A stretch of 64,000 bases of DNA from Mesorhizobium sp. B2-4-3. Lineage in GTDB: Bacteria; Pseudomonadota; Alphaproteobacteria; Rhizobiales; Rhizobiaceae. The stretch is taken from positions 1 through 64,000 of the forward strand of contig NZ_VFVL01000023.1 of assembly GCF_006442815.1 (NCBI RefSeq). The letters are read 5' to 3'. How positions within the stretch are numbered: position 1 is the first letter of the stretch; each line of letters begins with the position of its first letter. The notes under the pieces were generated by a model. That model saw nothing but the letters and a program-made list of their open reading frames with translations. It was not told the DNA's origin and ran no database searches. Positions 1-64,000 of the stretch are shown piece by piece. The position numbers and the translations under genes were made by a program.

Positions 1-67
1 AGCGCTAGCATGGGAAACTGTTCGCGATGTCTTCGCACACCTGTTCGCGATGTCCCCAGTCCATACA

Positions 68-205
68 GGGGGGAGATCAGATGTCGCCGGCGTTTTCGCC
101 AATCGCCAACGTCGCAAAGGGGGCGCCGGCGTCCAAGCTGCTAATCTCCCCCCTTGAGGGGGAGATGCCCGGCAGGCCAGAGGGGGGCGCTGTCCCGCTG
201 ACCTG
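68..205. repeat. Family A palindromic repeat, facing pair
   Basis: Two facing copies of a short repeat. Its signature is a CTCCCCC/GGGGGAG hairpin followed by a CGGCAGG and AGAGGGGGG tail, and the two copies are joined by a roughly 60-bp spacer containing a TTTCGCCAAT motif. The same arrangement recurs near 622, 2346, 2620, 7552, 7690, 14548, 20802, 28096, 32824, 42442 and 52284. This fills the start of the window up to the DUF559 gene. The left copy is truncated. Confidence 0.8.
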
Positions 206-211
206 ACCGCG

Positions 212-592
212 CTATTCGGATGGACTTCCAAACCCGGTCACGATCACGATATGCTGGCAAACATTATCGATGTCGCGAATGACATCTTCGTTCCAGAACC
301 GCAGAACGGTCCAGCCATCTTTCTCCAACCTCGCAGTCCGTGCCTCATCGCCTGCGATGGCATCGGCTTCTCCGTGCTGAGACCCGTCGACCTCGACGAC
401 GAGCTTCTTCTGCGGGCAAGCGAAGTCTACGATATATCCGGCGATCGGGAACTGGCGCCGGAAGCCTAGGCCCATCAACCGATGGGCGCGAAGCTCGTTC
501 CAAAGCTTCAATTCGGCTCCTGTCATCACCTTGCGCATTGATCTGGCGTTGGCGCGGTGTTTTGGTGACAGCGGCGTATGGGGCATTTGCAT
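212..592 (-). CDS. DUF559 domain protein (endonuclease-fold)
   Basis: A 126-residue protein that fits the DUF559 family, a compact PD-(D/E)XK-like fold related to very-short-patch repair endonucleases. The visible core is an N-terminal basic helix (LKLWNELR), then FRRQFPIAGYIVDFACP, KLVVEVDGSQH and a closing VLRFWNEDV segment. The VDFAC, VEVDG and H residues are the expected metal-site positions. Full-length for the family. It is isolated between family A repeats. Nuclease activity has rarely been shown for DUF559 members, so the role in DNA processing is inference. Confidence 0.85.
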   Translation of the reverse strand: MQMPHTPLSPKHRANARSMRKVMTGAELKLWNELRAHRLMGLGFRRQFPIAGYIVDFACPQKKLVVEVDGSQHGEADAIAGDEARTARLEKDGWTVLRFWNEDVIRDIDNVCQHIVIVTGFGSPSE

Positions 593-621
593 CGCTCGGT
601 GATTGTTAAGGTTCGCGCTCT

Positions 622-690
622 ACGGCGCCCCCCTCTGTCCTGCCGGACATCTCCCCCACGAGGGGGGAGATTGGCAGCTTCGACGCCTAC
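622..690. repeat. Family A repeat, single copy
   Basis: One copy of the family A hairpin (CCCCCCTCTGTCCTGCCGG arm, CTCCCCC/GGGGGAG stem). It runs into the stop codon of the downstream iron-sulfur protein gene, so it may also act as a 3' stem-loop for that minus-strand gene. Confidence 0.75.
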
Positions 691-1313
691 CCCACAAACC
701 CCACCCTTTTATGGCTCCCGTCGCAAAACGGCTTGTTCGCCGAATGCCCGCAACGGCAGAGAAACACCTTGGTCGTGCGGGCAATCGTATGTCCTGTCCC
801 GGTGACGATCTCGGCATTGCCTTCGACCTTCAGCGGGCCGTTGACCGTGGGCGTCACGGTCAGCGGGCCATTCCTCGCGTCCAGCACCTGCGCTTCCTTC
901 AGCGGCGGCTCGCCGGTGGCGGAAAAACCGGCCTTGATGTGGCTGTTGTCGCAGAACGGCTTGTTCTGCGACAGGCCGCAGCGGCAGAGCGTGGCGCGGA
1001 ACAAGGTGTCCTCGCCGAGCACGATCTCGGCATGCACCGCCAACGGGCCGTTTTCCCGCAGCCGCACGGTGTTGACCACCGGCGGCTTCTCCTGCGGTCC
1101 GCCATCCTTGCGGGTGTAGGTGATGGCGCCCGACGGGCAGTTCTGGGCCAGCGCCACGACCTGCTCGACGCTGGCCGCTTCCGGATGGATCCATTCGCCC
1201 GGCGCGTTGGGCACGAAGACATGCGGGTTGCCGAGCACGCAATTGCGCGAATGGATGCAGCGCCTGCCGCTGAAAGAAACGTCGATCTTCTCGCCTTCGA
1301 CCGTGCCTGCCAT
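687..1313 (-). CDS. Fer4_19 plus double CDGSH iron-sulfur protein
   Basis: 208 residues. The N-terminus (residues 10-70) matches the divergent mono-cluster [4Fe-4S] domain seen in YjdI, with cysteines in GRRCIHSRNC and QNCPSGAI. Two CDGSH zinc-finger-like motifs follow: CRCGLSQNKPFCDNSH near residue 110 and CRCGHSANKPFCDGSH near 187. Each carries the three Cys and one His that bind a [2Fe-2S] cluster; the first has Asn in place of Gly in the CDGxH signature. Likely a cytosolic electron-transfer or redox-sensing protein; partner unknown. Start ATG at 1313, no operon partner. Confidence 0.9.
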   Translation of the reverse strand: MAGTVEGEKIDVSFSGRRCIHSRNCVLGNPHVFVPNAPGEWIHPEAASVEQVVALAQNCPSGAITYTRKDGGPQEKPPVVNTVRLRENGPLAVHAEIVLGEDTLFRATLCRCGLSQNKPFCDNSHIKAGFSATGEPPLKEAQVLDARNGPLTVTPTVNGPLKVEGNAEIVTGTGHTIARTTKVFLCRCGHSANKPFCDGSHKRVGFVG

Positions 1314-1430
1314 GGTGCTCTCTCCTGGTGGGTTGAGGCAAGGCTAGGGCGTGGGCGAGACGGGCGTCAAGCTGGCCGGATGCGCAGCCTTCCCCTTCTC
1401 CCCTTGTGGGATGAGAAGGAGAGGGCGCCC

Positions 1431-1802
1431 CTACTCCTCCAGATCGATCTCCTCGGTCTGGCCGCCGCTGCAGGTGTAGCAGCAGTCCTCGCAGGTCTCC
1501 TTGTTGTTGGGGCCGACGCCCCAATAGGTCTGCTCGTCGCCGTCGACCCAGGCGCCGTAGCAGATCTTCTCGCCCTCATTGCACGAGATCGGCAATTGCT
1601 TGGTCTCGCCGTCGTCGAGATAGAAATCCTTGCCGTCGCCCGGCCAGACATAGTCGCGGTCCTGGCTGTAGAGCTCGACGCGCATGGCGTTGGGATGATT
1701 GTTCTTGATCTGGAAGGTGACGTCGCCGGCGTGCGCGGCGGGCGCGATGAGGACGGCAAGCGAAAGCGCGGCGGCCACGCGGCGCGCAAAGATGGAAGAC
1801 AT
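1431..1802 (-). CDS. Cys-rich secreted protein, paralogue 1
   Basis: 123 residues from the ATG at 1802. An earlier in-frame start at 1832 would add ten residues ahead of the signal peptide and is less likely. A Sec signal peptide ends near APAAHAG. The mature protein has a beta-rich body (FQIKNNHPNAMRVELYS) and a cysteine cluster (ISC, KIC, TCEDCCYTC) that could form disulfides in the periplasm. It is a clear paralogue of the next gene, with the same VELxSxD, WPGDxK and GAW(V)xGD motifs. I do not recognise a named family. A half copy of repeat B lies directly after the stop codon. Confidence 0.8.
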   Translation of the reverse strand: MSSIFARRVAAALSLAVLIAPAAHAGDVTFQIKNNHPNAMRVELYSQDRDYVWPGDGKDFYLDDGETKQLPISCNEGEKICYGAWVDGDEQTYWGVGPNNKETCEDCCYTCSGGQTEEIDLEE

Positions 1803-1956
1803 GAGAACCCCCGAGGTAGAATCGACCCCCACGGCCGATGGTTGGATGATGCCATGGCGGGCGCGTATGCCAAGGGGTGGCGGCGAAAATGGCGGACGGA
1901 ATTTGGGGGAATGGTTGGCGCGGCCTGCCTTCTCCCCTTGTGGGTGAAGCGCCCCG

Positions 1957-2304
1957 CTACTCCGCCAGATCCACCGTCTCGGTGGAATGCTCGGTGCAGA
2001 TGAAGCAGCAGGTTTCGCAGGGCTGGTCGTTGTCGGGGCCGACGCCGGCGGTGACGGAATCGTCGCCGTTCACCCAGGCGCCCCAGCAGATGTGCTCGCC
2101 GGGCTCGCAGGAGATCGGCACGGATTTCCGCGCCTTCGGCCGGATGAGGAAAACCTTGTCGTCGCCCGGCCAGACTTTTTGGCTGTCGCGGCTGAACAGC
2201 TCGACCGCGACGCCGTCCGAACGCTGGTTGCGCACGAAGACGGACATGTCGGCGGCCAAGGCCGGCGAGGTGAGGAGAAGGAAGGCGAGCAGAGCGCGAA
2301 TCAT
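1957..2304 (-). CDS. Cys-rich secreted protein, paralogue 2
   Basis: 115 residues starting at the ATG at 2304, chosen because the signal peptide (hydrophobic core ALLAFLLLTSPALAA) begins there; the longer frame upstream reads through a repeat. The mature part aligns with paralogue 1: VELFSRD, VWPGDDK, PISCEPGEHICWGAW, GVGP and CETCCFIC. All six cysteines of paralogue 1 are conserved. Product is presumably periplasmic; function unknown. The two genes are head-to-tail with about 150 bp between them, and each ends in the same CTTCTCCCCTTGTGGG repeat remnant, so the duplication probably carried the 3' flank with it. Confidence 0.8.
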   Translation of the reverse strand: MIRALLAFLLLTSPALAADMSVFVRNQRSDGVAVELFSRDSQKVWPGDDKVFLIRPKARKSVPISCEPGEHICWGAWVNGDDSVTAGVGPDNDQPCETCCFICTEHSTETVDLAE

Positions 2305-2345
2305 GGCGAGGTCCCCCAAGGGAGTAGAGCACGGGTGGAGTGCGT

Positions 2346-2690
2346 AATCTCCCCCCTTGTGGGGGAGATGGCCGGCAGGCCAGAGGGGGGCGCTGTCCCG
2401 CCGACGTACCCGGCTTGGTAGGATGGGCCGAACCCGGCACTTCGTCATCCTCGGGCTTGACCCGAGGATCCATGCCGTGACTTCTGCCGGAGAGTGCAAC
2501 GGTGCAGAATTCTGAAACCGCCGCAACGCCTTAACGTCACGGCATGGATTCTAGGGTCTGCGCGCGTCGCTCCGCTCCTTGCTCCGCCCTAGAATGACGA
2601 CCGCAAAGTAGCGTTCCTTCGCGCCCCCCTCTGTCCTGCCGGACATCTCCCCCACAAGGGGGGAGATGAGCAGCTTCGGCGCCTCCGCTT
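2346..2690. repeat. Repeat cluster A-C-A (405-bp gene-free gap)
   Basis: This gap holds a family A copy at 2346-2403, a family C element at 2443-2601 (arms CTCGGGCTTGACCCGAGGAT and AGGGTCTGCGCGCGTCGC, with a GCAGAATTCTG core) and a second family A copy at 2620-2687. Apart from repeats I see no coding signal. Confidence 0.8.
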
Positions 2691-2709
2691 CATCTCAAGG
2701 GGAGGCGCC

Positions 2710-3219
2710 CTACCTCCCCACCACCACATGCGGTGCGAATGTCTTCACCGCGTCCACCATCTCCTCGCCGCGCACGTCGAGCGAGGAGATTTCCATATGC
2801 ACGATGTTCCGGCCGAAGGGCAGCAGGCCGAAGGCGTTGGCGGAGGAATAGCGAATTGCGTCGGGCGGCTCCTCGGTGAGCTCGAAATTGAGCATCGCCG
2901 CGCCCTTGCCGCCGGCGGCGAGCCGCACGCTCCGCACCTTGTTCCACGGCACCAGCACGTCGCCGGCGCGGGCATCGCGGAAACCTTGGCTGTCCAGCAC
3001 CACCTTGACCGAACTGTCGAAGGCGCCGCGAGCGATGAAGGCGCCGAGCCCCAGGCAGGCGGCGCCGAGCAGCGCGATCCACAGCACATGCCCGCTGTTC
3101 GCCCCCGAGGCCACGCCCTGCAGCGCGCCGAAACCGAAAATGCCGCCAAGCAGGAACGGGCCGACGGCGGGCAAGATCTTTCCCGATGGGCTGTTGCGGA
3201 TTTCGAGCGGCGCGGCCAT
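2710..3219 (-). CDS. Membrane-anchored protein, STM3941/PH-like
   Basis: 169 residues from the ATG at 3219; the longer frame upstream overlaps the preceding gene and lacks hydrophobic structure, so I reject it. Two transmembrane segments (roughly residues 18-38 and 47-65) are followed by a soluble beta-rich domain (VKVVLDSQGF, VLVPWNKVRSVRL, AMLNFEL). This layout resembles the PH-like STM3941 family; the family name is a tentative match. It follows the 170-residue membrane gene by 11 bp and is probably co-transcribed. Confidence 0.7.
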   Translation of the reverse strand: MAAPLEIRNSPSGKILPAVGPFLLGGIFGFGALQGVASGANSGHVLWIALLGAACLGLGAFIARGAFDSSVKVVLDSQGFRDARAGDVLVPWNKVRSVRLAAGGKGAAMLNFELTEEPPDAIRYSSANAFGLLPFGRNIVHMEISSLDVRGEEMVDAVKTFAPHVVVGR

Positions 3220-3230
3220 CGCCTTCGCGC

Positions 3231-3743
3231 TCAATGCTCCGGCTTCAGCAAAATCCAGATCCAGCCGATGAAGGTCAGCACCAGGAACGGATAGCCGAGC
3301 GCCGGCAGCGGCGTGGATGTGGGCAGCAGCGGCGCGCCCCACAGGATCATGAGGACCGAGACGGAAAACAGCACAGCGGCGACGGACGCCGTGAGCCGTA
3401 TCCACAGCGCGAATGTGGCTTGCGCGCTGACCATGACCAAGCCCGCCGCCCACAGCGCAATGCCGCCGGCATAGGAAGGCACGCTCGCCTGCAGGCCCGC
3501 CGCATTGCCGGCCAGAAGCAGGCTTTCGCCGGCGAGGAAAGTCAGGAAGCCGGCCGCGACGAGGTCATTGCCGAGCCGCTGGTATTTCATCGTCAGTAGC
3601 GCTGTGGCGACGACGATGCCGACGCCGTCGATGGTCCAGACCGTCTCGCGCAGCGCGTCGCTCGCAACGAAAGTGCCCGCCAAGCCAAAAGCGCCGCCGA
3701 TGGCGAGGCCGATCGCGGCGACGATGTCGAGAGTGGAGCGCAT
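3231..3743 (-). CDS. Multi-pass membrane protein, unknown
   Basis: 170 residues from the ATG at 3743; a TTG five codons upstream is also open. About five hydrophobic segments span the whole length (IVAAIGLAIGGAFGLAG, GIVVATALLT, DLVAAGFLTFLAG, IALWAAGLVMVSA, PFLVLTFIGWIWIL). No conserved catalytic motif is visible, so this is an integral inner-membrane protein of unknown function. A GGGGA sequence precedes the chosen start. It lies directly upstream of the STM3941-like gene. Confidence 0.75.
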   Translation of the reverse strand: MRSTLDIVAAIGLAIGGAFGLAGTFVASDALRETVWTIDGVGIVVATALLTMKYQRLGNDLVAAGFLTFLAGESLLLAGNAAGLQASVPSYAGGIALWAAGLVMVSAQATFALWIRLTASVAAVLFSVSVLMILWGAPLLPTSTPLPALGYPFLVLTFIGWIWILLKPEH

Positions 3744-3798
3744 GTGATGTGTCCCCAAGCTGGGAGAGGATACGCCGATGTGGGGCGATGGTGAAGTG

Positions 3799-3817
3799 CA
3801 ACACCGCTTCGGTGTTG
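3799..3817. other. Small perfect hairpin in an unexplained 275-bp gap
   Basis: CAACACCG and CGGTGTTG form an 8-bp perfect stem with a CTT loop, without a T-tract. It lies in the gap 3744-4018 at the left edge of the AT-richer island. The rest of the gap has no recognisable repeat. A minus-strand frame (3565-3951) is open here but reads into the membrane gene out of frame, so I do not call it. Confidence 0.5.
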
Positions 3818-4018
3818 AGATCAGAGACAGATAACCACGCCCTAGGACTAAGTTTCATAGCAGACATTGCCACAGGCACTGCAAGTGGTAACGTGCCCTC
3901 AGAAAGTCCGATGGTCTCCCTAAGGAGATCAGCCGGGCTCAAGGGGGGCAACGCGCGGGCCGAGTCTTTTATTGCCTGGGTGCGGCCGAAAAATTGCGAA
4001 ACAGGCGGCGTCCACTCG

Positions 4019-4789
4019 ATGGCGAAAAACCCGGCGGTAATCGTTTATCCTCAAGCGGTGCCAGTCAAAGCGATGGCCTGTGGTATAGCAGACCTTAAAA
4101 GCCAAGACGCCAATGAAATTTGCTTTTGTGGAGATGACGGTGGATTCGTCATCAAAAAGAACGACAAATACCCGAGCTTACCCCACATCGAATGGTTTTG
4201 CTCGTCACTGGCACGGTCGGTAGGAGTTCCACAGCTTGACTTCAGTGTTGTTGAGCATACGGACGGCAATTTTTGGTTTGGATCTAGCTGGAAAACCGGC
4301 CAGGTCAAGGATTGGTGGACCCTTGCAGCAAATGGATCCCTAGATTTTGGGCATTTGTCGGATGATATATCGCGCGTCTACGCACTCGACCTCTTCATCA
4401 ATAACGACGACCGACATCTGAATAATTATTTCGTTGTGAATGATGCCGGTCGCTTTAGATTATATTCTTTTGACTACTCGCGCTCGTGGCTAAACAAGCC
4501 GTTTCCTCTGGTCGGGTTGATAACCGATCCAGCTACAAACACGGTGAGGGTAAAGGAATATCTCAAGGTGAATTTCGGAAACTACTTTAATGTAGCCGCT
4601 ATGACCGACATATTAGATAACATTACGGCAGTACAACCGCAGCGAGTCTCGGATATTATATCCGCTCACCCAAATAATTGGTTGACGCAAGCGGAGAGAG
4701 ATGCTATACTAAATTGGTGGAATTCGGGCGCAGTTCTGACTCGCGTAAACGAAATAAAGGCCGGTATTCAGAATGGCTCACTCTTATAA
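4019..4789 (+). CDS. HipA-like kinase domain protein
   Basis: 256 residues from the ATG at 4019. An upstream start at 3749 in the same frame is possible, but the extra 90 residues look unlike any HipA. The fold is the short HipA-type kinase: FVIKKNDKYP carries the ATP-site lysine (46/47), FINNDDRHLNNYF gives the catalytic N-x-D-x-H-x-x-N motif (N129, D131, H133, N136), and YSFDYSRSW carries the second metal-binding Asp (152). There is no HipB-like DNA-binding partner. The next gene (DUF3037) overlaps its end by 17 bp. Base composition is visibly AT-richer than the flanking genes, suggesting transfer. A role in toxicity or defence is inference. Confidence 0.8.
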   Translation: MAKNPAVIVYPQAVPVKAMACGIADLKSQDANEICFCGDDGGFVIKKNDKYPSLPHIEWFCSSLARSVGVPQLDFSVVEHTDGNFWFGSSWKTGQVKDWWTLAANGSLDFGHLSDDISRVYALDLFINNDDRHLNNYFVVNDAGRFRLYSFDYSRSWLNKPFPLVGLITDPATNTVRVKEYLKVNFGNYFNVAAMTDILDNITAVQPQRVSDIISAHPNNWLTQAERDAILNWWNSGAVLTRVNEIKAGIQNGSLL

Positions 4790-5564
4790 ATTTTCCCTTA
4801 TTCGTGCTTGTCCGAGCAGTGTGCGCGGTGAGCAGGTGAATGTTGGGATAGTGATTGCCGGGCCGAACGGTTTGGACGTGCGCCTGCCGGAGATGCGCAA
4901 GCTGCAACATCTTACTGGCCACAAGTGGGACGACGTTGCGAGCGCCTATGCGAACGTGCTGACCAAACAAGACAGCCGAGGCGTGCCGTTGGAAACAGTA
5001 TTGGGGTCGCTAACATCTTATAGCGAGGTATTTCAGCTTGGTCGCCCGGGAGAACTGGTTGCCAATACGAATGACGAGTACGAGACAGCTATAAAGAAGC
5101 TTCTGACTTTCTTCGTGGACAAACCGACGCTTTCTCGTCGAGAAAAACAGCAAAAGATAAATTCTGAAATATCGATAATGCTAAAGAGGGGTGGTTTACT
5201 AGGAGATAAGAATAGTCGGATTGAAGATGGTAAAGTTATCCCGAAGTTCGTAATTTCGGAAGAAAAAGAGATAGTTGCTGACTTCGCGTACAAACCGAAC
5301 GGCCTGAAGGTTGTGTCCACTTTGGACCTCCGGGGGCTTAAAAATGCTGCCCATGGAAAGGCATGCGAAAAGGGCGCAACCTTGTATTTTGCGAGAGAGC
5401 AGTTCGGAAAAAATGTGAAGGCCTTGGGAGTCTACGCGGCCGGCCCTGCGGAAATGGAAATGCACAGCAGCGAAATCGAGATATTGAGCAGCTTCGCGGA
5501 AGGGAACGCTTATAACTGGCTGGTGCCGAAAGACCGCCAGAAGTTTCAGCACGATCTATATTGA
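4773..5564 (+). CDS. DUF3037 domain protein
   Basis: 263 residues. The N-terminal 100 residues (MAHSYKFSLIRACPSSVRGE, VNVGIVIAGPNG) match the opening of DUF3037 proteins, which are repeatedly encoded beside HipA-like kinases. The C-terminal half is charged (REKQQKINSEI, ISEEKEIVADF) with no recognised motif. Translation is coupled to the kinase gene by a 17-bp overlap. AT-rich codon use matches its partner and differs from lepA next door. It may be the cognate regulator or substrate of the kinase; no biochemical function is known to me. Confidence 0.8.
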   Translation: MAHSYKFSLIRACPSSVRGEQVNVGIVIAGPNGLDVRLPEMRKLQHLTGHKWDDVASAYANVLTKQDSRGVPLETVLGSLTSYSEVFQLGRPGELVANTNDEYETAIKKLLTFFVDKPTLSRREKQQKINSEISIMLKRGGLLGDKNSRIEDGKVIPKFVISEEKEIVADFAYKPNGLKVVSTLDLRGLKNAAHGKACEKGATLYFAREQFGKNVKALGVYAAGPAEMEMHSSEIEILSSFAEGNAYNWLVPKDRQKFQHDLY

Positions 5565-5696
5565 AATTATATTCAATCGAAGCAAGGAAAGGCGGGAAGC
5601 CAGCTGTCGCCCACACGTGGGATTGAGTGCCAATCGGGGCGACCTCGCTGAACAACTTAGATGCGCTAACTGAGTGCTCCGCGCGCCAACCAGCCC

Positions 5697-7502
5697 TCAA
5701 TCCCCCATCTTCAGCGCCTGGATAAACGCCTCCTGGGGAATATCGACCTTCCCAAACTGGCGCATCCGCTTCTTGCCCTCTTTCTGCTTGTCGAGCAGCT
5801 TGCGCTTGCGGGTCACGTCGCCGCCGTAGCATTTGGCGGTGACGTCCTTTCGCAGCGCCGAGATGGTCTCGCGGGCGATGACCTTGCCGCCGATCGCGGC
5901 CTGGATCGGGATCTTGAACAGGTGGTGCGGGATCAGCTCCTTCAGCTTCTCGCACATGGCGCGGCCGCGCTTTTCGGCCGCCGTGCGGTGCACCAGCATG
6001 GACAGCGCGTCGACCGGCTCCTCATTGACCAGGATCGACATCTTGACCAGGTCGCCCTCGCGATAGTCGGTCAGGTGATAGTCGAAGGAGGCGTAGCCCT
6101 TGGAGATCGACTTCAGCCGGTCGTAGAAATCGAAGACCACCTCGTTGAGCGGCAGGCCGTAGGTGAGCATGGCGCGCTTGCCCACATAGGAGAGATCGGC
6201 CTGGATGCCGCGCCTGTCCTGGCAGAGCTTCAGGATGCCGCCGAGATAATCGTCGGGGGTCAGGATGGTGGCGCGGATCCACGGCTCCTCGATCGAGGCG
6301 ATCTTGACCACGTCGGGCATGTCGGCCGGGTTGTGCAGTTCCTTGACCGAGCCGTCATTGAGGTTCAGGCGGTAGACGACGCTCGGCGCCGTGGCGATGA
6401 GGTCGAGGTTGAACTCGCGCTCCAGCCGCTCCTGGATGATCTCAAGATGCAGCAGGCCGAGGAAGCCGCAGCGATAGCCGAAGCCGAGCGCGGCGCTGGT
6501 TTCCATCTCATAGGAGAAGCTCGCGTCGTTGAGGCGCAATTTGCCGACGGCGGCGCGCAGGTCCTCGAAATCGGCGGCGTCGACCGGGAACAGGCCGCAG
6601 AACACCACCGGCTGCGCCGGCTTGAAGCCGGGCAGCGCATGCGCGGTCTGGCGCTTGTCCTCGGTGATGGTATCGCCGACGCGGGTGTCGGCCACTTCCT
6701 TGATCGAACCGGTGAAGAAGCCGAACTCGCCGGGACCGAGCTCATCGACATTGATACGGGCCGGCGTGAAGACGCCGGTGCGCTCGACGAGATATTTCGC
6801 GCCGGTGCCCATCATGCGGATGGTCTGACCCTTCTTGAGCACGCCGTCGATGATGCGCACCAGAACGATGACGCCGAGATAGGCGTCGTACCAGCTGTCA
6901 ACCAGCATGGCCTTGAGCGGTGCTGCGATGTCGCCCTCGCGCGGCGGCGGCAGCTGGTGGACGATCGCCTCCAGCACCTCGGGAACGCCAAGCCCGGTCT
7001 TGGCCGAGATCAGCACGGCGTTGGAAGCGTCGATGCCGATCACCTCCTCGACCTGCTCGCGGATGCGCTCGGGCTCGGCCGCCGGGAGGTCGACCTTGTT
7101 CAGCACCACGACGATCTCGTGGTTGTTGTCGATGGCCTGGTAGACATTGGCCAGCGTCTGCGCCTCGACGCCCTGGCTTGCGTCCACGACCAGCAGCGAG
7201 CCCTCGCAGGCGGCGAGCGAGCGCGACACTTCATAGGCGAAGTCGACATGGCCGGGCGTGTCGATGAGGTTGAGGATATAGTCCTCGCCATTGTTGGCGC
7301 GGTATTTCAGCCTCACCGTCTGCGCCTTGATGGTGATGCCGCGCTCGCGCTCGATATCCATCGAGTCCAGCACCTGCTCCTTCATGTCGCGCGCCTCCAG
7401 CCCGCCGGTGAGCTGGATCAGCCGGTCGGCAAGCGTGGATTTGCCATGGTCGATATGGGCGACGATGGAGAAATTGCGGATGTGGTCGAGCGGGGTGGTC
7501 AT
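5697..7502 (-). CDS. lepA: Elongation factor 4 (LepA)
   Basis: Ribosome back-translocating GTPase EF4. 601 residues from the ATG at 7502 ([20 protein letters not shown]), the usual LepA length; the frame extends 12 codons further upstream but that is outside the family start. G1 is [15 protein letters not shown]3 is DTPGHVDF and G4 is NKVDLP. The family's C-terminal domain follows ([17 protein letters not shown], ending in the basic [17 protein letters not shown]). Stand-alone gene; family A repeats follow its upstream side. Confidence 0.97.
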
Positions 7503-7551
7503 GCGGCGCGCTTTAGCAGGGGCCGGGTTGAGGGGCAAGCGGCGGGGGTTA

Positions 7552-7858
7552 GCTGATCTCCCCCCTTGTGGGGGAGATGCCCGGCAGGGCAGAGGGGGGT
7601 GTGACGGATCGCGGCGTTGATTTCATGGTTTTCGAGCTGTTCAGCCCCAGCGAACGTTCGGGCGTGGGTGCTCGTGTCGGCTGAAATGTCGGCGGGACAG
7701 CACCCCTCTCTGGCCTGCCGGCCATCTCCCCCGCAAGGGGGGAGATCAGATGTCGCGAACGCTTTCGCCAATTTGCCGACGTTGCAGGAAGAACGCCGAC
7801 GACGAAGCAGCCAATCTTCCCCTTGCGGCAGGACAGAGGGGGTGCTGTCCCTCCAACG
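7552..7858. repeat. Family A repeats, three copies (457-bp gap)
   Basis: One copy at 7552-7615 and a facing pair at 7690-7855 fill the gap between lepA and the DUF1223 gene. The middle of the pair has the usual TTTCGCCAATTTGCCGACG spacer. No gene is visible in the gap before the promoter near 7897. Confidence 0.8.
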
Positions 7859-7896
7859 TTGCGCACTGAAGCCCCCAATCACAAACCGGTGAAGCT

Positions 7897-7922
7897 GTAA
7901 CGAACCTCTCCACCCCGACGAA
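7897..7922 (+). promoter_or_regulatory. ECF-type promoter ahead of DUF1223 gene
   Basis: GTAACG at 7897-7902, a 16-base spacer, then CGAA at 7919-7922, 38 bp before the ATG. From memory, the ECF16 sigma factor SigF of Caulobacter uses GTAACC-N16-CGAA, so this is one mismatch away. Just downstream a 10-codon frame (ATG 7931, TGA 7961-7963) overlaps the DUF1223 start codon and may be a leader peptide. Confidence 0.45.
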
Positions 7923-7959
7923 ATGGGAGCATGACCAGCCGCAACGGAGACTGCTTCCC

Positions 7960-8652
7960 ATGACCGGAACGACAACAAGGATCGTCCTGCTTGCCGGCGC
8001 GATGCTCGCGGCCACGCTCGGCGCAGCTTCTGCGCAGCCGCTCACCGTGGTCGAGCTGTTCACCAGCCAGGGCTGCTCGTCCTGTCCGCCGGCCAACGCC
8101 AACCTGATCAAGGTCAAGGACCAGCCGGGCGTGCTGGCGCTGTCGTTCAACGTCACCTACTGGGACTATCTCGGCTGGAAGGACACGTTCGGCCGCAAGG
8201 AATTCACTGAACGCCAGGTGACCTACGAGCCGTCGCTCGGCCGTGACGGACCGTTCACGCCGCAAGTGGTGGTGAACGGCAGAAGCGACGGGGTGGGCGC
8301 GGCGCCGGGCGAGATCCAGAGCCTGATCGCCAAAGGTGGCCGCACGCAGGGGCCGGAGCTTTCGCTTGGGCAGGGCAAGGTCAGCATCGGCGCCGGCAAG
8401 GCGCCGGGCGGCGGCGCCGACATCTGGCTGGTGCGCTACACGAGAGGCGTCGTCGAGGTGCCGGTGGCGCGTGGCGAGAACACCGGACGCACCCTGCCGC
8501 ACGCCAATGTCGTGCATGCGCTGACGAAGCTCGGCAGCTGGAACGGCGAGGCCACCACGCTGCCGCTGCCGGCGGCCACCGGCGGCCTGAACACCGCGGT
8601 GCTGGTGCAGGCACCAGGCGGCGGACCGATCCTGGCCGCCGCCGCCAACTGA
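7960..8652 (+). CDS. Exported DUF1223 protein with CxxC motif
   Basis: 230 residues. A Sec signal peptide (VLLAGAMLAATLGAASAQ) is followed by a thioredoxin-like DUF1223 domain. The active-site-like motif is VELFTSQGCSSCPPANANL near residues 30-48, a CxxC that fits a periplasmic dithiol/disulfide protein. YWDYLGWKDTFG and FTPQVVVNG are also typical of the family. Its biochemical role is unknown. The methionine-repeat gene begins 87 bp downstream on the same strand, followed by an exported MsrA, so it could donate electrons to MsrA; that link is inference. Confidence 0.85.
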   Translation: MTGTTTRIVLLAGAMLAATLGAASAQPLTVVELFTSQGCSSCPPANANLIKVKDQPGVLALSFNVTYWDYLGWKDTFGRKEFTERQVTYEPSLGRDGPFTPQVVVNGRSDGVGAAPGEIQSLIAKGGRTQGPELSLGQGKVSIGAGKAPGGGADIWLVRYTRGVVEVPVARGENTGRTLPHANVVHALTKLGSWNGEATTLPLPAATGGLNTAVLVQAPGGGPILAAAAN

Positions 8653-8738
8653 TCCTTTTTCCCTACGCGCGAGGCCGCATGACAGCGGCAACGCATAACC
8701 CGGCCCGCTTCCGCGCGCCAAAACCCAAGGAGACTATC

Positions 8739-9005
8739 ATGACCAAGTTCCTCACGCTGCCGGCGCTCGCCTTCGCGCTTTCCGCGTCCGTCTTTGTCGC
8801 CGGCGCCCGCGCCGACGACACGACCAATGCGATGAAGCCGGCCGATGCGATGGCGACCGACGCCATGAAGCCGGCGACGGACGCGATGAAGCCCGCCGAT
8901 GCCATGAAGCCCGACGCGATGAGCACCGAGGCGATGAAGCCGGCGACCGACGCCATGAAGCCGGCCACGGATGCGATGAAGCCGGCGGATGGCACCGCGC
9001 AGTGA
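8739..9005 (+). CDS. Exported methionine-repeat peptide
   Basis: 88 residues from the ATG at 8739, preceded by an AAGGAG site; an upstream in-frame start at 8679 has no such site and would precede the signal peptide. The signal peptide (FLTLPALAFALSASVFVAG) probably cleaves after AGARA. The mature 63 residues are an imperfect tandem repeat of AMKPA(T)D units with nine Met, no Cys and no aromatic residue. This is a low-complexity, probably unfolded periplasmic peptide. It recalls MrpX, the methionine-rich oxidant-scavenging peptide of Azospira, although I see no direct homology. The exported MsrA 254 bp downstream is the natural enzyme to recycle it. Confidence 0.8.
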   Translation: MTKFLTLPALAFALSASVFVAGARADDTTNAMKPADAMATDAMKPATDAMKPADAMKPDAMSTEAMKPATDAMKPATDAMKPADGTAQ

Positions 9006-9016
9006 GATGAGCTTGG

Positions 9017-9168
9017 CACGCCCCCTCACCCGGATTGCCGACCGAATTGCGAAGAGCAATTCGGGGCAATCCGACCTCTCCCCACCGGGGAGAGGAGGCG
9101 GTCGGCGCCGGCGCTCTCTTCTCCCCCTCGGGGAGAAGGTGGCCCGAAGGGCCGGATGAGGGGGAGCG
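9017..9168. repeat. Family B repeat pair
   Basis: Divergent form of the family B element: CCCCCTCACCCGG arm, CTCTCCCC/GGGGAGAG hairpin and a closing GGAGAAGGTGGCCCGAAGGG copy, with ACCGAATTGCGAAGAGCAATTCGG as a second stem. It sits between the methionine-repeat gene and msrA, so the two may not share one transcript. Confidence 0.7.
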
Positions 9169-9204
9169 CCGCCGCTCACAAGAACAGCCGCACGGCAAAG
9201 TGAG

Positions 9205-9230
9205 AACCCCGTGGCGGCTTCGTTCGTATA
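9205..9230 (+). promoter_or_regulatory. ECF-like promoter ahead of msrA
   Basis: AACC at 9205-9208 (in GAGAACC), 16 bases, then CGTATA at 9225-9230, 28 bp before the msrA ATG. The AAC/CG pair with a 16-base spacer has the same geometry as the promoter at 7897. Confidence 0.35.
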
Positions 9231-9258
9231 TAGTGAAACGACAACAAGGAGACCCAAC

Positions 9259-9993
9259 ATGACCGGCATTGAAAAGAAAGCCGCGCGGCCGTTCCTTGCC
9301 AAGGGCGCGCTGGTAGCGCTGGCGCTCAGCGCGGCGGCGGCCGTCTTCTGGCAGAGCCCTGCCCGCTCGGCCGAGGACGCGGTGGTGATCCCGCCGCCGG
9401 CGATGGATGAAAAGGCGGCGAGCGGCACCGAGAAGGCGATCTTCGCCGGCGGCTGCTTCTGGGGCGTGCAGGGCGTGTTCCAGCACGTCAAGGGCGTCAG
9501 CAAGGCCGTGTCCGGCTATACCGGCGGCAGCGCCGAAAACGCCGTCTATGAGGTGGTCGGCAGCGGCCGCACGGGGCACGCCGAATCCGTCGAGATCACC
9601 TACGACCCGTCGAAGGTGACCTATGGCCAGCTGCTGCAGGTGTATTTCTCGGTCGCGCACAATCCGACGCAGTTGAACTACCAGGGTCCGGATTCAGGCA
9701 CGCAATACCGCTCGACGATCTTCGCCGAGAATGACGAGCAGAAGAAGGTCGCCGAGAGCTATATCGCCCAGCTCGACAAGGCCAAGGTGTTCGGCAAGCC
9801 GATCGTCACCACGCTCGAGACCGGCAAGACCTTCTACCCGGCCGAGGATTACCATCAGGATTTCCTGACGCTGAACCCGACCTATCCGTATATCGTCTAC
9901 AACGACCTGCCCAAGATCGAGAATTTGAAGGCGCTGTTCCCCAAGCTTTACAGCGAGAAGCCGGCGCTCGTGATGGCCTCCAGCAAGAGCTGA
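9259..9993 (+). CDS. msrA: Exported peptide-methionine (S)-S-oxide reductase
   Basis: Reduces methionine-S-sulfoxide. 244 residues from the ATG at 9259, preceded by CAAGGAG. An N-terminal hydrophobic stretch (GALVALALSAAAAVF) and SPARSAE cleavage site indicate export, so it works in the periplasm. The catalytic motif is AGGCFWGVQGVF with the catalytic Cys at residue 66; SGYTGG, HAESVEI, HDP-like VAHNPTQLNYQGPDSGTQYRS and YHQDFL complete the MsrA fold. It is the only cysteine, so there is no internal resolving Cys and an external thiol must regenerate it. Sits downstream of the methionine-repeat peptide and DUF1223 genes. Confidence 0.93.
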   Translation: MTGIEKKAARPFLAKGALVALALSAAAAVFWQSPARSAEDAVVIPPPAMDEKAASGTEKAIFAGGCFWGVQGVFQHVKGVSKAVSGYTGGSAENAVYEVVGSGRTGHAESVEITYDPSKVTYGQLLQVYFSVAHNPTQLNYQGPDSGTQYRSTIFAENDEQKKVAESYIAQLDKAKVFGKPIVTTLETGKTFYPAEDYHQDFLTLNPTYPYIVYNDLPKIENLKALFPKLYSEKPALVMASSKS

Positions 9994-10077
9994 AAGACAG
10001 GGATTCCGATCATCGGGTATGTGTCTACTTGGGCGGGTGGCATGCCTTGTAGATCGGCCGAAACGCCCATCGCGATC

Positions 10078-10398
10078 GTCATCCACGGGCGGAGCAAGGA
10101 GCGAAGCGACGCAGCGCAGACCCGAGGATCCATTCCGTGACGTCCGAGCGTTGCGGCGGTGCAGAATTCTGCTCCGCCGCATTCCATGGCTCAGGTCACG
10201 GAATGGATTCCAGGGTCTGCGCGACGCCGCTTCGCGGCTGCTCCGCCCTGGAATGACGAGGTTGGTATCTTTCGATCGTCGGGTATGAGTCCGCGTGGGG
10301 CAGGCGGCATGCCTTGGCGATTGGCCGAAACGCCAGCCAGTCGTCATCCACGGGCGAAGCAAGGAGCGAAGCGACGCGCAGACCCTGGAATGACGAGG
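10078..10398. repeat. Family C mosaic repeats (in 672-bp gap)
   Basis: A full family C element at 10078-10261 (outer arms CGTCATCCACGGGCGGAGC and CCCTGGAATGACGA, core GCAGAATTCTGC) and a shorter one at 10342-10398 that lacks the core. The two outer arms come from different subtypes, so the element is a mosaic. Together they fill most of the gap between msrA and the terminator at 10402. Confidence 0.8.
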
Positions 10399-10401
10399 TT
10401 G

Positions 10402-10440
10402 GGGCGGATGGTACGCGAAACCATCCGCCCTTTGTTTTGC
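10402..10440 (+). terminator. Intrinsic terminator
   Basis: An 11-bp perfect stem (GGGCGGATGGT pairing with ACCATCCGCCC), a 7-base loop and a TTTGTTTT tract. It faces the plus strand and would stop transcripts coming from msrA or the repeats before the phospholipase D-like gene. Confidence 0.75.
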
Positions 10441-10498
10441 TGGCAAACGGAACACAATGTGAAGCAGTTCATAGAATTATACTTGACGCTGCAAAACA

Positions 10499-10528
10499 TT
10501 GACATCCGATCTTCTGCCGCCACATAAT
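10499..10528 (+). promoter_or_regulatory. Sigma-70 promoter for the PLD-like gene
   Basis: TTGACA at 10499-10504, an 18-base spacer and CATAAT at 10523-10528. It follows the terminator at 10402 in an AT-rich stretch and predicts a 5' leader of about 130 bases before the ATG at 10666. Confidence 0.6.
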
Positions 10529-10665
10529 CATCGCCGTCACCTTTCGAACATTCTGTTTCAGCTGATCCGGGCCGTGCTTCCCGGGCGGATTCTTGTTGGC
10601 TGCATTGATGGGCCGGACATGCCGGCCGCGCTTTGGGAACAACGACGGATGGGGAGGAACGACAG

Positions 10666-12369
10666 ATGGCCATCGATATAAAAATCTCCGTCTACACCAA
10701 TGGCGACGACGCCTTCGTCGCCTGGGCGCCCAGCGACTTCATCGCCGGATGCCGGGGTTTTTTGCTCGAACGCGGCCGCAAGGCCGGCGCGAGCGAGAGG
10801 ATCGAGCCGGTGGAGAACCGCGTCGGCTTCCCCAAGGACAAGCCGAAATCGGGCGACCACCGGCCGTCGGATGTGTGGCCGTTCCAGCGCTTCAACTGGA
10901 CCGACCACGCGGCCGATGTCGGCAATGTCGTGCGTTACCGGGTGACCGCGATGATGAGCGCCGGCCCCGGCAAGCCGCTGACCAAGGGCGTGTCGAGCGA
11001 CTGGACGGATTGGGCGACACTCGCCACCAACGCCGGCGGCGGCTTTTCCTGCTACTTCAACCGCGGCCTGGTGCTGTCGCAATTCGTCGCCCGCTACATG
11101 GCCAAGAACAAGCTGTCGCCCGCGGCCTTCAAGAAGAGCCTGCAGACCAATGGCGACGCAAAATTCCGCGCTTTCCTGGAAGGCGATCTCGGGCTGCGCA
11201 TGGTCGGGCTGACGCAAGGCGCCGGCGACGAATTGCATGCCGCGCTCTACGAGCTCGGCGACGCGACGCTGGAGACGGCGCTGATCGGGCTCGGGCCGCG
11301 GCTCCATCTCATCCTCGCCAACGGCTCCGACAAAAGCGGCGACGGCAACAAGGACGCGCGCAAGAACCTCAACGACCATGGCATTCCGACCATCGACCGG
11401 ATGCTGAAATCGAAAGGCCTCGGCCACAACAAATTCGTCGTGGTGTCGCAAGACGGCGAGCCGAAGATGGCGTGGACCGGAAGCACCAACTGGAGCACGA
11501 CCGGCCTGTGCACGCAGGTCAACAACGGCCTTCTGATCGAGGACGCGGCGGTGGCGGAGCATTTCCGCAAGCATTGGGACCTGCTCAAGGACGCCTCGCC
11601 GCCGAAGACCGACCCGGCCAATTTCACGCCGGCGCTGATGGCGGACAACGACGCGCCGAAAACCTTCACGGTCGGGACCGCCAAGGCGACGGTGTGGTTC
11701 ACCCGCACCTCGGATGGCGCCGACATGGCGGCGCTGCGCGACGTCATCGCCTCCGCCAAACAGGCGGTGCTGTTTTTGATGTTCACGCCGGGCAAGCAGG
11801 GACTGCACACGCTGGCCGGGCAGCGCGCCAGGGAAAAGGGCATGTATGTGCGCGGCGTGGTCTCGACGCTGGGCACGGACGAGGGCGGCACCGAACAGAA
11901 CTTCCTCGACATCGACCTGGTGAGCAGCGACCGGAAATTCACGCCCGACCGCTACGCGGTCGCGCAGCCGCAGGGCCTCGACACGCCGCTCGGACCGTGG
12001 ATCGCCGAGGTCAACCGGCGCACCTTCCTGTCGCAGATCGGCCACGCCATCGTGCATTCGAAGATCCTGGTGACCGACCCGCATTCAAACGACTGCGTGG
12101 TGGTGACCGGCAGCCACAATTTCTCGGCGCCGGCGAGCCAGAAGAACGACGAGAACCTGGTGATCGTGCGCGGCCACAGGAAGCTCGCCGCCGCCTATGC
12201 CACCTATGCGATGTCGGTCTACAGCCACTACCGCTACCGTTCCTATATCCGCGAGATGCGGGCGCAGGGCAGAACGCCGTGGAGCTACCTCGACGACGAC
12301 GACCAGTGGCTGAAGACGGAGCTCAGGACCAAGGCGCAGGAGATCGCGTTTTGGACCGGGCAGGGTTAG
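10666..12369 (+). CDS. Phospholipase D-like protein, two HKD motifs
   Basis: 567 residues from the ATG at 10666 behind a GGGGAGGA site. Two phospholipase D motifs are visible. The C-terminal one is canonical, HSKILVTD from His464 followed by GSHNFS. The N-terminal one is HNKFVVVSQD at His254 followed by GSTNWS, with six rather than four residues between Lys and Asp. Together they would form the usual two-His active site for phosphodiester hydrolysis or transfer. The first 230 residues (KISVYTNGDDAFVAWAPSDF, fibronectin-like) match nothing I recognise. No signal peptide, so probably cytoplasmic. Flanked by its own terminator-promoter and by repeats. Substrate unknown. Confidence 0.85.
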   Translation: MAIDIKISVYTNGDDAFVAWAPSDFIAGCRGFLLERGRKAGASERIEPVENRVGFPKDKPKSGDHRPSDVWPFQRFNWTDHAADVGNVVRYRVTAMMSAGPGKPLTKGVSSDWTDWATLATNAGGGFSCYFNRGLVLSQFVARYMAKNKLSPAAFKKSLQTNGDAKFRAFLEGDLGLRMVGLTQGAGDELHAALYELGDATLETALIGLGPRLHLILANGSDKSGDGNKDARKNLNDHGIPTIDRMLKSKGLGHNKFVVVSQDGEPKMAWTGSTNWSTTGLCTQVNNGLLIEDAAVAEHFRKHWDLLKDASPPKTDPANFTPALMADNDAPKTFTVGTAKATVWFTRTSDGADMAALRDVIASAKQAVLFLMFTPGKQGLHTLAGQRAREKGMYVRGVVSTLGTDEGGTEQNFLDIDLVSSDRKFTPDRYAVAQPQGLDTPLGPWIAEVNRRTFLSQIGHAIVHSKILVTDPHSNDCVVVTGSHNFSAPASQKNDENLVIVRGHRKLAAAYATYAMSVYSHYRYRSYIREMRAQGRTPWSYLDDDDQWLKTELRTKAQEIAFWTGQG

Positions 12370-12390
12370 TTGTTCGACGTTCGACGCAGG

Positions 12391-12671
12391 GATTTTGAAA
12401 GGTTGCAGCCGGCAAGACTTTGGCCGTCATTTCCGTGAAATAAATCAGCGCAAACGCTCGCGATTTGCTGAAGCCCCCCAACTTCGTCATTCCAGGGCGG
12501 AGCAGCCGCGAAGCGGCGTCGCGCAGACCCTGGAATCCATTCCGTGACTTTGATCGAAGGATGCAGCGGAGCAGAATTCTGCACCGCTGCGAAGGCTCGG
12601 AAGTCGCGGAATGGATCCTCGGGTCTGCGCTGCGTCGCTTCGCTCCTTGCTCCGCCCGTGGATGACGACGA
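12391..12671. repeat. Composite D plus C repeat (430-bp gap)
   Basis: Family D (12391-12475; TTTTGAAAGGTTGC arm, TCCGTGAAAT and CAGCGCAAACGC) abuts a full family C element (12485-12671) with GCAGAATTCTGC core. The same D-C order recurs at 49448 and, inverted, at 61633-61930. The remaining 12672-12799 is the leader of the ABC ATPase gene, without a clear promoter. Confidence 0.8.
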
Positions 12672-12799
12672 GTGGGCGTTTTGGCCAATCTCCACGGCAC
12701 TCCCTGTCCAGAACTGTCAGCAACAGCGTCGATTCACAGTTGCACCGGGCGACATCCGACCTATATGAGAACACCTTTTCCAGCCGGCCGTATTTCAGC

Positions 12800-13726
12800 A
12801 TGTCATCCATCATCTCGATCTCCGGTGTCACGAAAACCTATGCCACCGGCTTCAAGGCGCTGAAGGAAATCAATCTCGACATCGAGCGCGGCGAGATCTT
12901 CGCGCTGCTCGGGCCGAACGGCGCCGGCAAGACCACGCTGATCTCGATCGTCTGCGGCATCGTCAACCGCTCGTCGGGCACGGTCACGGTGGATGGCCAC
13001 GACATAGGCCGGGACTATCGCGCCGCGCGCAGCCTGATCGGGCTGGTGCCGCAGGAGCTCACCATCGACGCCTTCGAGACGGTCTGGGCGACGGTGAACT
13101 ACAGCCGCGGCCTGTTCGGTAAGGCGTCCAACGCGGCCTTCGTCGAAAAGGTGCTGCGCGACCTCTCGCTGTGGGACAAGAAGGATTCCAAAGCGATCAC
13201 GCTGTCCGGCGGCATGAAGCGCCGGCTGATGATCGCCAAGGCGCTGTCGCACGAGCCGCGTGTGCTGTTCCTCGACGAGCCGACGGCCGGCGTCGACGTC
13301 GAATTGCGCCAGGACATGTGGGCGATGGTGCGGCGCCTGCGCGAGGACGGCGTCACCATCATCCTCACCACGCATTACATCGAAGAGGCCGAGGCGATGG
13401 CCGACCGCGTCGGCGTCATCAACAAGGGCGAGATCATCCTGGTCGAAGGCAAGGCCGAGCTGATGCGCAAGCTTGGCCGCAAGCAGATGAAGCTGGAGCT
13501 GCGCGCGCCGCTTGCCGCCGTTCCGGACGGGCTTTCCCACTATTCGTTGGAGCTGTCGGACGACGGCAGCCAGCTCACCTACACCTATGACAACCAGAGC
13601 GACCGTCCGGGCGTCGCCTCGCTGATCCGCGACCTCGAGGCGGCCGGCATCCAGTTCCGCGACCTCGACACCAAGAACAGCTCGCTCGAAGAGATCTTCG
13701 TCAGTCTTCTGAGGCAAGAGCCATGA
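12800..13726 (+). CDS. ABC transporter ATP-binding protein (YadG-like)
   Basis: 308 residues from the ATG at 12800; the in-frame extension to 12611 lies in repeat sequence. Walker A is GPNGAGKTT, the signature is LSGGMKRRL, Walker B is [12 protein letters not shown], and the H-loop is LTTHY. The nucleotide-binding domain matches the single-NBD exporters of the YadG type. The C-terminal 80 residues ([36 protein letters not shown]) are typical for ABC-2 ATPases. It overlaps the permease gene by 4 bp, so the pair is one operon. Substrate unknown. Confidence 0.93.
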
Positions 13727-14502
13727 CCCTGCGCGCTGCCCCTAATTTTCGTGCGGTATGGGCGATCTACCGGATGGAGATGGCGCGCGCCTTCCGAACG
13801 GTGCTGCAAAGCATCATCTCGCCGGTCATCTCGACATCGCTCTATTTCGTCGTCTTCGGCTCGGCCATCGGCTCGCGCATCACCGAGATCGACGGCATCG
13901 CCTACGGCGCCTTCATCGTGCCGGGCCTGATGATGCTGTCGCTTCTGACGCAATCGATCTCCAACGCCTCCTTCGCGATCTATTTCCCGAAATTCGTCGG
14001 CTCGATCTACGAACTCCTGTCGGCGCCGGTCTCCTATCTGGAGATCATCATCGCCTATGTCGGGGGCGCCGCGACCAAGTCGATCATGCTCGGCCTGATC
14101 ATCCTGGCCACCGCGGCGCTGTTCGTGCCGCTCAGGATCGAGCACCCATTCTGGATGATCGCCTTCCTGGTGCTGACGGCGGTAACCTTCAGCCTGTTCG
14201 GCTTCATCATCGGCATCTGGGCAAAGACCTTCGAGCAGCTGCAGCTGGTGCCGCTCTTGATCGTCACGCCGCTCACCTTCCTCGGCGGCAGCTTCTATTC
14301 GATCCATATGCTGCCGGGCATCTGGAAGACGATCACCCTGTTCAATCCGGTCGTCTACCTGATCAGCGGGTTCCGCTGGAGTTTTTACGGCAAGGCCGAC
14401 GTCTCGGTCGGCGTCAGCCTCGGCATGACGCTGCTGTTCCTGGCCATCTGCATCGCGATCGTGGCGTGGATTTTCAGGACCGGGTATCGGTTGAGGAACT
14501 GA
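13723..14502 (+). CDS. ABC-2 type permease (YadH-like)
   Basis: 259 residues with about six transmembrane segments ([96 protein letters not shown]). The GSFYS and [13 protein letters not shown] stretches are characteristic of ABC-2 exporters such as YadH and NodJ. Translationally coupled to the ATPase gene through the ATGA overlap. Followed by family A repeats. Confidence 0.9.
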
Positions 14503-14547
14503 CGGAGCGACGTTCGTCGTCGCTGTGGTTCTCAGGAAAATCCGAAA

Positions 14548-14735
14548 TGCCGGCGGGACAGCACCCCCCTCTGCCCTGCCGGGCATCTCCCCCGCAAGGG
14601 GGGAGATCGGATGTTGCCCCGCTTTCGCCAATCGCCAGCGTTGCAGGAAGAGCGCGACCACCGAAGCTGCCAATCTCCCCCCTTGCGGGGGAGATGTCCG
14701 GCAGGACAGAGGGGGTGTGAAGGATCGCGGCGCCT
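14548..14735. repeat. Family A facing pair
   Basis: Two facing copies (GCGGGACAGCACCCCCCTCTG arm on the left, GACAGAGGGGGTGTG on the right) with the CTTTCGCCAATCGCC spacer between them. It fills the gap of about 250 bp between the convergent permease and DUF2156 genes. Confidence 0.8.
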
Positions 14736-14759
14736 AGTGATCTTCTCTTGATAGCTCCG

Positions 14760-15797
14760 CTAAATCGCTTTCAGCAGACGCAGCAGCCCCAGCATTTCCA
14801 CGAAAGTCCCTTTGCGGAACGCGATATAGGTCGGCTCCTCGACGCCGTGGAAACGGCGTTTGAACGCGGCCTGGCCCTGCAGGTTGAAGCGCGAGCGGTT
14901 GACCCAGGGCGAGTCGTAGGCGCGCTGGAAGGCCCCGCGCCAGAAGCTCGATTCGGCGAAACCGCTCGGCTCGATGTCGAGCAGCGGCGAGAGGCCGAGC
15001 GTCACCTCAGAGACGCCTTCCTCGCGAAAACGGTCGACGGCGAATTTGGTCAAGCCGATTTCGGCATGCGGCGTCGCGTCGACCTGCTTGCGCTTGAAGG
15101 AGGTGGTGTAGCCGATCACCTTGCCGTCGCGAAACAGCGGGTCGAAATCGAGAATGGCGAGAAGCCGGCCTTCGGGGCTGTGCAGGAGGAAGCGGCGCAT
15201 GTCGGCGCCGAGCTCTTCGGAAAAGCGGCGGTTGAGGAACCCCATCTCCCAGCGCTTGATGATGCGCTCCCTGCGCCAGTCGGCGGAAAGCTGCTTGATC
15301 TCGTCCTGCAGCCTGTCGCCCTTGTCCTCGGCGAGGGTAAAACCCCTCTTCGTCAGCCAGCGCTCGGAATAGCGCACGGTCTCGTTGCGCTTGCCGGAAA
15401 AATCATGCGCCGGCAAAAGCAGCCTGGTGTCGATGCCGAGGCGATTGACCTGGTAGCCGAGGCCGGAGAGCACCTTGGCCGTGTCGGCGCCGACCTGGAC
15501 GAACCAGGGGCTGCCGGCGGCCTCGACGAAGCGCTTGATATAAGCCGGACGGTCGGCCGGATCTGCCACCGGATCGCCAAGCGCGAAATGACGGCTCATC
15601 TTGGTGCCGAAGGCTATGTAGCCGTCGCCATCGCTGAAATAGGACAGTTTCTGCTGCACGGCCGTGGAATAGGCGAGCGAGAAATCGCCGTGGCGGCGCA
15701 CCAGCGCCAGGCGCTCGGCATCCGTCAACTCGCGCCGCGGAACCTTGGGCGCCACGGCGTCGAGAAGCCTGTCGAAATAGATACGCAGGGGCGCCAT
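14760..15797 (-). CDS. DUF2156 (LPG synthase C-terminal domain) protein
   Basis: 345 residues, wholly the soluble GNAT-like domain of lysyl-phosphatidylglycerol synthases (DUF2156). Visible landmarks are SYFSDGDGYIAFGTKMSRHFALGDPV, WFVQVGADTAKVL, LDFDPLF and AFKRRF near the C-terminus. In MprF/LpiA proteins this domain transfers an aminoacyl group from tRNA to phosphatidylglycerol and follows a long flippase region; here no membrane segment is present, so this is the catalytic half alone. Stand-alone gene, no neighbour with the flippase half in the window. Substrate uncertain. Confidence 0.85.
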   Translation of the reverse strand: MAPLRIYFDRLLDAVAPKVPRRELTDAERLALVRRHGDFSLAYSTAVQQKLSYFSDGDGYIAFGTKMSRHFALGDPVADPADRPAYIKRFVEAAGSPWFVQVGADTAKVLSGLGYQVNRLGIDTRLLLPAHDFSGKRNETVRYSERWLTKRGFTLAEDKGDRLQDEIKQLSADWRRERIIKRWEMGFLNRRFSEELGADMRRFLLHSPEGRLLAILDFDPLFRDGKVIGYTTSFKRKQVDATPHAEIGLTKFAVDRFREEGVSEVTLGLSPLLDIEPSGFAESSFWRGAFQRAYDSPWVNRSRFNLQGQAAFKRRFHGVEEPTYIAFRKGTFVEMLGLLRLLKAI

Positions 15798-15967
15798 GAG
15801 CTCCGCGTGCCAAGAATGGATGACCTGCCGCCCTCAGGTCGCGAATCGCTGGCGACCGCTGCCGGCCACCTCGCGCCAGCGCGATATAGGATGCAATTGA
15901 CGGCGAATGAAGGGCAAACGTCCGAAGGCGTCCATATCGTCCATCGGAAACGCGCCATGCGCGTCGG

Positions 15968-15999
15968 CTTGATATTTCCATGTGATGTTATATATCAAG
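15968..15999. promoter_or_regulatory. Inverted repeat upstream of MarR gene
   Basis: CTTGATAT and ATATCAAG form an 8-bp inverted repeat with a 16-base spacer in a local AT-rich patch, ending 25 bp before the MarR start codon. This placement suggests an autoregulatory operator. The spacing is wide for one MarR dimer. Confidence 0.4.
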
Positions 16000-16024
16000 T
16001 TATCAATATGAGGCGGATGGTGCT

Positions 16025-16510
16025 ATGGAAGACGTCCTTCGATCCCTCGGCTTTCTCTGCCTCGGCAGCCGGATGAAGCGCATCGGCGAGCAGTTGCAGG
16101 CCGATACGCAGCGCGTGCTCGACCGCCTGGACGTGCGCATCCAGTCGAGCCAGTACCCGCTGCTCGCCGCGCTCGACAGGCTGGGTCCGCTGCCGGTCGG
16201 TGAGCTGGCGCAATCCCTCGGTGTCGCGCAACCGGGCGTGACGCGCAGCGTGGCGCTGCTTGCCGAACTGGGCCTGGTCGAGGTCAACCCTTCGGAAGAC
16301 GACCAGCGGCGCAGGATCGTTTCGCTGAGCCGCAACGGCAGGCGGCTGGTCGAGCAGGCGAAGCGGGAGATCTGGCCGAGCATCGAAAATGCCGTGGCGG
16401 ATCTGTGCGCCGATCTTTCCGGACCGCTGCTTAGCCAGCTTGCCGCCATCGAGGATCGTCTGGCCGCGACGCCGCTCGATCGCCGCGCCGAAAGGATCAC
16501 CACGCCATGA
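16025..16510 (+). CDS. MarR family transcriptional regulator
   Basis: 161 residues. The winged-helix core is visible: recognition helix in LAQSLGVAQPGVTRSVALLAELGLV and wing in NPSEDDQRRRIVSLSRNGRRLV. N- and C-terminal helices would form the dimer. Start ATG follows a GAGGCGG site. It overlaps the GNAT gene by 4 bp, so they are co-transcribed and it probably regulates this pair. Confidence 0.9.
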   Translation: MEDVLRSLGFLCLGSRMKRIGEQLQADTQRVLDRLDVRIQSSQYPLLAALDRLGPLPVGELAQSLGVAQPGVTRSVALLAELGLVEVNPSEDDQRRRIVSLSRNGRRLVEQAKREIWPSIENAVADLCADLSGPLLSQLAAIEDRLAATPLDRRAERITTP

Positions 16511-17187
16511 AGCATATCCTCGACCGCCCCGTTTGGAGCGCGCTCGAAACGCGGCAAAGGACTTTCGCTGAGGGTGATGATCTCGCGCGCCGGTACCGGC
16601 CATCGATCATTCCGTTCGCCGCCACGGCAACGGACGATCCGGAAAGCCTGCACGCGCTCGGAAGGCTCGTTCCCGCCGGCGAGACCGTCATCCTGGCCCA
16701 GGCCGACAGCATTGTCCTGCCGGACACGCTTGTCGCGACGATGACCGCCGATGCCGTGCAGATGATTGCCGAGCAAGCTTTGCAAACGGTCGCCGATGAT
16801 CGGATCGAGCAACTGATGCGGCAAGACGCGGCCGAGATGCTTGCGCTCGCCTCGCTGACGAAGCCTGGCCCGTTCACGCTGGAAGCCTTGAGCCTTGGCG
16901 AATTCTGGGGCGTGAAGATCGACGGCAGACTGGCCGCGATGGCCGGCGAGCGGATGAAGCAGCCCCGCCATTCGGAACTCAGCGGCGTGTGCTCGCATCC
17001 GGATTTTCGCGGCGGCGGTCTCGCTAGGCTGTTATCGCTGTTCGTGGCCAACCGCATCACGGCGCGCGGCGAGGTGCCATATCTGCACGCCTTTGCCAAC
17101 AATGCCGCGGCGATCAGGCTCTACGAGTCGATCGGCTTCCGCTTGCGCAGTGCGATGAACATCGCGGTGGTTCAGCGGGCGGGGTGA
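16507..17187 (+). CDS. GNAT family N-acetyltransferase
   Basis: 226 residues. The acetyl-CoA-binding motif A is recognisable as GVCSHPDFRGGGLARLLS, and motif B as HAFANNAAAIRLYESIGF. Residues 1-110 are a partly degenerate GNAT half, consistent with a tandem GNAT. Acceptor unknown. Coupled to the preceding MarR gene. Confidence 0.87.
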   Translation: MKHILDRPVWSALETRQRTFAEGDDLARRYRPSIIPFAATATDDPESLHALGRLVPAGETVILAQADSIVLPDTLVATMTADAVQMIAEQALQTVADDRIEQLMRQDAAEMLALASLTKPGPFTLEALSLGEFWGVKIDGRLAAMAGERMKQPRHSELSGVCSHPDFRGGGLARLLSLFVANRITARGEVPYLHAFANNAAAIRLYESIGFRLRSAMNIAVVQRAG

Positions 17188-17198
17188 GACGCCGGCTT

Positions 17199-17371
17199 CG
17201 TCATCCACGGGCGGAGCAAGGAGCGCAGCGACGCAGCGCAGACCCGAGGATCCATTCCGTGACTTCGACGCGCCGCTATGATGCAGAATTCTACGCCGCT
17301 GCGCCCGACGCCCGAGGTAACGGAATGGATTCCAGGGTCTCCGCGACGGAGCTTCGCCCTGGAATGACGAC
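17199..17371. repeat. Family C element
   Basis: Arms CGTCATCCACGGGCGGAGC and CGCCCTGGAATGACGA around an imperfect core (GCAGAATTCTACG). It lies between the convergent GNAT and PhoX genes and fills the 230-bp gap. Confidence 0.8.
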
Positions 17372-17419
17372 GTTGGAGAGGCTTCCGCCAGTCCCCAGCG
17401 TCTGCGCTACCTTAGCGCA

Positions 17420-19417
17420 TCACACCGCTATCTTGCCGCCGCCCTGCTTCGTGATCGCAACGACCGACGGCCGTACCGGCATGTCCGGCTTGAAGTCCGG
17501 CCAGCGGGTCGACGGGTCTTCGTAATAGGACGGACGGCCGAAGCCTTCCCAGTCCTCGCCGCCATCGCCCGGATGCTGGACGGCGACGAAAGCGGTCTGG
17601 TCGTCCGGCGAAAACAGCGGGCCGCACATCTCGGCGCCGATCGGCACGCGGAAGAACAGTTTCGATGTCGCCCGCGCGGCACCCTCGGTGTCGACCGCCC
17701 ACAGGCCATCGGTGCGGCCGGTGGCCTTCGGGCCCTGGCCGTCGGTGGCGACCCACAGGCGTCCGGCGGAATCGACGGCGCAATTGTCCGGCATGCCGAA
17801 CCAGCCATGGGCAGTGGTGGCGGTGGAGAAGGTGGCGCCGACATCGGCCACGGAAGGATCGCCGCATTTCAACAGCACTTCCCATTTGCCCTTGGTCGCC
17901 GCGAAGTCACCACCCTCCTCGACGATCTCGATGATGTGGCCGAAGGCGTTGCCGGCGCGCGGATTGGCGGCGTCGACCTGCTCGGCCTTGCGCTTGGAAT
18001 TGTTGGTCAGCATGACATAGACCTTGCCGTTGCCGGCATTGGGCTGGATGTCCTCCGGCCGGTCCATCTTGGTGGCGCCGAGCAGGTCGGCGGCGCGCCG
18101 CGTCTCGATGAGAACGTCGGCTTGGGACGCAAAACCGTTCTCGGCCGTCAGCGGGCCCTGCCCGAACACGATCGGCATCCATTCGACCGAGCCGTCCTCG
18201 GCGAATTTGGCCACGTGCAGCGTGCCGTCGTCGAGCAGGTTCATGTTGGCCGCGCGGTCATCGGGATTGAACTTACCGGCAGTGACGAATTTGTAGACAT
18301 AGTCGAAGCGTTCGTCGTCGCCGAGATAGAAGACGACGCGGCCATCCCTGGCGACGATCGATTCGGCGCCCTCATGCTTGAAGCGGCCCATGGCGGTGCG
18401 CTTCCGCGGCACCGAGGCCGGATCGTTGACGTCGACCTCGACGATCCAGCCGAACCGGTTCGGCTCGTTCGGCTCCTTGGCGAGGTCGAAGCGGTCGTAA
18501 TGCGCGCCCCACTCATAGGCGCCTTCCGGAATGCCGAGCCGCTTGTAGTTGGCGGCCTCCCCGTGGCCTTCCGGCAATTCGCCCGAGAAATAGCCATGGA
18601 TGTTCTCCTCGGCCATCACATAGGTGCCCCAGGGCGTGACGCCGCCGGCGCAGTTGTTGACGGTGCCGATGACCTTGGCGCCGGACGGATCGGCATTGGT
18701 CTTGACGCGATCATGGCCGGCGACCGGGCCGGACAGCGCCATCTCGGTGTTGGAGGTGATGCGCCGGTTGAGCTTGCCGCCGCGCACCACCTGCCACTTG
18801 CCGCCCTGCTTGCGGATCTCGACGATGGTGCCGCCATGCGCCGCCATCTCGACATCGACCTGCTCCTTCGAGAGCGGCGCCACCTCGGCGGCCTTCTTGC
18901 CGTCCTTCTCGACGATCGAGACGATGCCGGGGAACATCAGATGCGGGTTGGTGTATTCGTGATTGACCACCAGCAAGCCGTGCTCGGCCGAGCCGTCGAT
19001 CGGGATATAGCCGACATAGTCGTTGTTGTAGCCGAACTGCCTGGCCTGGGCTTCGGCCGACTGTTTTGCCGGATCGAACACCGGCGAGTCGGCGAACAGC
19101 GGATCGCCCCAGCGCAACAGCACGTCGGCGTCATAGCCCGGCGCGACATGGTGCTTGTCGTCGATGCCGGTCTCGAGCTCGTCGAACTTGAAAGCCGAAG
19201 CCTCTGCGGCGCGCGCCTCGTCGGCGGCGATCAGGGCCAGCGGGCTGACGGTGGCGGCAATGGCCGAGACGGCCAGCGAGCCCATGAGAAAGCCGCGGCG
19301 CGAGAAACGCGCGGAGATGATCTCGCCCATGGTGCGGTTGTCGGTCGGGTTGACGGGCGGGCCGTCATTTTCCTCGAGCTGGCTGGTGCGGAAGCGGGTC
19401 TCAGGGGTGACGGTCAT
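17420..19417 (-). CDS. phoX: PhoX family alkaline phosphatase
   Basis: 665 residues. The N-terminus has a twin-arginine signal (FSRRGFLMGSLAVSAIAA) and an ARAAE cleavage site, so the protein is exported folded. The DUF839 body shows YIPIDGS, VNHEYTNPH, GTVNNCAGGVTPWGTYVMAEEN, VDVNDP and FAVQHPGD-like stretches characteristic of PhoX. The family hydrolyses phosphate monoesters with Ca2+ and Fe3+ cofactors in the periplasm. Start ATG at 19417. A putative Pho box lies 80 bp upstream, which fits induction by phosphate starvation. Confidence 0.92.
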   Translation of the reverse strand: MTVTPETRFRTSQLEENDGPPVNPTDNRTMGEIISARFSRRGFLMGSLAVSAIAATVSPLALIAADEARAAEASAFKFDELETGIDDKHHVAPGYDADVLLRWGDPLFADSPVFDPAKQSAEAQARQFGYNNDYVGYIPIDGSAEHGLLVVNHEYTNPHLMFPGIVSIVEKDGKKAAEVAPLSKEQVDVEMAAHGGTIVEIRKQGGKWQVVRGGKLNRRITSNTEMALSGPVAGHDRVKTNADPSGAKVIGTVNNCAGGVTPWGTYVMAEENIHGYFSGELPEGHGEAANYKRLGIPEGAYEWGAHYDRFDLAKEPNEPNRFGWIVEVDVNDPASVPRKRTAMGRFKHEGAESIVARDGRVVFYLGDDERFDYVYKFVTAGKFNPDDRAANMNLLDDGTLHVAKFAEDGSVEWMPIVFGQGPLTAENGFASQADVLIETRRAADLLGATKMDRPEDIQPNAGNGKVYVMLTNNSKRKAEQVDAANPRAGNAFGHIIEIVEEGGDFAATKGKWEVLLKCGDPSVADVGATFSTATTAHGWFGMPDNCAVDSAGRLWVATDGQGPKATGRTDGLWAVDTEGAARATSKLFFRVPIGAEMCGPLFSPDDQTAFVAVQHPGDGGEDWEGFGRPSYYEDPSTRWPDFKPDMPVRPSVVAITKQGGGKIAV

Positions 19418-19478
19418 GGGATTCCTCTGGCTTCTGAGGTGGCTGAGATTTTGACCTTCCGACCCCTAAAGCGCGCCG

Positions 19479-19496
19479 ATCACATTTTCGTGACAT
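19479..19496 (-). promoter_or_regulatory. Candidate Pho box
   Basis: On the minus strand the 18-base sequence reads ATGTCAC-N4-ATGTGAT, two imperfect copies of the CTGTCAT direct repeat at the PhoB spacing, about 60-80 bp ahead of phoX. Confidence 0.45.
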
Positions 19497-19558
19497 GGCT
19501 TCGGTGATTTGGCGAAGCTGTCGATGACGGCCCCCTTGCCCTATCCTCCACCGCCGGC

Positions 19559-19972
19559 TTGACGGTTTCGCCCGCTTCGGAAACAAGGGCTGCGGCCGGC
19601 GTGGCGACGGCGCTTCAAGAAGGGGACGGCAGGGTGGGCTTCTGGGGACTGGCGCAGCTCGGCATTTCGACGGTGATGTTCCTGCTGGCGGCGATGGCGG
19701 CCAAGCATTGGGGGATGGCGCCGAGCCTGGCCAAGCTCCTTTTGACGCTGGCGCTCTACACGGCCGGCAATCTGATCATGCTGCGGCTGGTGCGCGAGTT
19801 CGGCATGTCGGTGTCGTTCAGCCTGTCGGCGGTGATCCAGCTCGTCTCGGTCAATGCCGTGGCGCTCGCCTTCTTCGGCGAGCGGCTAAATGCTTTGCAA
19901 ACGACAGGCGTGGTGCTGGCGATCGCCGCCGTCGCGCTGATCACGCTCGGGCCCTATATGCAACGACTCTAA
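19559..19972 (+). CDS. Small SMR-like membrane protein
   Basis: 137 residues if the TTG at 19559 is the start; a GTG at 19634 (before GFWGLAQLG) would trim it to about 112 residues and looks as plausible. Four hydrophobic segments are present, and the last two (FSLSAVIQLVSVNAVALAFFGERLNALQTTGVVLAIAAVALITLGP) match half an EamA/small multidrug resistance transporter, including the GERL turn. Possibly a small exporter subunit that dimerises; substrate unknown. Confidence 0.7.
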   Translation: MTVSPASETRAAAGVATALQEGDGRVGFWGLAQLGISTVMFLLAAMAAKHWGMAPSLAKLLLTLALYTAGNLIMLRLVREFGMSVSFSLSAVIQLVSVNAVALAFFGERLNALQTTGVVLAIAAVALITLGPYMQRL

Positions 19973-20071
19973 AGCGCGTCGCGATCCTTCAGATTCGCTC
20001 CATGCGCTTTAGGTTCTTGATCTTACGCATGTCTTTGTCCCGAAACCGGTTCCCACTTTCGGGAGACATGC
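19973..20071. repeat. Rhizobial-type intergenic hairpins
   Basis: AAAGCGC and GCGCTTTA bracket the first hairpin; the second is GCATGTC...CCCGAAA pairing with TTTCGGG..GACATGC at 20027-20071. It separates the SMR-like gene from the PAP2 gene and may act as a stem-loop for both. Confidence 0.65.
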
Positions 20072-20094
20072 ATTAGCTGGACCCAGGGGCCCGA

Positions 20095-20796
20095 ATGAAA
20101 TCGACCGCCAACGCGCTCTTCAACAAAATGGAATTCCCAGTGCTGCTAGCCGGGCTGGCGATCGCCGGCGGTCTATGGGGCCTGGTGGAGCTCATTGAGG
20201 TGGCGCGCGCCACGACGCCACATGCCTTCGATACGGAAATCCTGCTTGCCTTCCGCCATGCCGGGCAGCCGGACAGTCCGATCGGTCCACCCTGGCTCGA
20301 AGGCGCGGTGCGCGACGTCACCGCGCTGGGCAGCACCGCCGTGCTGGTGCTGATCACGACGGCGACGATCGTCTATCTGCTCTTGATCCGCAGACCCCTG
20401 ACAGCTCTGTTCATGTTCGCGGCCGTGGCGGGCGGGCAAGTGCTTTCCAGCCTGCTCAAATTCGAGGTCGACCGGCCGCGCCCCGATCTCGTCTCGCATC
20501 TTGTCACCGAGACTTCGCTCTCGTTCCCCAGCGGCCACGCGATGCTGTCGGCGGTGACCTATCTGACACTTGGTTCCTTGGCGGCCCGATTCCTGCCGGA
20601 CCGGACGACCAAGGTCTTCGTGCTCGGCCTTGCCGTGCTCACCACCGTGCTGGTCGGCGCCAGCCGCGTCTATCTCGGCGTGCACTGGCCGTCCGACGTG
20701 CTTGCCGGCTGGTGCGCGGGCTTCGCATGGGCCATGCTGTGCTGGCTTGCGGCGCGCCTGCTGCAGCGACGCAAGGTGGTAGCCGACAGCGACTGA
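20095..20796 (+). CDS. PAP2 family phosphatase
   Basis: 233 residues. The three acid-phosphatase motifs are KFEVDRPRP (C1), SFPSGHAM (C2) and SRVYLGVHWPSDVLAG (C3), carrying the catalytic Arg, His and His. Five to six transmembrane segments place the active site at the periplasmic face. Such enzymes remove phosphate from lipids such as undecaprenyl pyrophosphate or phosphatidylglycerophosphate; the specific substrate cannot be read from the sequence. Stand-alone gene. Confidence 0.92.
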   Translation: MKSTANALFNKMEFPVLLAGLAIAGGLWGLVELIEVARATTPHAFDTEILLAFRHAGQPDSPIGPPWLEGAVRDVTALGSTAVLVLITTATIVYLLLIRRPLTALFMFAAVAGGQVLSSLLKFEVDRPRPDLVSHLVTETSLSFPSGHAMLSAVTYLTLGSLAARFLPDRTTKVFVLGLAVLTTVLVGASRVYLGVHWPSDVLAGWCAGFAWAMLCWLAARLLQRRKVVADSD

Positions 20797-20801
20797 TCGA
20801 G

Positions 20802-20900
20802 GCGACGTCGGCGATTGGCGAAAGCCGCGCAACATCCGATCTCCCCCCTTGAAGGGGAGATGGCCGGCAGGCCAGAGGGGGGCGCTGCCCCGCCGGCATT
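20802..20900. repeat. Family A repeat
   Basis: Single copy with the GGCGATTGGCGAAAGCC spacer portion and the CTCCCCC/AGGGGAG hairpin, between PAP2 and the beta-propeller gene (convergent). Confidence 0.75.
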
Positions 20901-20926
20901 TCAAGGCTTCTCCACAGCCGCGTGGC

Positions 20927-21778
20927 TCAATCCAGCGACAGCGCTACGACCTCGCCTTCGCCCATCAGCGGCACGAAGATCTTCTCACCGTCGGTGCCGA
21001 TGTCGGCGCTGCCGGGCTTGAAGTGCGCCACCGCTTCCGGCGCGCCGCCGGGCTTGTAGCTGTAAAGCGTGCCGGTCATGTAGGCGGTGGCGTAGATGGT
21101 GTCGCCAATGGCGATGACGCCGTCGAGGTCGGCGAATTCTTGAGCGCCCGGCAGGGGCGTGACCTTCTTCGTGGCGAGGTCGACCGACAGCAAGCCGCCC
21201 GGCTCGGCGGTGCTGAAGTCGGTCTTGTTGATGCCCTTGCCCCAGGACGCGACGATCAGCCTGCCGCCATCGGCGAACACACCATTGGGCGAGGCAAGCA
21301 GCGCATCCTTGACGAACAATTCCGGCCTGTCGCCGTCGATGCGGTAGATCGTGTCGGCCAGCATGTCGCTGACATAGACCTTGCCGGCGCTGTCCTGGGT
21401 CATGTCGTTGAGGAACACGGCGCCGGGCACGTCGATTGTCTCGACCAGTCTGCCGCTGGCGAGATCGACGATGCGCACCTTGGTGATGTCGGCGGCGTAG
21501 AGCCTGCCACCGGCGATCGCCATGCCCTTGGGCGCGTCCATGCCGTCCACCCAGTGGCGGGCGATGACCTTGCCGTCCATCGACAGGAGCGACAGGTAGC
21601 CATTGCCGTCCGCCTCGCCGGGATTGCCGGCGATGTTGGAGACGACGATGCGGTCGTGGGCGGCATCGACAAGCGCGGATTCCGGCTGCTCGAAGCCGGT
21701 GGCGCGCCAGAGCTCGCCGGCCTGCGCGACAGATGCGGCGATCGTTGCGACGACGGTTGAGGCGATGAGACGTTTCAT
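20927..21778 (-). CDS. Exported SMP-30-like beta-propeller protein
   Basis: 283 residues from the ATG at 21778, where a Sec signal peptide starts (LIASTVVATIAASVAQA). The body is a repeated blade pattern (GNGYLSLLSMDGKVIAR, NDMTQDSAGKVYVSDM, FADGGRLIVASWG) typical of SMP-30/gluconolactonase-like or NHL propellers. Probably periplasmic; ligand or lactone substrate unknown. It is transcribed away from the XRE regulator gene, and two inverted repeats in the shared gap suggest that regulator controls it. Confidence 0.8.
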   Translation of the reverse strand: MKRLIASTVVATIAASVAQAGELWRATGFEQPESALVDAAHDRIVVSNIAGNPGEADGNGYLSLLSMDGKVIARHWVDGMDAPKGMAIAGGRLYAADITKVRIVDLASGRLVETIDVPGAVFLNDMTQDSAGKVYVSDMLADTIYRIDGDRPELFVKDALLASPNGVFADGGRLIVASWGKGINKTDFSTAEPGGLLSVDLATKKVTPLPGAQEFADLDGVIAIGDTIYATAYMTGTLYSYKPGGAPEAVAHFKPGSADIGTDGEKIFVPLMGEGEVVALSLD

Positions 21779-21809
21779 GGGTACTCTCCTGTAATGACGG
21801 CGGAGAGCT

Positions 21810-21824
21810 AGTATTTTCGATACT
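21810..21824. promoter_or_regulatory. Operator-like inverted repeat 1
   Basis: AGTAT-N5-ATACT in the gap between the divergent propeller and XRE genes, about 30 bp before the propeller start. It shares a GTAT/ATAC core with the next repeat, with centres 40 bp apart. Confidence 0.5.
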
Positions 21825-21848
21825 TTCCCGGAAGCCGGAACAAGACTA

Positions 21849-21865
21849 GTATCGTTCTTCGATAC
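21849..21865. promoter_or_regulatory. Operator-like inverted repeat 2
   Basis: GTATCG-N5-CGATAC, a perfect 6-bp inverted repeat ending 9-27 bp before the two possible XRE start codons. Same core and spacer as repeat 1, so the XRE protein may bind both and repress both promoters. Confidence 0.55.
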
Positions 21866-21873
21866 CAAAACGG

Positions 21874-22677
21874 ATGAATGAGGCGCATTCCATGAACGGC
21901 CCGATCTTCGAGGCGCTGAAACGGACGCTGAAGGCCAAGGGCCTGACCTACCGGACGCTGGCCGAGCGCATGGGCATTTCCGAGCCGACGGTGAAGCGCA
22001 TCTTCCATGAGCGGAACTGCAAGCTCGACCGGCTGATGGAGATCTGCGCCGCAGCCGATGTCGAGCTGGAGAACGTGCTCGGCGCGATGAACCGGGGACC
22101 GGGACCGGCCAACCGCGTCGGGCCGGAGATCGAGCGCCGCCTGGCGGCGCGGCCGGCGCTGCTCTTCGTCTTCATCATGCTGTCGGAGAAATTCACGGCC
22201 GAAGGCATCATGCGCTCGCAGGGCCTGAGCGAGGCTTCGATGTTCCTCTATCTGCGCGATCTCGAGGAGCTCGGGCTGGTGGCGCTGGGGCGCGGCCTCT
22301 CGGCAAGGCTGCTCGTCGACACGCCGATCCAGTGGGATTTCGAGGGACCGCTGAAGCGGCATTTCGAGATGACCAACAAGAATTTTGTCGGCTGGGCGAT
22401 CGGCCATATGGAGCAGGGCGCGACCTTCATCAGCTTTTCCAGGCGCATGCGGCCGCAAACGGCGGAGATGCTGCGGCGAGAGGCCGAGGAGCTCGCCGAG
22501 CGCGCCAGGCTGCTTGCCCATCACGACCAGCACACCACGCCGGAGGACCAGCTCACCGGCTACAAATGGACCTTTGCTTTCGGCGCGACGCCGTTTCCGG
22601 CGATCATGCCGATCGGTCCGCATCCGAGGGATGCGGGCGCTCGAGCGGCGAAGGAGAAACGGGCGCTGCCGGCGTAG
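21874..22677 (+). CDS. XRE family regulator with C-terminal winged helix
   Basis: 267 residues from 21874, or 261 if the ATG at 21892 is used; the second has GAGGCG nine bases upstream and is equally likely. The N-terminal HTH_3 reads TYRTLAERMGISEPTVKRIFHERN, and residues 75-150 carry a possible second winged helix (IMRSQGLSEASMFLYLRDLEELGLV). The rest is helical with no known ligand domain. Two operator-like repeats lie just upstream, shared with the propeller gene, so autorepression is likely. Confidence 0.82.
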   Translation: MNEAHSMNGPIFEALKRTLKAKGLTYRTLAERMGISEPTVKRIFHERNCKLDRLMEICAAADVELENVLGAMNRGPGPANRVGPEIERRLAARPALLFVFIMLSEKFTAEGIMRSQGLSEASMFLYLRDLEELGLVALGRGLSARLLVDTPIQWDFEGPLKRHFEMTNKNFVGWAIGHMEQGATFISFSRRMRPQTAEMLRREAEELAERARLLAHHDQHTTPEDQLTGYKWTFAFGATPFPAIMPIGPHPRDAGARAAKEKRALPA

Positions 22678-22683
22678 CTCTGT

Positions 22684-22856
22684 CCCTTCTCCCCTTGTGG
22701 AAGAAGGTGTCGCCGAAGGCGACGGATGAGGGGTGTTCCAGGGAATGAAACGTTGGCGATTGCGGCTTTAGACGAGCGCGTTGGCCAAGCTGGAGCACCC
22801 CTCATCCGTCTCGGCGCTGCGCGCCGATCCACCTTCTCCCACAAGGGGAGAAGGGA
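22684..22856. repeat. Family B facing pair
   Basis: Two facing copies of CCTTCTCCCCTTGTGG ... GGATGAGGGGTG, with CTTCTCC/GGAGAAGG stems and GGCGCTGCGCGCC-like inner hairpin. It lies between the convergent XRE and CHAD genes. Confidence 0.8.
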
Positions 22857-22861
22857 AGACC

Positions 22862-23794
22862 TTAAGCCGCTTTCGCTTCTTCCTGCGGTCCGGCGAGATC
22901 GTCGCGCGCCTTGCGGGCGAGCTTTTTGGCCGAGCGTTTCGGACTGTCGCCGAACAGCTCGGCGGCATCGGCGAGGCAGGCCTTGGTCAGGCTCTTTTCG
23001 GAGCGCTTCAGCAGCTTGCGCAGCAGCTTCGTGTCCTCGGCGGAGCCGAGCGGCTCGCCTTCGGCGGCGAGCAGGGCGCGCATGACGAAGACGTCGTGCA
23101 ATTCGCCGAGCTGCTCGCCGAGCCTGTCGACCGCCTTGCGGCGCCCCTTGATCGGCGTCGGCCACAGGCGGCCGAGCAGCGACAGATGCATGGAATGCGT
23201 CTTGGCCGCCTTGCGCAGGTCGTGAAAATCCTCGTCCTCGCCGCGCGACTCCGCCTTGTCGAGCGCCTTCTTCGCCCGCCGCAAGATGGCGCGGGCGCCG
23301 TCGGCGAGGATGTCGGCGGCCTGTTCCGGCTGGTCGGGCAGCGCCAGCCTGTCGATGCGCTCCAGGCCTTCCCGGCAAGCGGCGGTCGCCGCATTGATGG
23401 CGGCGTCGAGGCCGGGACCGGCATGGAGCTCATGCTGGCGCAGCACCAGCCGCTCGCGCACGGGATCGAGACCGCCGCCGGCGGATTGTTCCGGAAAGGC
23501 ATCGGCCAGGCGATCGACGGTTTCGATCAAGGCGGTTGCCTCGCGTGGCCCGGCCAGCAGCGCCGATACCTGCTTATAGCATTCGTTCTCGGTCTGGCAG
23601 AACGGTTCGTCCCCGGAACGAACCAGGCGCAGCAAGGCGCGCACGCTCTTCAGCCGCTTGCGGCATTTGTGCAGCCCCTGCTCCGGCTTCTCGCGTGCCA
23701 TCTCGAGATGGGCGATTGCCTTGCCAATCTCGTCGGCCAATATGCGCCTGACCTCGCCGGTCAGCGGCAAGCGCGGATCGATGCGGAAGCTCAT
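22862..23794 (-). CDS. CHAD domain protein
   Basis: 310 residues. A long alpha-helical domain with regularly spaced His, Lys and Arg, including GKAIAHLEMAREKPEQGLHKCRKRLKSVRALLRLVR near residues 25-60 and DFHDLRKAAKTHSMHLSLL near 190, typical of CHAD, a polyphosphate-granule-binding module. It overlaps the CYTH gene by 4 bp. Probably cytoplasmic; the pair suggests a role with polyphosphate or inorganic triphosphate. Confidence 0.88.
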   Translation of the reverse strand: MSFRIDPRLPLTGEVRRILADEIGKAIAHLEMAREKPEQGLHKCRKRLKSVRALLRLVRSGDEPFCQTENECYKQVSALLAGPREATALIETVDRLADAFPEQSAGGGLDPVRERLVLRQHELHAGPGLDAAINAATAACREGLERIDRLALPDQPEQAADILADGARAILRRAKKALDKAESRGEDEDFHDLRKAAKTHSMHLSLLGRLWPTPIKGRRKAVDRLGEQLGELHDVFVMRALLAAEGEPLGSAEDTKLLRKLLKRSEKSLTKACLADAAELFGDSPKRSAKKLARKARDDLAGPQEEAKAA

Positions 23795-24264
23795 GCGGCG
23801 ATCTCCGGAATCCCCCCGAGGGCCAGCGACGCGTTGTAGAATCTCGACTCGCCGGTGACCTCGCGACCGAGCCAGTCGGGCAGCATTTCGTCAGATACGT
23901 CCTCCGGCGTCTCCAGCTCCGCGATCACCAACCCCGCGAGCTTTCCGCCGAAAACATCGACTTCATAGAGATAGCCGCGGTGTCTAACATGGTGGCGTGT
24001 CTTCTCGATGACACGTCCGATGGCAAACCCCATCAATTCCTCGGCCTCGGCAAGCGGGATCGAATATTCGAACTCGTCGCGCTCGCGCGCCCTGTCGCCG
24101 AACTTCAGCGTCAGCCTGGCTGAGCGCCCGTCGCTGATGCGTACGCGCACCGTGCGGCCGGGCTGGGCGGCGACATAGAACTGGCGAATGCGGATTTCCG
24201 CCTCGACCCTGTCGCGCCAGGCCGGACCGGAGACCAGGAACTTACGCTCGACTTCCTTGCCCAT
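23791..24264 (-). CDS. CYTH domain protein (triphosphatase-like)
   Basis: 157 residues. The family-defining N-terminus ExExK reads EVERKFLV. A basic and acidic tunnel pattern follows (IRIRQFYVA, VRVRISDGRSARLTLKFG, EFEYSIPLAEAEEL, YEVDVFGG, LVIAELETP). CYTH enzymes hydrolyse inorganic triphosphate or related substrates in a tunnel. Usually fused or paired with CHAD, as here with a 4-bp overlap. It leads the operon; a 12-bp plus 26-bp palindrome lies in the divergent gap, closer to the TetR gene. Confidence 0.9.
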   Translation of the reverse strand: MGKEVERKFLVSGPAWRDRVEAEIRIRQFYVAAQPGRTVRVRISDGRSARLTLKFGDRARERDEFEYSIPLAEAEELMGFAIGRVIEKTRHHVRHRGYLYEVDVFGGKLAGLVIAELETPEDVSDEMLPDWLGREVTGESRFYNASLALGGIPEIAA

Positions 24265-24312
24265 GGCCGGGCACTAAAGCCTGTGAGGGTCGAGAAGGCA
24301 AGCCGAGCCGAG

Positions 24313-24348
24313 GTCAAATTTGACTTTAATCAATCGATTGATTAAAGT
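24313..24348. promoter_or_regulatory. Tandem perfect palindromes upstream of TetR gene
   Basis: GTCAAATTTGAC (24313-24324) is a perfect 12-bp palindrome that abuts and shares two bases with a 26-bp perfect palindrome at 24323-24348, whose centre reads AATCGATT. The second ends 6 bp before the TetR start codon. This is a strong candidate for the regulator's own operator and could also affect the CYTH promoter. Confidence 0.65.
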
Positions 24349-24354
24349 TGACCC

Positions 24355-25059
24355 ATGAACAAGCACTCAGGCCTGAAAAGGCAGCCGCGCGAGGCCACCA
24401 CTGCGGAGCAGACGCGAACGGCGCTTGTGCACGCCGCGCTCAAGCTGTTCGGGCGGCAAGGTTTCGACGGCACCTCGACGCGCGAGATCGCGGCCGAGGC
24501 CAAAGCCAATATCGGCTCCATCGCCTATCATTTCGGCGGCAAGGAAGGCCTGCGCGCCGCCGCCGCCGATTTTATCGTCGACACCATCCAGGGGATCGCC
24601 GGCCAGGCGCTGGGCGGCGTGCAAGCAGCGGCGCCCCTGGACCCGGAAGCAGCCCGGGCCCAGCTTTTCATAGCGCTCGAGCGGATGGCGGGCTTCGTCG
24701 TGGCCAGTCCGCAAGCGGGCGAGATCGTACAATTCGTACTTCGCGAGCTCTCGCACCCGACCGCCGCGCTCGACCGCATCTATGCCGGCGTGTTCGAGCC
24801 GGCGCACCGGCGGCTGTGCCATATCTGGGAACAGGCGACCGGCGAACCGGCCGAGAGCGAAGCGACCAAGCTCACCGTCTTCACCATGATCGGCCAGGTC
24901 ATTTATTTCCGCATCGGCCGCGAGGCGGTGATGCGCCGGATGGGCTGGCGCGAGATCGGCAATGAAGAGGCCGCCAAGGTGGTGGCGGTCACGACCGGCA
25001 ATTTCAGGGCAATGCTGGCGGCGCGCGATGCGCGCGCCGGCAAGAAGGGCAAATCATGA
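24355..25059 (+). CDS. TetR/AcrR regulator, CecR-like
   Basis: 234 residues. N-terminal HTH: ALKLFGRQGFDGTSTREIAAEAKANIGSIAYHFGGKEGL. The C-terminal half (LDRIYAGVFEPAHRRLCHIWEQATGEPAES, VIYFRIGREAVMRRMGW) matches the DUF1956/CecR ligand domain. In E. coli, CecR controls the ybhGFSR efflux operon, and here the following three genes are the same kind of exporter. It overlaps the HlyD gene by 4 bp and has a strong palindrome directly upstream. Confidence 0.88.
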   Translation: MNKHSGLKRQPREATTAEQTRTALVHAALKLFGRQGFDGTSTREIAAEAKANIGSIAYHFGGKEGLRAAAADFIVDTIQGIAGQALGGVQAAAPLDPEAARAQLFIALERMAGFVVASPQAGEIVQFVLRELSHPTAALDRIYAGVFEPAHRRLCHIWEQATGEPAESEATKLTVFTMIGQVIYFRIGREAVMRRMGWREIGNEEAAKVVAVTTGNFRAMLAARDARAGKKGKS

Positions 25060-26009
25060 GCTTTCTCTGTTCGCTGCCGCTCGCGGCCCAATTGTTCGGC
25101 GCCTGCGCGCCGGCGGCGCCCTTGGCCGTCGGCTATGTCGAAGGCGAATATGTGCTGATGGCGCCGATCGAAGTGGCCCAGGTGGCGACGGTGACGGTCC
25201 GGCGCGGCGATCGCGTCGAGAACGGCACGGCGGTGGCGACGCTCGAGGACGCCGACGCCAAGATCGAGGTGGCGCAGGCTAAAGCCGCGCTTGCGCAGGC
25301 ACAGGCGCAGCTTGCCGACCTGCAGGTCGGCAAGCGCCCCGAGGAAATCGCGGTGCTCAAGGCCGAGGTCGACATGGCCAAAGCCCAGGCCGCCGACGCC
25401 AAGCGCAAATACGACCGGGCGAGCGACCTCTACAAGCGGGGCACCGGCACCCAGGCCGACTACGACACCGCTTCGGCTTCGCTGGAGACGGCCAATGCCC
25501 AGGTCGGCCAGGCGGAAGCCAATCTCGCCGTCGGCAACCTGCCGGCGCGGGTCGAGACCATCAAGGCCGCCGACAACCAGGTCAAGCAGGCGCGGTCGAC
25601 CCTGGAGCAGGCCGAGTGGCGGCTGTCGAAGCGGGTGCTGACGGCGCCCTCGCCCGGCCGCGTCAACGACGTCATCCGCAATCCCGGCGACACAGCCGGG
25701 CCGACCGCGCCGGTGATCTCGGTGCTGCCGGACGGCGCCGTGAAGCTCAGCGTCTATGTGCCGGAAAGCGCTTTTTCGTCTGTCAAGGTCGGCACCGAAC
25801 TCAACGTCCATTGCGACGGCTGCGGGACGGGGCTCAAAGCACGCGTCAGCTATGTCTCGCCCGATCCGGAATTCACGCCGCCGGTGATCTACTCGCTGGA
25901 GAACCGGCAGAAGCTGGTCTATCTGGTCGAAGCGCGGCCTGACGGCAATGCCGGGCCCTTGCAGCCCGGCCAGATCGTCGATGTCGATCTCGCGGATCTC
26001 GGGCAATGA
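25056..26009 (+). CDS. HlyD family membrane fusion protein (YbhG-like)
   Basis: 317 residues. An N-terminal hydrophobic stretch (FLCSLPLAAQLFGAC) acts as signal or lipoprotein-like anchor. Biotinyl-lipoyl halves (VTVRRGDRVENGTAVATLED; LTAPSPGRVNDVIRNPGDTAGPTAPVISVL) flank a long coiled-coil hairpin (residues 70-200, rich in KAALAQAQAQLADLQ repeats). Periplasmic adaptor linking the ABC permease to an outer membrane channel. Coupled at both ends by 4-bp overlaps to TetR and the ATPase. Confidence 0.9.
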   Translation: MSFLCSLPLAAQLFGACAPAAPLAVGYVEGEYVLMAPIEVAQVATVTVRRGDRVENGTAVATLEDADAKIEVAQAKAALAQAQAQLADLQVGKRPEEIAVLKAEVDMAKAQAADAKRKYDRASDLYKRGTGTQADYDTASASLETANAQVGQAEANLAVGNLPARVETIKAADNQVKQARSTLEQAEWRLSKRVLTAPSPGRVNDVIRNPGDTAGPTAPVISVLPDGAVKLSVYVPESAFSSVKVGTELNVHCDGCGTGLKARVSYVSPDPEFTPPVIYSLENRQKLVYLVEARPDGNAGPLQPGQIVDVDLADLGQ

Positions 26010-26926
26010 ACGCCATCGACGTCCGCGGTCTGGTCAAGCGCTTCGGCGACAAGACCGTCGTCGACCATGTGACGATGACGGTGGCCGAAGGCGAGATCGT
26101 CGGCTTCCTCGGGCCGAACGGCTCGGGCAAGACGACGACCATCCGCATCATGTGCGGGCTGCTTACGCCGGACGAGGGCGACGGCACGGTGCTTGGCTTC
26201 GACATCCGCAGCGACGCGCTCAAGATCAAGCGCGAAGTCGGCTACATGACGCAGAAATTCTCGTTCTACGAGGACCTGACGATCGGCGAGAACCTCGAAT
26301 TCGTGGCGCGGCTCTACCGGTTGAGGCCGGTCGAGCAATATGTGGCAAGGACGCTGGAAGACCTGGGCCTGGCGAGCCGCCGCAACCAGCTGGCCGGCAC
26401 GCTTTCCGGCGGCTGGAAGCAGCGGCTGGCCTTGGCCGCCTGCATCATGCACGAGCCGAAGCTGCTGCTGCTCGACGAGCCGACGGCCGGCGTCGACCCG
26501 AAGGCGCGGCGCGAGTTCTGGGACGAGATCCATCGCCTCGCCGCCGGCGGGCTGACCGTGCTCGTCTCCACCCACTACATGGACGAGGCCGAGCGCTGCC
26601 ACCGCATCAGCTACATCTCCTACGGCAAGATGCTCGCCACCGGCACCGTGGACGAGGTGGTGAAGAATGCCGGGCTGACCACTTTCGTCTTGCAGGGGCC
26701 GCGGCTCGACCAGGTGGCCGAGGCACTGGAGGGCCGGCCCGGCGTCGACCAGGTGGCGCCGTTCGGCGCGACGCTGCATGTCGTCGGCTCCGACAAGGCG
26801 GCGCTGGAAAAGGCGCTCGCCGATGTCGAGAAGGAGCACAAGGGCGTCACGGTGAAGCCCGGCGAGACCAGCCTCGAGGATGTGTTCATCCAGTTCATGT
26901 CCGGCTCGAAGGACAACATGGCATGA
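26006..26926 (+). CDS. ABC transporter ATP-binding protein (YbhF-like)
   Basis: 306 residues. Walker A GPNGSGKTT, signature LSGGWKQRLALAA, Walker [13 protein letters not shown] and H-loop STHY are all intact. The C-terminal domain ends in ETSLEDVFIQFM. E. coli YbhF has two NBDs; this one has a single NBD, so it should act as a homodimer. Overlaps the permease gene by 4 bp. Confidence 0.93.
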   Translation: MNAIDVRGLVKRFGDKTVVDHVTMTVAEGEIVGFLGPNGSGKTTTIRIMCGLLTPDEGDGTVLGFDIRSDALKIKREVGYMTQKFSFYEDLTIGENLEFVARLYRLRPVEQYVARTLEDLGLASRRNQLAGTLSGGWKQRLALAACIMHEPKLLLLDEPTAGVDPKARREFWDEIHRLAAGGLTVLVSTHYMDEAERCHRISYISYGKMLATGTVDEVVKNAGLTTFVLQGPRLDQVAEALEGRPGVDQVAPFGATLHVVGSDKAALEKALADVEKEHKGVTVKPGETSLEDVFIQFMSGSKDNMA

Positions 26927-28059
26927 ACGCGGTGTTCTCCTTCGCCAGGCTCGGCGCGCTGCTGATCAAGGAATTCATCCAGATGCGGCGCGACCGCATC
27001 ACCTTCGCCATGATGCTGGGCGTGCCGCTGATCCAGCTGGTGCTGTTCGGCTATGCGATCAACAACGACCCGAAGAGCCTGCCGGCAGCGCTTGTGGCGA
27101 CCAGCAGCGACCCCTACACGCGGGCCATGGTCTCGGCGCTGCAGACGACGGGCTACTACCGCTTCGACCGTGTCGCGCAAAGTGCCGAGGAAGCCGAGTT
27201 CCTGATGGCGCGCGGCGACGTCTCCTTCGTCGTCACAATCCCCGCCGATTTCGGCCGACGGGTGGAGCGCGGCGACAACCCGCAGATCCTGATCGAGGCC
27301 GATGCCACCGACCCGGCGGTGGCCAGCGGCGCCATCTCGACCCTCGGCACCATAGCCAGCCAGGCGCTGCTCAGGGCGCAGGGCACGCAGGAAGCGGCCA
27401 AGGAGGCAGCGCGCGGCCAGCTCGATGTCGTCGTGCACCGGCGCTACAATCCCGAAGGCATCTCGCAGTACAACATCGTGCCCGGCCTGCTCGGCGTCAT
27501 CCTGCAGATGACGATGGTGATGATGACCTCGATCGCGCTGACGCGCGAGACCGAGCGCGGCACGATGGAAAACCTGCTGGCCATGCCGTCGAGCCCGCTC
27601 GAGATCATGATGGGCAAGGTGCTGCCCTACTTGGTGGTAGGGGCGGTGCAGGTGGTGGTGGTGCTGGCGGCGGCGAAGCTCCTGTTTGCCATTCCCTTCA
27701 TGGGGTCGCTGTCGCTGCTGCTGTCGTCCGTGCTGGTGTTCGTGCTGTCGCTGGTGCTGCTCGGCTACACGATCTCGACGATCGCGCGCACGCAGATGCA
27801 GGCGCTGCAGCTCACCTTCTTCTTCTTCCTGCCCTCGATCATGCTGTCGGGCTTCATGTTCCCGTATCGCGGCATGCCGGGCTGGGCGCAGACTTTCGGC
27901 GAGATCTTCCCGCTGACGCATTTTTTGCGCATCACCCGCGCGGTCATGCTGAAGGGCGCCGCGCTGCCGGCGGTGGCGACGGAGATCGGCTGGCTGGTGG
28001 TGTTCGTGGCGCTGTTTGCCGGCGTGGCGCTGGTGCGCTTCAGGCGAACGCTGGACTGA
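26923..28059 (+). CDS. ABC-2 type permease (YbhS/YbhR-like)
   Basis: 378 residues from the ATG at 26923. One N-terminal transmembrane segment (FAMMLGVPLIQLVLFGYAI), then a large periplasmic domain (residues 40-190, VATSSDPYTRAMVSALQTTG), then five more segments (VPGLLGVILQMTMVMMTSIAL, VVGAVQVVVVLAAAKLLFAI, LLLSSVLVFVLSLVLLGY, TFFFFLPSIMLSGFMFP, IGWLVVFVALFAGVALV). GYTIS and SPLEIMMGK-PYL motifs are typical of ABC-2 exporters. Last gene of the TetR-HlyD-ATPase operon; only one permease where E. coli has two. Confidence 0.9.
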   Translation: MNAVFSFARLGALLIKEFIQMRRDRITFAMMLGVPLIQLVLFGYAINNDPKSLPAALVATSSDPYTRAMVSALQTTGYYRFDRVAQSAEEAEFLMARGDVSFVVTIPADFGRRVERGDNPQILIEADATDPAVASGAISTLGTIASQALLRAQGTQEAAKEAARGQLDVVVHRRYNPEGISQYNIVPGLLGVILQMTMVMMTSIALTRETERGTMENLLAMPSSPLEIMMGKVLPYLVVGAVQVVVVLAAAKLLFAIPFMGSLSLLLSSVLVFVLSLVLLGYTISTIARTQMQALQLTFFFFLPSIMLSGFMFPYRGMPGWAQTFGEIFPLTHFLRITRAVMLKGAALPAVATEIGWLVVFVALFAGVALVRFRRTLD

Positions 28060-28095
28060 TAGGCACGGAAGACCTTGCGCACAAGAGCCTAAAGC

Positions 28096-28276
28096 TGGCG
28101 GGACAGCGCCCCCCTCTGGCCTGCCGGCCATCTCCCCACAAGAGGGGAGATCGGATGTCGCGCCGGGTTTCGCCAATCTCAAACGTTGCAGGAAAGGCGC
28201 CGGCGACAGAGCTGCCAATCTCCCCCCTTGTGGGGGAGATGTCCGGCAGGACAGAGGGGGGCGCGAAGGAACGCGG
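28096..28276. repeat. Family A facing pair
   Basis: GGACAGCGCCCCCCTCTGGC arm on the left and GACAGAGGGGGGCGC on the right, with the usual hairpins and TTTCGCCAATCTC spacer. Between convergent permease and dehydratase genes. Confidence 0.8.
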
Positions 28277-28294
28277 CGCCTCCCGTGTGTACTC

Positions 28295-29269
28295 TTACGC
28301 CGCCATGATTTCCGCATAGGTGCCGAAATCGACATTGCCGCCGGACAGCACCACGGCAACGCATTTGCCGGCGAGGTCGATCTCGCCGGAGGAGAGCGCG
28401 GCAAACGCGACGCAACCGCCGGGCTCGACCACAAGCTTGAGATGGGCCATGGCGTCGCGCATCGCCTGGGCGGCGGCCTTGTCGGAGACGGCGATGGCGC
28501 CGGCGAGATTCCGGCGATTAATCTCGAAGGTGATGGCGCCGGGTTCGGCGGTGAGCAGCGCATCGCAGATCGAAACGTGTCCGGGTTCGTTCGAAACCCG
28601 CTCGCCTTTGGCCAGCGAGCGGCGCGTGTCGTCGAAATGCTCCGGCTCGACCGCCCAGACTTGCGTGTGCGGCGAAGCGTCCTTGACGGCGACGGAGATG
28701 CCGCTCGACAGGCCGCCGCCGCCGCAAGGCACGACGACGGCATCGAGCGCCGCGCCGAGGGCTTTCGCCTGCTTCATCAGCTCCAGGCCGATCGTGCCCT
28801 GGCCGGCGATGATGGCCGGATCGTCGAAGGGCGGCACCAGCACCATGCCCTTCTCGATATAGGGGCGAACGACCGTCATGCGGTCGTCCTTGAAGCGGTC
28901 GAACGGCACCACCTCCGCGCCCATCTTGCGGACATTGCCGACTTTCAGCGCCGGCGCGTCGGCCGGCATGGCGATCACCGCCTTGACGCCGAACATGGCG
29001 GCGGAGGCCGCCACCCCTTGCGCGTGGTTGCCGGAGGAGAAGGCAACGACGCCGCGGCCGCGCTCCTCCTCGCTCAGGCTCGACAGCTTGTTGTAGGCGC
29101 CGCGGATCTTGAACGAGCCGGTGCGCTGCAGCGTCTCGGGCTTGAACAGGATGCGGCCGCCATAGCGCCTGTTGAGCTCGGGCGATTCAATCAGCGGCGT
29201 TTCGACGATCAGGCCGGAAAGCCGCTCGGCGGCGGCGCGGATGTCGGAGATGCCGGGGAGGGTGGTCAT
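28295..29269 (-). CDS. Threonine/serine dehydratase (PLP fold II)
   Basis: 324 residues from the ATG at 29269; the longer frame upstream runs into a family C repeat. PLP-lysine motif is SFKIRGAYNKL, SSGNHAQGVAASA is the substrate-binding stretch, and GGGGLSSG binds the PLP phosphate. There is no C-terminal ACT-like regulatory domain, so this is the short catabolic type rather than IlvA. It deaminates threonine or serine to the oxoacid; a racemase-type activity is also possible for close relatives. Confidence 0.9.
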   Translation of the reverse strand: MTTLPGISDIRAAAERLSGLIVETPLIESPELNRRYGGRILFKPETLQRTGSFKIRGAYNKLSSLSEEERGRGVVAFSSGNHAQGVAASAAMFGVKAVIAMPADAPALKVGNVRKMGAEVVPFDRFKDDRMTVVRPYIEKGMVLVPPFDDPAIIAGQGTIGLELMKQAKALGAALDAVVVPCGGGGLSSGISVAVKDASPHTQVWAVEPEHFDDTRRSLAKGERVSNEPGHVSICDALLTAEPGAITFEINRRNLAGAIAVSDKAAAQAMRDAMAHLKLVVEPGGCVAFAALSSGEIDLAGKCVAVVLSGGNVDFGTYAEIMAA

Positions 29270-29380
29270 GGGGGGCCTCGTGATCTGAGTGCATTCCATG
29301 GTGCACGCAAACCGAGGCGGCGCGCCAACGAAAAAATGTGACGGAGACAAGGTTGGCGGTGGTGCGCCGGCTATCACCTT

Positions 29381-29573
29381 CGTCATTCCAGGGCGTAGCA
29401 AGGAGCAGAGCGACGCGCGCAGACCCTGGAATCCATGCCGTAACGTCTGTGACATGCAAAAGCAGGTCAGAACTGGGCAGCGTTCACATCGGATCGAGAC
29501 GCTTGTTCTGAGCCGCCGCATCCTTCGGTCGAGGTCACGGCATGGATCCTCGGGTCAAGCCCGAGGATGACGA
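29381..29573. repeat. Family C element (314-bp gap)
   Basis: Left arm CGTCATTCCAGGGCGTAGC, right arm CTCGGGTCAAGCCCGAGGAT, so the two arms belong to different subtypes. The inner segment is unlike the other copies and lacks the GCAGAATTCTGC core. The rest of the gap 29270-29380 holds nothing I recognise. Confidence 0.75.
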
Positions 29574-29583
29574 AAGCGCAGGC

Positions 29584-29907
29584 TCACCCCAGCAGCGTCT
29601 TTGTCCTTTTGCTGCCGCCCAGCTTGCGCCAGGAGTTGAAGCGGTGGGTGGCGGCGGCGAAGGATATCTTCATCTGCTGGGAAACCGTGTAGCGCGACTT
29701 GCCTTCGTCGAACATGCGGTAGCAGCACTCGGCGCCCTCCTCGGTCAGCTTGCCGTCCGGCGTCTTGTTGTGCGGGTTGGCCGGGTCGAATTTTTCGAGC
29801 TGTTCCTCGACGAGCGCCTTCAGGCGCTGCAGGTCGGCCTCGATGGTGGCGATGAGATCCAGAACGGGCTTCGCATCGAATGTGTGCGGCGGCTTCTTGT
29901 CCGTCAT
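29584..29907 (-). CDS. Small conserved-looking protein, possible HTH
   Basis: 107 residues from the ATG at 29907. N-terminal helices (PVLDLIATIEADLQRLKALVEEQLEKF) suggest a coiled coil, and the C-terminus (SRYTVSQQMKISFAAATHRFNSWRKLGG) resembles a helix-turn-helix. I do not recognise a family. Isolated between repeat C and the divergent mbfA gene. Confidence 0.6.
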   Translation of the reverse strand: MTDKKPPHTFDAKPVLDLIATIEADLQRLKALVEEQLEKFDPANPHNKTPDGKLTEEGAECCYRMFDEGKSRYTVSQQMKISFAAATHRFNSWRKLGGSKRTKTLLG

Positions 29908-30026
29908 GCCGGGCTTCCTTCAATTTCGGTTGTTGACCGTTATATAGGCTAACATTCGGTAATAATGAAGAGCTCGTCGAGTTCCGCTGGATCACTCTTT
30001 CGCGCGTGCGGCCTTGCCGTTCGCAA

Positions 30027-30055
30027 TTGACGTCCGGCGGCCAAGATCCTAGTTT
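30027..30055 (+). promoter_or_regulatory. Candidate sigma-70 promoter of mbfA
   Basis: TTGACG at 30027-30032, 17 bases, TAGTTT at 30050-30055. The weak -10 element lies inside the Irr box, so Irr binding would block it. Confidence 0.45.
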
Positions 30056-30073
30056 AGAATAATTCTAAACTAG
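30049..30073. promoter_or_regulatory. Irr box (iron control element)
   Basis: A perfect inverted repeat with 12-bp arms around a single base, containing TTTAGAA-N3-TTCTAAA, the Irr operator consensus of alphaproteobacteria. It ends 12 bp before the mbfA ATG and overlaps the -10 region, so it should repress when Irr is active (low iron). Confidence 0.85.
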
Positions 30074-30085
30074 AGTGATCCCATC

Positions 30086-31069
30086 ATGCTTTCCCGTGTT
30101 TTCGGCTTCGGCCGCCGTTCGTTCGATTCGCTGTCGGAGCAGGAGATCCTGGCGCTGGCGATCTCTTCCGAGGAGGATGACGGACGCATCTACCGTGCTT
30201 ATGCCGATGGCCTGGCGCAGGACTTTCCGCAATCGGCAAAAGTCTTCGAGGCGATGGCCGAGGAAGAGGACGGCCATCGCGATTCGCTCATCGAGCTTTA
30301 CCGCAAGCGCTTCGGCGAGCGCATCCCGCTGATCCGGCGCGAGCATGTGAAAGGCTATTTCGAGCGCAAGCCCGACTGGCTGGTTAAGCCGCTCGGCATC
30401 GAGCATGTGCGGCGCCAGGCGGAGGCGATGGAACAACAGGCCTATCGCTTCTATGTCGAGGCGGCCAAGCGCACCACCGACGCCTCGACGCGAAAGCTGC
30501 TCGACGACCTCGCCGTGGCCGAGCAGGGCCATGAGAGCTCAGCGCATGAACTGGAGCAGCAGCATGTGCCGGGAACCGTCAAGGTGGAGGAGGCGACGGC
30601 AGAACAGCGCCAGTTCATCCTCACCTATGTGCAGCCCGGGCTGGCCGGGCTGATGGACGGCTCGGTGTCGACGCTGGCGCCGATCTTCGCCGCGGCGTTC
30701 GCCACGCACGACACCTGGCAGACGCTGCTGGTCGGCCTCGCCGCCTCGATCGGCGCCGGCATCTCGATGGGTTTCACCGAGGTCGCCTCCGACGACGGCA
30801 AGCTGTCGGGGCGCGGCTCGCCGATCAAGCGCGGGCTGACGGTCGGCCTGATGACTTCGCTGGGCGGCCTCGGCCACGCGCTGCCCTATCTCATCCCGCA
30901 CTTCTGGACGGCCACCGCCGTGGCGGCGGTGGTGGTGTTCTTCGAGCTCTGGGCGATCGCTTTCGTCCAGAACCGCTACATGCAGACCCCCTTCTGGCGC
31001 GCCGCCTTCCAGGTGGTGCTGGGCGGCGCGCTGGTGTTCGGGGCGGGCGTGCTGATCGGGAATGCGTAG
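30086..31069 (+). CDS. mbfA: Membrane-bound ferritin-like iron exporter
   Basis: 327 residues. Residues 10-165 form an erythrin/rubrerythrin-like di-iron domain with the ligand pattern EED(D)GRIYR, AEEEDGHRD, EQQAYRFYVEAAK and AEQGHESSAHE. Residues 175-325 are a VIT1-type transporter with about five transmembrane segments (GLMDGSVSTLAPIFAAAFA, LVGLAASIGAGISMGFTEVASD, GLMTSLGGLGHALPYLIP). Known MbfA proteins export iron and protect from peroxide. Regulation by Irr is supported by the operator at the start. The start codon is close to the predicted promoter, giving a leader of about 25 bases. Confidence 0.95.
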   Translation: MLSRVFGFGRRSFDSLSEQEILALAISSEEDDGRIYRAYADGLAQDFPQSAKVFEAMAEEEDGHRDSLIELYRKRFGERIPLIRREHVKGYFERKPDWLVKPLGIEHVRRQAEAMEQQAYRFYVEAAKRTTDASTRKLLDDLAVAEQGHESSAHELEQQHVPGTVKVEEATAEQRQFILTYVQPGLAGLMDGSVSTLAPIFAAAFATHDTWQTLLVGLAASIGAGISMGFTEVASDDGKLSGRGSPIKRGLTVGLMTSLGGLGHALPYLIPHFWTATAVAAVVVFFELWAIAFVQNRYMQTPFWRAAFQVVLGGALVFGAGVLIGNA

Positions 31070-31074
31070 CCTTC

Positions 31075-31247
31075 TCCTTCTCCCCTTGTGGGAGAAGGTG
31101 GATCGGCGCGTAGCGCCGAGACGGATGAGGGGTGCTCCAGCGGAGTGAGACGCCGGCAAACGTGCCGTCTCCTCCGGCATCGCCAAGCTGGAACACCCCT
31201 CATCCGTCGCCTTCGGCGACACCTTCTCCCACAAGGGGAGAAGGTGT
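31075..31247. repeat. Family B facing pair
   Basis: Two facing copies (CTTCTCCCCTTGTGGGAGAAGG hairpin halves at both ends, GGATGAGGGGTG inner arms) with a 50-bp spacer. Between the convergent mbfA and ABM genes. Confidence 0.8.
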
Positions 31248-31251
31248 AGCT

Positions 31252-31596
31252 TCAACCATTCACCGCGCGGCTATCCGCCGGTGCCTCGGCCCTTTCCTCC
31301 ATCCCGTAGTCGCGCACGACATGGGCGATGCGCAGACGGTAGCCGGCAAAGATGCCGCCGCGCCCGGCCTTTTGCGCCTGGCGGTGCTCCTCGGTGTTGC
31401 GCCAGGCTTTCACCGCTTCCTCGTCGCGCCAGAAGGACAGCGACAGCACCCGCCTGGGATCGACGAGGCTCTGGAAGCGTTCGACCGAGATGAAGCCGTC
31501 GATGCCGTCGAGCAACGGCCGAAGCTCGGCGGCGATGCCGAGATAGGCATCGCGCTTTCCCTCCGCCGGCTCCACTTCGAAGATAACAGCGATCAT
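31252..31596 (-). CDS. Antibiotic biosynthesis monooxygenase-fold protein
   Basis: 114 residues, an ABM dimeric alpha-beta barrel fold: MIAVIFEVEPAEGKRDAYL, PLLDGIDGFISVERFQS, RVLSLSFWRDEEAVKAWRN and EHRQAQKAGR. Proteins of this type include small oxygenases and heme-binding or stress proteins; nothing here selects one. Overlaps the next gene by 4 bp, forming an operon. Confidence 0.85.
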   Translation of the reverse strand: MIAVIFEVEPAEGKRDAYLGIAAELRPLLDGIDGFISVERFQSLVDPRRVLSLSFWRDEEAVKAWRNTEEHRQAQKAGRGGIFAGYRLRIAHVVRDYGMEERAEAPADSRAVNG

Positions 31597-31961
31597 GCCT
31601 CTATCCCTTCCTTGACAACCACGTCGGTGCGAAAGACCTGCCGCGGACCATGGGGGCCGGACACCAGCTTCAGGAAGACGCGGTCCTCCTTGAGGATGAA
31701 TTTCTCGCGCCTGGCGAATTCGTAGTTTGCCTTGGCCGTGGGGTCGGCGGCAAGCCGCGCGCGATAGGCTTCATAGGCCGCGAGGCTCTCGATGTTGTAG
31801 GCGGCATAGGCCGTGGTGGCCGAGCCTTCGTGCGGGGCGTAGTAGCCGATCAGCTCGGCGCCGCAACGCGGAATGGCCTGGCCCCAGGCGCGCGCATATT
31901 GCTCGAACGCCGCCTTGCCGAACGGATCGATCTCGTAGCGGATGAAGCAGGTGATGGCCAT
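31593..31961 (-). CDS. NIPSNAP family protein
   Basis: 122 residues. ITCFIRYEIDPFGKAAFEQYARAWGQAIPRCGAELIGYYAPHEGS is the NIPSNAP signature, and SLAAYEAYRARLAADPTAK completes the fold. Same dimeric alpha-beta barrel superfamily as its operon partner. Function unknown in bacteria. Divergent from the ArsR-type gene, with two inverted repeats between them. Confidence 0.88.
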   Translation of the reverse strand: MAITCFIRYEIDPFGKAAFEQYARAWGQAIPRCGAELIGYYAPHEGSATTAYAAYNIESLAAYEAYRARLAADPTAKANYEFARREKFILKEDRVFLKLVSGPHGPRQVFRTDVVVKEGIEA

Positions 31962-32046
31962 GTCGGTCTCCTCGTATGGTAGGTTTTTCGACGACGACGG
32001 TTCGGTCCCGGTCGAAACATCGCTTGCGTCATTGTGCTAGGCATCT

Positions 32047-32057
32047 TCCTGTCAGGA
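32047..32057. promoter_or_regulatory. Inverted repeat 1 in NIPSNAP/ArsR gap
   Basis: TCCTG-N1-CAGGA. Together with the next repeat it lies between the divergent genes and could be an operator of the ArsR-type protein. Confidence 0.35.
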
Positions 32058-32096
32058 GAGTTTGCCGCGCTGCTTGAGATGACCCGACAATAGTGC

Positions 32097-32110
32097 TTCC
32101 CTGACGGGAA
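32097..32110. promoter_or_regulatory. Inverted repeat 2 in NIPSNAP/ArsR gap
   Basis: TTCCC-N4-GGGAA, 22 bp before the ArsR-type start codon. Similar to repeat 1 in having a TCC/GGA half-site. Confidence 0.35.
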
Positions 32111-32131
32111 TGCTTCGATAAGGATCGAACC

Positions 32132-32806
32132 ATGCGTGAAGGACCGGACATCGCCCGCATCGCCAGCCTGGTCGGCGACCCGGCTCGCGCCAATATGCTG
32201 AACGCGTTGATGGGCGGCACGGCGCTGACCGCGTCGGAACTGGCGCTGGAAGCCGGCGTATCGCTGCCCACCGCTTCCTCGCATCTGTCGAAGCTGATGG
32301 ATGGCGGTCTGCTGACCTTGGCCAGCCAGGGCCGGCACCGCTATTACGGTCTCGCCGGCGCGCAGGTGGCCGGCATGATCGAGGCGATCATCGGCGTCGC
32401 CGAAGCGGTCGGCCCGAAGCGCGTGCGGCCGGGACCCCGCGACGCGGCCATGCGCGTGGCGCGGGTCTGCTACGATCATCTGGCCGGCGAACAGGCGGTG
32501 GCGATGCTCGACCGGCTCTTCGACAGGAAGCTGCTGCTGCGCGACGACAACCAGATCAGGCTCTCGCCATCCGGCGTCTCGCATTTTTCCGCGCTCGGCA
32601 TCGAGACCCATGCCAAGGCACGGCGGCCGGTGTGCCGCGCCTGCCTCGACTGGAGCGTGCGGCGGTCGCACCTCGCCGGCACGCTGGGCGCCGCCATCCT
32701 CGACAAGATCATCGCCGAGAAATGGGCCCGGCGCGAGAAGGACAGCCGCGCCGTGGTGTTCTCGCCGACGGGCAGGCAGGCGTTCGAGAGGGTGTTTCTC
32801 TCCTAG
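32132..32806 (+). CDS. ArsR-type winged-helix regulator
   Basis: 224 residues. The winged helix is near the N-terminus: DPARANMLNALMGGTALTASELALEAGVSLPTASSHLSKLMDGGLLTLASQGRHRYYGL. The C-terminal extension (residues 90-224) has two cysteines in RRPVCRACLDWSVRR that could sense metal or redox state. Start ATG follows AAGGA. Divergent from the ABM/NIPSNAP operon, which is its probable target. Confidence 0.87.
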   Translation: MREGPDIARIASLVGDPARANMLNALMGGTALTASELALEAGVSLPTASSHLSKLMDGGLLTLASQGRHRYYGLAGAQVAGMIEAIIGVAEAVGPKRVRPGPRDAAMRVARVCYDHLAGEQAVAMLDRLFDRKLLLRDDNQIRLSPSGVSHFSALGIETHAKARRPVCRACLDWSVRRSHLAGTLGAAILDKIIAEKWARREKDSRAVVFSPTGRQAFERVFLS

Positions 32807-32823
32807 GCGGACAATCTCACAAT

Positions 32824-33008
32824 GCTGGCGGGACAGCACCCCCCTCTGCCCTGCCGGGCATCTCCCCCGCAAGGGGGGAGATCAGCAGCTTTGCCGACGG
32901 CACTCTCCTTCCAACGTTGGAGATTGGCGAAAGCCGGCGTGACACCCAATCTCCCCCCTTGCGGGGGAGATGTCCGGTAGGACAGAGGGGGGTGCTGTCC
33001 CTCGGCGC
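32824..33008. repeat. Family A facing pair
   Basis: GCGGGACAGCACCCCCCTCTG arm, hairpins and closing GACAGAGGGGGGTGCTG arm, between the convergent ArsR-type and ligD genes. Confidence 0.8.
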
Positions 33009-33013
33009 TGAAA

Positions 33014-35515
33014 TCACCCCCGCTTCAGCGGCTTCCCCAGCTTGAAGAACTCCTTCCACGGATCGGCCTTCTTCAGCTGTGCCAGCGTCGTCTCATCGCC
33101 AAGCGGGAAAGCGTTCGGCGCCAAGCCCTTCTCGATCTCGGGCCAGGTCGCCGGCATCGACACGGTCGCGCCCTTCTTGGCGCGCGAGGAATAGGGCGCG
33201 ACCGTGGTCGAGCCCCTGCCGTTGCGCAGATAGTCGACGAAGATCTTGCCGGTGCGCGCCTTCTTCGACAGCGTCGCCGTATAGCGGTCGGGCGCGGCCT
33301 GCTCGAGCGCGCGGGCGAAGTCATGGGCAAAGTCCTTGACCTCGTCCCAGTCGGCCGACGGCTTCAGCGGCACTAGCACGTGATAGCCCTTGCCGCCTGA
33401 GGTCTTGACCAGGTTCGGCAGCGACAGCTCGTCGAGCTGCTTGTGGATGTCGAGCGCCGCCTCGCGCACGCGGCTGACATCGACGCCTTCGTCCGGATCG
33501 AGGTCGAAGATGATCTGGTCCGGCTTTTCCAGCTGATCGATCGTCGAGCCCCAGATATGGACCTCGACCACGCCATACTGGACAAGCGCGGCCAGCCCAT
33601 CGAAATCCTTGATGAACAGGATTTCCTCGCCGTCGGTCGGATCCTTCATCCTGGCGATCTTGTCGCTCATGCCGGGCGAGGCGTGTTTCTGGAAGAAGCG
33701 CTGGCCGTGGATGCCGTCCGGCGCGCGCACGAGGCTCAGCGGCCGGTTGACGACGAATTCTGCCATGCGCGGCCAGACCAGCGCGTAGTGATCGAGCAGG
33801 TCCTGCTTGGAGACCTTTTCGTCGGGCCATAGCAGCTTGTCGGGATGCGAGAGCTTTATCGAGGTCTTCGCCGTTCCGGCCGGGGGCTTCGGCGCCGTCT
33901 TTGCGTTCGGTTTTGCTTCGCTTTCGGCCTTGGCCTTCTTCGGCTGTTCCTGCACGACTTCCTCCGCCGGCTTGTCCTCGCGCAACCCCTGGAACGAGGC
34001 GTGGCGGATTATACGGTCGGAAGTCCAGCTGCGGAACTCCACTTCGCCGACAAGTTCCGGTTTGACGAAGGTGAGGCCCTTGCCCTTGGGCACGGCGCCC
34101 GAGAACGGTGAGTCCTTCGCCTTGAGGCCGTCGAGCTTCGTCTTCAAATCGGTCATCACCTTGCCGGAAAAGCCGGTGCCGACACGGCCGGCATAGTGCA
34201 GCTTGCCGCCTTCGTTGAACCCGACCAGCAGCGAGCGCAGGCCGCGCCCGGTCTTGTCCGAAGGCAGATAGCCGCCGATGACGAATTCCTGCCTGAGCGT
34301 GCATTTCGACTTGATCCAGGAGAGCCCGCGCCCGCTGCGGTAGGGCGCGTCTGCGCGTTTCGACACCACGCCTTCCAGGCCCATGCGGCAGACATGCTGC
34401 AGCATGACCTTGCCCGGCTCGTGGAAATGGTCGCTGAAGCGCAGCCCCGAATGGTCGGGCTCCTCGCCGAGCAGCTCGGCCAGCGCCTGCTTGCGTTCGA
34501 CCAAGGGTTCGCGGCGCAGATCCTTGCCGTCGAGCCGCAGCAGGTCGAAGACATAGTAGACGAAGCGGTCGGCGCGTCGGGCCGACAGATCCGCCTGCAG
34601 CAAGGGGAAGGACGACACGCCGCTGTCGGCCAAGACCACGATCTCGCCGTCGATGATGGCGTCGCGGCATTTCAGCCTGGCAAGCGCGGCGGTGACAGGA
34701 CCATCGAATTTGTCCGTCCAGTCGAGACCGGCGCGGGTGAGCAGCTTCACATCGCTGCCGGCGATCTGCGCCTGCATGCGGTAGCCGTCGAATTTCACTT
34801 CGTGCAGCCAATCCTCGCCGGCGGGCGCATCCTTCTCCAGCGTCGCCAGCTGCGGCTCGATGAATTCGAGACGCTTGCCATGTCCGGCCTTGGCGGCAGC
34901 CGGCCTGTTGGATTGCCAGACTTTCGGCTTCTCGCCCCTGGCGGCCTTGCCTTCGCCCACCTCCTCGATGGTCAGGCCCGACTTCACCGATTTCGGTTCC
35001 TCCTCGAGAACATCCTCGCCGGGCCGGGCGGCGGCATCGTCGGATTTGATCAGCAGCCAATTGTCGCGCTTCTCGCCCGGGCGGGGCCTCAGCCTGACCA
35101 GATGCCAGCGGCCATTGAGCTTGTGGCCCTCGAGCTCGAAGTCGATATGGCCCTTCTTCATGCCCTTGGCCGGATCGCCATCCGGCATCCACTTGCCTTC
35201 GTCCCAGACGATGACCGAGCCGCCGCCATATTGGCCCTTCGGAATGGTGCCTTCGAAGGAGGCGTAGTCGATCGGGTGATCCTCGACATGCACGGCCAGC
35301 CGCTTCTCATGCGGATCGAGGCTCGGGCCGCGCGTCACCGCCCAACTCCACAGCACGCCGTCATGCTCCAGACGGAAATCATAGTGGAGCCGCGTCGCGG
35401 CATGCTTCTGGACGACGAAGATGCCGCCGCCTTGCTTTTGCCTGCCGACCTTGCCGGCCGGCTCGGCGGTCTTCTTGAAGTCGCGCTTGGCGTGATATTG
35501 CTCGAGGCCGGCCAT
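33014..35515 (-). CDS. ligD: ATP-dependent DNA ligase LigD
   Basis: 833 residues with three domains in the order phosphoesterase-ligase-polymerase, as in Pseudomonas. Residues 1-160 are the 3'-phosphoesterase (QKHAATRLHYDFRLEHDGVLWSWAV, PKGQYGGGSVIVWDEG). Residues 215-520 are the ligase, with the adenylated Lys in EVKFDGYRMQAQI and DGEIVVL. Residues 555-833 are the primase-polymerase (LSHPDKLLWPDE, FDLDPDEGVD, SGGKGYHVLVPL). Repairs double-strand breaks together with Ku. It lies 12 bp after ku in one operon, under an EcfG-type promoter. Confidence 0.96.
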   Translation of the reverse strand: MAGLEQYHAKRDFKKTAEPAGKVGRQKQGGGIFVVQKHAATRLHYDFRLEHDGVLWSWAVTRGPSLDPHEKRLAVHVEDHPIDYASFEGTIPKGQYGGGSVIVWDEGKWMPDGDPAKGMKKGHIDFELEGHKLNGRWHLVRLRPRPGEKRDNWLLIKSDDAAARPGEDVLEEEPKSVKSGLTIEEVGEGKAARGEKPKVWQSNRPAAAKAGHGKRLEFIEPQLATLEKDAPAGEDWLHEVKFDGYRMQAQIAGSDVKLLTRAGLDWTDKFDGPVTAALARLKCRDAIIDGEIVVLADSGVSSFPLLQADLSARRADRFVYYVFDLLRLDGKDLRREPLVERKQALAELLGEEPDHSGLRFSDHFHEPGKVMLQHVCRMGLEGVVSKRADAPYRSGRGLSWIKSKCTLRQEFVIGGYLPSDKTGRGLRSLLVGFNEGGKLHYAGRVGTGFSGKVMTDLKTKLDGLKAKDSPFSGAVPKGKGLTFVKPELVGEVEFRSWTSDRIIRHASFQGLREDKPAEEVVQEQPKKAKAESEAKPNAKTAPKPPAGTAKTSIKLSHPDKLLWPDEKVSKQDLLDHYALVWPRMAEFVVNRPLSLVRAPDGIHGQRFFQKHASPGMSDKIARMKDPTDGEEILFIKDFDGLAALVQYGVVEVHIWGSTIDQLEKPDQIIFDLDPDEGVDVSRVREAALDIHKQLDELSLPNLVKTSGGKGYHVLVPLKPSADWDEVKDFAHDFARALEQAAPDRYTATLSKKARTGKIFVDYLRNGRGSTTVAPYSSRAKKGATVSMPATWPEIEKGLAPNAFPLGDETTLAQLKKADPWKEFFKLGKPLKRG

Positions 35516-35527
35516 GCCGCCATTCTC

Positions 35528-36391
35528 CTATGCGGATTTGCGTTTTGGCGCGGACGCTTTGGCTTTCGGCCGCCGCGCCGAAGGCTTTGAAGACTTGCCC
35601 GCTTTGCCGCGGCCTTCCGCATTGAGGCTCTTCTTCAGCGCATCGAACAGGTTGACCACATTGGACGGCTTGGGCGGCGCCTTGGCCTTGGGCGCCTTCT
35701 TGCCCGCCTTCTTGGCGCGGATCAGCTCAAGCAGCGCGTCCTCGTAGCGGTCGTCGAATTTCGAGGGGTCGAACTTCGTCTTCTTGCCGTCGATGATGTG
35801 CTGGGCGAGGTCGATCATGTCCTTGTCGGTCTTGGCCGCCGCGATGTCCTCGAACACCGTCGCCGGTCGGCGCACGGTGTCGTCATAGCGCAACGTGGTC
35901 AGCACCATGCCCTTGCCGAGCGGCTCGATCACCACCGGGCGTTCGCGCTGATAAAGCACGATGCGCGCGAGGCCGGCCATCTTCCTGGCCGCCATGGCGT
36001 CGCGTATGACGGCGAAGGCCTCCTCCGAGACCTTGTCGGCCGGCGAGACATAATAGGGCGTGTCGAGGTAGATCTGCTCGATCGAGGATTTCTCGACGAA
36101 GCCGTCGAGGCTCATCGTGTGCGAGGATTCGATCTGCACCGCCTCGATCTCGTCCTCCTCGATATGGACGAAATCGCCATCGCTCACCTCATAGCCCTTG
36201 ATCTCGTCGCCCTCTTCGAGCGGCTTGCCGGTCCCGGCGTCGACATAGATGCGTTTGACGGTGTTGCCGGTCTTGCGGTTGAGGATACGGAACGAGACTT
36301 TCTCGGCATGGGTCACGACGTTGGTGAGCTCGATGGCGCAGGTGACCAGCGACAGTTTGAGATAGCCCTTCCAGGCCGGACGTGGTGCCAT
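35528..36391 (-). CDS. ku: Non-homologous end-joining protein Ku
   Basis: 287 residues. The bacterial Ku core runs from MAPRPAWKGYLKLSLVTCAIELTNV to FDPSKFDDRYEDALLELIRAKKAGKK, with VEKSSIEQIYLDTPYYVSP, ARKMAGLARIVLYQRERPVVIEPLGKGMVLTTLRY in the ring domain. The C-terminal tail is basic (KSSKPSARRPKAKASAPKRK) and probably binds DNA or LigD. It binds DNA ends as a homodimer and recruits LigD. First gene of the ku-ligD operon. Confidence 0.95.
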   Translation of the reverse strand: MAPRPAWKGYLKLSLVTCAIELTNVVTHAEKVSFRILNRKTGNTVKRIYVDAGTGKPLEEGDEIKGYEVSDGDFVHIEEDEIEAVQIESSHTMSLDGFVEKSSIEQIYLDTPYYVSPADKVSEEAFAVIRDAMAARKMAGLARIVLYQRERPVVIEPLGKGMVLTTLRYDDTVRRPATVFEDIAAAKTDKDMIDLAQHIIDGKKTKFDPSKFDDRYEDALLELIRAKKAGKKAPKAKAPPKPSNVVNLFDALKKSLNAEGRGKAGKSSKPSARRPKAKASAPKRKSA

Positions 36392-36423
36392 TGCGAACTC
36401 CTGCGCGATGCGGTTTCAATCGC

Positions 36424-36449
36424 AACGGACAGGGGTTCGCTTGGGTTCC
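36424..36449 (-). promoter_or_regulatory. EcfG-type promoter of ku-ligD
   Basis: On the minus strand GGAAC, 17 bases, CGTT: exactly the general-stress EcfG consensus (GGAAC-N16/17-CGTT). It is 33 bp before the ku start codon, so leader length fits. Confidence 0.7.
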
Positions 36450-36472
36450 GGGAGGGCTGGCCACGCAGCCTG

Positions 36473-36979
36473 CTATTCGGCGGCCAGCATGTTGACCTTG
36501 CTTTCCGCGATCTCGGTGAGCTTGCGGTCCGTCGCCTCTTCTTCCTTGAGGTTCTTGGCCAGCACGTTGGCGCAGTCGCTGCGGCCGAGCTGCCTGGCCC
36601 AGGCGATCAGCGTGCCATAGCGCGTTATCTCATAATGCTCGACGGCCTGGGCGGAAGCGATCAGCGCGGCGTCCAGAACCTCCTTGTCGTCGACATCGCC
36701 GCTGACTTCGTCGGCCTCCGCAAGGATGCCGTCGATGGCCGGGCAGTTGACGGTCTTGGCCTTGACGCCGTGCAGCTCGAACACCTGCTCGACCCGCTCG
36801 ATGTGGCCCTTGGTTTGCGCGAGATGCTTCTCGAAGCCGGCCTTCAATTGCGGATCGGTCGCCTTGTCGATCATCTTCGGCAGCGATTTCTCGATCTGCT
36901 TCTCCGCATAATAGATGTCGCGCAGCGTGTGGATGAAGAGGTCGTCCAGCGTCTTGATGTCTTTCGAAAAGAAGCCCAT
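36473..36979 (-). CDS. YciF/YciE-like ferritin-fold protein (DUF892)
   Basis: 168 residues from the ATG at 36979; upstream extensions are in a non-coding leader. DUF892 signature: FFSKDIKTLDDLFIHTLRDIYYAEKQIEKSLPKM, with the di-iron helix motifs EKHLAQTKGHIERVEQVFELH and QAVEHYEITRYGTLIAWARQLG. Four-helix bundle related to ferritins; linked to stress in several bacteria. An EcfG promoter about 90 bp upstream supports stress induction. It lies immediately upstream of ku but has its own promoter. Confidence 0.92.
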   Translation of the reverse strand: MGFFSKDIKTLDDLFIHTLRDIYYAEKQIEKSLPKMIDKATDPQLKAGFEKHLAQTKGHIERVEQVFELHGVKAKTVNCPAIDGILAEADEVSGDVDDKEVLDAALIASAQAVEHYEITRYGTLIAWARQLGRSDCANVLAKNLKEEEATDRKLTEIAESKVNMLAAE

Positions 36980-37070
36980 GGCGGTTGCCTTTCCATGTTT
37001 CGCATTGTCGGGAAGTTGCGCGGCGGGACAGCCGCCAACACGGCCGGGCTCGCCCCGGCCTTGCGGGGTC

Positions 37071-37095
37071 AACGTTGTCTTCCGTGACAGGTTCC
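37071..37095 (-). promoter_or_regulatory. EcfG-type promoter of the DUF892 gene
   Basis: On the minus strand GGAAC (37091-37095), 16 bases, CGTT (37071-37074). Matches GGAAC-N16-CGTT and lies about 90 bp before the start codon. The rest of the 36980-37377 gap shows no gene. Confidence 0.7.
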
Positions 37096-37377
37096 TGCCC
37101 GCCCAGGCGCGCGAAAGGAAATTCCTTGTCGCTGGCCGAACGTGAAACAGATGCGCGCGCAAGCGACATCGGAACGAAACATATGTGATGCAAAAGTCAC
37201 ACGGAGCGGAATCGCGACAAAAGGCGCCGAAAGACCCCGAATCAGCCGCAATCCCGCCACGAAGCAACGTGTTTCGGACCAGAAATTAACATCACGTTCA
37301 CCGACTATTCACGCCTCGACGCTATGCTCTCGAACAATTCGGACAGACATCCGAAAGCGGGACAGGGACCAGGTAAA

Positions 37378-37524
37378 ATGAACTTCTGGAATCACATCGC
37401 CGGCTACGCCGCCGCCATTCGCGAATTCGTCGCGCCGACCTATCGGCCGGAGCGCTACTACATGCGCGGTCCGGGCCCGGCCTGCGCGCGTCGCGGCAAC
37501 TCGCTGGGCGTCGGCGCGAACTGA
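37378..37524 (+). CDS. Possible 48-residue small protein
   Basis: ATG at 37378 with AGGGACCAGG upstream, encoding an N-terminal hydrophobic-aromatic segment (FWNHIAGYAAAIREFVAPTY) and a Gly/Arg-rich tail. Could be a short membrane-associated peptide or chance; no family recognised. Confidence 0.35.
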   Translation: MNFWNHIAGYAAAIREFVAPTYRPERYYMRGPGPACARRGNSLGVGAN

Positions 37525-37703
37525 TCATGATCCGCGAACGAGCCCACCATGGCCGCATCTGCCGGCCGGCCGCCGACCAGCGCGCCACCACCTATCGCGG
37601 CGAACGCCTTGCGCTCGCCGCCACATGGCGTGCGACAACGCCGCGACTTTGACGCCGCCGCCGGCTGGCTTAGTGTCTGAAGGCACAAGCAGCCGGGGCC
37701 GCC

Positions 37704-38150
37704 ATGACCGACCTGCCCGAACGTCCCACCTTGCCGCGCCAGGCCTATGACGCCAGCCAGCCGCTGATCGTCTTCGACGGCGTCTGCGTGTTCTGCTCGG
37801 GCTTCGTCCGGCTCATCCTCAAGCTCGACCGGAAAAAACGCTTCCGCTTCGCCACGGCGCAATCGCCACTCGGCGAGGCGCTGTTTCGTGAGCACGGCCT
37901 GCCGACCGACGATTACGACAGCAACCTCGCCATCATCGACGGCGCGGCCTTCACGAAGCTCGACAGCTTCGTCGCCGTCATGGCCGCGCTCGGCTGGCCA
38001 TGGCGCGCCGCGAAGGCGCTGCTCATCCTGCCGCGGCCGCTGCGCGACTGGCTCTACGACCGCGTCGCCAAGAACCGCTACGCGCTGTTCGGCCGGAAGG
38101 ACAGTTGCGACATTCCTTCGGCCGAGTTGCGGGAGCGGTTGATCGGCTAG
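37704..38150 (+). CDS. DCC family thiol-disulfide oxidoreductase-like
   Basis: 148 residues. The DCC signature is LIVFDGVCVFCSGFVRLILKLDR, with the CxxC at residues 31-34, plus FRFATAQSPLGEALF and the C-terminal YDRVAKNRYALFGRKDSC. Thioredoxin-like fold; physiological partner unknown. Followed by a family E repeat. Confidence 0.9.
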   Translation: MTDLPERPTLPRQAYDASQPLIVFDGVCVFCSGFVRLILKLDRKKRFRFATAQSPLGEALFREHGLPTDDYDSNLAIIDGAAFTKLDSFVAVMAALGWPWRAAKALLILPRPLRDWLYDRVAKNRYALFGRKDSCDIPSAELRERLIG

Positions 38151-38151
38151 A

Positions 38152-38246
38152 GCAATTCCAGGAAAAGTGTGAGCGGTTTTCCGTCCGGAATTGCGTAAAA
38201 ACAAAGAGATAGGGCGTTTCACCGTTTCCGTGAAACGCCCTGTCGG
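38152..38246. repeat. Family E intergenic repeat
   Basis: GCAATTCC...GGAATTGC form the outer stem around GAAAAGTGTGAGCGGTTTTC, followed by a GGGCGTTTC ACCGT...GAAACGCCC stem. Copies recur, inverted, at 55216 and 61938. It sits between the DCC stop and the DUF4166 gene. Confidence 0.75.
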
Positions 38247-38269
38247 CAGGATTGGCTTGGGGGCATGGC

Positions 38270-40051
38270 ATGAAGCTTCTCATCGTCGGCGGCTACGGCA
38301 CCTTCGGCGGACGCATTGTCCAATTGCTGGAGAACGAACCGCGCCTCGCGCTCATCGTCGCCGGCCGGTCGCTTGCCAAGGCCGAGGCTTACTGCAAAGA
38401 GCGCGGCACGACCAAGGCCAGGCTCGTGCCGGCGACGTTCGACCGCGACGGCGACCTTGGCGCACAACTCGCCGGCATGTTGCCCGACATCGTCGTCGAC
38501 GCCAGCGGTCCGTTCCAGGCATATGGCGAGGGGCGCTACCGGCTGGTCGAAGCCTGTATCGGTGCGCGCATCCATTATCTCGACCTTGCCGACGGTTCGG
38601 ACTTCGTCGCCGGGGTATCCGCGTTCGATGCGTCAGCCAGGGCGGCCGGCGTCGTCGTGCTGTCCGGCGTGTCGAGCTTTCCGGTGCTGACGGCCGCCGT
38701 GGTGCGGCATCTTTCGGCCGACATGGCGCGCGTCGACACTATACGCGGCGGCATCGCGCCGTCGCCTTTCGCCGGCGTCGGCGAGAACGTCATCCGCGCC
38801 ATCGCGAGCTATGCCGGCCGGCCGGTGCGGCTGCAGCGCGGCGGCAGGCCTGCCGAGGTTTACCCGCTCACCGAGCAGATGCGCTACACGATCGCGCCGC
38901 CCGGGCGCGTGCCGGTGAGGAACACGCTGTTCTCGCTGGTCGACGTGCCGGACCTGCGCGCGCTGCAGGCGCTGTGGCCGGAAGCGAGCACGATCTGGAT
39001 GGGCGCCGGGCCGGTGCCCGAGGTGCTGCACCGCGCGCTGATCGGCCTGGCCTGGCTGGTCCGCGCCGGCCTGGTGCGATCGCTGTCGCCGCTGGCGCCG
39101 CTGATGCACTGGGCGACCAACCGGCTGTCATGGGGCGAGCATCGCGGCGGCATGTTCGTCGAGGTCGACGGCGTGGATACAGAGGGCAGACCAAACAAAC
39201 GATCGTGGCACCTGTTGGCCGAGGGCGATGACGGGCCGCTGATTCCGTCCATGGCGGTCGAGGCGATCGTCCGCAAGGCGCTCGACGGCCGTATGCCCGC
39301 GCCTGGCGCCCGGGCGGCGGTGCGCGACGTCGAGCTCGCGGACTATGAAGCGCTGTTTGCCGGCAAGACGATTTATACCGGCTTCAGAGACGACTCCGGC
39401 AAAGGGAAGGCGCTCTATCCCGATCTGCTCGGCGATGCGTGGAAAAGCCTTCCGACTGAAATCCGCGCCATGCATGACGGAGCGGCGATGGCGGATGGGC
39501 GCGCCAGCGTCGAACGCGGCGGCGGCATTCTTAGCCGGCTTGCCGCTCGCATGGCCGGCTTCCCGCCTGGCGCGGCCGATGTCCCCATCAAGGTGCGTTT
39601 CGCTGCCGACGGGCAAGGCGAAACCTGGACGCGGACTTTCGGAACGCACGGTTTTTCGAGCCGGCAATTTGCCGGACGTGGCCGCTCGGAGCGGCTGCTT
39701 TGCGAGCGCTTCGGCCCCCTCACCTTCGCCATGGCGCTGGTGGCGGGCGAGGACCGCCTGTCGCTCGTGCTGCGGCGCTGGAGCTTTCTCGGCCTGCCAT
39801 TGCCGATGTGGCTTTGCCCGCGCTCGAACGCATATGAAACCGTCGAGGACGGCCGCTTCCGCTTCCATGTCGAGATATCGCACCCGGTCGCCGGGCTGAT
39901 CGTGCGCTACCGTGGCTGGCTCGAGCCGTCGCACGGTTCGAGCACGGTGGGTTCGCCGGCCGTCTCGCCCAGTTCCTGGCAGCCGGCGGCCGTGCACAGC
40001 GTCCAGCCTTCCCTGGTGGCGCCGGACGCCGCGAGCACCAGGCGCGGCTGA
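38270..40051 (+). CDS. Saccharopine dehydrogenase-like plus DUF4166 protein
   Basis: 593 residues from the ATG at 38270. The N-terminal Rossmann domain (residues 1-130, KLLIVGGYGTFGGRIVQLL, GGYGTFG as nucleotide loop) is of the saccharopine dehydrogenase NADP-binding type; the middle region (residues 130-350) continues that fold, and the C-terminal 200 residues (FRDDSGKGKALYPDLLGDAWKSLPTEIRAMHDG) start the DUF4166 domain. Likely an oxidoreductase of unknown substrate. The last 145 bp overlap the convergent DUF1850 gene; the true domain may end at VRYRGWLEP, with the final 30 residues readthrough. Confidence 0.85.
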   Translation: MKLLIVGGYGTFGGRIVQLLENEPRLALIVAGRSLAKAEAYCKERGTTKARLVPATFDRDGDLGAQLAGMLPDIVVDASGPFQAYGEGRYRLVEACIGARIHYLDLADGSDFVAGVSAFDASARAAGVVVLSGVSSFPVLTAAVVRHLSADMARVDTIRGGIAPSPFAGVGENVIRAIASYAGRPVRLQRGGRPAEVYPLTEQMRYTIAPPGRVPVRNTLFSLVDVPDLRALQALWPEASTIWMGAGPVPEVLHRALIGLAWLVRAGLVRSLSPLAPLMHWATNRLSWGEHRGGMFVEVDGVDTEGRPNKRSWHLLAEGDDGPLIPSMAVEAIVRKALDGRMPAPGARAAVRDVELADYEALFAGKTIYTGFRDDSGKGKALYPDLLGDAWKSLPTEIRAMHDGAAMADGRASVERGGGILSRLAARMAGFPPGAADVPIKVRFAADGQGETWTRTFGTHGFSSRQFAGRGRSERLLCERFGPLTFAMALVAGEDRLSLVLRRWSFLGLPLPMWLCPRSNAYETVEDGRFRFHVEISHPVAGLIVRYRGWLEPSHGSSTVGSPAVSPSSWQPAAVHSVQPSLVAPDAASTRRG

Positions 40052-40284
40052 GGTCCGATCCGTGGCGCATAGACCCACCAGCCGCTCCGCAGCACCGAGC
40101 CCTCCGGCGGCTCCATGCCGGCGCCGGAGCCCTTGACCCGCGCCTCAACGACCCGCAGCCCGGCGGGCGTCACCGTCCAATTCTCCTGCCAGCGCGTCCG
40201 TTCCACCGAATGCGTCCAGGACAGCGTGAAGGCGGCGACGGCGAGCGTCACCGTCTTGCCAGCGGCGAGGACGCACAGGCTCAT
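39907..40284 (-). CDS. DUF1850 protein of the TAXI-TRAP module
   Basis: 125 residues starting at the ATG at 40284, which overlaps the permease stop by 4 bp. DUF1850 landmarks are FTLSWTHSVERTRWQENWTV, VKGSGAGMEPPEG and the closing WTLCTAAGCQEL. A signal-like hydrophobic N-terminus (LCVLAAGKTVTLAVAAF) implies export. DUF1850 is a regular companion of fused TRAP permeases; role unknown. Its 3' end overlaps the convergent DUF4166 gene by 145 bp. Confidence 0.85.
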   Translation of the reverse strand: MSLCVLAAGKTVTLAVAAFTLSWTHSVERTRWQENWTVTPAGLRVVEARVKGSGAGMEPPEGSVLRSGWWVYAPRIGPQPRLVLAASGATREGWTLCTAAGCQELGETAGEPTVLEPCDGSSQPR

Positions 40285-42407
40285 GCGGTGCCGGCCGTGG
40301 ACAGCCGGCGGGCGCGCCAGCAGTGCCAGCCGATCCAGGCCAGCGCCAGCACCCAGCCGGCCTCGTCGGTGAACGGCAATGCGGCCACCAGGAGCAGGCC
40401 GGCGCAGAACGCGACGAGACGCTCCCACCAAGCCATGCGGCGGGCGAGGAAGCCGACGGCGGCGGCGCCCCAGAGCACGATGCCCATGCAGGCCTTGACG
40501 ACGATGTAGGCGACCTCGACGGGATAGCCGAACGAAGCCGCGATCGGGCCCGCGTCCTGCAGCATCAGCGCCGGCGTGTAGACGGCCATGAACGGCACGA
40601 CGAAGCCGGCGATGGCGAGCTTGGTCGCCTGGATGCCGATCTTGAGGCCGCTTTCCTTCGCCATGGGTGCGGCGGCAAAGGCGGCGAGCGCCACCGGCGG
40701 AGTGAGATCCGCCATGATGCCGAAATAGAAGACGAACATGTGGCTGACCACCAGCGGCACGCCGAGCGACAGCAGCGCCGGGCCGGCGAGCGAGGAGGTG
40801 ATGATGTAGTTGGGAATGGTCGGAATGCCCATGCCGAGAACCAGGCAAGTGAGCATGGTCAACACCAGCGACAGGAACAGATTGTTCTCGCCGATGGAGA
40901 TGATCCAGCCGATGAAGGTCGAAGCGATGCCGGTGAGCGTCAGCGTGCCGATGACGATGCCGACGATGGCGCAGGCGATGCCGACGGGCAGGGCGTTCTT
41001 CGCTCCTTCGGCAAGCGAGTCGACGCAAATGCGCAGCGTCTCGCGCCCGCCCTTGAAGGCGAAGCAGGCGATGACGAGCGCCGCGATGACGAGGCTCAGC
41101 ACATTGACGCCGAAGCGCATGAACGACGCCGCGGCAAGCCCGAGCGCCAGCCAGAAGACGAAGCGGAAAGCGAGCGGCCCGATCAAGGCTGCCAGCGGCG
41201 TGCCGAGGATGAGCACGATGGTCAGCGCAAGCCCCATCGTGCCGGCGTAGACCGGCGTGTAGCCGGCAAAAAGCAGATAGACCAGCACGGCGAGCGGCAG
41301 CACCAGCGGCCAGTGCTTCCTGACCGCTTCCCACGGATTGGGCAAGTCCGCCTTGGCCATGCCGTGCAGGCCGGCCTTGCCGGCCTCCAGATGCACCTGC
41401 CAGAAGCAGGCGCCGAAATAGAGCAGCGCCGGGATGATCGCCGCCTTGACCACCTCGGCGTAAGGGATGTTCAGCGTCTCGGCCATGATGAAGGCGACGG
41501 CTCCCATCACCGGCGGCATGATCTGGCCGCCCATCGAGGAGGTCGCCTCGACCGCGCCGGCGAAGGCGGAGCGGAAACCGAAGCGCTTCATCAGCGGGAT
41601 GGTGAACTGGCCGCTGGCGACGACATTGGCGACGCCCGAACCGGAGATGGTGCCCATCAGCGCCGAGGACAGCACGCAGACCTGGGCCGGGCCGCCGCGC
41701 CACGAACCGACGAGGCCGAGCGCGAAATCGTTGAATAGGGCGATCATGCCTGCACGTTCGAGGAAGGCGGCAAAGACGACGAAGATGAAGATATAGGCAG
41801 CCGAGACATAGACCGGCGTGCCGTATATGCCTTCGGTGCCATAGGCGAAGGTGTCGATAAGCTGCGCGAAATCATAGCCGCGGTGGATGAAGGGCGGCGG
41901 CAGGTGATTGCCGACGAAGCAGTAGGCGAGAAAGATGAAAGCGATGACCGCCAGCGGCAGCCCCATCAGCCGCCGGGCGGCTTCGAAGACCAGCACCACC
42001 AGCAGCGTGCCGACGATCAGGTCCGGCGTGGTGAGGAAGCCGGAGCGGCGGATGAGGTCGGCATAGAAGACCCAGTTGTAGAGGCCGGTGCCGAAGCCGA
42101 GCAGGCCGAGCACCCAGAAGCCCGCCTTCGCCGCGGCGCTCTTGGCGCGCAGGTTGGCGATGAGGCCGAAACCGAGCAGCAACAGGAAGCCGACATGCAT
42201 GGCCCGCACCACCTGGCTGGGCAGGCTGCCATAGGCGGCGATGTAGATCTGGAAGACGGAAAAGGCGACGGCGATGAGGAAGGCCGCCTTGCCGGCGAGG
42301 CCTTCGCCGAAGCCGGGCGGCAGGCCTTCGACTTGTTCCTCGGCGACGGGGAGGTGGAAAGTGGGCGGGATGCCGTCGCTTGTTGTTGCGGGCTTGGCTT
42401 CGCTCAT
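40281..42407 (-). CDS. Fused TRAP transporter permease (4TM + 12TM)
   Basis: 708 residues from the ATG at 42407; upstream frame is repeat sequence. Residues 1-190 are the small 4-TM subunit (AFLIAVAFSVFQIYIAAYGS, FLLLLGFGLIANL), and residues 190-690 the large subunit with the GXGVANVVASGQFTIPLMKR and VLGMGIPTIPNYIITSSLAGPALL re-entrant loops of the DctM family. This arrangement is the TAXI-associated fused type that imports organic acids such as 2-oxoglutarate; substrate unknown. Operon order: binding protein, permease, DUF1850. Confidence 0.94.
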   Translation of the reverse strand: MSEAKPATTSDGIPPTFHLPVAEEQVEGLPPGFGEGLAGKAAFLIAVAFSVFQIYIAAYGSLPSQVVRAMHVGFLLLLGFGLIANLRAKSAAAKAGFWVLGLLGFGTGLYNWVFYADLIRRSGFLTTPDLIVGTLLVVLVFEAARRLMGLPLAVIAFIFLAYCFVGNHLPPPFIHRGYDFAQLIDTFAYGTEGIYGTPVYVSAAYIFIFVVFAAFLERAGMIALFNDFALGLVGSWRGGPAQVCVLSSALMGTISGSGVANVVASGQFTIPLMKRFGFRSAFAGAVEATSSMGGQIMPPVMGAVAFIMAETLNIPYAEVVKAAIIPALLYFGACFWQVHLEAGKAGLHGMAKADLPNPWEAVRKHWPLVLPLAVLVYLLFAGYTPVYAGTMGLALTIVLILGTPLAALIGPLAFRFVFWLALGLAAASFMRFGVNVLSLVIAALVIACFAFKGGRETLRICVDSLAEGAKNALPVGIACAIVGIVIGTLTLTGIASTFIGWIISIGENNLFLSLVLTMLTCLVLGMGIPTIPNYIITSSLAGPALLSLGVPLVVSHMFVFYFGIMADLTPPVALAAFAAAPMAKESGLKIGIQATKLAIAGFVVPFMAVYTPALMLQDAGPIAASFGYPVEVAYIVVKACMGIVLWGAAAVGFLARRMAWWERLVAFCAGLLLVAALPFTDEAGWVLALAWIGWHCWRARRLSTAGTA

Positions 42408-42441
42408 CCGACGCACTCCAGGATGAACGAATGGCAGTGTG

Positions 42442-42605
42442 AGGCACCCCCCTCTGCCCTGCCGGGCATCTCCCCCGCAAGGGGGGAGATTGGCAGCTTC
42501 GGCGCCAGCGCTCCACCTGCTACGTTGGCGATTGGCGAAAGCCGCGATGACAGCCAATCTCCCCCCTTGCGGGGGAGATGGCCAGCAGGCCAGAGGGGGG
42601 TGCCT
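42442..42605. repeat. Family A facing pair
   Basis: Within the gap between the TAXI protein and permease genes, so inside the TRAP operon. It could attenuate or stabilise transcripts and change permease level relative to binding protein. Confidence 0.8.
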
Positions 42606-42638
42606 GGCGAAGGCATCTCAGCTAGTCGCGCCACTCTT

Positions 42639-43598
42639 TTACTTCAGCAGCCCTTTTTCCCTGTAATATTTCTCCGCGCCGGGATGCAGCGCCACAGGCA
42701 TGCCGTCCAGCGCCTTGGCCGGATCGATCGCCTTGGCGGCGGCATGCGCGGCGGCCAGCTGGTCGAGATGCTCGAACAGCAGCTTGGTCATCTGGTAGGC
42801 GGTCTCGTCGGAGACGTCGGCGCGGGTGATGAGGAAATTGCCGACCGCGGCGGTCGCGACGTCTTCCGTCTGGCCCTCATAAGTGCCTTTCGGGATAACC
42901 ACGGAAAGATAGGGGGCGCCGATCTTGGCGACGTCCTCGGCCGGCACGGCGACGACGTTGATGGGAAGCGAGGTCGCGAGATCGCGGATGGAGGCGACGC
43001 CGAGGCCGGCCGACTGCAAGGTGGCGTCGAGCTGGCGGTTCTTGATCAGCTCGACCGACTCGGCGAAGGGCAGATATTCGACCCGTCCGAGATCCTCGTA
43101 TTTGAGACCGGCGGCGGCGAAGATGGCGCGCGCGTTGAGCTCGGTGCCGGAGGCAGGCGCGCCGACCGACAGGCTCTTGCCCTTGAGGTCGGCGAGCGTC
43201 TTGATGCCGGATTCCTGGCTGGCGACGATCTGGATGTAATTGGGATAGATCGCGGCGATGCCGCGCAGCTTGTCGAGCTTGCCCGGGAAGCCGGCCTCCG
43301 TGTTGCCTTCGGCAGCCATCTTGACGGAATCGCCGAGCGCAAAGGCGATCTCGCCCTTGCCCTGCTGCAGCAGGTTAAGGTTCTCGACCGAAGCTTTGGT
43401 CGACTGAACCTGGGTGCGCGAGCCCTCTATGCCCTTGCCGTAAATCTCCGACAGCGCGACCCCGAGCGGATAGTAGACGCCCGACGTGCCGCCGGTGAGC
43501 ACATTGATGAATTCCTGCGCCCCGGCCGACACGGCACCAAGGCCGAGCGACAAAGCCAGCGCGCCGGCGGCAATAGACTTGGTCCTGAAATTGAACAT
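42639..43598 (-). CDS. TAXI family TRAP solute-binding protein
   Basis: 319 residues from the ATG at 43598, behind a GAGGAAAT site. Sec signal peptide (SIAAGALALSLGLGAVSAGA) then the TAXI start EFINVLTGGTSGVYYPLGVALSEIYGK. VQSTKASVENLNLLQQGKGEIAFALGD and VGAPASGTELNARAI are typical ligand-binding segments. Periplasmic; captures an organic acid for the fused permease. First gene of the operon. Confidence 0.93.
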   Translation of the reverse strand: MFNFRTKSIAAGALALSLGLGAVSAGAQEFINVLTGGTSGVYYPLGVALSEIYGKGIEGSRTQVQSTKASVENLNLLQQGKGEIAFALGDSVKMAAEGNTEAGFPGKLDKLRGIAAIYPNYIQIVASQESGIKTLADLKGKSLSVGAPASGTELNARAIFAAAGLKYEDLGRVEYLPFAESVELIKNRQLDATLQSAGLGVASIRDLATSLPINVVAVPAEDVAKIGAPYLSVVIPKGTYEGQTEDVATAAVGNFLITRADVSDETAYQMTKLLFEHLDQLAAAHAAAKAIDPAKALDGMPVALHPGAEKYYREKGLLK

Positions 43599-43782
43599 CG
43601 CGATTTCCTCCCTGAAAAAATGTCGGCCCGCAACCCGCCCCTCCCGGCGAGCCGCGACGAGTTTAGACGGCGGAAGGCAAATGCCAACCCGCAATTGCAT
43701 GCGTTAGACCAATGGTCGAGTGGCGACGAAAAGCGCCGGCTTGCGCTCGCTTGCTTTGGGGACGAAAGATTTTCGAGGCGCC

Positions 43783-43809
43783 TGTCGAAATCGGCTGCGG
43801 CCGCACGAC
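43783..43809 (+). promoter_or_regulatory. ECF42-type promoter
   Basis: TGTCGA at 43783-43788, 17 bases, CGAC at 43806-43809, about 50 bp before the YCII-like gene. From memory, ECF42 sigma factors recognise TGTCGA with a CGA-type -10. The target would be its own operon. Confidence 0.5.
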
Positions 43810-43857
43810 ATAGGTCGGCACGCGACGATGCGGCCTTCAACAAAACGGGAGAAGACC

Positions 43858-44226
43858 ATGCGATACATGCTTTTGATCTACAATGACGAAGCCGCGATGG
43901 CGAACGCTCCGAAGGAGCAGACCCAGCAGGTGCTCGCGGCCTATGGCGCCTATACCGAGGCGCTGAAGACATCCGGCGCTTATATCGCCGGCGAGCGGCT
44001 GCGCCCGACCCAGGCGGCCACCGCGGTGCGGATGGCGAACGGCAAGACCAATGTGCTCGACGGCCCCTATGCCGACACCAAGGAGCAATTGGCGGGTTTC
44101 TACATGATCGAGGCGGCCGACATCGACACGGCCATCGAATGGGGCGCGCGTTGCCCGGCGTCCAGCACCGGCACGGTCGAGGTGCGGCCGATCTGGGAAA
44201 TGGCCGAGTACATAGAAGCCGCATAG
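43858..44226 (+). CDS. YCII-related (DGPF) protein partner of ECF42
   Basis: 122 residues from the ATG at 43858 (MRYMLLIYNDE). DGPF-type motif DGPYADTKEQLAGFYMIEA and GAYIAGERLRPTQAATAVR match the DGPF/YCII family that habitually precedes ECF42 sigma genes. It is likely a regulator or small oxidoreductase-like partner of the sigma factor. The sigma gene begins 11 bp after the stop. Confidence 0.85.
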   Translation: MRYMLLIYNDEAAMANAPKEQTQQVLAAYGAYTEALKTSGAYIAGERLRPTQAATAVRMANGKTNVLDGPYADTKEQLAGFYMIEAADIDTAIEWGARCPASSTGTVEVRPIWEMAEYIEAA

Positions 44227-44237
44227 CGAACCCTGTG

Positions 44238-45485
44238 ATGGATGATCGCTCGGAGATCGCGCGGGCGGCGGCCGAGGCGGCCGCCCGGCGCAGCTACGGC
44301 AAGCTGGTGGCCTGGCTGGCGGCCCGCACGCGCGACGTCGCCGGTGCCGAGGACGCGCTGGCCGACGCCTTCGCGGCCGCGCTCGAACGCTGGCCGCGAA
44401 CCGGCGTCCCGGCCCAGCCGGAAGCCTGGCTGCTCGCGGTGGCGCGTCGGCGCGACGTGGACGCGGTGCGGCGGAGGCTGACCGGCGAGGCCGCCCGCGA
44501 TCATCTGCAGCTGATGGCTGAGGAAATGGAGGCGCGCATGCACGGCGAGGAGCTGCCCGACGACCGGCTGCGGCTGATGTTTGCCTGCGCCCATCCGGCG
44601 ATCGAATCGAGTGTGCGCGCGCCGCTGATCCTGCAGACGATCCTCGGTTTCGACGCCGCGACGATCGCCTCGGCCTTCCTGGTTTCGCCGGCGACGATGG
44701 GACAGCGGCTGGTGCGGGCCAAGGCGCGCATCCGCGAAACCGGGATTCCGTTTCGCGTGCCGGAGCAGGCGGAGCTCGGCGAGCGGCTGGGCGCCGTGCT
44801 GGAGGCGATCTACGCCACCTTCGCCGAAGGCTGGTCCGATCCGACCGGCACCGACAGCCGGCGGCGCAACCTCGCCACCGAAGGCATCTGGCTTGGACGA
44901 CTGGTCGCCTCGCTGATGCCGGACGAGCCGGAGGCGCTCGGGCTTCTGGCGCTGATGCTGTTCGCCGAGGCGCGCCGCTCGGCGAGGCGCGGCGCGGACG
45001 GCGATTTCGTGCCTTTGGCCGAGCAGGATATCGCGCTCTGGGACGACGGCCTGATCGACGAGGCGGAAGCCTTGCTGGTGCACGCCGCGCAAAGGAGCAT
45101 CATCGGTCGCTATCAGCTCGAGGCCGCCGTGCAGTCCGCCCATACGGCGCGCCGGCGCGGCGGCGGCACGGACTGGACGGCGATCCGCCAGCTCTATGAC
45201 GCGCTGCAGGCCGTGGCCGGCTCGCCGGTGGTGGCGATCAACCGCGCGGTGGCGATCGCCGAAACCGACGGTGCAACGGCTGGATTGGCTGCGCTTTACG
45301 TGCTGGGCGAGGACAAGCGGCTGCAGGACTACCAGCCCTATTGGGCCGCTCGCGCCGGGCTGTTGGCCAGGCTAGGCAACACGAAGCAGGCGGCCCAGTC
45401 CTACGACCGGGCGATCGGCCTCGAGCGCGACCCGGCGCTGCGGCGTTTCCTGCAGGGCGAGAAGGCGAAGCTTGTTGGGAGTTAG
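44238..45485 (+). CDS. ECF42-type RNA polymerase sigma factor
   Basis: 415 residues. Residues 1-165 are sigma-70 regions 2 and 4 (GAEDALADAFAAALERWPRTGVPAQPEAWLLAVARRRDVDAVRRR; IASAFLVSPATMGQRLVRAKARI). The long C-terminal extension (DUF6596 and TPR-like, AIYATFAEGW, LLALMLFAEARRSAR, YDRAIGLERDPALRRF) is characteristic of ECF42 and replaces an anti-sigma factor in control. Operon with the YCII gene; likely autoregulated from the promoter at 43783. Physiological signal unknown. Confidence 0.9.
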   Translation: MDDRSEIARAAAEAAARRSYGKLVAWLAARTRDVAGAEDALADAFAAALERWPRTGVPAQPEAWLLAVARRRDVDAVRRRLTGEAARDHLQLMAEEMEARMHGEELPDDRLRLMFACAHPAIESSVRAPLILQTILGFDAATIASAFLVSPATMGQRLVRAKARIRETGIPFRVPEQAELGERLGAVLEAIYATFAEGWSDPTGTDSRRRNLATEGIWLGRLVASLMPDEPEALGLLALMLFAEARRSARRGADGDFVPLAEQDIALWDDGLIDEAEALLVHAAQRSIIGRYQLEAAVQSAHTARRRGGGTDWTAIRQLYDALQAVAGSPVVAINRAVAIAETDGATAGLAALYVLGEDKRLQDYQPYWAARAGLLARLGNTKQAAQSYDRAIGLERDPALRRFLQGEKAKLVGS

Positions 45486-45531
45486 GGTCTGCGCGCGTCG
45501 CTTCGCTCCTTGCTCCGCCCGTGGATGACGA
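45484..45531. repeat. Half family C element
   Basis: Only the right arm (AGGGTCTGCGCGCGTCGC and CCGTGGATGACGA) remains, starting within the sigma gene's stop codon. Confidence 0.7.
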
Positions 45532-45566
45532 CCGTGAGGGCGGCTGAAGCCAACCTCCGAGCGCGC

Positions 45567-46547
<981 letters not shown>

Positions 46548-46733
46548 TGGTTCGCTCCCAAGGCAATGGCACAGGCAAAAACAGAATAGGGCTTTCAGCC
46601 GCGCAAGATAGGCCGGCGACCGAAAATATCCGAGTGGGGCGGTTGCTCAAAAGCGCCCGCGACCGGAAAAGCATTTTCCGCCGCGGCGGGTTTCAGGAAT
46701 GGTTTGGCTGAAATCGAAACGATCACGCACCAG

Positions 46734-46873
46734 GGTGTGTTGAGATTCAGGTCAGGCCGAGCCGAGAAGGGTGGATTCCGAGAACCGGAGCGGAGCGTAC
46801 TAGAAGTACGTGAGCACCGGAAGCGCAGGAAGCCGTCCTTCGCAGGCCGGCCTCACCTGAATATCAATACACC
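46734..46873. repeat. 140-bp inverted-repeat element F, copy 1
   Basis: Ends are near-inverted repeats (GGTGTGTTGAGATTCAGG and CCTGAATATCAATACACC); the interior has GTACTAGAAGTAC and GGATTCCGAGAACCGGAGC segments. It ends one base before the lysE stop codon on the other strand. It is part of the 326-bp gap upstream of cysK; the remainder (46548-46733) has only a GGAAAAGCATTTTCC hairpin. Copy 2 is at 50097-50237. Confidence 0.85.
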
Positions 46874-47491
46874 TTATTGACGCGCCGCGATCGCGGCGGC
46901 CGCCCCCATCATGAAGCCGGCGGCGGTGCGGTTCAGGACCTTCAGCGCGCGCGGCGATTTCAGGAACCAGCGCGCCTTGGCGGCCAAAGCCAGATAAGGC
47001 ACCAGCACCACGAACAGCACCGCCACGGTGAGCATCGCGAGGATGGCGTAGTCGGCGAGCGTGATCGTCTTCAGGTCGACGATGGTCGGCGTTATGGCGA
47101 GATAGAAGATCATCGTCTTCGGATTGCCGAGCGTCACGGTCAGCCCGGCGACGAAGCTCGACACCAGGCCGCCCTTGGCCTTCCTCGCCTCGATGGTCTC
47201 GGGCGTGATGCCGCTGGTCCAGAAGCGCCAGGCAAGGAAGGCGAGATAAGCGACGCCGGCCCATTTGATGGCGAGGAAGACCATGCCGAAGGTCTGCGCG
47301 ACGAAGGCGAGCCCGAGCACCACGGCGGTGAGATAGGTGAGGTCGCCGAGCATCAGGCCGAACGACATGGCGAGCGAGGAACGGAAGCCGGAGCCGAGCG
47401 CGCGGGCGACAAGCGCCGTCACGCCGGGGCCGGGAATGGCGGCGGCGACGCCGAGGGCGGCGCTGTAAGCGAGGAATCCGGTGAGTGTCAT
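46874..47491 (-). CDS. LysE/RhtB family exporter
   Basis: 205 residues from the ATG at 47491. The family signature is GVAAAIPGPGVTALVARALGSGFRSSLAMSFGLMLGD near the N-terminus, with six transmembrane segments in all. Exports amino acids or homoserine lactone precursors; substrate not defined by sequence. The stop codon directly abuts repeat F, which may serve as its 3' stem-loop. Confidence 0.9.
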   Translation of the reverse strand: MTLTGFLAYSAALGVAAAIPGPGVTALVARALGSGFRSSLAMSFGLMLGDLTYLTAVVLGLAFVAQTFGMVFLAIKWAGVAYLAFLAWRFWTSGITPETIEARKAKGGLVSSFVAGLTVTLGNPKTMIFYLAITPTIVDLKTITLADYAILAMLTVAVLFVVLVPYLALAAKARWFLKSPRALKVLNRTAAGFMMGAAAAIAARQ

Positions 47492-47685
47492 GGTTCTGGC
47501 CTGGCGTATAGTCCTGCGGGGACCGCTGTCGAGAGCCGGGCTTTTATCATGATGCCAGTTCGACGGTAATTCCCCTCGCGGCGGGATTTGTTGCGCCAGC
47601 TCGACCGGGAAGTGTTCCCGGCACGGGCATTTGGCCGGTCGCGCCGGCGCGCGCGCCTTGGAGATTGGTCGAAACGGCCCAGCCT

Positions 47686-47868
47686 CGTCATCCACGGGCG
47701 GAGCAAGGAGCGAAGCGACGCGCGCAGACCCGAGGATCCATTCCGTGACCCTGATCAAAGAGCGCAGCGGAGCAGAATTCTGCACCGCAGCAGCGCTCAT
47801 GCGTCACGGAATGGATTCCAGGGTCTCCGCGACGCCGCTTCGCGGCTGCTCCGCCCTGGAATGACGAG
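47686..47868. repeat. Family C element with GCAGAATTCTGC core
   Basis: Left arm CGTCATCCACGGGCGGAGC, right arm with GCTTCGCGGCTGCTCCGCCC. It lies between lysE and the sugar dehydrogenase gene; the downstream stretch to 47930 resembles part of family D (CAGCGTTTGCGCTG). Confidence 0.8.
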
Positions 47869-47930
47869 GTTGAGAGGTATCCGCCAATTCCCAGCGTTTG
47901 CGCTGTCCCTTATGACCCACTGTCGAACAG

Positions 47931-49268
47931 CTACCCACCATAAGTAATGCGCCAGATCGTGCCGTTGCCGTCCTCGGTCAGGATCAGCGCGCCGTCCCGG
48001 GCCACGGCGACGCCGACCGGCCGGCCCCAGACCGCGTCGTCGGAAATGACGAAGCCGGTGGCGAAGTCCTCGTATTCGCCGGTCGGCTTGCCGTCCTTGA
48101 ATCTGAGCCGCACCACCTTGTAGCCGGTGCGGACATTGCGGTTCCACGAGCCGTGCAGCGTGACGAAGGCGTCGCCCTTATAGTCAGCCGGAAAACTCCC
48201 GCCATCATAGAAGGCGATGTTGAGCGGCGCCGAATGCGCCTGCATCAGCACATCCGGAACCGTGACCTTGCCGGCGAGATCGGGGCGCGCGCCCTTGTGG
48301 CGCGGATCCTCGTTGTCGCCGATATAATACCAGGGCCAGCCATAGAAGGCGCCTTCCTTCACGGCGGTCGCGTATTCGAAGGGGGTGTTATCGCCAAGCT
48401 CGTCGCGCTCGTTGACGACGCACCAGAGCGCGCCCGTCGCCGGCTGCACGGTCATGCCGGAGCAGTTGCGCAGGCCGGTGGCGACGGTCCTGCGGTTGTT
48501 GCCGTTGGGATCGAAAGCCAGCACGTCGGCGCGACCCTGTTCCGGACCCCAGGCCTCGCCCAGCGGCTGCGATTTCGTCCACGCCTCGACACCGCCCTTC
48601 GGCTTTGCGCCCATGTCCTCGGCAACGTTGGAGCCCGAGCCGACCGACAGATAGAGCGTCTTGCCGTCGGGCGAGAAGGCGATGTCGCGCGTCCAGTGAT
48701 GGCTGGCGGGAACCTTTGCGACGATGGTTTCCGGCTTGCCGGACGCTTCGAGGTCGCCGTCGCGATAGGCAAAGCGCACGACGCTGTTGCTGTTGGCGAC
48801 ATAGACCCATTGCGGCTTGTCGCCCGGCGGATAGAAGGCGATGCCGTAGGGCCGGGTCAGGCCCTTGGCGAAGACCGATGTCTGCGCGGGCTTGGCGCTG
48901 CCTTCCGCCAGGCGATAGACGCGAACCTGGTTCGCCCGGCTGTCGGCGATGAAGAGATCGCCATTCGGCGCCACGCGCACGACACGCGGACTGTCGATAC
49001 CGGAAGCGACCAGCGCGGCGGAGAAGCCGGGCGGAAGCTTCGGCTTCGCATCCTCGGGGCGATCGGTGACACCGCCGCCATTGGAGGCGGACTCCGTCAC
49101 ATCGGGTTTCGACAAATCCTGCGGTTTCAGCAGCCGGCGCACGCCCGGGCGGTCGGCCTTCCAATCGCCGAAGGCTTTTTCGCCGCTGAGCAAGGGTTGA
49201 TCGGCCTGCGCAAGGGCGCCGGTGGCAAAGACCAGCGCGAGGCCCGCAAGGCCGGCGATCCGCATCAT
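47931..49268 (-). CDS. PQQ-dependent sugar dehydrogenase (sorbosone type)
   Basis: 445 residues from the ATG at 49268 (a second ATG follows at once). Signal peptide (IAGLAGLALVFATGALAQA). The beta-propeller shows LPPGFSAALVASGIDSPRVVRVAPNGDLFIADSRANQVRVY, HHWTRDIAFSPDGKTLYLSVGSGSN and GVAVARDGALILTEDGNGTIWRI, typical of the Gdh-B/sorbosone dehydrogenase family, which uses PQQ and Ca2+ in the periplasm. Substrate unknown; no pqq genes are in the window. Confidence 0.88.
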   Translation of the reverse strand: MMRIAGLAGLALVFATGALAQADQPLLSGEKAFGDWKADRPGVRRLLKPQDLSKPDVTESASNGGGVTDRPEDAKPKLPPGFSAALVASGIDSPRVVRVAPNGDLFIADSRANQVRVYRLAEGSAKPAQTSVFAKGLTRPYGIAFYPPGDKPQWVYVANSNSVVRFAYRDGDLEASGKPETIVAKVPASHHWTRDIAFSPDGKTLYLSVGSGSNVAEDMGAKPKGGVEAWTKSQPLGEAWGPEQGRADVLAFDPNGNNRRTVATGLRNCSGMTVQPATGALWCVVNERDELGDNTPFEYATAVKEGAFYGWPWYYIGDNEDPRHKGARPDLAGKVTVPDVLMQAHSAPLNIAFYDGGSFPADYKGDAFVTLHGSWNRNVRTGYKVVRLRFKDGKPTGEYEDFATGFVISDDAVWGRPVGVAVARDGALILTEDGNGTIWRITYGG

Positions 49269-49299
49269 GGCTGTCCTCCGTCGTCTGCGCCTGGCCGAC

Positions 49300-49730
49300 G
49301 TCGTCATCCCCGGGCGAAGCAGGAGCGAAGCTCCGTCGCGGAGACCCTGGGATGACTAAAAGCGCCCCCGCCGATCTACAAGGCATGCGCCGCAACACCA
49401 TCCGATCCGTCAATTTCCGGGTTAGGAACTAGTTCCCCGACACACGGATTTTTGAAAGGTTGCCGTTTGTCTTGGTGCAAGATTTTCCATTCATGTCCGT
49501 GAAATCAGCGCAAACGCCGGGGATTGGTCGAGAGCCGCCCAACCTCGTCATTCTATGGCGAAGCAAGGAGCGAAGCGACGCGGCGCAGACCATAGAATCC
49601 ATTCCGTGACTTGGAAGCGTTGCGACGGTGCAGAATTTGCTCCGTTGCACGCCTTGGCGAAGGTAACGGCATGGATTCCAGGGTCTTCGCGACGGAGCTT
49701 CGCTCCTGCTCCGCCCTGGAATGACGATCG
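49300..49730. repeat. Repeat cluster: half C, D, C (586-bp gap)
   Basis: Half family C at 49300-49357, family D at 49448-49540 (TTTTGAAAGGTTGCCG, TCCGTGAAATCAGCGCAAACGC) and a full family C at 49545-49730. Two short copies of a CCGTCAATTTCC segment flank them (near 49408 and 49790). No coding signal in the gap. Confidence 0.8.
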
Positions 49731-49854
49731 CGATTGCGCGTTTCGGCCAATCTCCGAAGCAGGCGATCTGCCAGGGCAACACCGCCCGATCCGTCAATTT
49801 CCGTGTTAGGAAACTAGGATCGGCGGGTGTTCTGAAAAGAGCGGTGAGCGGATT

Positions 49855-50070
49855 TCATGGCGCCTGCCGATCAGTCGCCTCCTCGGCATCCAGGTCGTCG
49901 TCGAGGCGCTTTTCCAGCTCGACGAGGTCCGCCGGCAAGGGCAGGCCCATGGCGCGCATTTCCCGCAATTTCTCGCGCAGCTGCTCCTGGATTTCGTGCT
50001 CGTCCTTGGGCTGGTTCACCATCTCCTCGAGCAGCAGGCTGATCTGGGCTTTCAACGATTCAAGCGCCAT
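49855..50070 (-). CDS. Small helical protein, unknown
   Basis: 71 residues (ATG at 50070, AGGAG-like GAGGAGAAA upstream). All-helical and charged: LESLKAQISLLLEEMVNQPKDEHEIQEQLREKLREMRAMGLPLPADLVELEKRLDDDL. Probably a coiled-coil. No named family recognised. It lies just downstream of hrcA on the same strand, separated by repeat F. Confidence 0.65.
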   Translation of the reverse strand: MALESLKAQISLLLEEMVNQPKDEHEIQEQLREKLREMRAMGLPLPADLVELEKRLDDDLDAEEATDRQAP

Positions 50071-50096
50071 GTTTTTCTCCTCTGCGGCGGACCTTA

Positions 50097-50237
50097 GGTG
50101 TGTCGAGGTTCAGGTCAGGCCGAGTCGAGAACGGTGGATTCCGAGAACCGGAGCGGAGCGTACGTTCAAGTACGTGAGCACCGGAAGCGCAGGAAGCCGC
50201 CGTTCGCAGGCCGGCATCATCTGCATATCGATACACC
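50097..50237. repeat. 140-bp inverted-repeat element F, copy 2
   Basis: Nearly the same as copy 1 with GGTGTGT and ACACC ends and GTACGTTCAAGTAC interior. Its last base is the last base of the hrcA TAG stop. Left side preceded by TTA, right followed by TAA, so the ends read TTAGGTGT and ACACCTAA. Confidence 0.85.
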
Positions 50238-51334
50238 TAACGAAGCATGCGGGAAATCAGTTGTGCGGTGTAGTCGACCATCGGCACGATGCGAGCGTAA
50301 TTCAGCCGGGTCGGGCCGATGACGCCAAGCGCGCCGACGACGCGGGCGTCCTTGTCGCGATAGGGGGCGACGACCAGCGACGAGCCGGACAGCGAAAACA
50401 GCTTGTTCTCCGAGCCGATGAAAATGCGCACGCCCGGCCCTTCTTCGGCGAGGTCGAGCAGCTGCAGCAGTCCGTCCTGGGTTTCCAGGTCCTCGAACAG
50501 ATGGCGAAGCAATTCGATATCCGCCTGGGCGGTGACGTTTTCCAGGAGGTTGGCGCGGCCGCGCACGATAAGGCGCGCCGGCAGGCCGCTTTCGGCGCCG
50601 GCCCAGACCGCCAGCCCCTTCTCGACCAGATCCTGCGACAGCGTGTCGAGCGCCGCCGTGGTCTCGTCCTTGATGCGGGCGATTTCCGCCCGCGCCTCGG
50701 CCAGTGTTCGGCCACGGATATGGGCGTTGAGGAAATTCGAGGCCTCGTGCAACTGCGACACGGTGGTGCCGGCCGGCAGGTCGACGACGCGGTTCTCGAC
50801 ATCGCCGTTCTGCGACACCAGCACGGCGAGCGCCTTGGTGGGCTCGAGCTGGATGAATTCGATGTGCTTCAGCGCCACCTCGTTCTTGGAGGCGAGCACG
50901 AGGCCGGCGCCGCGCGACATGCCGGACAGCATCTGGCTAGCCTCGGTCAGCATATGCTCCAGCGTCGCGCCGGAGCCGGAGGCGCGCACCTGCGCCTCGA
51001 TGGTGCGGCGCTCGTCGTCGGAAAGGTCGCCAAGCTCCATGAACGCGTCGACGAAAAAGCGCAAGCCGGTCTGGGTCGGTAGCCGCCCGGCGGAAATATG
51101 CGGCGCGTAGATCAGCCCCAGATGCTCGAGGTCGCTCATCACGTTGCGGATGGTGGCCGGCGACAGCGAGGAGGGCAGGATGCGCGACAGGCTGCGCGAG
51201 CCGACCGGCTCGCCGTCGCGCAAGTAGGAATCGACAATCCGCCGGAAGATATCGCGCGAGCGCATGTCGAGTGATTGAAGTACCGGCGACTGAAGCCCGG
51301 GACTCTGGGACGTCGGATCGACTGGTTTGTTCAT
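50237..51334 (-). CDS. hrcA: Heat-inducible transcription repressor HrcA
   Basis: 365 residues from the ATG at 51334. N-terminal winged helix: [61 protein letters not shown]. The GAF-like C-terminal domain ends [31 protein letters not shown]. Represses groESL or similar at CIRCE operators; no CIRCE site was found in this window. Divergent from rph, the usual rhizobial arrangement. Confidence 0.96.
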
Positions 51335-51530
51335 CCCGGCGAGAAACCTCCTTCCGAAAGATATAGACTTAAGCCACACCGGCGCAACCCGTGCCGCGTT
51401 TGCGGTCACGGTGCCGCGTTTGCGGTCACCCGGCCCGTTTTCCTGCGCGGCGTCCTTTTCCTTTGCGACTTGCCCCGCATGCGTCTACAAGCCGGCCACG
51501 ATTCCGGAAAACGACAAGAAAGAAGGCCGA

Positions 51531-52247
51531 ATGCGCCCCTCCAAACGCCAAGCCGACGAAATGCGCGCCATCTCCTTCGAGCGCGGCGTCTCCAAGCATG
51601 CCGAAGGCTCGTGCCTGGTGAAGTTCGGCGACACGCATGTGCTGTGCACGGCGAGCCTGGAGGAAAAAGTGCCGGCATGGATGCGCAATTCCGGCAAGGG
51701 CTGGGTGACGGCCGAATACGGCATGCTGCCGCGCTCGACCGGCGAGCGCATGCGGCGCGAGGCCTCGGCCGGCAAGCAGGGCGGCCGCACGCTTGAGATC
51801 CAGCGGCTGATCGGCCGTTCGCTGCGCGCCGTGGTCGACCTGCAGGCGCTGGGCGAGCAGCAGATCACCGTCGACTGCGACGTCATCCAGGCCGATGGCG
51901 GCACGCGCACCGCCTCGATCACCGGCGGCTGGGTGGCGCTCTATGATTGCCTGCGCTGGATGGAAGCGCGCCAGATGGTGAGCGTTTCCAAGGTGCTGAA
52001 GGACCATGTCGCGGCGATTTCCTGCGGCATCCATGACGGCCAGCCGGTCATCGATCTCGATTACCTCGAGGATTCCTCGGCCGGCACCGACGCCAATTTC
52101 GTCATGACGGGCAAGGGCGGCATCGTCGAGATCCAGGGCACGGCCGAGGGCGAGCCCTTCTCAGAGGAGCAGTTCGCGGCGCTGATGGGGCTGGCGAAGA
52201 AGGGTATCTCGCGGCTGGTGAGCTTGCAGCAGATGGCGGTGGCGTAG
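51531..52247 (+). CDS. rph: Ribonuclease PH
   Basis: 238 residues from the ATG at 51531 (upstream reading frame is not RNase PH). Motifs [52 protein letters not shown] and [37 protein letters not shown] are diagnostic, and [18 protein letters not shown] the late strand. Phosphorolytic 3'-end trimming of tRNA. Followed by repeat A and then the VOC-rdgB-hemW block. Confidence 0.96.
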
Positions 52248-52283
52248 GGCGTCGCAGAGAAGAACGAATGAGGTTGGCGATCC

Positions 52284-52442
52284 TTCACACCCCCCTCTGG
52301 CCTGCCGGCCATCTCCCCCGCAAGGGGGGAGATCGGATGTCACCTTGGGTTTCGCCAACCATCAACGTTGAGATGCCGCCGGCGGAGCTGCCAATCTCCC
52401 CCCTTGCGGGGGAGATGGCCGGCAGGCCAGAGGGGGGTGCCT
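52284..52442. repeat. Family A facing pair
   Basis: Inserted between rph and the VOC gene; its right arm (GGCCAGAGGGGGGTGC) ends directly before the GTG start codon of the VOC gene, so it holds the probable ribosome-binding region (no other SD sequence is visible). Confidence 0.8.
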
Positions 52443-52443
52443 C

Positions 52444-52854
52444 GTGACTCCCTCAGCAATTTTGGAATCAGCGCTATATGTGAATGATCTCAAGGCAGCC
52501 GAAGCCTTCTACCGCGACGTCATCGGCCTCGAGGCGCTGGGCAAGGTCGAAGGGCGCCACGTCTTCTTCCGCTGCGGCGACGGCGTATTGCTCCTCTTCA
52601 ACGCCGAGGCGACCAAGATCCCGCCGGCGCCCGACGCCAGGCTGAAGGTGCCGCCGCACGGCACGGCCGGCGAGGGCCACCTCTGCTTCGCCGCGACCGC
52701 CGATGAGATCGCCGCATGGCGCAGGCATCTCGCGGCCAGGAACATCGCCATCGAAAGCGATTTCGAGTGGCCGCAGGGCGGGCATTCGATCTATATCCGC
52801 GATCCGTCGGGCAATTCGATCGAGTTCGCCGAGCCAAGGATCTGGGGTTTTTGA
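52444..52854 (+). CDS. VOC superfamily (glyoxalase-like) protein
   Basis: 136 residues starting with GTG at 52444. Vicinal-oxygen-chelate fold: [54 protein letters not shown] and [15 protein letters not shown], with His/Glu metal ligands expected at GHLCF and SIEFAE. Could be a lyase, dioxygenase or resistance protein; reaction unassigned. Stop and the rdgB start overlap by 1 base (TGATG). Confidence 0.87.
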
Positions 52855-53531
52855 TGCATTCTTTGAACGGCCAGAAAATCGTCGTCGCCAGCCACAATGA
52901 AGGCAAGCTGCGCGAATTCGCCGACCTGATGGCGCCGTTCGGCTTCGAGGCGAAATCGGCCAAGGACTACGGCCTGCCCGAACCCGACGAGACCGGCACC
53001 ACCTTCGAGGAGAACGCCTATATCAAGGCGTATGCGGCCGCCAAGGCGACCGGCCTGCCGGCGCTGTCGGACGATTCAGGCCTCTGCGTCGACGCGCTCG
53101 ACGGCGCGCCGGGGGTCTACACCGCCAACTGGGCCGAGAAGCCCGATGGCAGCAGGGATTTCGGCATGGCCATGCAACGCACCGAAGTGGCGCTGCAGGA
53201 AGTCGGTGCGACCGACCCTTCGCAGCGCACCGGCCGCTTCGTCGCCGTCATATGCCTGGCATTTCCGGACGGCGAGGCCGAGTATTACCGGGGCGAAGCG
53301 GAAGGCAGGCTGGTGTGGCCGCCGCGCGGCGCGCTCGGCTTCGGCTACGATCCGGTGTTCCTGCCCAACGGTTTCGACAAGACCTTTGGCGAGATGAGCG
53401 CGGAAGAAAAGCATGGCTGGAAGCCCGGCCAGGCGACGGCGCTGTCGCACCGCGCCCGCGCCTTCCAGAAATTCGCGCAAGCCCGCCTGGATTTGGCGCG
53501 CCTGGATCTGGCGCGACCAGGATCGTCATGA
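52854..53531 (+). CDS. rdgB: Non-canonical purine NTP pyrophosphatase
   Basis: 225 residues from the ATG at 52854. HAM1/RdgB signature: [63 protein letters not shown] and [12 protein letters not shown]. Removes ITP, dITP and XTP. Start and end overlap the neighbouring genes, so it is part of the VOC-rdgB-hemW operon. Confidence 0.95.
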
Positions 53532-54700
53532 GCGCCGTGACCCTACCGCTCGACCGCAGCCCTGGCTTCGGCGTCTACATCCACTGGCCGTTCTGCGCGG
53601 CCAAGTGCCCTTATTGCGACTTCAACAGCCATGTCCGCCACCAGCCGGTCGACCAGGAGCGTTTTGCGCGCGCCTTCGAGACCGAGCTTGCGACCATGCG
53701 CGACCGCACCGGCCCGCGCGAGGTGACCAGCATCTTTCTCGGCGGCGGCACGCCGTCGCTGATGAAGCCGGAAACCGTCGCGGCGGTGCTGGAGGCGGTG
53801 GCGAGGAACTGGACGGTGCCGGCCGGCATCGAGGTGACGCTGGAAGCCAACCCGTCCTCGGTCGAGGCCGAGCGTTTCCGCGGCTATCGCGCCGCCGGCG
53901 TCAACCGCGTCTCGCTCGGCGTGCAGGCGCTGAACGACAAGGATTTGCGCTTCCTCGGCCGGCTGCACAATGTCGAGGAGGCGCTGCTGGCAATCGGCCT
54001 CGCACGCGAGATCTTTCCCCGCCTCTCCTTCGACCTGATCTATGCGCGGCCCGGCCAGACGCCGGAGGCGTGGCGGGCGGAGCTGGAGCAGGCGATCGGC
54101 TATGCCGTCGACCATCTTTCGCTCTATCAGCTCACCATCGAGGAGGGCACGCCCTTCCACGCGCTCTACGCGGCGCGGAAATTCACGCTGCCCGACAACG
54201 ACCACGCCGCCGACCTCTACGCGCTGACGCAGGAGGCGACAGCGGCGCATGGCCTGCCGGCCTACGAGATTTCCAACCATGCCCAACCCGGCGCGGAAAG
54301 CCGGCATAATCTGACCTATTGGCGCTACGGCGAATATGTCGGCGTCGGCCCCGGCGCGCATGGCCGCTTCGTCGAGAATGGCCGCCGCACGGTGACGATT
54401 GCGGAAAGAATGCCGGAGACCTGGGCCAATCTGGTCGAGGCCAAAGGGCACGGCGTCACCGGCGGCGAAGTGCTGACCCGCGCGGAAGAGGCCGACGAGT
54501 TCCTGCTGATGGGACTGCGACTGGCCGAAGGCATCGACCTTGAGCGCTACGAGGCGCTCGCTGGGCGCGGCCTGTCGAGTTCGCGGCTTTCGGTGCTGCA
54601 GGAGGAAGGGCTGGTGGCGCCGGTCGGCAATGCCCGGCTGCGTGCGACATCCGCCGGCATGATCGTGCTGGACGCGGTGGTGGCGGATCTGGCGAGGTAA
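53528..54700 (+). CDS. hemW: Radical SAM HemW (heme chaperone-like)
   Basis: 390 residues from the ATG at 53528. SAM-binding cluster motif [19 protein letters not shown] (Cys at 24, 28, 31), plus [17 protein letters not shown]-like [12 protein letters not shown] and [20 protein letters not shown]. Lacks the extra HemN cysteine arrangement, so it is HemW (heme insertion) rather than a coproporphyrinogen oxidase. Overlaps rdgB by 4 bp. Confidence 0.93.
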
Positions 54701-54710
54701 CTCGCGCGTT

Positions 54711-54868
54711 CGTCATTCTCGGGCTTGACCCGAGAATCCATTCCGTGACCAACCCGAAGGACGCTGCGGAACAGAATTCTGCACCGCTGGCGGAACGTCG
54801 AAGTAACGGCATGGATTCCAGGGTCTGCGCGCGTCGCTCCGCTCCTTGCTCCGCCCTGGAATGACGAG
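54711..54868. repeat. Family C element
   Basis: Left arm CTCGGGCTTGACCCGAGAAT, core CAGAATTCTGC, right arm CAGGGTCTGCGCGCGTCGC. Between hemW and the small basic gene. Confidence 0.8.
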
Positions 54869-54888
54869 GCGCGAGGTCGCGAACTGCT

Positions 54889-55077
54889 TTAAGCGTCGTG
54901 CTTCTGGCGGCGCTTGCCGCGGTGCTTCTCGCCATGCGCCTCGTCGTGGCGGACAGGCTTCTGGTCGGCCTTGTCGCGGCGGGCGCCGGACTGGGCGGCG
55001 ATCGGATGTGGAGGGATGCCCTCGCGGGCGGTTTTGCTTTCAAGTCGGCTGATGAAGATGTCGAAGCGATTGGGCAT
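54889..55077 (-). CDS. Small basic protein, unknown
   Basis: 62 residues from the ATG at 55077, which follows a strong GGGAGGAGG site 12 bases upstream; the longer frame to 55143 has no such site. Sequence begins PNRFDIFISRLESK and ends in a His/Lys/Arg-rich tail (RHDEAHGEKHRGKRRQKH). Likely nucleic-acid-binding or disordered; family not recognised. Confidence 0.5.
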   Translation of the reverse strand: MPNRFDIFISRLESKTAREGIPPHPIAAQSGARRDKADQKPVRHDEAHGEKHRGKRRQKHDA

Positions 55078-55215
55078 CGTTCGGTCCTGCCTCCTCCCGG
55101 GGAATCCGGGGTTAAATTCGCCGTTGCCGGTTTCGTTCCGCACTGTGGCAAAGGCATGGCGATTTCCTTACGTCGACCTCACGTTTTGCAACGAGGCGCC
55201 AGCCATGCGAAACAG

Positions 55216-55278
55216 ATTTGGTTCTTTCGCAATTCCGGACGGAAAACCGCGACACACTTTTCCTGGAATTGCTCGGAA
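55216..55278. repeat. Family E repeat, inverted
   Basis: GCAATTCCGGACGGAAAACC arm then CACTTTTCCTGGAATTGC. Ends 14 bases before the rsmI start, so it may influence rsmI leader structure. Confidence 0.7.
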
Positions 55279-55291
55279 TGAGGGGCATTCG

Positions 55292-56188
55292 GTGACCGGC
55301 GACAAACGCAGCTATCTGATCGGGCAGAGCGAGATCGCGGCGCGGCCGCTTCAGCCGGCGCTCTATCTGGTGGCGACGCCGATCGGCAATCTGGCCGACA
55401 TCACGCTGCGCGCGCTGGAGACTCTTGCCGCCGCCGACACCGTCGCCTGCGAGGACACGCGCGTCTCGCGCGTGCTGCTCGAACGCTACGGCATCCGCCG
55501 CCGCACCACCGCCTATCACGAGCACAATGCCGGCGAGGCCGGACCGAAGCTGATCGCTGCGCTCGAAGCCGGGCAGAGCGTGGCGCTGATCTCGGATGCC
55601 GGCACGCCGCTCATTTCCGATCCGGGCTACCGGCTGGTCGGCGAAGCGCTGGACCATGGCATCCGCGTCGTGCCGATCCCCGGCCCGTCGGCGGCGCTCG
55701 CCGCGCTGACCGCGTCGGGCCTGCCATCCGACGCCTTCCTGTTCGCCGGGTTCCTGCCGGTGAAGACCGGGCAGCGGCTGACCAAGCTCGAAACGTTCAA
55801 GCAGGTGCCGGCGACGCTGATCTTCTTCGAATCGCCCAGACGGCTGGCGGAGACGCTTGGCGCCATGGTCGAGGCGCTCGGCGGCGAACGCAAAGCCGCG
55901 ATCGGCCGCGAGCTGACCAAGACGTTCGAGGAGATGCGCATCGGCACGCTTGCCGAGCTGGCCGGCCATTATGCCGCGGCCGACACGCCGAAGGGCGAGA
56001 TCGTCATCTGCGTCGGCCCGCCGGAAGCGGCGGAAGAGGCGCCCGCCGACATCGACCGGCTGCTTCTGTCGCTCGCGGCCGAAATGCCGGCGTCGAAGGC
56101 TGCGGCTGAAGCCGCAAAGATGACCGGCGGGCAGAAGCAGGCGCTCTACCGGCGACTGCTGGAGTTGAGGGAAGGCAGCGGTGGCTGA
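55292..56188 (+). CDS. rsmI: 16S rRNA 2'-O-ribose C1402 methyltransferase
   Basis: 298 residues starting at GTG 55292; the frame is open further upstream into repeat E, where no family residues lie. Tetrapyrrole methylase fold: [59 protein letters not shown] and [16 protein letters not shown]. The C-terminal helical domain ([25 protein letters not shown]) is complete. Overlaps the yraN gene by 8 bp. Confidence 0.93.
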
Positions 56189-56558
56189 ACGCACGGCGGG
56201 CCATCGTCGAAAAGCCTATCGACGCGGCCATCGCGGCGAATGGTTGGCGGCGCTGGCGCTGATGCTGAAAGGCTATCGCATCCTTGCCCGCCGCCACCGC
56301 ACCAGGCTTGGCGAGATCGACCTCATCGCCCGGCGCGGCGACCTCGTCCTGTTCGTCGAGGTCAAGGCGCGGCGCACGCTGATCGAGGCGATGGAAGCGA
56401 TCGGTCGTGAATCGGAGCGCCGCATCGAGGGCGCCGCGGATTTGTGGCTGTCGCGCCAGCCGGATTATGGCAGGCTTTCGATGCGTTTCGACATGGTGGC
56501 GGTGCTGCCCTGGCGCTGGCCGGTGCATGTCGAGAACGCGTTTTATGGACGGAATTGA
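56181..56558 (+). CDS. yraN: YraN/UPF0102 endonuclease-fold protein
   Basis: 125 residues from a GTG start. UPF0102 pattern: [51 protein letters not shown], with the Glu/Asp/Lys residues of a PD-(D/E)XK active site (GEIDLI, FVEVK). Typical partner of rsmI. Role probably in DNA or RNA processing. Confidence 0.93.
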
Positions 56559-56614
56559 GGGTCTGCCCAACGGCGATAGGCTGGCGGGACAGCGGCGTTA
56601 AGCGGCCCAGCCGC

Positions 56615-57421
56615 TCACCCCCAAACCATCACCGCCACCAGCCCGACGACACCCACCACAAGCCGCCACCAGCCGAACAGTGAATAGCCGTTGCGCGAGA
56701 CGTAATCGAGCAGGAAGCGCACGACGATGAGCGCGGTGACGAAGGCGGCGATGAAACCGACGGTGATGATCGGCAGGTCGGCCGAGGTCAGCACGTTGCG
56801 GTTCTTGAAAAGGTCGAAGGCGAAGGCGCCGACCATGGTGGGCATGGCCAGGAAGAAGGAGAATTCGGCCGCCGCGCGCTTGTCGACGCCCATCAGCAGC
56901 GCGCCGACGATCGTCGAGCCGGAGCGCGAAGTGCCGGGGATCAGCGACAGGCACTGGAACAGGCCGATCTTGAGGTAAACGTTCAGCGGGAAGCGCTCGA
57001 CATCGTGATGCACCGGCTTGAAGTTGATGCGGTCGACGACGAGCAGCACCACGCCGCCGATGATCAGCATGATGCAGATCAGCCGAGGCGATTCGAACAG
57101 GATGGTCTTGATGAAATCATGCGCCAGCGCGCCAATGACGGCGGCAGGCAGGAAGGCGATGAGGATGCCGATAACGAAATGCCGGGTCTGCGGATCGCTG
57201 GGCAGCTTGATCAGCATCTGCCAGAGCTTGCTGAAATAGACGCTGAGGATCGCCAGGATCGCGCCGAGCTGGATCAGGATCTCGAAGGCCTTGCCGGTGG
57301 AATGGAAGCCGAGGAAATGGCCGGCCAGCAGGATGTGGCCGGTCGAGGACACCGGAATGAACTCGGTCAGGCCCTCCAAAAGCCCGAGCAGCAGCGCTTC
57401 GACGATGGTCTGGCTTTCCAT
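56615..57421 (-). CDS. uppP: Undecaprenyl-diphosphatase
   Basis: 268 residues, integral membrane. BacA motifs: [29 protein letters not shown] (Glu-rich catalytic region) and [34 protein letters not shown]. Converts undecaprenyl pyrophosphate to the monophosphate for cell-wall synthesis. Stand-alone gene. Confidence 0.96.
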
Positions 57422-57447
57422 GGCAACCTCTGATCTCGGATGACGGC

Positions 57448-57503
57448 TGGAGCACGATGCCGAAAAGTGTGAAGCGGTTTTCGGACGACATCATGCTCCA
57501 GGG
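57448..57503. repeat. Short hairpin of the rhizobial GGAGCA-type
   Basis: GGAGCACGATGCCGAAAAG and its partner GTCCGAAAACC...ATCATGCTCC form a long imperfect stem just upstream of uppP (minus strand) and before the GST gene. Confidence 0.6.
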
Positions 57504-57634
57504 GAAGGGCTTGCTTGTCATGGGGCGGAAGTGTCCCTATAGGTCGCAACACCCATGACAGCCCCAGGAATCGGGCGGCCAAGACTTACCGGCGCTGCCG
57601 GCCAATTGCCAGTGCGCCTTTTCATCGCGGAACC

Positions 57635-58327
57635 ATGCTGACGCTTTTCCATCATCCCATGTTCGCCACCTGCCGCTTCGCGCGCCTCGCCTTCGGCGAG
57701 TATGGCGAGGAACTGGCGCTGATCGAGGAAAAGCCGTGGACGCGGCGCAAGGAGTTTTTGGCGCTGAACCCGGCCGGCACGCTGCCGATCCTGCTTGCCG
57801 AAGGCGACGTGCCGATCGTCGGCGCCATGGTGATCGCCGAATATCTCGACGAGACGCGCGGCGTCTTGAAGCGCGACAAGCGGCTGTTCGCCGAGGACCC
57901 GATGCAGCGCGCCGAGATCCGCCGGCTGACCGACTGGTATCTGAGCAAGGCCGAAAGCGAAGTGACGCGGCATCTGGTGCGCGAGCGCGTGCTGAAGCCG
58001 GTCATGCCGGAGACCGCCGGCGGCGGCTCGCCGGACTCGGCGGCGATCCGCGCCGCGCGCGCCAACATCCGCCAGCACATGAAATACACCAACTGGCTGG
58101 CCGGCACGCGCCATTGGCTGGCCGGCAACAAGGTGACCTATGCCGACCTCGCGGCGGCGGCGACGCTTTCGGTGCTCGATTATCTCGGCGAGATCGACTG
58201 GCGCGAGCATGCCGCCGCGCGCGAATGGTACACGCGGGTGAAATCGCGGCCGTCGTTCCGGCCACTGCTTTCCGACCGGGTGCGCGGCCTGTCGCCGGTG
58301 TCGCATTATGCGGACCTCGATTTCTGA
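57635..58327 (+). CDS. Glutathione S-transferase family protein
   Basis: 230 residues from the ATG at 57635; longer in-frame start at 57515 precedes non-family sequence. The thioredoxin-like domain ([47 protein letters not shown]) and helical C-terminal domain ([35 protein letters not shown]) are complete. Its end overlaps queG by 20 bp. Substrate unknown. Confidence 0.92.
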
Positions 58328-59453
58328 GAGCCTGCGCGCGCTGATCGACGCCGAGGCGCGCCGCGCCGGCTTCGAGGCAGTCGCCGTGACCCGGCCGGAC
58401 GCGATCCCGCTGGCGCCGGCGAGACTCGCCGAATTCGTATCCGACGGTTTCCACGGCTCGATGGAGTGGATCGCCGAGACGGTTCAGCGGCGGGCCGAGC
58501 CCTCGACGCTGTGGCCGGAGGTCTGCTCGATCATCGTGCTGGCGATGAATTACGGCCCAGACCGCGATCCGCGCGATATCCTCGCGAAGTCCGACCGCGG
58601 CGCGATCTCGGTCTATGCGCAAAACCGCGACTACCACGATGTGATGAAGGGCCGGCTGAAGGAGATCGCCGGCAAGATCGTGGCAAAGGCCGGCGGAGAC
58701 GTAAAAGTGTTCGTCGATACCGCGCCTGTCATGGAAAAACCGCTGGCGGAAGCCGCCGGGCTCGGCTGGCAGGGCAAGCACACCAATCTGGTCAGCCGCG
58801 CGCATGGCTCGTGGCTGTTCCTCGGCACCATCTTCACCACCGCGGAGCTTGAACCGGACCAGGCCGAGATCGACCATTGCGGCTCCTGCCGCGCCTGCCT
58901 CGACGCCTGCCCGACCGACGCTTTCCCCGCGCCCTACCGCCTCGACGCGCGGCGCTGCATTTCCTACCTCACCATCGAGAACAAGGGGCCGATCCCGCGC
59001 GAGTTCCGCGACAAGATCGGCAACCGCATCTATGGCTGCGACGATTGCCTGGCCGCCTGCCCGTGGAACAAATTCGCCAGCACGGCTTCGGAGGTGAAGC
59101 TTGCCGCGCGCGCCGATCTGCGCGAGCCGAAGCTGTCGGAACTGTTGCTTCTCGACGACGCAGGCTTCCGGTCATTGTTCTCGGGCTCGCCCATCAAGCG
59201 CATCGGCCGCGACCGTTTCATCCGCAACGTGCTGATCGCCGCCGGCAATTCGGGCGATGCTTCGCTTGCACCGATCGCGCGCCGCCTGCTCGACGATGCC
59301 TCGCCGCTAGTGCGGGGTGCGACAATCTGGGCCCTGTCGCGACTGCTCTCCGGTCGCGAATTTGGCGACCTTGCCGCCACGGCTTCGAAGACCGAGACGG
59401 ATACGACGGTCCGGGAGGAATGGCTGGCAGCGCTGACCGTGAAGGCCGATTGA
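58308..59453 (+). CDS. queG: Epoxyqueuosine reductase QueG
   Basis: 381 residues. Two ferredoxin clusters, [16 protein letters not shown] and [14 protein letters not shown], plus the vitamin B12-binding N-terminus ([27 protein letters not shown]). C-terminal HEAT-like repeat ([17 protein letters not shown]). Last step of queuosine biosynthesis in tRNA. Overlaps the GST gene by 20 bp and precedes an SDR gene by 13 bp. Confidence 0.95.
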
Positions 59454-59466
59454 TGGGGGTTCATCG

Positions 59467-60369
59467 ATGAGCGAAACACGCTTCTTCATCTTCGGCGCCG
59501 GCTATTCGGCCAAGGCTTTCGCGCGGGCCAACGAGCGCCACGCGCCGGTCTCCGGCACGACCCGGGCGCCGGAAAAGTTCGAGGCGCTGCGGTCGGCCGG
59601 CATCGAGCCGCTGCGCTTCGACGGCGCGCTGTCGCCCGAGCTCGGCGATGCGCTTGCACAGACCACGCATCTCATCGTCTCGGTCGGCCCCGACGACGCC
59701 GGCGATCCGGTGCTCAACGCCGCCGGCGAGACGATCCGGGCAAAGATGCCGGCGCTCGAGTGGGTCGGCTATCTCTCGACCGTCGGCGTCTATGGCGACC
59801 ATGGCGGTGCCTGGGTGGACGAGACCAGCGCGTGCCGCCCGGTGTCGAAGCGTTCGGTGATGCGGGTGGCGGCCGAACAGGAATGGCTGACGCTTGGCCA
59901 CGAGATCGGCAAACCGGTGGCGATACTGCGGCTTTCCGGCATCTACGGACCGGGCCGCAACGCGCTGGCCAATCTCGAGGACGGCACGGCGCGGCGGCTG
60001 GTCAAGCCGGACCAAGTGTTCAACCGCATCCATTGCGACGACATCGCGGGCGCGCTCTGGCTGCTGGCGGAGAAAAACATTAGCGGCATCTTCAACGTCA
60101 CAGACGACGAGCCGGCGCCGCCGCAGGATGTCGTGGCTTATGCCGCCGGGCTGATGGGCGTCACGCCGCCGCCCGAAATTCCCTTCGAGACTGCCCAACT
60201 TTCGCCCATGGCGCGGTCTTTCTATGGCGAGAACAAGCGCGTCGCGAATCAGGCGATCAAGGCGGCCGGCTATCGCTTCCGGTTTCCGAACTACCGGGTG
60301 GCGCTGGATGGGATGTGGGCCGAGGGCAACTGGCGGGACGGAGAGCCGCGCAGCCCGATGAGGGGCTGA
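59467..60369 (+). CDS. NAD-dependent epimerase/SDR-like protein
   Basis: 300 residues. Rossmann start FIFGAGYSAKAFARA (GAGYSA in place of GxxGxxG) and the extended-SDR body (YLSTVGVYGDHGGAWVDETSACRP, LRLSGIYGPGRNAL, NRIHCDDIAGALWLLAE, FNVTDDEPAPPQDV). The YxxxK catalytic pair is not obvious, so it may bind NAD(P)H without epimerase chemistry. Follows queG closely, probably co-transcribed. Confidence 0.85.
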   Translation: MSETRFFIFGAGYSAKAFARANERHAPVSGTTRAPEKFEALRSAGIEPLRFDGALSPELGDALAQTTHLIVSVGPDDAGDPVLNAAGETIRAKMPALEWVGYLSTVGVYGDHGGAWVDETSACRPVSKRSVMRVAAEQEWLTLGHEIGKPVAILRLSGIYGPGRNALANLEDGTARRLVKPDQVFNRIHCDDIAGALWLLAEKNISGIFNVTDDEPAPPQDVVAYAAGLMGVTPPPEIPFETAQLSPMARSFYGENKRVANQAIKAAGYRFRFPNYRVALDGMWAEGNWRDGEPRSPMRG

Positions 60370-60464
60370 CGATCGATACGGGACGCGCGACGTGGTACGA
60401 TACGTTCCTGATCGGGTCGCTTGAACGCGCGGCAAATGGATAGACTGGAGAGGGACCCAGCCTG

Positions 60465-61547
60465 ATGAATTTGCGATCGCTGCCTGACCGCAAGCCGTTC
60501 CTGACCGCGGCGCTGGCGCTGGTGACGCTAGCCGCGCTTGCGGCTGCCGCCATTTCAGCCGAACCGCGCGCGAAGGACCTGTTCGGCGCCCGAAAGCTGC
60601 CGGCCGTGGCGCCCGCGCAATCCTTCGGCTTCTACTCCAAGGGCTGCTTCACCGGCGGCGTGGCGCTGCCGATGGACGGGCCGACCTGGGAAGTGATGCG
60701 CCCGTCGCGCAACCGGCGCTGGGGCCATCCGGCGATGATCGCGCTGATCGAGAAGCTCGCGCGCGATGCCCAAGCCGACGGCTGGCCGGGGCTTCTGGTC
60801 GGCGACGTCTCGCAACCGCGCGGCGGACCGATGATGACCGGCCATGCCTCGCACCAGATCGGGCTCGACGCCGACATCTGGCTGACGCCGATGCCGAAGC
60901 GGCCGCTGACCATGGCGCAGCGCGAATCGATGAGCGCGACGCTGATGGTCGACGAAAAAACGCATCTGGTGAAGGACGCGCTGTGGACGCCGGCGCATAC
61001 GCGGCTTTTGAAGCGCGCGGCGAGCTATCCGGAGGTCGAGCGCATCCTGGTCAATCCCGGCATCAAGAAGAAGCTCTGCGACACCGTCACCGGCGACCGC
61101 TCCTGGCTGCGCAAGATCCGGCCGTTCTGGGGCCATGACTATCATTTTCATATGCGCATCGGCTGCCAGCCGGGCTCGCCTTTCTGCAAGGGGCAGGAGA
61201 CGACGCCGGACGACGATGGCTGCGGCAAGCCGCTTGCCTGGTGGTTCACCGAGGAGCCGTGGCGGCCGAACAAGAACCCCGATGCGCCCAAGGCGCGCGA
61301 CCTGATGACCATGGCCAATCTGCCGAAGCAATGCCAGGACGTGGTCAATGCGCCCGACGCGCCCTCGCTGGAGGCTGTGACCTATCATGGCGGCGGCGGC
61401 GCCGCGGTGGCCGTGGCCGAGCCGCAGCCGACCGAGCCGGCGGAGACCATCTCCAGCGGCAACGCCGCGATCCCGGCGGCGGCAAGCGCCTTCGCGCCGA
61501 CGCCCAAGATCGGCATCCCGCTGCCAAGGCCAAGGCCGGGAAACTAG
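60465..61547 (+). CDS. mepA: Penicillin-insensitive murein endopeptidase
   Basis: 360 residues. Signal/anchor FLTAALALVTLAALAAAAISA. Zinc ligands are in MMTGHASHQIGLDADIWLTP and FWGHDYHFHMRIGC, with flanking SFGFYSKGCFTGGVALP and GWPGLLVGDVSQPRGG. Cleaves D-alanyl-diaminopimelate crosslinks in the periplasm. The C-terminal 60 residues (AAVAVAEPQPTEPAETIS) are a Pro/Ala-rich tail outside the catalytic fold. Confidence 0.94.
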   Translation: MNLRSLPDRKPFLTAALALVTLAALAAAAISAEPRAKDLFGARKLPAVAPAQSFGFYSKGCFTGGVALPMDGPTWEVMRPSRNRRWGHPAMIALIEKLARDAQADGWPGLLVGDVSQPRGGPMMTGHASHQIGLDADIWLTPMPKRPLTMAQRESMSATLMVDEKTHLVKDALWTPAHTRLLKRAASYPEVERILVNPGIKKKLCDTVTGDRSWLRKIRPFWGHDYHFHMRIGCQPGSPFCKGQETTPDDDGCGKPLAWWFTEEPWRPNKNPDAPKARDLMTMANLPKQCQDVVNAPDAPSLEAVTYHGGGGAAVAVAEPQPTEPAETISSGNAAIPAAASAFAPTPKIGIPLPRPRPGN

Positions 61548-61632
61548 TGGCACTGCACAGGGGATTTTGACCGGTCGGCTCTGTTTGCGTTGGTGGCATG
61601 CCTTGGAGATTGGCCGAAACGCCCATCACGAT

Positions 61633-61930
61633 CGTCATTCCAGGGCGGAGCAGGAGCGAAGCCCCGTCGCGAAGACCCTGGAATCCATGCCGTTACCTTC
61701 GCCAAGGCGTGCGACGGAGCAGAATTCTGCACCGCGGCAACGCTTCGAAGTCACGGCATGGATTCTATGGTCTGCGCCGCGTCGCTTCGCTCCTTGCTCC
61801 GCCATAGAATGACGACGTCGGGGGGCGGCTTCGACCAATCCCCGGCATTTGCGCTGATCTCACGGAAATGAACGGGAAATTTTGCACCAGACAAACGGCA
61901 ACCTTTCAAAATTCCTGTATCAGGAAACTA
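61633..61930. repeat. Composite C plus D repeat, inverted (597-bp gap)
   Basis: Full family C (61633-61814, GCAGAATTCTGC core) followed by family D in reverse (61828-61930; GATCTCACGGAAATG and AACCTTTCAAAATTCC). A family E copy follows. No gene in the gap. Confidence 0.8.
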
Positions 61931-61937
61931 GCGCGCT

Positions 61938-62056
61938 TCACCGTTTCACGGAACGGCGAAACGCCCTATCTCTTTGCTTTGACGCAATTCCGGACGGAAG
62001 GTTACGGTGAAGGCGCCGAGCTTAACCACTCACACTTTTCCTGGAATTGCTCTAAG
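61938..62056. repeat. Family E repeat, inverted
   Basis: Outer arms GCAATTCCGGACGG...CACTTTTCCTGGAATTGC with the CACCGTTTCACGG and GGCGAAACGCCC hairpin on the left. It lies upstream of glk, whose start codon is about 90 bp downstream. Confidence 0.75.
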
Positions 62057-62144
62057 GCGCAAGCGGGCTTCCCCTTTGCGGGGCCATGCGCTAGTCAATC
62101 GATTGAAACGGCGCAGTGGCGCCGCAGCGAGGACGATCAAGAGC

Positions 62145-63164
62145 ATGGCAGGCGAAGACGAGAAGGGGCTGCGGTTTCCGGTCCTGATCGGCGATGTTGG
62201 CGGCACCAATGCGCGCTTCTCGATCGTGCTCGACGCCAATTCGGAAGCGACCGAGCCGCAGATCGTCCAGACCGCCAATTTCAAGACCATCGACGAGGCG
62301 ATCCAGGCGGCAGTGCTCGACCGCTCGTCCATCCAGCCGAATTCGGCGGTGCTGGCGATCGCCGGGCCGGTCGACGGCGACGAGATCCCGCTCACCAACT
62401 GCCCCTGGGTCGTGAAGCCCCGGCAGATGCTTGCCAATCTGGGCTTGAGCGAGGTCGTCGTGCTCAATGATTTCGAGGCGCAGGCGCTGGCCGTGGTGGC
62501 GCTCGGCGAAGAGCATATGGAAAAGATCGGCGGCGGCACGCCGGAACCCAATGCGAGCCGGGTCGTGCTTGGCCCCGGAACGGGTCTCGGCGTCGCCGGG
62601 CTAATCCATGCGCTCGATCATTGGATACCGGTGCCGGGCGAGGGCGGGCATATGGATATCGGTCCGCGCACGCCGCGCGACTTCGAAGTGTTCCCGCATA
62701 TCGACAAGCTGGAGGGCCGCATCTCCGGCGAGCAGATCCTGTGCGGACGCGGCCTGGTCAATGTCTATCGCGCCGTCGCCAGGACGGACGGCAAGCCGAC
62801 GCCTTTCACGACGCCGGCCGAGATCACCGCGGCGGCGCTATCGAAATCCGATCCGGTGGCCGAGGAGGCGCTTTCGCTGTTCGTCGCCTGCCTAGGCCGC
62901 ACCGCCGGCGACCTGGCACTGGTGTTCATGGGCCGCGGCGGCGTGTTCCTGACCGGCGGCATCGCGCAAAAGATCGTGCCGGCGCTGAAGGAAGGCAATT
63001 TCCGCGCAGCCTTCGAGGACAAGGCGCCGCACAGCGCGCTGATGCGCGAAATGCCGGTCTATGTGATCACCCATCCGCTGGCGGCGCTGCTCGGGCTTGC
63101 CGCCTATGCCAGGACGCCTTCGCTGTTCGGCGTGCAGACGGCGGGGCGGCACTGGCGGGCGTGA
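62145..63164 (+). CDS. glk: Glucokinase
   Basis: 339 residues from the ATG at 62145; the longer frame to 62007 reads the repeat. ASKHA fold of the bacterial Glk family: [16 protein letters not shown] (phosphate loop), [43 protein letters not shown] and [12 protein letters not shown]. Phosphorylates glucose with ATP, feeding Entner-Doudoroff metabolism. Confidence 0.94.
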
Positions 63165-63244
63165 TCGCGACCGGTTTCGGGATGGCGATCGGCCGCCGCG
63201 ACGAAGTTTCGCCATAGGCAAGCCGTAGCCGGGGCGCTAAGAGG

Positions 63245-64000
63245 ATGCCGAAATGCGGCCCATCCGACACGCGGAAAACCACGAAGCGCCCTGATTTGAC
63301 TGCTCAAACTTCCCTCAAACTGAAAGTCCAGCCCACCGAGGTCAGCGCGGTGCTGCGCCGCATCCTGGCCGAAAACGGCAAGGAATATCGCTGGACCTAT
63401 GTCGTCGCCGTCGCCTGCCTGCTGATCGTTTCCGGCACCACCGCCTTCACGGCGTGGATCATGGCCCCGATGATCAACCAGATCTTCTACGAACGGCGCA
63501 GCGACATGATCGTCTGGATCTGCGCCGGTTTCATGGGCGCCTCCCTGCTGCGCGGCTTCGCCGGCTATGGCCAGGCAGTGGCGCTGGCGACGATCGGCAA
63601 CAATCTGGTCGCCCGCTACCAGAAGCGCAGCTTCGACCATCTGATGAAGCTCGGCGTCAACTTCTTCAACGAGACCCGTTCCGGCCGGCTGGCGGCACAG
63701 GTCAACGAGAATGTCGGCGGCATCCGAGACCTGCTGTCGCTGACGCTGACCTCCATCAGCCGCGACGCGGTCTCGCTCGTCGCCCTCCTCGGCGTGATGA
63801 TCTACCAGGATCCGGTGCTGTCGCTCAGCTCGCTGCTGATCGGGCCGCCGTTGATCTGGGCCGTCGTCTACATCACCCGCCGCCTGCGCAAGATCAACCG
63901 GGAATCCGTGCTGATCAACTCGCGGCTGAACGGATCGGTGCAGGAGGCCACCCAAGGCATCGCCATCGTCAAGGCCTTCACCCTGGAGGACGAGCTGGCG
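63245..64000 (+). CDS. ABC exporter (MsbA-type), 5' part
   Basis: Open from the ATG at 63245 to the window end (252 codons); a TTG at 63296 would start before TAQTSLKLKVQP and may be the real start. Transmembrane domain of a fused permease-ATPase: YVVAVACLLIVSGTTAFTAWIMAPMINQIF, MIVWICAGFMGASLLRGF, RSGRLAAQVNENVGGIRDLLSLTLTSISR and LLGVMIYQDPVLS. The ATP-binding half would lie beyond the window. Exports lipid or peptide; cannot be decided here. Confidence 0.85.
   Translation, partial: MPKCGPSDTRKTTKRPDLTAQTSLKLKVQPTEVSAVLRRILAENGKEYRWTYVVAVACLLIVSGTTAFTAWIMAPMINQIFYERRSDMIVWICAGFMGASLLRGFAGYGQAVALATIGNNLVARYQKRSFDHLMKLGVNFFNETRSGRLAAQVNENVGGIRDLLSLTLTSISRDAVSLVALLGVMIYQDPVLSLSSLLIGPPLIWAVVYITRRLRKINRESVLINSRLNGSVQEATQGIAIVKAFTLEDELA

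Follow-up and report, generated by a model that had tools for sequence, protein, structure and literature searches.

A peptide gene and an exported reductase gene behind one promoter

All features described here lie on the forward (+) strand of a 64,000-nucleotide stretch of Mesorhizobium DNA (the window). The locus opens with an ECF16 (SigF/EcfF/BcrS)-type promoter, GTAAC-N17-CGAAA, at 7897..7923, which is 36 nt 5′ of the start codon of a gene for an exported DUF1223 protein (7960..8652). Next comes the gene for an exported peptide of 88 residues (8739..9005), built of methionine-rich AMKPA(T)D repeats and proposed to be an oxidant sink, and then the gene for an exported MsrA with a single catalytic cysteine (9259..9993). 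Signal peptides were judged by eye. An earlier note on this DNA, made from its letters alone, had described the same three genes, and their coordinates and families are confirmed. Position 7897, at which that note began its interval, is the exact first base of the promoter motif.

The DUF1223 protein (230 aa) matches PF06764 with an E value of 2.5e-58 and has a thioredoxin-like CxxC motif (CSSC); solved structural relatives are known for both this thioredoxin-fold protein (PDB 2axo) and MsrA. Specifically, MsrA (244 aa) scores 178 bits for TIGR00401 (cut-off 108) and carries the catalytic GCFWG motif, and its identification also draws on PF01625, a tree and a survey of cysteines. The sole cysteine of the window's MsrA lies in GGCFWG. 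As noted earlier, the enzyme has no resolving (recycling) cysteine, and a single cysteine is found in 57 of 63 MsrA reads. The extra cysteine of four reads is in the N-terminal region, that of the L115 copy is at residue 152, and the split read from genome G005 has none. Directly 5′ of msrA, the string CGTATA (9225..9230) resembles a -10 element and may mark a second promoter, so that some MsrA may be produced independently of the sigma factor; a CGTATA-like string occurs no more than 70 nt from msrA in 31 of 56 loci.

Conservation of the unit

Exported MsrA is encoded in 59 of 61 Mesorhizobium genomes, a methionine-rich peptide gene lies directly upstream in 57 of these 59, and a DUF1223 gene is also present in 52 of the 57 genomes with the peptide; all such counts are raw, with relatedness left uncorrected. 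The peptide reading frame is not a chance repeat, given this recurrence, and the DUF1223, peptide and MsrA genes form a conserved Mesorhizobium unit. The earlier note had stated beforehand that its proposal would fall if the genes were not conserved together, a test that peptide and exported MsrA pass by occurring together in 57 of 59 genomes. Two genomes (G006 and G023) retain MsrA without the peptide or the promoter motif, and G055 has two NrsF genes and lacks the unit. A constant chromosomal site next to lepA is not claimed for the genus because lepA is present on only 23 of 65 short stretches.

The mature part of the window's peptide has 63 residues, among them nine methionines and neither cysteine nor histidine, and appears disordered by eye. 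Within two chosen sets of close relatives (13 and 15 loci), its dN/dS is 0.043 and 0.040, ratios that the alignment of interchangeable repeats may lower; the values for MsrA in the same sets are 0.117 and 0.168. Only 1 of 266 cells in the columns where methionine is the majority residue is not methionine. These sequence comparisons indicate that the methionine positions are under purifying selection.

Neither the window's peptide nor its genome yields a match to TIGR02953 (MXKDX, curated cut-off 41 bits), and a family search with the peptide gave only alanine-zipper matches, all of them weak and below the cut-off (NCBIfam E 1.1, Pfam E 0.19). Orthologous peptides of the unit do exceed the cut-off in G001 (50.5 bits), G060 (48.1 bits) and G050 (48.5 bits), and that of G041 scores 41.4 bits as a protein and 31.8 bits in a genome search. 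Matches over the cut-off occur in seven of 101 genomes. Only through the scores of its relatives can the window's peptide be classed as a derived member of the MXKDX/MrpX/BcrX group, as these profile matches indicate. A methionine-rich reading frame in Cypionkella (L288) has no Pfam match.

Promoter and regulator

The GTAAC-N17-CGAA sequence at 7897-7923 is the only such match on either strand of the window. Among relatives, all 57 loci with upstream DNA covered have GTAAC-N16/17-CGAA before the unit, and the spacing is 17 in 55 of 56 loci tallied by script. At the five loci that lack DUF1223, the motif directly precedes the peptide gene in every case. The view that the peptide and exported MsrA are a regulated pair is supported, both by their linkage and by the single ECF16-type promoter before them.

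The window's genome encodes an ECF sigma/NrsF pair whose sigma gene is preceded by the same promoter form, a regulator of the SigF/NrsF type that was assigned to group 16 by its NrsF neighbor and promoter rather than by a sigma classifier. Of the 61 genus genomes, 58 have NrsF; the peptide, too, is missing from the other three (G006, G013 and G023). In two divergent relatives (G041 and G050), two facing motifs separate the sigma/NrsF pair from the peptide-msrA genes, and the two sets of genes run in opposite directions, away from each other; lepA is located on the same side as the sigma gene.

Of the msrB loci examined, 24 of 25 for the exported form and 33 of 34 for the cytosolic form also have the motif upstream. 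A genome-wide search was rejected as proof of a regulon since it gave no enrichment (26 matches versus 35 for the reversed pattern), and most of the 26 matches have no convincing gene downstream; only position and conservation therefore speak for the motif. The msrB match was retained because it is conserved among relatives. The GTAA of the exported-msrB motif in the window's genome overlaps the stop codon of the upstream gene, such that part of its conservation may be coding. G006 keeps the motif before cytosolic msrB although its genome has no NrsF match. No GTAAC-N15-18-CG[AT]A sequence was found within the stretches searched at the second MsrA and second DUF1223 genes of the window's genome.

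MsrA probably in place of MsrP

The reductase linked to the peptide is MsrA (the two are linked in 57 of the 59 genomes with exported MsrA) and, by MsrP scores, is not MsrP/YedY with MsrQ/YedZ. MsrP exceeds its cut-off in 2 of 61 genus genomes versus 28 of 40 other genomes, and in a profile search of the window's genome this family stays below the cut-off. The mutual exclusion of MsrP and exported MsrA is given as a count only, because the 101 genomes are mostly of one genus; the raw p value of 8e-14 was set aside as a statistic.

We consider it probable (about 0.72), from sequence comparisons, that the unit defends the envelope under ECF16 control in the manner of MrpX/BcrX, with MsrA substituting for MsrP(YedY)/MsrQ. 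Under this hypothesis, a periplasmic oxidant of methionine (HOCl, chloramines, singlet oxygen or peroxide) would cause NrsF to let go of the sigma factor. The peptide, disordered and with a methionine every five to seven positions, would then be produced in bulk, and its methionines would be oxidised in place of those of envelope proteins. The exported MsrA would reduce the resulting S-sulfoxides and the exported MsrB the R-sulfoxides, which would render the peptide reusable.

Is DUF1223 the electron donor?

The earlier note had gone further by making DUF1223 the dedicated electron donor for the single-cysteine MsrA, whose sulfenic acid it would resolve. This full model is doubtful in our view, if not without merit. 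It draws on a shared promoter and gene order in 52 genomes, on a CxxC motif retained in all 52 of the sequences read, including fragments, and on a thioredoxin-like fold by way of 2axo (PMC3091736). Moreover, the only DsbD-type candidate in the window's genome is a single DsbD_TM protein that is CcdA-like by eye and has no motif on its strand in the stretch examined, so that a DsbD/thioredoxin fusion was not found there. That DUF1223 is needed, however, is not supported. Promoter, peptide and MsrA persist without it in five of the 57 peptide-bearing genomes, where MsrA likewise has only its one catalytic cysteine, so electron feed from DUF1223 is a putative role. The MsrA genes of G006, G023, G094, G065 and G075 likewise lack DUF1223 on the stretches examined, some other genera instead have a DsbD/thioredoxin fusion before the same MsrA clade (two loci checked by Pfam), and the rate of evolution of DUF1223 (dN/dS 0.22 and 0.28) exceeds that of its partners. 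Most likely, DUF1223 plays an auxiliary part as a thiol protein feeding or protecting Msr enzymes, and is not required. A second DUF1223 elsewhere in the genomes could compensate for a missing copy in the unit.

A broader proposal is that one ECF16 regulon forms a molybdenum-free cycle for envelope methionine sulfoxide, composed of the peptide, exported MsrA and MsrB and, mostly, DUF1223 as a periplasmic thiol donor of a new class, replacing the DsbD/thioredoxin route; we judge this unlikely. Where DUF1223 is missing, a cysteine pair of the peptide itself might act as the thiol donor. Such a pair is found in 5 of 5 genomes without DUF1223 and in 7 of 52 with it, but the trade-off (raw Fisher p 0.0002) is not claimed because only two independent pairs lie on supported branches. 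The tree offers too few independent changes for this donor idea.

Alternatively, the genes might merely be neighbors, with MsrA repairing ordinary envelope proteins while the peptide has an unrelated structural or acid-stress role. A weak, below-cut-off Lpp-like match, an Asr-like one for a relative, and the retention of MsrA alone in G006 and G023 would fit this arrangement. We hold it to be improbable, given the 57/59 linkage and common promoter, and given that in G071 and G091 the gene for an MXKDX peptide neighbors a two-component system and an MsrAB fusion, which pairs such a peptide with MsrAB under a different regulator.

DUF2282/DUF692-type proteins bind copper, and methionine metal motifs have Met-Met distances of 1-3. 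A role of the peptide chiefly in binding metal (copper), with the Msr genes only co-regulated, might be proposed because ECF16 of Caulobacter responds to chromate and cadmium and controls small proteins of exported type (the SigF regulon there includes dichromate-induced DUF2282/DUF692 genes; PMC3511200). We regard it as very improbable: of 536 Met-Met distances, 490 are 5, 6 or 7 and only 8 are 1-3, the window's mature peptide has no histidine or cysteine, 45 of 57 peptides have no cysteine, and the peptide is physically linked to MsrA.

Implications and comparison with known systems

On the favored reading, a peptide sink repaired by MsrA, hypochlorite sinks would not be tied to a quinone-fed molybdoenzyme but could also work with thiol-based MsrA/MsrB. 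This reading suggests that one repair enzyme can replace another without a change of peptide or regulator, a point relevant to the purpose of the peptide, and it gives DUF1223, a family of unknown function, a testable place in envelope redox chemistry. Mesorhizobium species are legume symbionts, and plant oxidative bursts would be a likely trigger. A literature search, mostly of titles and the starts of abstracts, recognised neither DUF1223 with MsrA nor a Mesorhizobium operon of methionine-rich peptide and MsrA.

Msr-DsbD/thioredoxin operons follow PilB-like logic. Those of Pseudomonas and other proteobacteria encode members of the same wider exported MsrA clade in the order MsrB, DsbD/thioredoxin fusion, MsrA (two loci by Pfam, one by eye); MsrB lies 1.4-2.1 kb upstream of MsrA in 20 of 80 named loci, with the order read in only a few, and no MXKDX peptide was detected by script at these loci.

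Closer in regulation is EcfF/OsrA of Bradyrhizobium japonicum, where EcfF drives the predicted-periplasmic MsrA Blr7043 from an ECF16-type promoter, a second Msr gene (blr7044) is present, and the authors proposed an electron route through the DsbD-like Bll1027 and thioredoxin Bll1026 (PMC3420878, in the parts consulted). The msrA-msrB pair there has no adjoining peptide, whereas the Mesorhizobium unit has the peptide next to msrA. Named Bradyrhizobium loci have msrA-msrB with GTAAC..CCGT upstream (8/8). G094, with a Bradyrhizobium-like arrangement, has an MXKDX peptide apart, behind its own GTAACA..TCGT motif.

In Azospira suillum, a periplasmic methionine-rich peptide (MrpX) and an Msr are likewise under SigF/NrsF (PMC4623255, PMC5748585, PMC8315932, as excerpted), although there the reductase is YedY1/YedZ1, in a perchlorate context, rather than MsrA. 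Exported msrA/msrB were already reported in two related sigF/mrpX islands (PMC4623255). The earlier note's idea of a different, MsrA-based version of MrpX holds insofar as MsrA replaces MsrP, but not as a separate invention, since orthologous peptides score as MXKDX and the regulator is of the same type. Since the orthologues in G001, G050 and G060 exceed the MXKDX cut-off, the unit belongs with the MrpX/BcrX hypochlorite sink.

The nearest likeness is to BcrXQP of Brucella melitensis with BcrS/AbcS (PMC8315932, from the portions consulted). MXKDX is the family name given to BcrX, and bcrXQP, under the control of BcrS, is induced by HOCl and contributes to resistance against it. Both systems have an ECF16 sigma factor with its anti-sigma factor, an MXKDX-type peptide and a co-regulated Msr, and the facing GTAAC...CGAA promoters of bcrS and bcrX recur in G041 and G050. 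BcrXQP differs in repairing through MsrP/MsrQ homologues (quinone-fed in E. coli) rather than MsrA, and its report, in those portions, mentions no DUF1223, which the Mesorhizobium unit mostly has. The sigma pair of the window's genome is not located beside the unit, and the repeats have become cysteine-free AMKPA(T)D. The unit therefore appears to be a variant of a known bleach-defence system built with a different repair enzyme.

The peptide-msrA unit and its conservation

Three reading frames lie on the + strand of the window at the positions an earlier note assigned to them: 7960-8652, encoding a DUF1223 protein (PF06764, 198 bits); 8739-9005, encoding a Met-rich peptide of 88 amino acids; and 9259-9993, encoding an MsrA (TIGR00401, 178 bits). 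The proteins also match that description, with a mature peptide of 63 residues containing nine Met and no Cys, and a single cysteine in the MsrA. Signal peptides were assigned by eye. Intergenic DNA resembling palindromic repeats (by eye) occupies 9006-9210, between the peptide gene and msrA, as well as 10030-10300 and 12440-12700; several spurious ORFs cross these stretches, which look similar to rhizobial mosaic elements.

Exported MsrA is present in 59 of the 61 Mesorhizobium genomes (the window's own counted) and absent from G013 and G055; the G005 copy is split across two frames. We compared the loci of all 59, together with a second copy in G052. The pairing of peptide with MsrA proposed in the earlier note held, since 57 of the 59 have a Met-rich gene as the immediate upstream neighbour of MsrA; it is missing at the loci of G006 and G023 and at the second G052 copy. 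Unit-type DUF1223 accompanies the peptide in 52 of these 57 genomes, on another contig in G018 and G014 and as a broken copy in G043, and is absent from the remaining five (G015, G019, G041, G050 and G051). With the split G005 read (436 nt) left out, the peptide-msrA gap spans 55-338 nt at 56 loci (median 175 over all 57), and the DUF1223-peptide gap is 30-169 nt (median 90, 50 loci). The script placed some start codons too early.

The window peptide exceeds the cut-off of no family in profile searches. Orthologues in the units of G001, G060 and G050 reach 50.5, 48.1 and 48.5 bits against the MXKDX family TIGR02953 (cut-off 41) in genome searches, the G050 value taking in neighbouring stretches. 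The G041 orthologue scores 41.4 bits as a protein and 31.8 in the genome search; protein scores are 27 bits for G054 and 34 bits for G017. Among all 101 genomes, the family passes its cut-off in seven and gives E values up to 0.001 in 19. Intermediate peptides combine AMKPA(T)D with MKKDE-type segments. In two hand-picked sets of relatives (13 and 15), dN/dS is 0.043 and 0.040 for the mature peptide, values that aligning repeats may bias downwards; the corresponding ratios are 0.117 and 0.168 in MsrA, 0.216 and 0.278 in DUF1223. Columns of Met hold another residue in 1 of 124 cells for the first set and 0 of 142 for the second. Of 536 distances between successive Met residues, 490 are 5, 6 or 7.

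An ECF16-type promoter and candidate regulon

The sequence GTAAC-N17-CGAAA at 7897-7923 (+ strand) fits the ECF16 consensus, tGTAACc-N16-CGAA, given in PMC3420878, and the Brucella sites of PMC8315932. It is the sole GTAAC-N17-CGAA on either strand of the window. The motif precedes DUF1223 in 52 of 52 stretches carrying that gene, and immediately precedes the peptide gene in all five loci lacking it. The script tallied 56 motif-bearing loci, and the motif of L146 was added by reading because its peptide start had been set too early; L100 and L137 are truncated by contig ends. Random 220-nt stretches from the same loci contain the motif in 104 of 5200 cases, true sites among them. Across the window's genome the loose motif is not in excess, with 26 matches versus 35 for the reversed pattern.

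The single NrsF-type anti-sigma gene of this genome (PF06532) adjoins an ECF sigma gene downstream of GTAAC-N17-CGAAC, and every one of 29 further NrsF loci screened holds a GTAAC..CG[A/T]A motif. NrsF occurs in 58 of the 61 genomes (in two pieces in G043), and the three that lack it also lack the peptide. G055 has two NrsF genes yet no unit; its second sigma/NrsF pair (L341) adjoins an uncharacterised exported-type protein. Sigma-NrsF adjoins peptide-msrA in G050 and in G041, a long branch that leaves the MsrA tree at an unresolved basal fork; in both, the two are divergently transcribed from two facing motifs, with lepA on the sigma side. lepA also adjoins the window's unit (5697-7538, minus strand), where it was identified by eye; tblastn shows it to be the gene present in G041 and G050. 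It is visible on just 23 of 65 short stretches, and the unit's location has therefore shifted in many genomes.

The candidate regulon extends to msrB, searched for in 37 genus genomes, with motifs counted at the matches whose loci were examined. All 30 loci of one set and three of four further ones (G005, G006 and G028, not G013), or 33 of 34, have the motif upstream of cytosolic msrB. For exported msrB the figure is 24 of 25, and the one locus without the motif is that of G006, a genome with no NrsF match. Two points count against this regulon: G006 retains the motif upstream of cytosolic msrB, and the motif of exported msrB in the window's genome shares bases with the preceding gene's stop codon. 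At L346 (600-914), exported msrB follows another gene, whose end is fasciclin-like (by eye), with the motif on that gene's stop codon.

A possible oxidant-sink mechanism

Genome comparison establishes the gene order, promoter, candidate regulon, conservation and loss pattern. By analogy with BcrS and EcfF, an oxidant would release the sigma factor. The peptide would undergo oxidation. MsrA is S-stereospecific and MsrB R-stereospecific; the oxidised peptide would be reduced by MsrA and exported MsrB, with a presumed supply of electrons.

DUF1223 is a possible electron donor. Its CxxC is retained in 52 of 52 sequences. Its only solved relative in a sequence search is 2axo (Agrobacterium Atu2684), a structure that PMC3091736 places in the thioredoxin class. 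Against a donor role, five of the 57 peptide-bearing genomes lack the gene, and their MsrA proteins contain only the catalytic Cys, save for N-terminal Cys residues in three (L142, L146 and L149). The window's genome has one DsbD_TM protein only, which is CcdA-like, and its second DUF1223 gene shows no ECF16 motif on the stretch examined.

Relation to other Met-rich peptide systems

MsrP exceeds its family cut-off in two of the 61 genus genomes and in 28 of 40 others of the order. G013 has MsrP without exported MsrA, and G039 has both. On a short G039 contig (L340), MsrP adjoins a second NrsF gene whose sigma partner is read in two pieces; no Met-rich ORF is visible there, and the locus looks like a separate BcrXQP-type system.

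We also examined the best 80 of at least 587 relatives among named genomes. Within these 80, DUF1223 is detected near MsrA only at four Mesorhizobium loci, all with the peptide: three by script and L286 (M. loti DSM 2626) by reading L138 on the same contig. The script's start rule missed the L286 peptide and may miss similar ones elsewhere. At 20 of these 80 loci, MsrB lies 1.4-2.1 kb upstream of MsrA; one Pseudomonas and one Rhizobiales isolate show the order MsrB, a DsbD/thioredoxin fusion, then MsrA. A Rhizobiaceae MAG (L302) has ECF/NrsF, MsrB and MsrA. In Cypionkella (L288), ECF/NrsF genes occur with MsrB, a DsbD-like protein, MsrA and another kind of Met-rich ORF; this exported-type ORF of C. 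psychrotolerans (7569-7907) is unlike MXKDX and has no Pfam match.

Two further families of the order present a two-component version of the peptide-Msr pairing. In G071 and G091 (L337 4360-8661 and L338 4120-8183), an MXKDX peptide, a response regulator, a histidine kinase (both identified by eye) and an MsrAB fusion stand in a row, with no ECF16 motif upstream of the peptide (~125 nt covered in G091). Set against the ECF16 loci, these indicate that a Met-rich peptide and MsrA have been joined under two different regulators.

A literature search, mostly of titles and abstracts, found no description of the Mesorhizobium peptide-MsrA operon, its DUF1223 gene or the near-absence of MsrP. PMC8315932 had already described the oxidant-sink principle together with its regulator and peptide family, and PMC4623255 had noted exported msrA/msrB within sigF/nrsF/mrpX islands.

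Among the best 80 of at least 587 relatives, Bradyrhizobium msrA-msrB has GTAAC..CCGT upstream in eight of eight loci, resembling the EcfF target blr7043-44 of PMC3420878. G094, with Bradyrhizobium-type msrA-msrB, also encodes a stand-alone MXKDX peptide (L205/L342; 10 Met in 40 residues) downstream of GTAACA..TCGT, which we would guess to be the counterpart of the EcfF target bsr4431. Finally, the arrangement of sigma-NrsF and peptide-msrA in G041 and G050 is that of Brucella bcrS/bcrX, as described in PMC8315932.
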